A DNA stretch of 25,313 nucleotides from a virus, in the IMG/VR virus record IMGVR_UViG_3300048921_000065, positions 1 to 25,313 of that record. One strand, written 5' to 3'. The first letter of the stretch is position 1. Every line of letters begins with the position of its first letter. The notes under the pieces are model-generated. The model was not told the DNA's origin. It did no database searches and saw nothing but the letters and a program-made list of their open reading frames with translations. The position numbers and the translations under genes were made by a program. This document shows positions 1-25,313 of the stretch, piece by piece.

Positions 1-47
1 TCAATCGCTGCCCATTGCTGATCATCAAGCCAGAATTCTCCTGCCAT
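1..47 (-). CDS. IS5-family transposase, N-terminal fragment (runs off window)
   Basis: The minus strand reads MAGEFWLDDQQWAAI from an ATG at 47 to the window edge. This start, with the D-x-QWAxI pattern, is typical of the IS5-family DDE transposases common in rhizobia, where it normally continues into a PLLP motif. A strong ribosome binding site (AAGGAG) lies about ten bases upstream on the same strand, which supports the start. Only 15 residues are visible, so the subgroup cannot be told and the catalytic residues are not in the window. The gene points away from the phage genes. Confidence 0.65.
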   Translation of the reverse strand, partial: MAGEFWLDDQQWAAI

Positions 48-122
48 GAGCCAATCTCCTTCAAATATCCAGATTGAATCATACAGTTCAAGCAAAATCA
101 AATGCATGATTGGGTTTGGAAC
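1..122 (-). mobile_element. Left-truncated IS5-family insertion sequence (terminal part)
   Basis: This is the end of an insertion sequence that runs off the left edge. It holds the first codons of a minus-strand transposase and about 75 bases of leader/terminal DNA. The plus-strand phage terminase frame begins to match its family only after about position 123, where the tetranucleotide CTAG occurs (123-126). IS5-type elements often insert at such short AT-core sites, so I place the boundary at 122/123. The other end, the terminal inverted repeat partner and the target duplication lie outside the window, so the exact edge is inferred. Confidence 0.6.
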
Positions 123-745
123 CTAGCCTTGGTCAGGACTTCGCCCGATCGCAGGACTTGTCCGTCATCCATCCGATGCTGGTGAGCGGAAATCTGCAGC
201 GGCACACTCCATTCCTCCTGGAGCTGCGAGACGTCCCTTTTACGACGCAACAGCAGATCCTGTTTTACATCATCGACAGCCTGCCACGGTTTTTTCATGC
301 CGCCCTCGATGCCGGCGGCAACGGTGCCTTCCTGGCAGAGGTAACGCGCCAGAAGCTCGGCCCGTCTCTCGTCTCGGAAATCAAGCTCAGCCAGGACTGG
401 TACATGCTGAACATGCCGAAGCTGAAGGACGGCTTCGACAATGGCTATTTCAGTCTGCCGCGCGACGATGACACCATGGGTGACTATCGCCTGCTGCAGA
501 TGACGCGCGGCGTCGTCAAAGTTCCGGACAACGCCCACACCATTGGCGCGGACGGCCACAAGCGGCACGGTGACAGCGCCATTGCCGGCGCGCTCGCCTA
601 TTTCGCGTCCAACCAGGACAGCGGCCCGATCGGCGGTGGCACTGGCAACGAAAACAAAGAAATCAGCGAGCAACTGCCAGAGGATGCGCAGGCGCTACCA
701 GGTGGCGCGCTCATGGCGATGCTAACCGGCTTTTTGAGGATGTAG
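110..745 (+). pseudogene. Mu gp28-like terminase large subunit, nuclease domain only (5' end lost to IS)
   Basis: The large terminase subunit packages phage DNA into the prohead with an N-terminal ATPase and a C-terminal RNase H-like nuclease. Only the nuclease half is present. Visible acidic motifs are GQDFARSQDLSVI near the start, DAGGNGAFLAEV in the middle and KRHGDSAIAGALA near the end, in the order expected for gp28-type terminases. The ATPase with Walker motifs is missing. The open frame starts at a TTG at 110 inside the IS end, so the first four or five residues come from the IS and the true phage sequence begins near 123. The frame ends two bases before the portal start. I infer that the IS insertion inactivated the gene; a nuclease-only product from the IS-supplied start is possible but no good ribosome binding site is seen. 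Confidence 0.8.
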
Positions 746-746
746 C

Positions 747-2234
747 ATGGCCAACCCAATCACGACAGAAATCGCAACGGTCCAATCCGATCCGTTTGTT
801 CCGGGCTTCCAGACGATCCTGCAGCCGACTGATGATGTCCTCGTCTCGCGCGGCGGCACGGCCGGCTACAAGGCCTATGATGAGATCCGGCGCGATCCGC
901 ATGCTTTTGCCATCCTGCAGAAGCGAAAGCTGGAAGTCGCCAGCAGGGAGTTTAAGGTCTTCGAGGCGTCGAGCCGTCGCATCGATAAGCGGATCGCCGG
1001 TGAGGTCGAGGCGTGGTTGAAGGCCATCAACTTCGATCGCCTGACAAAGGGGCTGCTGGGCGCGGTCCTGAAGGGCTTTGCTGTCGGTGAAATCATGTGG
1101 GTCAATGCTGACGGCATCTGGAAGCCCGGAGCGATCCTGGTGAAGAAGCAGCGACGCTTCCGCTTCGATGTGGACAGCAAGCTCCGTATCCTCACCCGAT
1201 CCTCGCCGCTTGACGGTATCGAAGCGCCCGATCGGAAATTCATCGTTCATCGACATTCGATCGATGACGATGACGACGATCCTTATGGCGTCGGCCTCGG
1301 GTCGGTTCTCTTTTGGCCTGCCTGGTTCAAGCGCCAGGTCCTGGCAAACTGGCTCCAGGCCACGCGCAAACACGCAGCGCCGACCACGCTCGGTCAGTAT
1401 CAGGGTGCCTTCGACCAGAAGAAGCAGGACGAGCTGGCGTCGGTCTTTGCGAAAGCACAGGGCTCGGACAGTCTGATATTTCCAGACAATGTCACGATCG
1501 AGCTTCTGGAAGCCAAAAACCAGGGGGATCAGTTCGACACGCTGTCCCGCTATCTTGACGAGTTGATGAGCGAAGCCGTCCTGGGCGAGACACTCAGTAC
1601 CAACTCAGGCGAGCGTGGTGCACGCTCTCTTGGCGAGATCCACAACGAAGTCCGCATTGCGATCGCCAAAGCCGACGCCGATCTAGTTTGCCAGGCAGTG
1701 CGCGATTCAGCGATCCGATGGTACGTCGAGATCAATTATCCGGGCGAAGCGGTGCCGGACGTATGGCGCGACTTCTCCGAGGCTGAGGATCTGAACGACA
1801 AAGCCGAACGGGATACCAAGATCTTTGCCATGGGCTACAAGCCGGCATCCGTCGACTACATCAACGATACGTATGGTGGTGATTGGATCGAGAAGCCGCA
1901 GCCAGTTGCGCCTGGCGCTGTTGATCCCAACGCGACCGATCAGCCGCAAACCGTGTTTGGCAACGTTGCCTTTGCTGATCCGGTGCGGCCGGAAACGCAG
2001 GCAGAGAAAGCCGTCACGGACCTGACCGACCAACTTGCAAATTTCGGCCGGCCGGCGATCGACGCCATGATCGCCGACATCGAGGCGGCTTTCAACGAGG
2101 CAACATCCTACGATGACCTTGCCGAACGGCTCGCACGACTGTCAGGCGACATGTCGATCGACGATCTCGCACGGTTGATGGCACAGGGCACGATCGCGGC
2201 TGATCTGGAAGGACAGGCCTCGTCGAATGGCTGA
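747..2234 (+). CDS. Mu gp29-like portal protein (DUF935 family)
   Basis: The portal forms the ring at the head vertex through which DNA enters and leaves and to which the tail is joined. The 495-residue length fits the DUF935/Mu gp29 family. Family-like features are the N-terminal stretch with LVSRGGTAGYKAYDEIRRD, the core GLLGAVLKGFAVGEIMW, and the later LGETLSTNSGERGARSLGEIH. The position, directly after terminase and directly before MuF, is the Mu order. The start at 747 follows the terminase stop by one base, and the end overlaps the MuF start by eight bases, which suggests translational coupling. The C-terminal 80 residues are rich in short alpha-helical acidic sequence, as is usual for the tail of this family. 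Confidence 0.9.
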   Translation: MANPITTEIATVQSDPFVPGFQTILQPTDDVLVSRGGTAGYKAYDEIRRDPHAFAILQKRKLEVASREFKVFEASSRRIDKRIAGEVEAWLKAINFDRLTKGLLGAVLKGFAVGEIMWVNADGIWKPGAILVKKQRRFRFDVDSKLRILTRSSPLDGIEAPDRKFIVHRHSIDDDDDDPYGVGLGSVLFWPAWFKRQVLANWLQATRKHAAPTTLGQYQGAFDQKKQDELASVFAKAQGSDSLIFPDNVTIELLEAKNQGDQFDTLSRYLDELMSEAVLGETLSTNSGERGARSLGEIHNEVRIAIAKADADLVCQAVRDSAIRWYVEINYPGEAVPDVWRDFSEAEDLNDKAERDTKIFAMGYKPASVDYINDTYGGDWIEKPQPVAPGAVDPNATDQPQTVFGNVAFADPVRPETQAEKAVTDLTDQLANFGRPAIDAMIADIEAAFNEATSYDDLAERLARLSGDMSIDDLARLMAQGTIAADLEGQASSNG

Positions 2235-3453
2235 TCAACTCCCATTCCAGGAGGCGATCGACTTCCTGCGCAATAAGGTCAACCTTCCGACCAGGCGCTG
2301 GGATGACGTTATGCGTCAGGGACAGGTGCGCGGCTTCACCGTGGCCGGTATCGCCCGTGACGACATGCTATCGGATTTCATGGCGGCGCTGCTGGCGGCG
2401 CGAACCGCTGGAACCGGCTTTAACGAGTTTCGAAAGAGCTTTGACGAGATCGTCGATCGCACTGGCTGGAAGTTCAACGCCAAGGGCGGTACCGACGAGG
2501 AGCGCCGCGACTGGCGTGCCAGGATTATCTATACGACGAACATGCGCACCTCCTATATGGCGGGGCGCTGGAAGCAGCTCACCGATCCGGACGTTCTGAA
2601 ATACCGGCCATACCTCCAGTACGTCCATTCGAACGCGGTGCATCCTCGCTTGCTTCACCTCCATTGGAATGGCTTGGTGCTTGCCGCGACTGATCCGGCC
2701 TGGCGGTACATGTATCCGCCGAACGGCTGGGGCTGTGGCTGCGACGTCAAAGCCTTGTCCGAACGGGATTTGAAGCGGCTTGGAAAGTCTGGTCCTGATG
2801 AGGCTCCGGACCTGACGCCATATGAGAGCGTGGATCCGCGCACCGGTTTTCCGGAAATGCGCCATCCGGGCATCGATCGCGGCTGGGATTACAATGTCGG
2901 CGAGGAATGGCTTTCCGGTATCGTGCCGCCCGAGCTGCGCACGCCGCTGCCGGCCGTTGCTGACACCCAGCCAAAAAACTTGCCCGCCATGCCGGAAGCG
3001 ACGGAAACGAACTGGGAAGAATTGTTGCCACCGGAAGCCAAGCCCGAGGATGGTGCGGCAGCCTTCCTGTCAATGTTCGGCCTGCAGGGCAACGAGGGTG
3101 GTTACTATCGTGATGCCTCGGGCGGCATCGTGCCGATCGGCAAGTCGTTGTTCCGGCCGGACGTGACGCCAGGAAATGACGACAACAATCCCGCCTATGG
3201 GAAGTATGCGCGTGTCCTAGCGGATGCGATCCGCAAGCCTGACGAGATCTGGCTGGATTGGGGCACGGTCAAATCCGGCATTGTCCTGCGCCGTTCTTAT
3301 CTCAAACGCGTGCTGCTGCCTGATGGGACAAGCACCTTTCTGCGCTTCGAATGGACCAAGCTCGGCTGGACGGCGGTGGCCGAACCAACGTCGGCTGGAG
3401 CCGCCGATCGTTATCGCCGTGGCGCGCTGCTCTATCGGAGGAAAGCCGCATGA
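2227..3453 (+). CDS. MuF head morphogenesis protein with C-terminal PBECR-type nuclease-like domain
   Basis: MuF (SPP1 gp7 family) is a minor head protein, needed for head assembly and thought to enter the host with DNA in some phages. Residues 1 to about 240 show the MuF domain: helices, then YTTNMRTSYMAGRWKQL, HLHWNGLVLAATDPAWRY and the cysteine motif NGWGCGCDVKALS. A linker rich in P and E follows. Residues about 305-408 form a second domain with YGKYARVLADAIRKPDEIWLD, a basic RRSYLKR and a closing YRRGALLYRRKA. This pattern fits the phage Barnase-EndoU-ColicinE5/D-RelE-like (PBECR2) domain seen at the end of many MuF proteins; that domain name is from memory of the family. The gene overlaps portal by eight bases and gpG by four (ATGA). 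Confidence 0.88.
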   Translation: MADQLPFQEAIDFLRNKVNLPTRRWDDVMRQGQVRGFTVAGIARDDMLSDFMAALLAARTAGTGFNEFRKSFDEIVDRTGWKFNAKGGTDEERRDWRARIIYTTNMRTSYMAGRWKQLTDPDVLKYRPYLQYVHSNAVHPRLLHLHWNGLVLAATDPAWRYMYPPNGWGCGCDVKALSERDLKRLGKSGPDEAPDLTPYESVDPRTGFPEMRHPGIDRGWDYNVGEEWLSGIVPPELRTPLPAVADTQPKNLPAMPEATETNWEELLPPEAKPEDGAAAFLSMFGLQGNEGGYYRDASGGIVPIGKSLFRPDVTPGNDDNNPAYGKYARVLADAIRKPDEIWLDWGTVKSGIVLRRSYLKRVLLPDGTSTFLRFEWTKLGWTAVAEPTSAGAADRYRRGALLYRRKAA

Positions 3454-3962
3454 CCGCAGCGACATTGACGATCGACGACCATGAGATCATTGACGCCCTG
3501 GACCACCTCCTGGCGGCGGCCGGCACCCTGACGCCCGTTTACAAGAACATCGGCGAATATGAAGCCGAGGCCACCAAGGAACGGTTTCGCACCGGGCGAG
3601 ATCCCGAGGGCAACGCCTGGAAAGATCTCAACGAGCTTTATGCGAAGACCAAGAAGGGACCATCGATCCTTGTCGGTCAGACGCGAGACCTTTCCAGTAT
3701 CATCTGGCAGCTGGCATCGAGCGGGGTCGAGATCGGCTCGAACGTGGTCTATGCTCACGCTCACAACGAGGGCGCGACGATCGTTCCGAAGAATGCCGCC
3801 GCTCTGATGTTCTCGATGGGTGGGCAGACGTTCATGGTGAAAAGCGTTACGATCCCCCGGCGTCAATTCCTGGGCTTCAGTAGCGAGGACCAGGTCCGCA
3901 TCCAGGAGATCATCGAAGATCACTTCCTGGACGCAATCGAGAATACGGCAGGGCCGAAATAA
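3450..3962 (+). CDS. Mu gpG-like virion morphogenesis / tail completion protein
   Basis: The product is 170 residues, the usual size for the phage virion morphogenesis (Mu gpG) family that helps complete the head-tail joint. Family features seen are FRTGRDPEGNAWKDL, followed by a lysine-rich segment, ILVGQTRDLSSIIW and a glycine-rich region ending in IPRRQFLGFS. I chose the ATG at 3450 because it overlaps the MuF stop as ATGA and has a GGAGG ribosome binding site ten bases upstream; the open frame itself extends further back with no such signal. It is the last gene before the non-coding block at 3963-4176. Confidence 0.85.
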   Translation: MTAATLTIDDHEIIDALDHLLAAAGTLTPVYKNIGEYEAEATKERFRTGRDPEGNAWKDLNELYAKTKKGPSILVGQTRDLSSIIWQLASSGVEIGSNVVYAHAHNEGATIVPKNAAALMFSMGGQTFMVKSVTIPRRQFLGFSSEDQVRIQEIIEDHFLDAIENTAGPK

Positions 3963-4062
3963 CGGCCCTAGAAACGCGTTCGGAGGCTTCGGACGGGAGA
4001 TTGCCGCAGGGAGCACCCATAACGCCGCCCACGGGCTTTGAAACTACTTTGAATTCGAAGCC

Positions 4063-4176
4063 TTGCCCGTAAGAACGACTGTGATATGAGTTTGCCACTC
4101 CCTCAGACCCAAATCGACGGCACCCGAAAGCCCTTTCGGCTGTTTCGCATTTCTGCCCTGGGCCAATCTGCCCGGC
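4063..4176 (+). promoter_or_regulatory. Candidate late promoter block upstream of protease I (PI-like), with 16-bp palindrome
   Basis: The gap 3963-4176 carries no gene. Its right half shares ordered blocks with the gap after the tape measure gene: TTGCCC (4063), CTGTGATATG (4079-4088), CACCCGAAAGC then TCGGCTGT (4121-4143), and an ATCT followed by CCC-rich sequence just before an ATG. The core CCGAAAGCCCTTTCGG (4124-4139) is a palindrome with seven-base arms. Mu has a C-activated late promoter, PI, at this place. I infer a late promoter with the palindrome as activator site. AATCT at 4165-4169 is a weak -10 candidate and lies so close to the ATG at 4177 that the transcript may have almost no leader. 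The palindrome could instead act as an RNA hairpin, but no U-tract follows. Confidence 0.5.
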
Positions 4177-5274
4177 ATGAAACCGATCGATATTTTCCGC
4201 TCTGGCAATCACACCGATAGCCAAGGTCGGGCGTTTTCCTTTACGGACGCCGATCTTGAAGCCATCGCCAAACAATATGATCCGGCGCTGCATGAAGCGC
4301 CGATCGTCGTCGGCCATCCGAAGCAGGATGCGCCGGCCTATGGCTGGATCAAGTCCGTCTCTTTCCAGGACGGTCACCTTGTTGCCGAGCCGCAGAACAT
4401 CGAGCCGCAGTTTGCCGAGCTGGTGAAAGGTCGCCGGTTCAGCAAGGTGTCGTCGAGCTTCTATCCGCCCAATCACCCGAACAACCCGACGCCGGGCAAA
4501 TACTACCTGAAGCACGTCGGCTTTCTCGGCGCGACGCCGCCTGCGGTGAAGGGGCTGAAGTCGATCGAGTTTTCCGAGGACGCAGACGTCGTCCAGTTCG
4601 ACGATGCCGCAGTCATTCGTTCGGCATGGGTGTTCGACACGATTGCCGGCCTGTTCCGGACGTTCCGTGAATCGATCATTGCCGACAAGGGCATTGAAGC
4701 GGCCGACGCTGTCATTCCGGACTGGAAGATCAACACAATCACCGAAGCCGCCCAGCAGATCCGCGATCCGATGCCTGCTGGGCCTTTCACCACCTACACA
4801 GAAAAAGAGGATCCTATGGACGCTGCCCAAATTGCCGCGCTGGAAGCCCGCGAGCGCAAGCTTGCCGAAGATCAAGCAAGCTTTGCGGAAAAGGTCCGCA
4901 AGGACGAAGAGACCGCACGCGCTTCCCGTGCTGCCGACGACGCAGTGTTCGTCAACGGCATTGTTTCGGCCGGCCGTCTGCCGATCGGCCTACAGCCGCT
5001 CGCAACCGCAATCTTCGCCGACCTCGACGATGCCATGCTTTCCTTCTCCGAAGACGGCGAAGAGAAGTCGTTGTCGGCCCGCGAAGGCTTCCGGCAGTTG
5101 CTGGGCAAATTGCCGCTCCCGGTCTCGACCGGCGAAGTTGCTGCCGGTGACGGCCCCGACTTCTCCGATCCGACCCACGTCAAGGATGCGATCAACACGG
5201 AAATCGAAGCGGCACGCACGCGGGGCGAGATCATCTCGCCCGCCATCGCCGCCATGCGCCTCACCAAACGCTAA
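4177..5274 (+). CDS. Mu gpI-like prohead protease with C-terminal scaffold part
   Basis: This protease processes head proteins during capsid maturation. The first 150 residues match the Mu-type protease family: FTDADLEAIAKQYDP, EAPIVVGHPKQDAPAYGW, then GRRFSKVSSSFYPP and YYLKHVGFLGATPPAVKGL. The C-terminal third, from residue 214, is helical and charged (ALEARERKLAEDQASFAEKV) and corresponds to the scaffold Z of Mu. The total of 365 residues is close to the family size. The start ATG has no clear ribosome binding site, which is odd in a phage where most genes have one, and fits translation from a very short leader (see the upstream block). The cement gene follows after 18 bases. Confidence 0.88.
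   Translation: MKPIDIFRSGNHTDSQGRAFSFTDADLEAIAKQYDPALHEAPIVVGHPKQDAPAYGWIKSVSFQDGHLVAEPQNIEPQFAELVKGRRFSKVSSSFYPPNHPNNPTPGKYYLKHVGFLGATPPAVKGLKSIEFSEDADVVQFDDAAVIRSAWVFDTIAGLFRTFRESIIADKGIEAADAVIPDWKINTITEAAQQIRDPMPAGPFTTYTEKEDPMDAAQIAALEARERKLAEDQASFAEKVRKDEETARASRAADDAVFVNGIVSAGRLPIGLQPLATAIFADLDDAMLSFSEDGEEKSLSAREGFRQLLGKLPLPVSTGEVAAGDGPDFSDPTHVKDAINTEIEAARTRGEIISPAIAAMRLTKR
4816..5274 (+). CDS. Nested in-frame scaffold protein (Mu Z-like), 152 residues
   Basis: In Mu the 3' part of gene I is also translated alone as scaffold Z, which shapes the prohead. Here an ATG at 4816 is in frame with the protease gene, at protease residue 214, and has its own GAGG (4807-4810) five bases upstream. 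The product starts MDAAQIAALEARERKLAED, a heptad-like charged helix, as expected for a scaffold. It would end with the protease stop. The signal is better than that of the full-length gene. Seen: in-frame ATG and binding site. Inferred: separate expression. Confidence 0.6.
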   Translation: MDAAQIAALEARERKLAEDQASFAEKVRKDEETARASRAADDAVFVNGIVSAGRLPIGLQPLATAIFADLDDAMLSFSEDGEEKSLSAREGFRQLLGKLPLPVSTGEVAAGDGPDFSDPTHVKDAINTEIEAARTRGEIISPAIAAMRLTKR

Positions 5275-5292
5275 GGCCAGAAAGGGTCCAGC

Positions 5293-5664
5293 ATGAGCAA
5301 AGTCATCAAGAGTTTCATGGCGACCGTTGCCATTGGTCATCAGCTGCTGGTCAAGGCCGGCGCGTCTGATGGTCAGGTGGCGCTCGCCACGGCCCCCGCC
5401 GATGCCATCATCGGTGTCAGCGATTGCCCTGGCGGCGCTGCAATCGGCGATCGCATCGACATCGTTCTGTTCGGCGAAACCGAAGCGCAAGTCGGCGGCA
5501 CGATCCCTTTTGGCACGTTCTTCACGGCCGGAGCTGGCGGCAAGGCCGTCGCTGCAGCTCCCGCCGCTGCTGCCAATGCCCGCATTGGCGGCCTTCAGAT
5601 CGCAAGTGCCGTCTCGGGTGACATCGCCCGCGTCTTCGTAAACCCGGGTCAGATCCAGGGCTAA
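5293..5664 (+). CDS. Small capsid cement / decoration-like protein
   Basis: The 123-residue product is rich in A, G and V with short beta-prone repeats (GHQLLVKAGASDGQVALATA, IIGVSDCPGGAAIGDRIDIV). This composition, the size and the place between protease/scaffold and major capsid fit a head cement protein of the DUF2190-like kind, which stabilises the expanded capsid from outside. The assignment rests mainly on context. It lies 18 bases after the protease gene with a modest AAAGGG upstream, and 27 bases before the capsid gene. No signal peptide or membrane segment. Confidence 0.6.
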   Translation: MSKVIKSFMATVAIGHQLLVKAGASDGQVALATAPADAIIGVSDCPGGAAIGDRIDIVLFGETEAQVGGTIPFGTFFTAGAGGKAVAAAPAAAANARIGGLQIASAVSGDIARVFVNPGQIQG

Positions 5665-5691
5665 TCACCCCTAAACCTCAAGGAGCAGTCA

Positions 5692-6624
5692 ATGAGCGGC
5701 ACGCCGTTCCCTATCGATCCGGTGTTGACCGGCATCATCAACGCCTACAAGAACAACGCGATGATCGCCGATCTGGTGTCGCCGCGCCTAACGCCGAACC
5801 TGACCAAAAGCCTCTTCAAGTGGTGGTACTTCAATTTCGGTCAGTTCATCACGATCACCGACACCAAGGTTGGCCGTAAGTCCGCCCCGAATGAAGTCGA
5901 GTTTCAGGGTGACGAGAAGGAAGGCCAGACCCTCGACTACGGTCTCGACGACGTCATCCCGATCGATGATATCAACCAGGCGCCACCCGGCTACGATCCG
6001 CGAGCTTTCGCCGCGCAGAAGCTCATCGACCTAATCTTGCTCGATCGCGAAGTTCGTGTCGCCAAGATGGCATTCGACGACACCCTTTACCCCGCCAGCA
6101 ACAAGGAAGTGCTGACAGGTACCGACAAGTGGTCCAACGACGCCAGCAACCCGATCCGGCTGATCACTGAAGCCGCCGACAGCATGATCATTCGCCCGAA
6201 CAATCTGGTGTTGGGCCGGGTCGAATGGACCGGCTTGCGAACGAACAAGGCTGTCCTCCAGTCGCTCACGATCTCCGGCACCGACAAGGGCATGGCAACC
6301 AAGCAGGCCGTGGCTGACCTTCTGGAGCTGGATGACATCATCATCGGCGAAGGCTGGATCAACACGGCCAAGAAGGGGCAGGCCGTCAACATGCAGCGCG
6401 CCTGGAGCGCCGACGCGTTGCTCTTCCACAAAGCCCCTTTGGCGAACTCGATCGACGCAACGCCGACCTATTCCTGGACGGCGCAGTACGGCGAACGCGT
6501 GGCTGGCTCGATCGACGAGCCGAAGACCGGCCTTCGCGGCTCCGTCCGCGTCCGCTCCGGTGAGAGCGTCAGGGAAGTCATGGCCGCTCCGGAGCTTGGC
6601 TACCTGTTCGAAAACGTCCTCTGA
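5692..6624 (+). CDS. Major capsid protein
   Basis: The 310-residue product sits where the major head protein (Mu T) is found and has the usual size. Features typical of such capsid proteins are the N-terminal IINAYKNNAMIADLVSPR, the KVGRKSAPNEVEF loop region, the central helix DLILLDREVRVAKMAF, and NNLVLGRVEWTGLRTNKAVL in the later core. The C-terminus VREVMAAPELGYLFENVL resembles the end of capsid proteins from transposable siphophages. A strong AAGGAG at 5680-5685 lies six bases before the start, in keeping with high expression. A 115-base gap with a stable hairpin follows. Confidence 0.85.
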   Translation: MSGTPFPIDPVLTGIINAYKNNAMIADLVSPRLTPNLTKSLFKWWYFNFGQFITITDTKVGRKSAPNEVEFQGDEKEGQTLDYGLDDVIPIDDINQAPPGYDPRAFAAQKLIDLILLDREVRVAKMAFDDTLYPASNKEVLTGTDKWSNDASNPIRLITEAADSMIIRPNNLVLGRVEWTGLRTNKAVLQSLTISGTDKGMATKQAVADLLELDDIIIGEGWINTAKKGQAVNMQRAWSADALLFHKAPLANSIDATPTYSWTAQYGERVAGSIDEPKTGLRGSVRVRSGESVREVMAAPELGYLFENVL

Positions 6625-6676
6625 CGTTTCGACCTGAATACGGGGTGGGAGCGCCGCGAGGAGAAATCCGAAGCCC

Positions 6677-6697
6677 AGGCTGGCAGGCCGCCAGCCT
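6677..6697 (+). terminator. Stable hairpin after the capsid gene (possible attenuator or RNA-end stabiliser)
   Basis: AGGCTGGC (6677-6684) and GCCAGCCT (6690-6697) pair perfectly around a five-base loop. The next bases are AAACAGC, so there is no U-tract and a classic intrinsic terminator is unlikely. In the only gap of the head-to-tail connector region, it may instead protect the abundant capsid mRNA from 3' decay or lower downstream expression. The rest of 6625-6739 holds only the ribosome binding site GAAGGAA of the next gene. Confidence 0.4.
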
Positions 6698-6739
6698 AAA
6701 CAGCGGCAATCAACGATGGACCTTTGAGAAGGAACGCAC

Positions 6740-6976
6740 ATGCCTCCCAAGAATGGCAACAATGCCGGTGATGCCGGCGCTGAGACGGAACAGGTCACAC
6801 TTTACCCCGTAACGCTCGCAAAGCCCGCGCGGATCAACGGTGTCAAAGCCAAGGCTGGCGAGACCGTCGAGGTCGATGCAACGGTCGGCAAGCAGCTTCA
6901 TGACGCTGACGCGCTCGATCTGGAAGAGACCGAGAAGCTCAACACCTTTTCCGTTAGCAGCGGGAACCAGGCGTAA
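6740..6976 (+). CDS. Small phage protein, DUF7210-like
   Basis: The product is 78 residues. A flexible N-terminus (NGNNAGDAGAETE) leads into VTLYPVTLAKPARINGVKAK and AGETVEVDATVGKQLHDADAL. This 'substrate-like strand, then AGETVEV' pattern resembles small phage proteins annotated as DUF7210 that lie beside capsid genes; their function is not known to me. The start has GAAGGAA seven bases upstream. It ends two bases before the next gene. The assignment is by pattern recall and context. Confidence 0.6.
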   Translation: MPPKNGNNAGDAGAETEQVTLYPVTLAKPARINGVKAKAGETVEVDATVGKQLHDADALDLEETEKLNTFSVSSGNQA

Positions 6977-6978
6977 CC

Positions 6979-7221
6979 ATGACCGAGAAACTGTCGGCTG
7001 CCGAGTACATTCGCAAGTCTGAGGAAGTGCAACTCCTCATGGCCGAAAACAAAGTTGCCGAGGAACAGATCCTCGACAGATTGAATGCGCTCGGCAGCCG
7101 ATCGGATATCGACAAGCGCTGGCTTTCGATTGCCAGGACGGACATCGAGCGCGGCTTCATGGCGCTCAATCGTGCGCTCGCCGAACCCCTGATGAAGATG
7201 GTTTCCGAGGTCGAGCTATGA
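6979..7221 (+). CDS. acb2: Acb2-like cyclic nucleotide sponge (anti-CBASS), putative
   Basis: The 80-residue product looks like a two-helix hairpin. Helix 1 (about 6-39) has EYIRKSEEVQLLMAENKVAE; a short turn with SRSDIDKRW leads into helix 2 with RWLSIARTDIERGFMALNRA and LAEP. The second segment follows the conserved pattern RW-hh-hI-x-x-T-x-h-x-x-GFMAL-x-RA-h-A-x-P of Acb2 proteins, which bind cyclic di- and trinucleotides and so blind CBASS immunity. Y10 and K25 have the same spacing as Y11 and K26, which I recall as ligand residues in the Pseudomonas phage PaMx33 protein. Acb2 genes of B3-like phages also sit among structural genes near the capsid gene. The start has only a weak binding site (CCAGG); the end overlaps the next gene as ATGA. 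The ligand and the host target are inferred. Confidence 0.68.
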   Translation: MTEKLSAAEYIRKSEEVQLLMAENKVAEEQILDRLNALGSRSDIDKRWLSIARTDIERGFMALNRALAEPLMKMVSEVEL

Positions 7222-7631
7222 CCGCTTATGCAACATTGTCCGATCTGCTCGAACGCGCGGGCGAGGACGAAATCCTCCAGGTCGCCGACCGCGATCGCGA
7301 CGGCGCTGCAGATCCGGACGTGGTCGACAAGGCCATTGCGACCGCTGGCACTGAAATCGACGGCTACATCGGCACCCGGTATCAGTTGCCGCTGCCAGCC
7401 GTTCCCGGCCTCGTCAACACCTGGGCCGTGTCGATCGCGCGCTACCACCTCCATCTTAATGGCGCTCCAGACCATGTCGTTCGTGACTGGAAAGCTGCCA
7501 TGGACGCCCTGAAGGACGTCGCGGCCGGCAAGATCAATCTTCCGTTTGATGACGCCAGTCAGCAGCCGAGCGACGGCGCGGGCCGCGTCACTCTCGTAAG
7601 GCCAGATTTCAACTACGAGGGCTTTCTGTGA
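7218..7631 (+). CDS. Mu gp36-like head-tail connector protein (DUF1320)
   Basis: The 137-residue product has the DUF1320 layout: YATLSDLLERAGEDEILQVAD at the start, a GAADPDVVDKAIATAGTEID helix, then GYIGTRYQLPLP, and a helix with WAVSIARYHLHL. Such proteins form part of the neck between head and tail. Start and stop both overlap neighbours (ATGA with the Acb2-like gene; GTGA with the next), so the three genes are probably translated in series. The C-terminus RVTLVRPDFNYEGFL is typical of the family. Confidence 0.85.
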   Translation: MTAYATLSDLLERAGEDEILQVADRDRDGAADPDVVDKAIATAGTEIDGYIGTRYQLPLPAVPGLVNTWAVSIARYHLHLNGAPDHVVRDWKAAMDALKDVAAGKINLPFDDASQQPSDGAGRVTLVRPDFNYEGFL

Positions 7632-8050
7632 TCACCGCCGTCGCCAATCGCCTGAAGGACAAGACGACCCTGACCGAGGTTCTGACAGCCGAGGATCTGG
7701 AGTCGTTATCGAATGGCGTCATGCCGAGGAACCGCACGGTATTCGTCCTGCCGTTTCGCGAGAGTGCCCAGCCCAACCAGTATGCCACCGGAACCTTCCG
7801 GCAGACGATCGAAGTCTGGTTCCTGACCGCGTTCTTCATTCGCCGTTACGACGACGCCCGAGGTGGCGACCGTGTCAGTGAATTCGAAGCGACCCGCGAC
7901 GAGATCGAGGCGGCTCTTGGCGGCTGGCAGTGGGATGAACACGAGGAACTGGTGGAAATGGTCGCCAGCCAGGCGAGCGCCGCACTCGGCAAAGGCACCA
8001 GCATCTTCGTTCACACCTGGAAGACCACACGAACCCTGGAGACAGCATGA
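7628..8050 (+). CDS. Mu gp37-like tail terminator / head-tail joining protein
   Basis: The 140-residue product fits the gp37 family: an N-terminal helix (VANRLKDKTTLTEVLTAEDL), beta strands with VFVLPFRESAQPNQYATG and FRQTIEVWFLTAFFIRR, and a helix with EFEATRDEIEAALGGW. Proteins of this kind cap the tail tube and join it to the neck. It starts with GTG at 7628, overlapping the gp36 stop (GTGA), and its stop overlaps the next ATG. The assignment rests on position and pattern. Confidence 0.75.
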   Translation: MITAVANRLKDKTTLTEVLTAEDLESLSNGVMPRNRTVFVLPFRESAQPNQYATGTFRQTIEVWFLTAFFIRRYDDARGGDRVSEFEATRDEIEAALGGWQWDEHEELVEMVASQASAALGKGTSIFVHTWKTTRTLETA

Positions 8051-8217
8051 CGCTCCCTCATCAAGGCGGCTCCTATCGCCGCGAAAAGGACGGCAGCCTG
8101 AAGCGTATCGATGCGGAAGTCGATGCCCCGGCCGTGATTGAACAAGAGGCCGAAAAGCCGGCCGACACCGAAACCGCGCCGAAGGAAGAGCCCACGGCCA
8201 GAAAGGGAAAGGCCTGA
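8047..8217 (+). CDS. Small phage protein (Mu gp38 position), 56 residues
   Basis: This short gene lies in the four-base overlap ATGA with gp37 and ends three bases before the tail tube gene, so it is likely real. The product begins LPHQGGSYRREKDGSLKR, a pattern common in small proteins at this place in transposable phages, followed by a charged, probably disordered tail rich in A, E, P and K (EAEKPADTETAPKEEP). No function is known to me. It contains no hydrophobic segment. Confidence 0.65.
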   Translation: MTLPHQGGSYRREKDGSLKRIDAEVDAPAVIEQEAEKPADTETAPKEEPTARKGKA

Positions 8218-8220
8218 TCC

Positions 8221-9150
8221 ATGACCAAGTACGCAAGAAATAAAGCCCTGCTGGTGGGGATCGAGGCCGCCTACGGCGAAGATGCAACGCCGACCGGCGC
8301 GCTCAACGCCATTCAGGCATCGAACTTCAACTTCGAGCCTTCGGTTGGCCAGGACGTTAGCCGCGATCTCATTTTGCCCTGGATGGGGCACCAGGGCGTC
8401 ATCCTGACCGGCAACTATGCCAGGATCGCCTACGATGTCGAAGTTGCCGGATCTGGAGCTGCCGGCACTGCGCCGGCCTACGGTCCCTGCCTGCGTTCTT
8501 GCGGCATGGCCGAGGTGATCACGGCGGGCACCGACGTGAAGTACAATCCGATTTCGAACGGCTTCGAATCCTCGACCCACTATTTCGTCAATGATGGCAT
8601 CAAGCACATCATGATCGGTTGCCGTGGTTCTTGGAAATTGAACTTTCAGCCATCGCAGATCGCCCGCTGGACTTACACCATGACTGGCCTGCTCGGGACG
8701 ATCACGGATTCCCCTATGCCGGCCGGCATGGATCTGACGAAGTTCATCAAGCCGGTTCCGGTCTCAAAGGCAAACACCACATTCTCGCTCTTCGGTTATG
8801 CCGGCGCATGCGAAGCCTTCTCCTTCGATCTCGGCGCGGACATTCAACCGCGGCTGCTCATCAATGCCGAAAGCGTTGAATATGTCGATCGGCAGATGGT
8901 CGGTCAGGCCACGATGGCTGCCGCTTCGCTCGCGACCATCGACTGGTTCGGCAAGGCCGCCGCGCACGAGACTGGAGCCATGGCGGCACAGCATGGCACG
9001 GTTGCCGGCAACATCGTCGGCTTCAGCGGCACGAAGTTCCAGCTCGGACGTCCGAGCTACGCCGAAAACCAGAAGATCATCAACAACCAGCTCTCGTTGA
9101 TGGCGCTGCCGACAGCCGGCAACGACGAGTTTGTCATCACCGTGAAGTAA
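8221..9150 (+). CDS. Major tail tube protein (siphovirus type)
   Basis: The 309-residue product matches tail tube proteins of B3/D3112-like phages in size and style: start YARNKALLVGIEAAYGEDATPTG, then LPWMGHQGVILTGNYARI, LRSCGMAEVI, and MIGCRGSWKLNFQPSQIA followed by WTYTMTGLLGTI. Subunits stack into the hollow tube through which DNA passes. There is no sheath gene before it, as there would be in Mu, which points to a non-contractile tail. It is followed by the tail chaperone pair, the usual order in siphophages. Confidence 0.78.
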   Translation: MTKYARNKALLVGIEAAYGEDATPTGALNAIQASNFNFEPSVGQDVSRDLILPWMGHQGVILTGNYARIAYDVEVAGSGAAGTAPAYGPCLRSCGMAEVITAGTDVKYNPISNGFESSTHYFVNDGIKHIMIGCRGSWKLNFQPSQIARWTYTMTGLLGTITDSPMPAGMDLTKFIKPVPVSKANTTFSLFGYAGACEAFSFDLGADIQPRLLINAESVEYVDRQMVGQATMAAASLATIDWFGKAAAHETGAMAAQHGTVAGNIVGFSGTKFQLGRPSYAENQKIINNQLSLMALPTAGNDEFVITVK

Positions 9151-9171
9151 GTTTCAAAGGGCCTTTAAAGC

Positions 9172-9621
9172 ATGTTCAAGCTCGTTAAAAATCTCGCGAC
9201 CTGGTGGCCGGTGACCGTCCTGGAGCCCGACGACAGCAATCCAGGCACGCTCATTGAGCGAACGTTCCAGGCTCAGATCGTCATCCGTAGCCGCGACGAG
9301 GCGAAGGCGCTGCAGGAAAAACGCAACGCCCTGCTGAAGCAGTTGCCCGGATCAGAAGACTACCTGAAGGACTATGCGGCTGCGACGGCGAAAGCCGAGG
9401 AAATCAACGCGGCGATCGACGCCCACGACCGTGAGGTGTTCCATCTCAACATCACGAACTGGAAGGATGTCGTTGCCTATGACGGGGAGACGCCGCTCGC
9501 ATTCTCCTCCGAAGCTCTCGACATGGCGCTGAACCTCGATCGTGTTCGGCTGGCATTGGTCGCGGCATATGATGAGGCGGTCTCCAACGACAAGGCCCGC
9601 CTGGGAAACTCCAAAGCCTAG
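9172..9621 (+). CDS. Tail assembly chaperone (lambda gpG-like)
   Basis: The 149-residue helical product lies between the tail tube and the tape measure, the position of gpG-type chaperones that coat the tape measure during tail assembly. Features are ATWWPVTVLEPDDSN, RTFQAQIVIRSRDEAKALQE and ITNWKDVVAYDGETPLAFS, with a helical C-terminus. Seven codons before its stop it carries the heptamer GGGAAAC in the correct reading phase for a -1 frameshift, and the shifted frame is open into the next gene. The ATG lacks a close ribosome binding site; AAAGGG is about 12 bases upstream. Confidence 0.75.
   Translation: MFKLVKNLATWWPVTVLEPDDSNPGTLIERTFQAQIVIRSRDEAKALQEKRNALLKQLPGSEDYLKDYAAATAKAEEINAAIDAHDREVFHLNITNWKDVVAYDGETPLAFSSEALDMALNLDRVRLALVAAYDEAVSNDKARLGNSKA
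9603..9609 (+). promoter_or_regulatory. Slippery heptamer for programmed -1 frameshift (G to GT type)
   Basis: GGGAAAC lies in phase as G_GGA_AAC, the X_XXY_YYZ form needed for tandem -1 slippage; lambda uses GGGAAAG at the same stage of tail assembly. After the shift the frame runs without stop through 9621-9677 and joins the DUF1799 ORF in frame. The fusion would read ..ARLGKLQSLAKSW... and end at 9980. Confidence 0.75.
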
Positions 9622-9645
9622 CCAAGAGCTGGGCGCTGAAGAAGA

Positions 9646-9672
9646 CAGGCCGGATCGATCGGAGCCGGCCTG
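9646..9672 (+). other. Hairpin downstream of the slippery site
   Basis: CAGGCCGG (9646-9653) and CCGGCCTG (9665-9672) pair perfectly over an 11-base loop. It begins 36 bases after the heptamer, further than the usual 5 to 9 bases for a stimulatory structure, so its role in frameshifting is uncertain. It lies entirely in the region read only after the shift. It could also hide the start of the downstream ORF. Confidence 0.45.
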
Positions 9673-9677
9673 ACACC

Positions 9678-9980
9678 ATGACCGACAGCCTCCGCAACGA
9701 GTTCGCCGAATTAGGCGTGCGGATCCTGGAGGTAGAGGCAGAAGACGACGACATCGATGTCGTCGCGGACTGCAATTGGGAAAGCCTGATGGCTTTCCTC
9801 GCCTGCGATTCACAATGGCGCACCTGTTCGATCGGAATGGCCGGCATGGCTTGGATCGGTCTCGTCTACGAGGGGTGCGACGTGGCGCTGCGCCGGGGCG
9901 GATTTCCTGACGAAGTTTGGGACGATCTCCAACTGATGGAGAAGACGGCGCTACCGGTGCTGAACAGTGGAGATGATTGA
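9678..9980 (+). CDS. DUF1799 tail protein, likely the T part of a G-T frameshift fusion
   Basis: The visible ORF encodes 100 residues with the DUF1799-like pattern (VWPENWESLMAF-like WESLMAFLACDSQWR, GMAWIGLVYEGCDVALRRGG). Such proteins follow the chaperone and precede the tape measure in B3-like phages. The reading frame is open upstream to the slippery site and its own ATG has only GGAG 13 bases before it, so I think the main product is the -1 fusion with the chaperone (9172-9609, then 9609-9980). The stop overlaps the tape measure start as TGATG. A perfect 20-base palindrome (9746-9765) and an eight-base-arm inverted repeat (9779-9798) lie inside it. Confidence 0.75.
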   Translation: MTDSLRNEFAELGVRILEVEAEDDDIDVVADCNWESLMAFLACDSQWRTCSIGMAGMAWIGLVYEGCDVALRRGGFPDEVWDDLQLMEKTALPVLNSGDD

Positions 9981-12900
9981 TGGTTTCGCCTCTTAAACTT
10001 GCCGCCGTCGTCACACTCGATACCAGTCAAGTTCCTGCCGGCGTCCAGAACACCAAGCAAGCCTTTGCCGGGATCGGAACCTCGGCCGAGGCCAATGCTG
10101 CCAAGATCCAGAAGCTCGTCGACGCGCAGCTGAAGATCAACCAACCAGCCGCAAACCTCAATTCTCGCGCCGCTGACATAGCTGCCTATGGTCAGGAGCT
10201 GAACCGCCTCACCGCAAAATTCGATCCGCTCTTTGCCGCGCAGACGAAGTTTCGGGCCTCGCTCGAGGAAATCAACCGAGCGCAAAGCGTCGGCGCGATT
10301 ACAGCCTCTCAGGCCATCGATCTGCGCCTGCGAGAAAAAGCGGCCTATGATAGCCTCGCATCCTCGATCGCGAATGCGGCCAATGCGAGAAAGGCTTTCG
10401 CCCAGGCGGTTGTCGACCGCGTGACCATTGCGCCCGACCGTGGTGCCGACATCGCCGCGTACGGTCAGCAGCTCGATGCGTTGCGCGCCAAGTACAACCC
10501 GCTCTATGCTGTCATCACGAGCTACAAATCCGCCGTCGCCGATATTCGAGAGGCCCACAAGGTCGGTGCGATCTCTGCAGACGAAATGACCGAGGCGTTG
10601 AACCGCCAGCGCCGCGCTGCGCTGGCCGCGATCGACGCCACCAAAGGCAGGATGAGCGACACCGGGCCAGGCGCACAGTTCCGCCGCCAGAACCTAACCT
10701 ATCAGCTCTTCGATATTGGTCAGACGGCCTTTATGGGCATGAACCCGGCGATGATTGCCGCACAGCAGGGTCCGCAGATCCTGCAGCTCTATGCTGGTCA
10801 AGGCGGCATCAACGCGGCGCTGAAAGATTTCGGCTCTCTGGCCTCCAGCGCGGCTCGCTTCATCAATCCTCTGACGGTCGGCGTCGCCGCGACCTCGGCC
10901 GCGCTTGTGCTGGGCGGCAAAGCCTGGAGCGACTATCTGAACTCCATCAAGGCGGTCGAAACCGCGTCTGCTGGTCTCGGTCGCGCTGTAGCCGGTAGCG
11001 CTTCCGATATGGAGCGGGCCGCACAGGCCGGCGCAAGTGCTGCCAACATTTCCGTCAAGTCAGCGCGCGCGATGGAGGCGCAATTCCTTTCGACGGGTCG
11101 CATTGGATCCGAGAACTTCGAAAAACTGATTGCGATCTCGAAGAACTTCGGTGCGACGGTCGGCGTGGACCCACAGCAGGCCGGCGCCATGCTGGCGGAG
11201 ATGTTCGCCGATCCGGCCAAGGCGGCTCAGACGCTCTATAGACAATACGGGCTGATCGATGGAGCGACGGCCGACTATGCCACGCGGTTGGCAAGTCAGA
11301 ACAGGCTTTCGGAAGCGCAGTCCGTCATCCTCGATAATCTTCCAGGTCGTCTCGCAAAGGCGGCAGAGGCCACGACCTTGCTCGGCCGGGCATGGGAAAA
11401 TGTCGCCAATTGGGCTAGCCGCGCCTACGATTGGACCGGCAAAGCCATTGATCGGCAGTTCACCGCGCCGTCACTTGCGGAGCGGACGCAAGAGGCACAG
11501 CAAAGGCTTGCCGACGCGAAGAGAACGCGTGACAGGGCGGCTGGCGGTTGGATCAGCTCGGTAACCGGATACAATCCGGCGCAAGCCGATGTCGATCGTT
11601 ACCAAGCCGATGCCGACAAACTGCAAAAGCAGCTCAACGAGCAAGAGCAGAAGGCAGCGAAGGAACGCGCTGATGCCGCTGCCCGCCAGGCGGGGGCCGC
11701 TGCTGTCGGGATCGCCCAGGCATCTCCCGCGAATGCCGATCTGCTCCAACGTCAGTCCCTGGAAGACAGCATTGCGGCCCTCCGGAAGGGGGCCAGCGCT
11801 CCGGATTTGAGCGCCGATCAGCAGACGCAGATCAACGATGCGATCAAGGCGAAAACCGTCCTTCTCGATGCGCTGAAGAACAAGCAGGAGACGCTTAACC
11901 AGATCGACGCCCTGGACATCAAGATCCAGAATGAGCGTAACCCTGCGATCCGTGCCAACCTCGTCGAACAGCAGACGCGCCTGCAGCTTAGCCTGCAGGA
12001 AGTAAACGCGGATCAGGCTGCGGCCAAGGCTGCCGAAGAGCGCAACAAGGTCATCCAGGAAACAATCTCGTCCGCCCAGGCGCAGGCCGGCGACATGAAT
12101 TACGAGATCGGCGTCCGGCAGAAGTTGAACGCCATGGTGGCGGCTGGCACGATCACCAGCGACGATGCGCAGCGTAAGCTCCAGGAGGAATTGCAGCTCA
12201 GGCCGTTGATCGCCGCCGCCGCGACTCTGGAGGGTGAAAAGAAGCAGGAGCTGCTCAACGTTATCGAGGCTTTGCGCGCCGGCTACGAGGGTCTGTCGGC
12301 CGCCGAAAAGCAGGCCTCGGCAAATGACTATATCCGTTCGCAGCAGGACAAGCTTCAAGTCTTGCGCGCGCAGCAAGCCGTCGTTGGCGAGAGCGAGGCG
12401 GTGCAGACCCGCGTCAACGCGCTCGTCCAGGCCGAGCAGGATATCCGCAACAAGGGCCTTGATGCAGCAGGGCAGCAGGCGCAGGCGATCCGTGCCAACG
12501 CCGCCGCGATCGCCGACGCGAACACCCAGCTCGAAAGGTCTAAAGACGCCTGGAATACCTACAAGCAAGCCGGCGAAAGCGCGATCGACACGCTCTTTAG
12601 CGGCGACAAGGATATCGGCAAGAAGCTCGCCAACACCTTTCTCGATCTGACCAAACAACTGGTCGTGACCAATCCGCTAAAGAATATGCTCTTCGGCACG
12701 AACTACGGCACGATCGAGGATCTGTTGAGCGGAAAGAAGTCGGGCGGCGGCATTCTTGGGGGGCTCGGCCAGAATGTCGCGTCCATGAACGTGACCGCCG
12801 CAACGGTGACGATCAACGGTGGCCTTGGCGGTGGCCTCGACCTGTTCGGCAAGTCCTCAGAGACGACGGGTAGCATCACCCGGCTGCTCGCGCCCGCGAA

Positions 12901-13975
12901 CAACAATAGCAGTTCTCCGGCTGCGACCGGCAGCATTGCGTCGTATATCGCCCAGGCGGCAACGTCGCGCGGCATCGATCCGAACATTGCACTTCGCGTG
13001 GCAAAGTCCGAGGGCGGGCTGAGCAGCTGGAACATGCAGTCGAGCGTGTTCAAGAACGGCGTGCAGGAGCCGTCCTTCGGGCCATTCCAGCTCTACACGG
13101 GCGGCGGCCTCGGTAACGCCTTTATGGCGAAGACCGGCCTCGATCCTCGGATCGCCGCCAATGGACCGGCCGGCGTCGATTTCGCGCTCGATTATGCTTC
13201 GAAGAACGGTTGGGGATCTTGGTACGGCGCGGCAAAGGCCGGCGTCGGCAACTTCGATGGTATCGGCAAAGTCAACACTTCCCTTAACCAGCTCAGCGGC
13301 TCCGTTTCATCCGCCGCAGGAAGCGTCGGTGGCTTGTCCTCGGCAACAGGAACCGCCGCCAACGGGCTAACGACCTTCGGCGGTGGTCTCGACCAGTTCG
13401 GTAACAAGCTGGCCTCGACGGTGACGGGAGGGGGACAAGCCGGATCGGGCGGCGGCCTGTTCGGTGGCCTGTTCGGCGGCCTCGGCAAACTCTTCGGTTT
13501 TGGCGGCGGCAGCGGCTTTAACATCGGCTCAAGTGCGACCCTGCCAACGTCTGGCTTTGACCCCTTTGCCGCTTACGCCGGATTTGACAGTGGCGGCTAC
13601 ACCGGCCCGGGCGGCAAATACGAACCGGCCGGCATCGTGCATAAGGGCGAGGTTGTCTTCAGCCAGGCCGACGTTGCTCGCAACGGCGGTGTTGCTGTCG
13701 TCGATGCGATGCGTCTTGGCAAGCGCGGTTATGCCGATGGCGGCGCGGTCGACGTGATGCCTATGGGGCTGCCGCGCAGCGCTACCACCAATTCCAACGC
13801 CGCCGGCACAGTCCATCGCACCGAAATGAACGTCTCTCTGGACGTGGCTGGTGCCGACAGCAAGGATGCCGAGGCCGCTGGCTACGCCGGCATGCGGCGG
13901 GCGTTGGAAGAGTTCAGCGACCACGTGCTGCCGGGTCGCGTCCAGGAAATTAATGAGAAACCTCGGTGGCGCTGA
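9980..13975 (+). CDS. Tail tape measure protein with embedded transglycosylase-like domain
   Basis: The tape measure sets tail length and leaves the tail with the DNA. Its 1331 residues predict a long tail. Residues about 229-494 match the prophage tail length tape measure domain (FRRQNLTYQLFDIGQTAF, MIAAQQGPQILQLYAGQG, hydrophobic PLTVGVAATSAALVLGG). Residues 500-900 are long charged helices. Residues about 985-1095 resemble a lytic transglycosylase: a helix with RGIDPNIALRVAKSEGG (E1011 the likely acid), SFGPFQLY, and a later NGWGSWYGAAKAG. The C-terminus has the usual SGGYTGPGGKYEPAGIVHKG motif. I use ATG 9980, which overlaps the previous stop (TGATG) and follows GGAG (9969-9972); an in-frame TTG lies one codon earlier. 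Confidence 0.9.
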   Translation: MVSPLKLAAVVTLDTSQVPAGVQNTKQAFAGIGTSAEANAAKIQKLVDAQLKINQPAANLNSRAADIAAYGQELNRLTAKFDPLFAAQTKFRASLEEINRAQSVGAITASQAIDLRLREKAAYDSLASSIANAANARKAFAQAVVDRVTIAPDRGADIAAYGQQLDALRAKYNPLYAVITSYKSAVADIREAHKVGAISADEMTEALNRQRRAALAAIDATKGRMSDTGPGAQFRRQNLTYQLFDIGQTAFMGMNPAMIAAQQGPQILQLYAGQGGINAALKDFGSLASSAARFINPLTVGVAATSAALVLGGKAWSDYLNSIKAVETASAGLGRAVAGSASDMERAAQAGASAANISVKSARAMEAQFLSTGRIGSENFEKLIAISKNFGATVGVDPQQAGAMLAEMFADPAKAAQTLYRQYGLIDGATADYATRLASQNRLSEAQSVILDNLPGRLAKAAEATTLLGRAWENVANWASRAYDWTGKAIDRQFTAPSLAERTQEAQQRLADAKRTRDRAAGGWISSVTGYNPAQADVDRYQADADKLQKQLNEQEQKAAKERADAAARQAGAAAVGIAQASPANADLLQRQSLEDSIAALRKGASAPDLSADQQTQINDAIKAKTVLLDALKNKQETLNQIDALDIKIQNERNPAIRANLVEQQTRLQLSLQEVNADQAAAKAAEERNKVIQETISSAQAQAGDMNYEIGVRQKLNAMVAAGTITSDDAQRKLQEELQLRPLIAAAATLEGEKKQELLNVIEALRAGYEGLSAAEKQASANDYIRSQQDKLQVLRAQQAVVGESEAVQTRVNALVQAEQDIRNKGLDAAGQQAQAIRANAAAIADANTQLERSKDAWNTYKQAGESAIDTLFSGDKDIGKKLANTFLDLTKQLVVTNPLKNMLFGTNYGTIEDLLSGKKSGGGILGGLGQNVASMNVTAATVTINGGLGGGLDLFGKSSETTGSITRLLAPANNNSSSPAATGSIASYIAQAATSRGIDPNIALRVAKSEGGLSSWNMQSSVFKNGVQEPSFGPFQLYTGGGLGNAFMAKTGLDPRIAANGPAGVDFALDYASKNGWGSWYGAAKAGVGNFDGIGKVNTSLNQLSGSVSSAAGSVGGLSSATGTAANGLTTFGGGLDQFGNKLASTVTGGGQAGSGGGLFGGLFGGLGKLFGFGGGSGFNIGSSATLPTSGFDPFAAYAGFDSGGYTGPGGKYEPAGIVHKGEVVFSQADVARNGGVAVVDAMRLGKRGYADGGAVDVMPMGLPRSATTNSNAAGTVHRTEMNVSLDVAGADSKDAEAAGYAGMRRALEEFSDHVLPGRVQEINEKPRWR

Positions 13976-14001
13976 TGGCGGTTCTTTCGCTGTTTGATAG
14001 T

Positions 14002-14115
14002 TTGCCCAGACATACGTCTGTGATATGTATCGAGCCGGCCGTCACCGAAAGCTTAGGTCTCACCCGAAAGCGCTATCGGCTGTCTTGACCTGGTGCGCCG
14101 GGGCATCTTCGCCCC
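14002..14115 (+). promoter_or_regulatory. Candidate late promoter block upstream of tail hub genes (PP-like), with palindrome
   Basis: This block matches the one before gene I in order and spacing within one base: TTGCCC (14002), CTGTGATATG (14018-14027), CACCCGAAAGC and TCGGCTGT (14061-14083), and ATCT (14105-14108) eight bases before an ATG. The core CCGAAAGCGCTATCGG (14064-14079) has eight-base arms with one mismatch. A further CACCGAAAGC lies 19 bases upstream (14043), a possible second half-site. Mu has late promoter PP among its tail genes. I infer a second promoter under the same activator. Confidence 0.5.
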
Positions 14116-14223
14116 ATGACAAAGCGCCTCAAAAAGCACTCTTCAAATGTGGTTACGGTCCAAGTTTCGCCGCTTGCCGATCGCTTGCGTGATATCGGCG
14201 CGCGCGGTCCGAGGTGGCGCTGA
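14116..14223 (+). CDS. Possible 35-residue leader peptide coupled to the tail gene
   Basis: An ATG at 14116 opens a 35-codon frame reading MTKRLKKHSSNVVTVQV and ending in RWR, very basic at both ends. Its stop overlaps the start of the next tail gene (TGATG), so its translation could deliver ribosomes to that gene. The ATG sits at the same distance from the palindrome as the protease I start does in the other block (52 bases from palindrome start to ATG here, 53 there). It has no ribosome binding site, as expected if the transcript starts at or near the ATG. No similarity is recognised. Confidence 0.4.
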   Translation: MTKRLKKHSSNVVTVQVSPLADRLRDIGARGPRWR

Positions 14224-14861
14224 TGGCCGCACTTCCGCTTGAGCAGGTATTTGATTTCCTCCCGATTGCATCGGTCGATTGGAATATCCAGCGCAATGAC
14301 GAACTGTCGGGCGCGGGCAGCGGCGACATGTGGACGGCCGAATTATCGGACCCGCTCTGGGTCGGCGAAGTCACGCTGGGCGTTGGCCGCAACGATGAGC
14401 TGAAGCAAGCGGCTGCGCGTATTCGCTCCCTTCGCGGCACGCAAGTCGCCTTCATGATGTGCGACCCGATCAGCCAATATCCGCAGGCCGATCGGGATGG
14501 CTCCATCCTCGGCAATGCCGTGATCACGCTCCGGACGATTGGCCCCGATCGCATCACCGCCCGCATGAAGGGCTTTCCGCCCGGCTATGTCCTGACGGTC
14601 GGCGACAAGCTGCAGATCAACTATCAGGATCTCGTTGCCTTTGTCGAAGTCGGCGCGACAGGTACGGCCGACGCTGCCGGCAATCTCGACGCGCCGATCT
14701 ATCCAAATCTTCCGTCGTCCTTCACGGCCGACAGCCTCGTCGTCGTTAAGCGCCCCGCCTGTCCGGTCATCATTGAACCGGAGAGCCACAAGGCCGGCAC
14801 CGCTGCGCGAAGCGTGACGAACGGCGCTGGCTTCAAGGTTCTGCAGAAAAGGAGATCCTGA
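14223..14861 (+). CDS. Minor tail / distal tail protein
   Basis: The 212-residue product follows the tape measure and precedes the hub proteins, where siphophages encode the distal tail protein. It has a beta-rich pattern (MWTAELSDPLWVGEVTLGVG, VTLRTIGPDRITARMKGFPP) and closes with GAGFKVLQKRRS. The motif ELKQAAARIRSLRGTQVAF with FMMCDPISQYPQAD resembles proteins in this place in B3-like phages, from memory. The start ATG overlaps the leader ORF stop. The product should be in the baseplate or tip, but the exact role is inferred from order only. Confidence 0.6.
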   Translation: MAALPLEQVFDFLPIASVDWNIQRNDELSGAGSGDMWTAELSDPLWVGEVTLGVGRNDELKQAAARIRSLRGTQVAFMMCDPISQYPQADRDGSILGNAVITLRTIGPDRITARMKGFPPGYVLTVGDKLQINYQDLVAFVEVGATGTADAAGNLDAPIYPNLPSSFTADSLVVVKRPACPVIIEPESHKAGTAARSVTNGAGFKVLQKRRS

Positions 14862-14863
14862 CC

Positions 14864-15493
14864 TTGCGTGATATCGATCCCGCAATGCTGAACGCGCTGA
14901 TGGCAGCACCGCGCGCCGGCCTCATACCGCGCCGGCTGGCGTGGTTCGTGGCGAAGAACCGGGATACCGGCGCTCCTGCTGAAGCCGGGGTCTGGACCGG
15001 CAGCGAAGATCTCAACATCAGCGTCGTTAGCGGCACCACTCTTCAGGTCGTTTCCCGGCCATACATCGGCGGTCTTGCTCTGGAGAGCATCGGCGACATT
15101 CCCCGGACATCGGATTTCACGGTCCAGACGGTGAGCGTCAACCTCTCGCAGCTCGCCAGCGCCGCCCAGCAGCTGTTCCGGCAGTACGACCTGCGCATGG
15201 CTCAAGTGGAGATCCATGAAGTCCTGATCGACCCGATCACTCGCAATCAGATCGCGCCGGCTCAAATCGTCATGCTCGGCCGGGTGGACGGTGCGCCTGT
15301 GAAGACGCCACGGCGGGGGGAGACTGGCTCGGCGGTCGTCAAGGTCGTCAGCGATGTCATGTCGATGTTGACCCGCAAGAACCCGCGCAAATCCTCCCAC
15401 CAAGGCCAGATGGTTCGCCAGAACGATCAGTGGGGCAAGGATTCGGCCGTCGTCTCAACGTGGAAAATTCCGTGGGGTCAAAAGTCGGCATGA
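14864..15493 (+). CDS. Tail hub protein (DUF2163/BR0599-like position)
   Basis: The 209-residue product starts with TTG at 14864, preceded by AAAAGGAGATCC, a strong binding site that supports the rare start codon. Features: ESIGDIPRTSDFTVQTVSVN, QQLFRQYDLRMAQVEIHEVL, and the C-terminal RKSSHQGQMVRQNDQWGKD, a pattern seen in hub proteins of gene-transfer-agent and transposable phage tails. It overlaps the next gene by ATGA. It probably forms the ring that holds the tip protein; this is inferred from its place. Confidence 0.65.
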   Translation: MRDIDPAMLNALMAAPRAGLIPRRLAWFVAKNRDTGAPAEAGVWTGSEDLNISVVSGTTLQVVSRPYIGGLALESIGDIPRTSDFTVQTVSVNLSQLASAAQQLFRQYDLRMAQVEIHEVLIDPITRNQIAPAQIVMLGRVDGAPVKTPRRGETGSAVVKVVSDVMSMLTRKNPRKSSHQGQMVRQNDQWGKDSAVVSTWKIPWGQKSA

Positions 15494-15918
15494 GCCAGCT
15501 CGTTAGAAGATCGGATTGGCGCGCTCGCTTCGAGGCCGCCGTGGACGAGATCAAGGCGACGCCGTTCGAATGGGGCGTGCATGACTGCGGACCATCTTTT
15601 GCCGGCCGCCTCGTGCTTGCGGTGACGGGCGTCGATCTGGCAGCCCAATACGCGGGCTCCTATTCCAACGAGGACGAGGCGCTTGCCATCATCCGTGATG
15701 CCGGCTTCGCCACCCTTGGCGAAATGGTTGCTTCCATGCTGCCCGAAATCCATCCGAGCCAGGCCCGTATCGGAGATGTGGCAGCGATCAAGATCGACAA
15801 GCCGATCGGGCACGCGCTTGGCGTCGTCAATGGTGAGCGCATCCTTGTGCTGATGCCAAGTGGCGGCGTCGGCACTGTGGCGCTCACCTCAGCATCCACG
15901 GCATTCAAGGTAGGCTGA
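15490..15918 (+). CDS. DUF6950-like tail peptidase-fold protein
   Basis: The 142-residue product carries FEWGVHDCGPSFAGR near residues 26-40 and IGHALGVVNGERI later. A cysteine after His-Asp (C33) and a downstream His (in IGHALG) fit the NlpC/P60-like fold used by tail-tip peptidases and by DUF6950 proteins next to J-like proteins. It may open the murein during entry; whether it is active is not shown. I chose the ATG at 15490, which overlaps the previous stop, rather than an upstream in-frame codon. The J-like gene begins two bases after its stop. Confidence 0.7.
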   Translation: MSQLVRRSDWRARFEAAVDEIKATPFEWGVHDCGPSFAGRLVLAVTGVDLAAQYAGSYSNEDEALAIIRDAGFATLGEMVASMLPEIHPSQARIGDVAAIKIDKPIGHALGVVNGERILVLMPSGGVGTVALTSASTAFKVG

Positions 15919-15919
15919 T

Positions 15920-18900
15920 TTGTTCATTCGGCTTGTTCTCTTCCTCAATTTCTTCCTCGTTGCGAGCGTTGCCCACGCCGATCCGATCTCCGCGATCGGG
16001 CTGGTCGTTTCAGGCGTCCAGGCGCTCGCCAGCGGCGCATCTGTTCTCGGTCTCATTGTAAGAGCAGCCTTGGGCCTTGGCCTCAGCCTGCTTCAGCAAA
16101 CGCTCAACAGACAGAAAAACAAGCAATCCAGTGTCGGCTCCGTCCTTGAAATCAAGATGGGCGACGACCAGCCGATGACGTTCCCTGTGGGATCACGCGC
16201 AGTCGGCGGCCGGCGCAAGTATATCGGCTCCTGGGGCAAGGCCGGTGGCACGCCCAACGCCTATCTGACGGACGTCATCGAGATCAGCAATCTGCCGTCC
16301 TATGCCGGGCCGCTCGGCATGAGCAGCCTATGGGTTGGCCAGAAGAAATGCGGCGTCCTTTTTGATCGGCCACACCCGGACGGCCGGGGCTATCCGGTGC
16401 AGCAGCTTATCCACCCGGACGGCACGGAGTTCATGTGGATCAAGTATTACGATGGCACGCAAACGGAGGCCGATCCGTTCCTAGTTTCCAAGTTCGGCAG
16501 TCATCCCGATCGGCCCTATGGTGCTGATCGTATCGGCCGAGGCTGCCAGTATGTCATCGTCACGACGCGCCTGGATAACGACCTGCAGCTTGGCGGCAGC
16601 CCGCCAGAAATCCTTGTCGAGCCGCATCCGACGCCCTTCTACGATCCGCGTAAGGACAGCACCAACGGCGGCAATGGCAGTCATCGCTTCGGCGACTGGA
16701 CCACATACGAGCCGACACTCAACCCGATGGTCATCGCCTACAACATCGTTCGCGGCGTCTACTATACGCCAGACGAATGGGTGTTTGGCGGCCAGAACGT
16801 TGCCGCAAGCCGCTTGCCCAATTCGGCATGGTTCGCCGCCATGAACGAGTGCGATCGCGACGGGCAATATCGTTGCGGTCTTGAAGTCCAGTGCGATCAG
16901 GAACCGCTCGACGTTATCGAGGATCTGCGCGTGGCTTGCGCCGGCAGGCTCGCGGAAGTCGGCGGGATGATCAAGCCGCTTGTAGGTGCGCCGGGTGCTG
17001 CGATCTATGCCTTCGATGACACTGGGATCATCATCACCGACGAACAGGATTTCGAGCCGTTCCCGTCGCTGACCTCGACCCACAACAGTATCGCCGGCAC
17101 CTATCCGGAACCGGAGCAGCGCTGGACCGTCACCGACGCTCCGGAGGCGCGCAATCTCGATCAGGAAGCACAGGACGGTCAGCGATCGCTGCCGGCTCCC
17201 GTTAGATTTGACGCCGTACCCTTTTCGGATCAGGTCCAGCACTTGATGAAAACGATGGCGGCTGAGCAGCGGCGCTTCCGCATCCATACGCTGACGCTGC
17301 CACCGAGCGCCTACGCGCTGGAGCCGAACGATGTCACGTCCTGGACATCGGCCCGCAATGTCTACGGCAATAAGAAGTTCATCGTGACGGCGATCACCGG
17401 TCTGGCGGGCATGCTGCAGCGGGTGACCCTGCTGGAAATCGACCCGACCGATTACGATCCACCGACCGTCTACGTTCCCGCGCCGAATGGCTGGATCGGG
17501 CCGATTACCGCGCCGTCGCAGCCGATGACCGGTTGGACGGTCGAGCCGGCCACCATCAAGGACGCGGGCGGCATCGATCGCCGGCCGGCAATCAAGATCA
17601 GTTGCGCGCAGGATCTCGAAGATGTGGCGGGCGTATGGGTGCAGGTGCGTGTCAAGGCGACCGGCGACGTGGTCTTCGATAGCGACAGCAACCAGTACGC
17701 CTCTCCTTATTCATGGATCATCTCCGGGAACTGGATGATCGCGAATACCGACTATGAGGCGCGTGGCCGCTATCTTCCGAAGTCGAACCGGGCAACGGAC
17801 TGGTCGGCATGGCTGACCGTCAGGACGCCAAACGTCCTCATCCAGGCCAGCGACGTGCTGGACGGCGCTATCATCGCCTCGAAGATTGCTGACGCTGCTG
17901 TGACGGCCGCAAAAATCATGGACGAGGCCGTCAGCAATCTGAAGCTTGCCGATCAGGCCGTTTCGACGGCCAAGCTGCAGGTCGCAGCCGTCACGGCCGA
18001 CGTGCTGGCGAGCGGCGCGGTGATCTCCATGAAGCTTGCCGATGGTGCGGTGACGGCCGCCAAGCTCGCCCAGGGCGCGGTGGACGCGACAAGCCTTGCC
18101 AGCAGCATCAAGGCCGTCGAAGTCGTCTCGGCTCTTCCCACCTCGGGTAATGTCGAAGGCCGGCAGGTTTTCCTGACGACGGATGGCAAGCTCTATCGCT
18201 ACCATAGCGGCGCTTGGACCACCGCCGTTCCATCGACTGACATTACCGGGCAACTGGTATCGTCACAGATAGCCAATGGGGCGATTGCCAACCAGCAACT
18301 CGCGGCCCTGGCGATCGACGCCAGTAAGATAGCCAACAATGCGATTACGACGACGAAGATCGCCGATGATGCGATTTCGACCTCGAAATTGCAGGCGAAC
18401 TCAGTCGTCGCGGCCAACATCGCAGCCAACGCCATCACCGCCCGGAACCTCGTTCTGCAGGATTGGGAAAACCTCATTCCTGACAATCAGATGCAGTCCT
18501 CAGCTGCATGGCCGCTCTTGTCGGCCTGCGTCATCAAGCCTGCCGCCACGCTGCCGTTCGCGTCTAAGGGTTCGCTCGATTACACCTATGCCGCTGGCAC
18601 GGGCTACCAGCATATCGTCATTGGTCCCGCCTTCGCGATCGTTCCCGGACAGCAGTATTTGGCGTCTGTGCAGGTTGCCCGCACCGCCGGCACCAAAGCT
18701 GGCTTCTGGGTTCGCGTTCACTGGCTGGATTCAAGCGGCGCGTTGCTGAACCCGGATCAATGGGGAGACATTGTCGGCGTCAACGGCGTAACGCCGCCCT
18801 TGAATGAGGTGCAGACCTACTCGAACACAATCACGCCGCCGACAGGTGCCTTCGGCGCACGTGTTCAAATGTATATCCAGCGCGATTATACCGATGGCAA

Positions 18901-21001
18901 CCTCTCGATCGGTGGCCTCAGCTGCCTGCGAAGAGCTTCAGCCAGCCTGATCGTTGACGGAGCAATCATCGCAGGCAAGATCGCCGCCAATGCCGTGACT
19001 GCCGGAACCTTAGCGGCCAACGCCGTGACTGCGGGCACGATCGCCGCTGGCGCGGTATCTGCCGCCCAGATCGCAGCCGGTGCCATCACGGCCGACAAGC
19101 TTGCCTCCAGCTCGATCACCACGAACGCCCTGGCGGTCGGTTCGGGCAAGAACCTGTTGCAGAACGCCAGCTTCACGATGGGAATGGATTGCTGGACTTA
19201 CGCAGCCAGCGGCCCGATACCGGGGCTCACAATGGCGATTCGGCCGCCAACTGAGCCGTGGGCTGGACCGAACAACCCGACGCTGATGCTGTATCAGGCC
19301 AGCGGTCCAACGGCGGCCGGCTATTTCGCCGATATTCGCTGGATGCGCCCCGACAGCGATCGATTTGCCGGGCAGCTCAAATTCGCCTTTCCCTGCGCAC
19401 CGGGCGAATGGTTTGAGGCAACGGCTTATGTCTCAGCGCATCGTTGCCAGGTCGAGTTGCGTATCGAGTGGGAGGGAGCGGACGGCAACTGGATTGGTTA
19501 CACCGCTGCAGCCATCAACAACGCCAATGCGTGGGATGGGAACAACCCGGACAATTGGCCGCGCTTGAGGGTGGCGGGAGCAGCGCCGGCGAACGCGGTC
19601 GCCGCATCGATCCATATTCGCAAAGGCGACTCTAAGGCCAACGCTACCGATAGCTACGCCTTCATCAACAAGCCGATGCTGTGCCGCGTCCCGGCCGGTG
19701 CTACCGAGCCGACGCCCTGGAGCGATGGCGGGGTGGTCATGATCACCAATGGCGGCATTGTCGCCAATGCCATCTCGGCCGACAAGATCGCCGCGAACGC
19801 TGTGACGGCCGGTAAGGTCGCCGCCAATGCGGTCACGGCCGGCACGATCGCAGCCGGTGCGGTCACTGCCACGACGATCGCGGGCGGCACGATCACCGGC
19901 GACAAGCTGGCGGCCAACACGATCGGCGCTGGACAGATCGCAGCAGATGCGATCACCGCCAAACAGCTCGTGCTCACCGACTTCTCCAATATGGCCGACA
20001 ACGGTTGGCAGGCCGGATCGCTCGACGGCTGGGTGACGCAAAATGTGCAGAACTTCTACAATGATAATAGCGCTGGCGATGCGGCCGGCTTTGTCCTTCA
20101 AACACTTGGTCGCGACTGCGCGCGGTCTAATTTTGTCGCGGTCACGGCTGGCGAGGTCTATGCCTTCGACGTTTGGGTTTACAATACGGACCCAAACAGG
20201 GCGAACATTCTTGCGGCCTCAATGACGCCATCCGGAAGCGTGAGCTATCCGGGTGTCGTCGGTACGGATGTGAAGAATGGTTGGACACGACTGCAAGGGA
20301 AATACACCGTCCCCAGCGGGGTGACGGAACTTGCCATGCATCTTCAGGTCAACAAGACGGCAGGCACCGGCAGCTCCTGCTACTGGTCGAAGCCGGTTAT
20401 GCGCCGCGCCGTCTCGGCCGAGCTGATCGTTGATGGTGCCGTGACCGCGAATAAGATCTCGGTCAACAGCCTCGACGCCATCACCGCCAATCTCGGCGCG
20501 GTCAATATCAGCTCGGCCGTCATCGGCTCGCTACAGGTCGGCACGTCCAATATTCAGGGTGGCGCTGTTACGGGAGTGGGCGCTGGGCGTGTCGCCGGCA
20601 CCCAGACCATCGGCGCAAACGGCACGGCCAATCTGGTGAGCTGCGTCGTCAATGTTGCTGGCGATGGCCGCGTGGTGATCGATGCCATGACACTCGGCCA
20701 ATTCAACCAGAATGGCGGTAGCCAGAACTCGCAGCCGATCGGCTGCAACATCTTCCGCGACGGGACGGCGATCTTTTCGCAGACCTATTATCTCGGCGTG
20801 GTCCAAACCGTCGTTACTGGCACAGGTGGCAGCAACGGCGGCACCACACAGGCCACCTATACGGCCGGGCTCGTGGCTGTCTCAGGTCTCTATGACGCTC
20901 CCGGCCCAGGCAACCACACCTACATCCTGCAGATCTATTGCCCCGGCAACACCATCGGCTGGAACGAAAGCAACATCACCGCCACAGCTCTCAAGAGGTA
21001 A
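15920..21001 (+). CDS. Tail tip attachment / fibre protein (J-like), 1693 residues
   Basis: This protein should form the tail tip and receptor-binding fibre. Residues 1-22 (FIRLVLFLNFFLVASVAHAD) look like a cleavable Sec signal peptide, unusual for a virion part, and a second hydrophobic stretch follows at 40-60. Residues 60-430 match the J-type core. From about 647 the chain is built of decapeptide-like repeats (SKIADAAVTAAKI type) at about 647-732, 774-843, 1011-1072, 1274-1352 and 1497-1520. Between them lie a tip motif with LPTSGNVEGRQVFLTTDGKL and three domains of beta-sandwich, sugar-binding type (ENLIPDNQMQSS, GKNLLQNASFTMGMDCW, FSNMADNGWQAGSLDGW). A closing domain holds SLQVGTSNIQ. 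It starts with TTG, with AAGG upstream. Confidence 0.82.
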   Translation: MFIRLVLFLNFFLVASVAHADPISAIGLVVSGVQALASGASVLGLIVRAALGLGLSLLQQTLNRQKNKQSSVGSVLEIKMGDDQPMTFPVGSRAVGGRRKYIGSWGKAGGTPNAYLTDVIEISNLPSYAGPLGMSSLWVGQKKCGVLFDRPHPDGRGYPVQQLIHPDGTEFMWIKYYDGTQTEADPFLVSKFGSHPDRPYGADRIGRGCQYVIVTTRLDNDLQLGGSPPEILVEPHPTPFYDPRKDSTNGGNGSHRFGDWTTYEPTLNPMVIAYNIVRGVYYTPDEWVFGGQNVAASRLPNSAWFAAMNECDRDGQYRCGLEVQCDQEPLDVIEDLRVACAGRLAEVGGMIKPLVGAPGAAIYAFDDTGIIITDEQDFEPFPSLTSTHNSIAGTYPEPEQRWTVTDAPEARNLDQEAQDGQRSLPAPVRFDAVPFSDQVQHLMKTMAAEQRRFRIHTLTLPPSAYALEPNDVTSWTSARNVYGNKKFIVTAITGLAGMLQRVTLLEIDPTDYDPPTVYVPAPNGWIGPITAPSQPMTGWTVEPATIKDAGGIDRRPAIKISCAQDLEDVAGVWVQVRVKATGDVVFDSDSNQYASPYSWIISGNWMIANTDYEARGRYLPKSNRATDWSAWLTVRTPNVLIQASDVLDGAIIASKIADAAVTAAKIMDEAVSNLKLADQAVSTAKLQVAAVTADVLASGAVISMKLADGAVTAAKLAQGAVDATSLASSIKAVEVVSALPTSGNVEGRQVFLTTDGKLYRYHSGAWTTAVPSTDITGQLVSSQIANGAIANQQLAALAIDASKIANNAITTTKIADDAISTSKLQANSVVAANIAANAITARNLVLQDWENLIPDNQMQSSAAWPLLSACVIKPAATLPFASKGSLDYTYAAGTGYQHIVIGPAFAIVPGQQYLASVQVARTAGTKAGFWVRVHWLDSSGALLNPDQWGDIVGVNGVTPPLNEVQTYSNTITPPTGAFGARVQMYIQRDYTDGNLSIGGLSCLRRASASLIVDGAIIAGKIAANAVTAGTLAANAVTAGTIAAGAVSAAQIAAGAITADKLASSSITTNALAVGSGKNLLQNASFTMGMDCWTYAASGPIPGLTMAIRPPTEPWAGPNNPTLMLYQASGPTAAGYFADIRWMRPDSDRFAGQLKFAFPCAPGEWFEATAYVSAHRCQVELRIEWEGADGNWIGYTAAAINNANAWDGNNPDNWPRLRVAGAAPANAVAASIHIRKGDSKANATDSYAFINKPMLCRVPAGATEPTPWSDGGVVMITNGGIVANAISADKIAANAVTAGKVAANAVTAGTIAAGAVTATTIAGGTITGDKLAANTIGAGQIAADAITAKQLVLTDFSNMADNGWQAGSLDGWVTQNVQNFYNDNSAGDAAGFVLQTLGRDCARSNFVAVTAGEVYAFDVWVYNTDPNRANILAASMTPSGSVSYPGVVGTDVKNGWTRLQGKYTVPSGVTELAMHLQVNKTAGTGSSCYWSKPVMRRAVSAELIVDGAVTANKISVNSLDAITANLGAVNISSAVIGSLQVGTSNIQGGAVTGVGAGRVAGTQTIGANGTANLVSCVVNVAGDGRVVIDAMTLGQFNQNGGSQNSQPIGCNIFRDGTAIFSQTYYLGVVQTVVTGTGGSNGGTTQATYTAGLVAVSGLYDAPGPGNHTYILQIYCPGNTIGWNESNITATALKR

Positions 21002-21005
21002 CTTT

Positions 21006-21437
21006 GTGGAAGCGTTAGAAGACAGAACAATCCACTACGTCGTCCATGGCTCAGACGGCGCAATCCGCCAGAGCGGCGATTGCGCTTTGAGCCTGCTGCC
21101 GCACTACGCCGGCATCTATGGCGCTGGCTTCGCTGCAATGGAAGTCCCGGCCGACCAATATCGCCGAGACATCGACGGGCACTGCTATGTGCTGGACGGC
21201 GTCATCACCTCCAAAACCGCCGTGCTCGATGTCACCGAATACACGGTGCGGGCCGATGACATCGATAAGGTGAGCTTTTCCCTACCGGCCGGAACCTCGG
21301 TCGTTCACGCCAACAAGATCGTGGCGATTGAGGACAACGTTTTCGAGTTCATGACCGACGTTCCCGGTGAGCACCGGTTTTCCTTCATCGCCCCCGCCGC
21401 CTTCCATCATTTCGAGGTGACTATCCATGCTGTTTAA
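21006..21437 (+). CDS. Unknown fibre-associated protein, 143 residues
   Basis: The frame is entered at GTG 21006, preceded by GAGG (20996-20999), four bases after the fibre stop. The product begins VEALEDRTIHYVVHGSDGA and has VPADQYRRDIDGHCYVLDGV and a beta-rich end (HRFSFIAPAAFHHFEVTIHAV). I do not recognise the family. Its place right after the fibre gene and overlap with the next gene suggest a tail fibre assembly or fibre-cap role, which is inference. Confidence 0.6.
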   Translation: MEALEDRTIHYVVHGSDGAIRQSGDCALSLLPHYAGIYGAGFAAMEVPADQYRRDIDGHCYVLDGVITSKTAVLDVTEYTVRADDIDKVSFSLPAGTSVVHANKIVAIEDNVFEFMTDVPGEHRFSFIAPAAFHHFEVTIHAV

Positions 21438-21855
21438 TCCGCAAGCCGATCTCACCCTAGAACGCATCCAGGCCCAGGCCGACATTGATCATCAGGTCAG
21501 TGCGGCTCGTGCTCTCTTCATCACGCTCTCACCCGGTCAGGAAGCAGTCTATGCCGTGAAGCTCGCCGAAGCGAAGCTGATCGCGGCCGATTGGCGCCAC
21601 GCTGCAAACGGTGCGAACGTGCCCGACGCCGAAACGCCGCACATCACGGCTGAAGCTGCCGAGTACGGCGTTAGCCGCTTCGAAAAGGCCGCTGAAATTC
21701 TAACTCGCGATCAGCACTGGAAGGTCGGATCGCAGATGATCGAAAGCCGCCGCCGATCGGCAAAGGCGGCGCTCGCAGCCGCATCCACAGCCCTAGAGAT
21801 CCGCGCCGCAGCCGCTATCGATTGGCGGGACGTGCGCGCTTATGCCCAAACCTAA
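21427..21855 (+). CDS. Tail-fibre-associated helical protein, 142 residues
   Basis: The product is mostly helical: LERIQAQADIDHQVSAAR, FITLSPGQEAVYAVKLAEA, a proline-containing middle and a long C-terminal helix with IESRRRSAKAALAAASTALE. The SPGQ-xxY-xxKxxEA pattern is known from small proteins beside tail fibre genes in transposable phages. A GAGGTGA binding site lies seven bases upstream of ATG 21427. It overlaps the preceding gene by 11 bases. Function unknown; a fibre chaperone is the best guess. Confidence 0.6.
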   Translation: MLFNPQADLTLERIQAQADIDHQVSAARALFITLSPGQEAVYAVKLAEAKLIAADWRHAANGANVPDAETPHITAEAAEYGVSRFEKAAEILTRDQHWKVGSQMIESRRRSAKAALAAASTALEIRAAAAIDWRDVRAYAQT

Positions 21856-21871
21856 GCAAAAAGGACTTCCC

Positions 21872-22525
21872 ATGTACCGCATTGACAGCATGTATGAACC
21901 GATGGTCGAGGCACTGCTTTCGGCTCGCTCGGAAAGCCGGGCCGATCGCTGGATGGCCTGCGTCGCCTTCTGGCTCGGCCGGCAGCAGATTTATAACGTG
22001 CCGGACTACTGGCTTGCACTTGCCGCGAAGATTACCTCCGGACTGGATGCCGCCGATAAGAACGCTATCCTCGATCAACTGAGCAACAAGGAAGCCGCCC
22101 TGGTCAGCGCGGCCGGCGATTGGCCGGAAATGCCGTCGAGCCTTCAAGCCGTTGTTGCCGGCTGGTCTCCGGAACCGATCCCTGTCGATCTCTACGCCTA
22201 TGCGGCGACCAAGCGCTATGCCGTCGAAACGGGCGGCATCGTCATCGACACTATGCGCGTCATGACCGATCGCCAGAGCCAATCGCTGATCACTGGAGCC
22301 TACAACTATGTGCAGGCAAATCCGGAGGTGACAGTGAAGTTCAAGACGGCGGCCGGCTTTGTCGAGCTGACGGCGGCACAGATGACGGCTATCGCCAATA
22401 CGGTCGGCGCTCATGTCCAGTCAGCTTTTGCGGCCGAAGGCGAGATCAACCAGCAGATTATCGCCGGCACCATCACTACGCCGGCCGAGATCGACGCATT
22501 CGCGTGGCCGACGAACGCCGGCTGA
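21872..22525 (+). CDS. DUF4376-type tail fibre accessory protein, 217 residues
   Basis: The C-terminal half shows the DUF4376 pattern: ATKRYAVETGGIVIDTMRV, TDRQSQSLITGAYNYV, TVKFKTAAGFVELTAAQM and IANTVGAHVQSAFAAEGEIN, ending in AEIDAFAWP. DUF4376 proteins sit next to phage tail fibre genes and are thought to aid fibre assembly. The N-terminal half (YRIDSMYEPMVEALLSAR) is not recognised. I chose ATG 21872, which has AAGGA six bases upstream; an in-frame ATG at 21842 without a binding site would overlap the previous gene. Confidence 0.75.
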   Translation: MYRIDSMYEPMVEALLSARSESRADRWMACVAFWLGRQQIYNVPDYWLALAAKITSGLDAADKNAILDQLSNKEAALVSAAGDWPEMPSSLQAVVAGWSPEPIPVDLYAYAATKRYAVETGGIVIDTMRVMTDRQSQSLITGAYNYVQANPEVTVKFKTAAGFVELTAAQMTAIANTVGAHVQSAFAAEGEINQQIIAGTITTPAEIDAFAWPTNAG

Positions 22526-22553
22526 TCCGCTCCAAGACGAATAGGAAAGAGTC

Positions 22554-22901
22554 ATGAACCGCAGAAACTTTCTTCGCTTCCTAGCCGCAGCTCCTGTGAT
22601 CGCAGCAGCGCCTGCCGCGATGGCAAAGGCGGCTTCTCCGAACGCCACGCTTCAGTGCGTTATAGATGAAAACCGGGCCATTGGTTATTTCCCGTTGACC
22701 GTAACTGGTGCGATTACCGCTGATCGGATCGCGCCTTCCGCGATCACGGCGGACAAGCTCGCGGTCGGCAGCATCACGGCATATCGGATCGCAGCCAAAA
22801 GCTTCGTCGCAGGTCCCACGACGCTCGAAATAGTCGACATCCGCTCCGGCACGATTGGAGTTCTGCCAGTCGGACGCTCCAACATCGCAGCCTTCAACTG
22901 A
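22554..22901 (+). CDS. Small Tat-signal protein carrying tail-fibre repeats
   Basis: The 115-residue product begins NRRNFLRFLAAAP, a twin-arginine motif, followed by a hydrophobic segment and an AMA/AKA cleavage site: a Tat-type export signal. The mature part contains decapeptide-like repeats GAITADRIAPSAITADKLAV that match those in the tail tip protein, and ends VDIRSGTIGVLPVGRSNIA, which lines up with VNISSAVIGSLQVGTSNIQ at residues 1528-1546 of the tip protein. A binding site (AGGA, 22543-22546) is well placed. It may be exported by the lysogen to compete for or mask the phage receptor, or be a fibre part; both are inference. Confidence 0.7.
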   Translation: MNRRNFLRFLAAAPVIAAAPAAMAKAASPNATLQCVIDENRAIGYFPLTVTGAITADRIAPSAITADKLAVGSITAYRIAAKSFVAGPTTLEIVDIRSGTIGVLPVGRSNIAAFN

Positions 22902-22914
22902 AAGGAAAATCACG

Positions 22915-23154
22915 ATGTCCACACATGCGAATTCGCTCAAGAAGCAGGTCGAACTGCTGCAGAACGAAGTCGAGCTCTATGCCAACGCGGTCGATCATCT
23001 TGCGAACGAGTTGACCGAGGCGCGCAAGCAGCTGCAAGCGCTGCGGCCAGCCGAGGTCGACGGTGCATCGATGGTGCCAGCCAGAGGAAATGATGAGGAC
23101 GCGTCTGCCCCCGCTCACAAGCCGGGTGTCGCGTCCAACGGAGGGGGCGCGTAA
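22915..23154 (+). CDS. Small coiled-coil protein, 79 residues
   Basis: The ATG at 22915 has AAAGGA eight bases upstream, and follows the Tat-protein gene by 13 bases. Residues 8-45 form a heptad-rich helix (LKKQVELLQNEVELYANAV) and the C-terminus is disordered with EDASAPAHKPG. No family is recognised. Such short coiled coils occur near tail and lysis genes; nothing more specific can be said. The stop overlaps the next ORF by one base (TAATG). Confidence 0.55.
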   Translation: MSTHANSLKKQVELLQNEVELYANAVDHLANELTEARKQLQALRPAEVDGASMVPARGNDEDASAPAHKPGVASNGGGA

Positions 23155-23321
23155 TGAAGACTATGGCGACAACCAAATACAGCCAGTTGCTACGCGATGC
23201 GGCCGGCTATCCGAAAATTCTAACGCCCAAAGAGGCGGAGCATCTGCGCGAGCAGATGAGAGAGTTTCTTGAGCTGCCTCCCGGTAGGATCATCGGGGTC
23301 CCAGCGTTGCTAAATCGATAG
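23154..23321 (+). CDS. Small helical protein, 55 residues
   Basis: An ATG overlaps the previous stop (TAATG) and opens 55 codons: MKTMATTKYSQLLRDAAGYP, then a helix EAEHLREQMREFLEL and a hydrophobic end (IIGVPALLNR). The tight coupling suggests it is translated. The last 32 bases overlap the end of the minus-strand protease, so the two genes converge. Family not recognised. Confidence 0.5.
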   Translation: MKTMATTKYSQLLRDAAGYPKILTPKEAEHLREQMREFLELPPGRIIGVPALLNR

Positions 23322-23754
23322 CGAAAGTTGGGCGCTGAGCGTCGCGAACGTCATATACCAAACGACCATATTGCAGGAATTGCCGACCGAGGATCGCATC
23401 AAAACCGTTACCCTGCGCGCGCACATCCAGGGCGCAGACCTCGGTCGCCCATTGCAGACCGAGAGACGGCAGTGAAATCGTCATTTGATGCACCGTGCTG
23501 GACACGCCATTTGCCACCACGTTTCTCACCGGCGGGGATTTGAGAAAGGTGAGAAGGTCTCGGTCGAGATATAGATAGTCCGCGCCGGTATCAATGAGGG
23601 CTCGTACCGCTGCACCAGCCGGAGCACCGGCAATGCCAGTCATGAATGTGATGTCCAAACAGGGGGAGCCGCGAACATGGTCGTCGGTTTCGCTTCCGCC
23701 CGGTTCTATGAACATGATTGGGAGGGTCACTGTTTTCCGGTCAACGCCAGCCAT
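23290..23754 (-). CDS. Retropepsin-like (clan AA) aspartic protease, 154 residues
   Basis: The minus-strand product contains the active-site motif ALIDTGADYLYLD with D55-T-G, then a strand TVHQMTISLPSLGL and the second conserved element FDAILGRQFL. This is the retroviral-type single-domain aspartic protease fold, which acts as a dimer. There is no signal peptide. A GGGGAG lies nine bases before the start. It is the only convincing minus-strand gene in the phage region and is not part of the late operon, so it may be a cargo (moron) gene or mark host DNA. Its substrate is unknown. Confidence 0.72.
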   Translation of the reverse strand: MAGVDRKTVTLPIMFIEPGGSETDDHVRGSPCLDITFMTGIAGAPAGAAVRALIDTGADYLYLDRDLLTFLKSPPVRNVVANGVSSTVHQMTISLPSLGLQWATEVCALDVRAQGNGFDAILGRQFLQYGRLVYDVRDAQRPTFAIDLATLGPR

Positions 23755-23816
23755 GTCACGTTATCTCCCCTGAAGTCTCAATCATCGATTGTCTGTCAGA
23801 TTCGGTGATGCTTTGA

Positions 23817-23993
23817 AACACCAGAGACGCGGACGAAGAACGCATCCGCACGCTACAGGTCGCTAGGGGACGCGAGAGGTATTTCGCGAAGCTCTCCGAT
23901 GTGGCCGCCTCGCTATCAGGCCTCTGCTTTGTGATCGGTGTGATCTTCGCGGGAAGTCATATACCGGCCCTTCTGCCGCACGCCTCACCTTGA
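23817..23993 (+). pseudogene. Possible remnant of a small membrane-associated ORF
   Basis: An open frame of 58 codons encodes a charged helix with REQ-like content (ERIRTLQVARGRERYFAKLSD, given here in part) followed by a hydrophobic span SLSGLCFVIGVIFAGSHIPA. It has no good start: the only nearby ATG (23808) meets an in-frame TGA after two codons, and a GTG at 23901 would give a very short product. I suspect a decayed gene. The rest of the 23755-23816 gap shows nothing. Confidence 0.25.
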
Positions 23994-24028
23994 CCACTTG
24001 CATCGCCCTTGATCAGATCAGTTTTGGT

Positions 24029-24072
24029 CGCCATTTGATGTTGCGCGCTGTGCCAAACGATTTTGCGCGCTA
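24029..24072 (+). repeat. Two abutting 22-bp repeats: candidate transposase-binding sites at the prophage right end
   Basis: Units at 24029-24050 and 24051-24072 agree at 16 of 22 positions by eye and share TTGCGCGCT. Mu-type phage ends carry abutting 22-bp transposase sites, and from the right the sequence reads TGTGTAGCGCGCAAAATCG, starting with TG as phage and transposon ends do. This would put the phage right end near 24074-24076. The left end is outside the window, so it cannot be matched here. The remaining 23994-24108 sequence holds nothing else I can name. Confidence 0.4.
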
Positions 24073-24108
24073 CACAAAGCCCTATTCGATCGTGACCAGT
24101 TTGCCATC

Positions 24109-24303
24109 ATGGCGGATCGTCTCGGCAGGCTGCGAGGGCGCTTCATTATGTCCATCAACGACGAGCCAGAAATCCGTGAGTTGTTCAGCGGATGTCTAAT
24201 TGAACCCATCGAATTGGCCTATTCAGTGTCAAGAGGAAAAGGTACGACAGCGAGAGAACTTATCATCAAAGGTTGTGCAAAATCTTGTCAGACGAAGACC
24301 TAG
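24109..24303 (+). CDS. Small ORF of unknown function (64 residues)
   Basis: ATG 24109 opens 64 codons; an inner ATG at 24148 with GAGG ten bases upstream would give 51 residues beginning SINDEPEIRELFSGC. The product ends in a lysine-rich tail. It overlaps the next gene's open frame in a different phase by 31 bases. No family is recognised and it may not be expressed. Confidence 0.3.
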   Translation: MADRLGRLRGRFIMSINDEPEIRELFSGCLIEPIELAYSVSRGKGTTARELIIKGCAKSCQTKT

Positions 24304-25118
24304 CGAAGGCGAAAGCACCTACCGGGGGCCTATCAACGATGATTGCGGCGGGTCTTCTGTCCGCAGTGTGGCTTATGGCAGGAGTTGGCTTTCTCTTCAT
24401 CTCACAAGCCCCCTCCGACTGTCACGAGAGCGATCGAATTCTGTGCCTCTCAGCAGGCGAGTTTGGCTCATACCTTCAGGGGCTCTTTGCCCCTGTTGCC
24501 TTTATCTGGCTTGTCGCAGCCGTGTGGATCCAGTCCAAAGAACTTGGTCACCAGAGGGAAGAGTTAAGGCTCACCCGGACGGAGTTCGAATACAACAGAG
24601 AGGTGATGAAGTCGCAGGCAGAAGAGGCAAGGAAGCAAGCAGAACATATTGGCGAACAGACAAAAGTGCTCTTAACCGCCGAAGCTGACAAACATCTATC
24701 GACGCATCTCGCCTTACTGCAGCAATGGGTAATCACGCATTGTGGCCCTCGCTCTGAGAAAACTGGACCGACTAACTCTTCCTTGGCACCGGGTTACCTT
24801 ACCGAGCACACTCCGCAAGCTCCCCAGGAATTCTTTGTGGAGCTTGTCAGACGGCTTCTTTCCGCCGCCGTTGAATATAAAGAAGGAAAAACACAGAAGC
24901 TGGAAGCGCTTCTGGCCGTCGATGTCAGATGTATTTATTACATCTGCGATAGGTTGCTCGTGATCGCTAAACTGCAAGGAAAGCTGAGCGCGTCGATGAG
25001 CACGCTCCTTCAAGCGAGCCAGGTTAGCTGGGTAAACTGGGAGCTCGTCAACTTACTCCCCAAGTTGCCGGAAGAAGAACAGGCGCGCTTTCCTCACGTC
25101 TTTGGCAGCAAAGACTGA
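24273..25118 (+). CDS. Two-helix membrane protein with coiled coil (possible phage-defence type)
   Basis: The 281-residue frame shows two transmembrane segments (about 24-45 and 66-90, the second FAPVAFIWLVAAVWIQSKEL), then a long charged coiled coil with LTRTEFEYNREVMKSQAEEA, and a soluble C-terminal domain of about 140 residues with IYYICDRLLVIAKL. This layout (GxF-xxYLxGxFAP, FIWLVAAV, then coiled coil) recalls small membrane proteins of proteobacteria, some annotated as putative abortive infection proteins; I cannot assign the family. The start is uncertain: TTG 24273 has AAAGG right beside it, and ATG 24339 begins at the first membrane helix. Codon use is less GC-rich than in the phage genes, suggesting different origin. 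Confidence 0.55.
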   Translation: MCKILSDEDLAKAKAPTGGLSTMIAAGLLSAVWLMAGVGFLFISQAPSDCHESDRILCLSAGEFGSYLQGLFAPVAFIWLVAAVWIQSKELGHQREELRLTRTEFEYNREVMKSQAEEARKQAEHIGEQTKVLLTAEADKHLSTHLALLQQWVITHCGPRSEKTGPTNSSLAPGYLTEHTPQAPQEFFVELVRRLLSAAVEYKEGKTQKLEALLAVDVRCIYYICDRLLVIAKLQGKLSASMSTLLQASQVSWVNWELVNLLPKLPEEEQARFPHVFGSKD

Positions 25119-25152
25119 CGGCTGGTGCGCAAACTAAAAATTCCGGAACCGC

Positions 25153-25226
25153 GTGTCAAAATTCCGGAAAGTCGCGTCCGGCTACACCCGTGTCAAAATT
25201 CCGGGAAGTCGCGTCCGGCTACACCC
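25153..25226 (+). repeat. Two 37-bp tandem repeats (IS21-like or other transposon end)
   Basis: Units 25153-25189 and 25190-25226 differ at one base (GGAAAG against GGGAAG). A shorter third copy of AAAATTCCGGAA lies just upstream (25136-25147). Read from the right, each unit begins TGTAGCCGGACGCGACTT and ends in TTTTGACAC. IS21-family ends carry such repeated transposase sites, so this may be a solo IS end. No transposase is in the window. The other sequence in 25119-25253 is non-coding. Confidence 0.55.
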
Positions 25227-25253
25227 AAGGTATTGATATTATACGGGGAATTT

Positions 25254-25313
25254 TGGTAGCGGAGGAGGGATTTGAACCCCCGACACAAGGATTATGATTC
25301 CTCTGCTCTGACC
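25254..25313 (-). tRNA. tRNA-Met(CAT), elongator, 5' end cut by window edge
   Basis: Read on the minus strand this gives the D-arm end, an anticodon stem-loop with CAT (plus-strand 25294-25296) flanked by T33 and A37, the T arm with GGGGGTTCAAATCCC, the acceptor strand and an encoded CCA (TGG at 25254-25256 on the plus strand). The 5' acceptor strand lies beyond the window. The sequence is the form known from rhizobia for elongator Met. It is close to the candidate phage/IS junction region but nothing shows it was the insertion target. Confidence 0.93.

Follow-up and report, generated by a model that had tools for sequence, protein, structure and literature searches.

We found that a small gene lying between the capsid and gp36 genes of a rhizobial transposable phage encodes a protein that is likely a functional Acb2-family sponge, one that would probably bind cyclic oligonucleotides and be made together with the head genes. 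The protein carries the Acb2 helix-2 core and the Tyr/Lys pair, and the gene is optionally present in a conserved niche; the best reading of these features is a real Acb2-family sponge whose dinucleotide pocket has been remodelled. The Acb2 family, the way it acts, and members in B3-like phages were known before; our analysis adds how far the niche extends among alphaproteobacterial phages, that it is optionally occupied, and that the rhizobial variant has diverged. The window, the whole 25,313-nucleotide stretch analyzed here, is a 25-kb IMG/VR record without the early region. The phage of the window is most closely related to a prophage carried by Rhizobium lusitanum P1-7 (Acb2 93% and portal 98% identical; hereafter the twin). 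Because this prophage carries the MuA transposase, MuB, and GemA, the description of the window in the earlier note as a rhizobial transposable prophage was right.

The window protein almost certainly belongs to the Acb2 family

The acb2-like open reading frame starts with ATG and ends with a TGA that overlaps the ATG of the following gene (Table 1), and its 80-residue product reads MTEKLSAAEYIRKSEEVQLLMAENKVAEEQILDRLNALGSRSDIDKRWLSIARTDIERGFMALNRALAEPLMKMVSEVEL. Among Pfam families, only PF24729 (Acb2/Tad1 hairpin) exceeded its cut-off for this protein (46.9 bits, E 3.1e-12). As the curated cut-off of this family is 27 bits, the match lies well above it and is thus not due to chance. A single-sequence phmmer search against solved structures detected Acb2 (8ixz/8h2j) at E 8e-4, while a 12-sequence profile matched Acb2 8h2j at E 2.4e-23 and T4 Vs.4 (7uq2) at E 7e-8, with no further match at E < 0.2. 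Thus, the profile search, which the earlier note had named as the test able to overturn its assignment to the Acb2/Tad1 hairpin family, gave a clear match. The protein was also matched by PHROG 717, which carries no assigned function, and by no model of NCBIfam or PADLOC; none of the three Acb2-type proteins that we tried matched any NCBIfam model. The conserved Acb2 core that had been proposed for the second helix is indeed present, as the stretch in question, RWLSIARTDIERGFMALNRALAEP, corresponds to residues 47-70 and helix 2 is intact. Within it, R47 corresponds to R67 of Pseudomonas-phage Acb2, which we take to matter for trinucleotides. Judged from these alignments, the window protein is almost certainly a member of the Acb2 family.

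Table 1. Coordinates of acb2, its neighbors, and residues of interest in the window
Feature	Position	Strand	Evidence
acb2-like gene, 80 amino acids, Acb2/Tad1 hairpin family PF24729	6979..7221	+	Pfam, profile matches, AF2 hairpin
Helix-2 core K46-P70 (KRWLSIARTDIERGFMALNRALAEP)	7114..7188	+	Profile and multiple alignment; T54 aligned to T68 and A68 to F82 of T4 Acb2
Codon of E9, in place of the Gly present in 79/79 relatives covering the position	7003..7005	+	Alignment
Codon of Y10, aligned to Y11 of Pseudomonas-phage Acb2 and Y8 of T4 Acb2	7006..7008	+	Alignments
Codon of A22, in place of the Asn kept in 93% of relatives	7042..7044	+	Alignment
Codon of K25, aligned to K26; Arg in the R. lusitanum twin	7051..7053	+	Alignment
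Major capsid protein gene (PHROG 1005), 47% identical to B3-like capsid	5692..6624	+	PHROG, sequence comparison
DUF7210 gene upstream of acb2	6740..6976	+	Pfam PF23843, 26.9 bits, just below the cut-off of 27
Mu gp36-like head-tail adaptor gene after acb2	7218..7631	+	Pfam PF07030, E 1.5e-37; PHROG 195 head-tail adaptor
Phage tail terminator gene	7628..8050	+	Pfam PF23840, E 2.5e-13
ATGACCG, left copy, at the acb2 start	6979..6985	+	Comparison with the empty site of L115 (single copy)
ATGACCG, right copy, at the gp36 gene start	7218..7224	+	Comparison with the empty site of L115

The AF2 model of the window protein is an antiparallel hairpin of helices 7-39 and 46-75, with Y10 inside the continuous first helix. 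This secondary structure comes from the top-scoring one of five models (pLDDT 90.6), the other four having pLDDT values of 79-85. In the model of a canonical relative (L031, capsid 66% identical), helix 1 starts only at residue 18 and Gly12-Tyr13 lie outside any helix. The top three Foldseek matches of the window model were solved Acb2 structures, although the matches were weak (E 0.15, TM 0.45). The L031 model matched Acb2 best (E 4e-4, TM 0.65-0.70) and T4 Acb2 next, with no other match below 0.5. Alignment of the window model to Acb2 chains with VIA-align gave Z scores of 8.1 and 7.8; however, unrelated helical hairpins scored equally well or better, and thus this comparison does not discriminate Acb2. 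Homology to Acb2 is therefore secure at the sequence level, while the geometry of the N terminus has probably been altered.

We further compared the window protein with known sponges. Pseudomonas-phage Acb2 (PDB 8h2j, 8h2x, and 8ixz series) is likewise a PF24729 hairpin with Tyr and Lys 15 residues apart, has the core RW..I..T...G.M...R....P in common with the window protein, and in its B3-like member occupies the same niche after the capsid gene. In contrast to the window protein, it has an insertion of ~19 residues between the helices, the Gly before the Tyr, and the conserved Asn, and helix 1 of the window protein is predicted to run through Y10. T4 Acb2 (Vs.4), found by the profile as described above, aligns with its Y8 to Y10 and its T68 to T54. 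The window protein, like the Pseudomonas-phage type, has Ala (A68) where T4 Acb2 has the stacking F82, and overall identity is low. RcapMu44 and RcWaterboi gp42, proteins of Rhodobacter transposable phages, are about 41-49% identical to the window protein, sit in an identical neighborhood, and similarly have no inter-helix insertion; they differ in their canonical LPVAGYKPQS N terminus, a Phe at the stacking position, and a longer C terminus, and the RcapMu/RcWaterboi capsid protein is only 24% identical to that of the window. Tad1, an anti-Thoeris and anti-CBASS sponge, has the PF24729 hairpin family name in common with the window protein but possesses an N-terminal β-sheet domain. The window protein consists of the hairpin alone, as its 80-residue AF2 model contains no β strand and the Tad1-type domain is not present.

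acb2 is optionally present in a conserved head-gene niche

The gene order around acb2 confirmed the earlier claims that it lies among head-tail connector genes and that its location beside the capsid gene is that of B3-like Pseudomonas phages: capsid, DUF7210, acb2, Mu gp36, and tail terminator genes follow one another in the window, the same order (with a DUF7210-type gene) is found in RcapMu and RcWaterboi, and a B3-like phage has the capsid gene, one gene, an acb2-like gene, and a gp36-like gene. This capsid-to-gp36 niche of acb2 recurs in dozens of IMG/VR and genome loci. In the window, the start of acb2 lies 2 bases beyond the end of the DUF7210 gene, while its stop shares 4 bases with the gp36 start; the gene is thus likely translated along with the late head operon, and its product should appear together with the capsid protein.

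We surveyed IMG/VR loci anchored on either the capsid (untruncated loci) or the gp36 gene, both sets being chosen without selecting on Acb2. The acb2 gene was present in 30 of 75 capsid-anchored and 33 of 77 gp36-anchored loci and absent from the remaining 45 and 44, respectively. One close relative without acb2 (L115; capsid 81% and gp36 88% identical) provides a clean empty site, in which the DUF7210 gene joins gp36 at CATGACCGC. The window acb2 is flanked by two copies of ATGACCG, whereas the empty site has one; this repeat, which lies at start codons, may be due to chance. The presence and absence among relatives, together with the clean empty site, indicate that acb2 is cargo.

The Tyr/Lys pair is retained, while near-invariant residues around it are replaced

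Y10 and K25 correspond to Y11 and K26 (8h2j numbering) in an ungapped alignment, and the distance between them is 15 residues, as had been noted from the sequence and as is the case in 8h2j and phage vB_Pae-SS2019XII. Because the local Pfam alignment of the window protein begins at residue 14, past Y10, the equivalence of Y10 rests on the ungapped multiple alignment. We scored conservation over 82 distinct relatives, with percentages calculated among those covering each column, and found Tyr in 96% and Lys in 98% at these two positions. The surroundings have changed in the window protein. Besides E9 and A22, the latter in the Asn column three residues before the Lys, the Pro of the "LPV" motif, kept in 90% of relatives having the position, is replaced by Ser (S6). 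Y10 is retained in both rhizobial copies, while K25 is found in the window copy and R25 in the twin. Thus, of the standard ligand pocket assumed previously, the Y10/K25 spacing stood, whereas the Gly before Y10 and the conserved Asn are replaced and the Lys is Arg in the closest relative. These conserved Gly-Tyr/Asn surroundings are not a published defining feature of Acb2.

The residues concerned have known counterparts. In T4 Acb2, the Y8A mutation disrupts dinucleotide binding, and F82 stacks on the bound cyclic dinucleotide, with the escaper F82C binding less (PMC12657218); T68M also lowers binding (PMC12657230). In the rhizobial pair, the N-terminal dinucleotide half is changed at near-invariant positions, and therefore the ligand preference may, on the strength of these alignments, differ from that of the studied members. 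The earlier suggestion of a different ligand range is strengthened by the E9 and A22 replacements and by R25 in the closest relative, and we hold an altered ligand range of the window protein to be a tentative possibility.

The signature G-Y-x14-K is kept by 42 of the 49 distinct hairpin proteins from capsid- or gp36-anchored loci. The seven without it are the rhizobial twin, L138/L141 (S, H, T), L270 (Y to D), L227, L234, and the frameshifted L246. L138, L227, and L270 passed the PF24729 cut-off, and L234 fell below it (20.8 bits). Hairpins without the signature keep most of the helix-2 core, except L134, which was aligned by Pfam only. At a different site in another Rhizobium locus (L108), we found a hairpin without the Tyr.

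Selection, host defense, and alternative readings

The acb2 genes of the window and the twin differ by six nonsynonymous and three synonymous substitutions (omega 0.60), compared to an omega of 0.08-0.12 for portal, MuF, protease, and DUF7210; the contrast gave a Fisher p of 0.0095, with small numbers and a gene chosen post hoc. The open reading frame is intact in both copies, with the start, stop, and overlap kept. Among 148 Rhizobium species genomes, 28 encode a SMODS nucleotidyltransferase, a CBASS signal maker, above the Pfam cut-off, while no SMODS enzyme was found in R. lusitanum P1-7, the host of the twin. In this survey, SMODS was the one class of signal-making enzyme covered.

Across phages that infect different hosts, the gene keeps a fixed place between the capsid and gp36 adaptor genes, which would suit a structural component of the head-tail connector, not involved in counter-defense. 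However, the absence of acb2 from many head-module relatives in both surveys, including L115, argues against a structural role and fits a counter-defense cargo, and Acb2 homologues in unrelated phages sit outside the head genes. We thus rejected the connector role, which is strongly disfavored and highly improbable. It is also unlikely that acb2 is a decaying or relaxed gene, drifting because a host without CBASS no longer needs it. Its raised omega, with a change at the ligand Lys among the substitutions, the lack of a SMODS enzyme in P1-7, and a frameshifted copy in another lineage (L203/L246) are what such decay would leave. Yet there are only nine substitutions, their excess is equally explained by positive selection, both copies remain intact from start to stop and overlap, and the helix-2 core residues are unchanged.

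A sponge with a shifted ligand is possible rather than probable: its dinucleotide site would be lost or remodelled, and it would work mainly through the trinucleotide site at the trimer interface or on another signal. This reading is consistent with E9, A22, S6, and the R25 of the twin, all of which replace near-invariant residues, with the kept helix-2 core, and with the predicted helix through Y10, which in the canonical control L031 starts only at residue 18. In the same niche, L138/L141, L227, L234, and L270 have likewise lost the signature while keeping helix 2, and it is also missing in L134 (in the niche) and L108 (elsewhere). Moreover, the dinucleotide and trinucleotide sites of known Acb2 are independent (PMC12043709). 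A sponge that no longer captures dinucleotides could also escape guard systems; one of these, Panoptes, fires when Acb2 removes cyclic dinucleotides and is no longer triggered by Y8A T4 Acb2 (PMC12657218). Against this, Y10 is retained in both rhizobial copies and K25 in that of the window, and the helix through Y10 was seen in the best of the five models, the rest having the lower pLDDT given above. In addition, no mCpol (Panoptes) gene was found among the 148 Rhizobium genomes, in a search whose positive control gave no match either. A wider proposal, which we regard as rather doubtful, is that the DUF7210-gp36 slot is a swap-in site for Acb2-type sponges whose dinucleotide half is repeatedly lost or rebuilt with helix 2 kept, the rhizobial sponge having an altered, perhaps trinucleotide-only, specificity that does not trip guards watching dinucleotide removal. 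That dinucleotide capture is sometimes given up, with Panoptes as one possible reason, is plausible but unproved.

Overall, a working cyclic-oligonucleotide sponge is the likely function of the window protein. Besides the sequence, model, and gene-order evidence, the SMODS enzymes of the 28 Rhizobium genomes favor this reading; the replaced Gly and Asn, R25 and the raised omega of the rhizobial pair, the weak structural matches of the window model, and the lack of a SMODS enzyme in P1-7 count against it. As in the known members of the family, which are hexamers, the helical hairpin would assemble into a homo-oligomer that would sequester cyclic oligonucleotides from CBASS-type defense, and this signal capture would leave the defense effector switched off. 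As accessory cargo between the DUF7210 and gp36 genes, overlapping the late head operon, acb2 would be expressed late and the sponge made together with the capsid protein.

Implications for alphaproteobacterial phages

Acb2 has been best studied in Pseudomonas phages and T4. Among alphaproteobacterial transposable phages, it now emerges as a common but optional cargo that is found beside the capsid gene and annotated as hypothetical. The earlier view that Acb2 is little described in Rhizobiales phages needs qualifying: homologues are common in alphaproteobacterial phages, albeit annotated as hypothetical, and the RcapMu44 protein had already been deposited as "similar to cyclic-nucleotide binding domain". 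In a search that covered few subscription papers, and thus does not prove absence, no paper dealt with Acb2 and Rhizobium together, and CBASS goes unmentioned in a survey of alphaproteobacterial phage genomes. Phages deleted for acb2 gain capsid mutations that facilitate their escape from CBASS (PMC10419184), which makes the niche suggestive; a sponge made alongside the capsid protein may therefore be timed to the CBASS trigger. The rhizobial variant and the canonical L031, which come from the same phage lineage, offer a direct test of how much of the pocket is required for dinucleotide capture.

Divergent relatives and other genes of the window

Several relatives of the window acb2 showed unusual forms. 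The capsid-gp36 slot of L134 (5330-5545) is occupied by a highly divergent PF24729 protein (38.2 bits), the C terminus of which is closer to T4 Acb2 than to the local type. The acb2 gene of a Rhizobiaceae prophage (L203/L246) is frameshifted within helix 1, and a close intact copy is found in L198/L240. In L019 (7746-8273), L048 (~5830), and L049 (~5812), the Acb2 hairpin forms the C-terminal part of a longer protein whose N-terminal extension contains PGDFF..Y.DGY.S.SPR.AFLEGY, while in L004, L056, and L057 the hairpin is followed by a C-terminal extension of ~60-80 residues (ETGWVLERA...EHRW-like) that may represent a second, fused domain. In Rhizobium phage RHph_X2_26 (L009, 4444-5249), an Acb2 homologue lies directly 3' of a gene deposited as TIR domain-containing. 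Pfam did not support this annotation and instead assigned the neighbor to DUF1937 (E 2e-19) and DUF4406; a functional pair of the two genes is possible.

Near the right end of the window phage, we noted two further genes. The protein encoded at 24273-25118 (+; 281 amino acids) has a coiled coil and, at its N terminus, probable membrane helices, and its gene is a candidate cargo; the protein had no match in Pfam, NCBIfam, or PADLOC and belongs to PHROG 9267, which is without known function. The gene at 23290-23754 (-) encodes a retropepsin-like (clan AA) aspartic protease, as suggested by sub-threshold Pfam and NCBIfam matches.

Follow-up and report, generated by a model that had tools for sequence, protein, structure and literature searches.

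The late tail operon and the right end of the window

The window, i.e. the whole stretch of 25,313 nt that was analysed, is a fragment that starts just before the portal gene, and its head, tail and fibre genes all lie on the + strand. The capsid protein matches Pseudomonas B3-like phages at 45–47% over its whole length (among the 20 of 48 records listed), while the DUF935-type portal has matches of 33–42% in B3-like and RcapMu-like phages. Judged by these two proteins, the window, a rhizobial prophage, may be placed among the Mu-like (B3-type) transposable siphophages. It encodes a gpJ-type central tail fibre of 1693 aa (phrog_5616; nt 15920–21001, + strand) with a signal-peptide-like N-terminus and, further along the late tail operon, a small gene (nt 22554–22901, + strand) that combines a twin-arginine (Tat) leader with a fragment of fibre stalk and neck.

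The small gene appears in the list of open reading frames with an ATG start and a product of 115 aa (MNRRNFLRFLAAAPVIAAAPAAMAKAASPNATLQCVIDENRAIGYFPLTVTGAITADRIAPSAITADKLAVGSITAYRIAAKSFVAGPTTLEIVDIRSGTIGVLPVGRSNIAAFN). It lies 28 bases 3' of a DUF4376 tail gene (phrog_10508; nt 21842–22525, + strand) and 13 bases 5' of a coiled-coil-type gene (nt 22915–23154, + strand), and has a Shine-Dalgarno-like sequence, AGGAAAG (nt 22543–22549, + strand), four bases 5' of its ATG. Under a codon-usage model trained on four phage genes its frame is clearly preferred (+18.7 vs –8.5 to –70.7 in the other five frames); the G+C content at third positions is 0.63, compared with 0.71–0.82 in the four training genes. 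A sigma-70 scan returned no promoter-like site nearby. At the level of sequence, its status as a real gene is confirmed.

In many relatives the coiled-coil gene directly follows the DUF4376 gene, with a gap within about 10 bases. The earlier note had proposed looking in other prophages for the same pairing of small gene and fibre, but the small gene is absent after the DUF4376 gene in all 24 related records inspected (18 recognised via the DUF4376 gene, four via its alignment, L045–L048, and two via the coiled-coil gene, L199 and L200). The nearest relative, L050 (the same record as L011), is 97% identical to the window over the first 560 residues of the fibre, and homology between the two ends at nt 22519. 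Further downstream is a remnant of a Dam-type methylase (nt 24076–24279, + strand), corresponding to the last 68 of the 269 residues of the complete gene in L011, and a GH19-type lysin, which 17 of the 23 loci of relatives (from 22 records) carry, was not found in the window (both gene names are presumed). The break in homology, the cut-down Dam gene and the lack of a GH19-type lysin together indicate that the small gene sits in a variable, partly decayed right end.

Several other features were seen in this region. Two 20-base repeats, 80% alike and 22 bases apart (nt 24030–24071), are spaced in a way that might fit transposase sites at the right end of a Mu-like phage. Near the right end there are two tandem 37-base copies, 97% alike (nt 25152–25225), and after them a sequence resembling the 3' portion of a tRNA gene, for which ARAGORN made no call. 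Beside the tail operon, on the – strand, lies a Clan AA aspartic-protease-like gene (nt 23290–23754; TIGR03698, E 0.00013, under the cut-off).

The twin-arginine leader

In the classical layout of Tat leaders, a motif of the RRNFLR type comes first, then a core of weak hydrophobicity and lastly an AxA-type site such as AMA. Residues 1–24 of the small protein (MNRRNFLRFLAAAPVIAAAPAAMA; nt 22554–22625, + strand) show this layout, with the motif RRxFL[K/R] present as RRNFLR at residues 3–8, a weakly hydrophobic core (FLAAAPVIAAAPAAMA; mean hydropathy 1.9) and an AMA site, after which the leader is likely to be cut (between MNRRNFLRFLAAAPVIAAAPAAMA and the K that follows). The twin-arginine signal described in the earlier note is therefore present, and among the 135 ORFs of the window the small gene alone passed a Tat-leader rule, which was also passed by 14 of 9650 ORFs of related loci. 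As a yardstick, the same rule accepted three of five E. coli proteins that we take to be Tat substrates (MsrP among them) and none of four other proteins.

Scores against curated profiles were lower than their cut-offs, which are thresholds of the tools and no property of Tat substrates themselves. The NCBIfam profile TAT_signal_seq (TIGR01409) gave the small protein 13.9 bits (cut-off 16.7), a value between the lowest and highest scores of the E. coli Tat set (12.7–31.6 bits), and matched none of the four non-Tat proteins. With the Pfam profile TAT_signal (PF10518) the first 60 aa scored 8.6 bits (cut-off 22.7), and four of the five E. coli Tat proteins also fell below this cut-off, one of them without any match; MsrP was below the cut-off in both profiles. 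Identification of a Tat leader is credible, albeit without support from a curated cut-off, and export of the small protein, as judged from this leader, is rather probable. A weak match to TIGR02811 (formate_TAT; E 0.0008, under the cut-off) covers the leader and linker, but the small gene has no formate dehydrogenase context and the remainder of its product is fibre stalk.

Other small genes with Tat-like leaders, and without fibre repeats, occur in two related phage contigs (L052, nt ~1547–2297; L111, nt ~19327–19644).

The fibre-derived body and the main fibre

The body of the small protein is colinear with the stalk repeats and neck of gpJ-type central fibres. Residues 48–87 (GAITADRIAPSAITADKLAVGSITAYRIA; nt 22695–22814, + strand) correspond to the repeats, and score 81 against the fibre of the window, compared with a shuffle maximum of 60 that leaves the observed score unreached in 500 shuffles, in agreement with the fibre-type repeats noticed earlier. 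Residues 88–111 (nt 22815–22886, + strand) form the neck element, which ends in IGVLPVGRSNI, with the stop codon four residues further on. The margin is narrow for residues 88–115 (score 47, shuffle maximum 45, 0/500 shuffles reaching it). The shared IGxLxVGxSNI element, also proposed in the earlier note, is borne out by identity at 8 of 11 positions with IGSLQVGTSNI of the fibre. The leader region has no similarity to the fibre, its score being reached by 396 of 500 shuffles.

The best match of the small protein is not the fibre encoded in the same window but that of another phage, L114 (49% over residues 53–111, 59 residues, gapless). At the DNA level, the small gene and the neck of its own fibre (nt 20417–20566, + strand) share 79 of 150 bases, with third codon positions the poorest (19/50, vs 30/50 at both first and second positions). 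The low identity and the poor third positions indicate that the two diverged long ago and are not the result of a recent duplication; the latter also indicate that the sequence of the small protein was constrained for at least part of the time of divergence. This protein-level constraint could perhaps date from a time when the fragment was still inside a full fibre. Residues that are invariant among fibres are retained at 10 of 13 sites in columns 26–46 of the neck and at 5 of 13 in columns 1–25. By these comparisons, the small gene is shown to join a Tat leader to a fragment of gpJ-type stalk repeats and neck, and not to be a recent copy of its own fibre; known parts are thus combined in a new chimera. 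AlphaFold gave a poor model of the complete small protein (mean pLDDT 56.6), so that both its fold and its trimeric state are inferred here.

No whole-gene homologue of the small gene emerged from the searches made. Neither the whole protein nor its mature part found a stand-alone homologue in IMG/VR, and in genomes the only match was the repeat stretch of a Cohnella protein; these searches used 8-residue patterns, which detect near relatives only, while an alignment search yielded 73 loci. The small protein matched 27 phage records (best, the J protein of a Paracoccus phage) and seven plasmid records, none of them over 80% of the query, and its N-terminal 48 residues had no match among phages. 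When the small protein and its last 31 residues were compared by tblastn with all the loci collected, 7 of 1158 HSPs fell in frames of less than 400 codons. Two of these were the window itself, one was a frame of 104 codons in L182 (E 3.7e-5) without a leader, and four were weak (E 0.16–0.98). No Tat-exported fibre fragment is described in the open-access literature searched.

The gpJ-type central fibres (phrog_5616; lambda gpJ, PDB 8xcj/8xck) share with the small protein the stalk repeats of ITADKLA type and the neck that immediately precedes the tip, and lambda gpJ is among the top Foldseek matches of the C-terminal part of the window fibre. They differ in size (1693 aa in the window vs 115 aa), and the small protein has a Tat leader and no hub domains or tip. 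It matches the fibre in the repeats and the neck only, lacking the hub and FNIII-type N-terminal region as well as the receptor-binding C-terminal tip. The description of the small protein as a miniature of the tail fibre thus holds for stalk and neck, and fails for hub and tip. The first 560 residues of the window fibre had no match among PDB sequences at E 0.01.

The pattern IG.L.[VI][GAND].[SAT]NI was found in 16 of 87 loci, including the window, many of the others being different fibres or ending before that region. In 14 of the 16 the neck, AELIVDG...SNI, is near-constant, while the sequence beyond it varies in kind among phages, as would be expected if the tip is exchangeable. The small protein ends four residues past SNI, where the tip begins in these 14 aligned fibres. 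In the window the tip (nt 20567–20998, + strand), a part that the small gene lacks, is predicted to fold as a beta jelly roll, with a mean pLDDT of 81.5, and with Foldseek the model matched TNF/C1q-like and lectin folds, the lambda gpJ–LamB complex being second in the list; in a second structural comparison gpJ was absent among the 50 matches listed. A stalk and neck without a tip make it unlikely that the small protein alone blocks a receptor.

The main fibres themselves carry signal-like N-termini. In the gpJ-type fibres related to that of the window (nt 15920–16120 of the window; L051–L113), the N-terminus resembles a signal peptide (for example, ...SVAHA followed by DPISA), and a second hydrophobic, glycine-rich stretch comes after it. 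A lenient rule found such a terminus in 60 of 60 loci evaluated and the motif [AVSTGL]xA[DEGA]P in 42 of 60, compared with 41 of 527 control ORFs in either case; the count omits three of 63 loci, includes several near-duplicates and considered as many as six alternative starts for each ORF. RRNFLR of the small gene is absent from the fibre N-termini listed. Since the main fibres are signal-like at the N-terminus, a leader on a fibre protein is no proof of export. These N-termini also raise the question of whether signal peptidase processes the tail-tip protein, either in assembly or on entry.

Origin and possible role of the small gene

The interpretation preferred here, held with about even confidence, is that the small gene is a chimeric accessory gene of a single lineage, carried by a Mu-like rhizobial prophage among its late tail genes, and that its product is probably exported by Tat and acts at most as a stalk partner. 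As a monomer the fragment would not fold by itself, and it would form a homotrimeric stalk, which Tat would deliver in folded form to the periplasm at a late stage of the lytic programme. Any action would be by stalk–stalk contact, joining or capping fibre trimers, rather than by gripping a receptor, and the most likely outcome would be a stalk fragment in the periplasm whose function is minor or absent. It is possible that the small protein is an exported assembly part, as the earlier note suggested, though relatives that have a full fibre do without the small gene.

A tentative alternative, which we regard as rather unlikely, is that the gene is a by-product of recombination, in which shuffling of fibre modules at the neck and decay of the right end left an open frame made up of a host Tat leader and a piece of fibre, maybe expressed but without a selected role. 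Its presence in one prophage only among the records searched, the break in homology to the nearest relative at nt 22519, the truncated Dam gene and the lack of a GH19-type lysin would all agree with such an origin. However, the frame is intact, a good ribosome site precedes it, its codon usage resembles that of phage genes, and the core residues of the neck have been retained. The other explanations assign the leader or the fibre fragment a more specific task. Superinfection exclusion, in which an exported fibre fragment at the periplasm or surface would stop incoming phages of the same kind, was the role originally proposed, and combines the export-type leader with the homology to the fibre. 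There is precedent for a periplasmic phage protein that shuts a receptor, namely Llp with FhuA (PMC9586334). The exclusion lipoproteins (T5 Llp; Cor) resemble the small protein in being small, phage-coded and equipped with an export signal, but theirs is a lipoprotein signal, whereas the small protein has a Tat leader and derives from a fibre stalk. Its only cysteine, residue 35 in TLQC, lies past the AMA site, and neither a lipobox nor another outer-membrane anchor was seen by eye. As the receptor-binding, exchangeable tip is missing, the gene lies in a late tail operon with no promoter-like site nearby in the sigma-70 scan and is absent at this junction from all 24 related records, the proposed block of the receptor is not upheld, and we consider exclusion improbable.

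If the small protein did act on other phages, its target might be the fibre instead of the receptor: a tip-less stalk sent by Tat to the periplasm could jam the fibre stalks of incoming or competing phages, or the passage of the fibre through the membrane, by strand exchange. Binding of LamB in lambda is accompanied by a rearrangement of the straight part of the fibre that lies above the tip (PMC11101478), and by analogy a fragment made up of stalk alone could, in principle, disturb a fibre, but this activity seems very unlikely. The hydrophobic N-terminus might alternatively act within the tail tip or membrane as part of the virion or its assembly and not as an export signal. In the RcGTA megatron, a tail-tip protein of an alphaproteobacterial particle that likewise has a hydrophobic N-terminus, residues 1–46 form an iris thought to insert into a membrane (PMC7296036), and by analogy this iris may correspond to the N-termini of the gpJ-type fibres described above, whose signal-like character (60/60 by the lenient rule and 42/60 by motif, vs 41/527 controls) would favour such a role. 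The RcGTA N-terminus is, however, part of the virion protein itself, and the passages of PMC7296036 on this iris mention no twin arginines. RRNFLR fits a Tat leader and is unseen in the listed fibre N-termini, and relatives build their tails without the small gene, so a virion role is given a low probability.

If the preferred chimeric accessory protein is both exported and selected, it would represent a reuse of tail-fibre modules as secreted proteins, and for a part that becomes a folded trimer while still in the cytoplasm Tat would be the natural way out. Even as a by-product of recombination, the gene would illustrate cleanly how fibre modules are shuffled at the neck.
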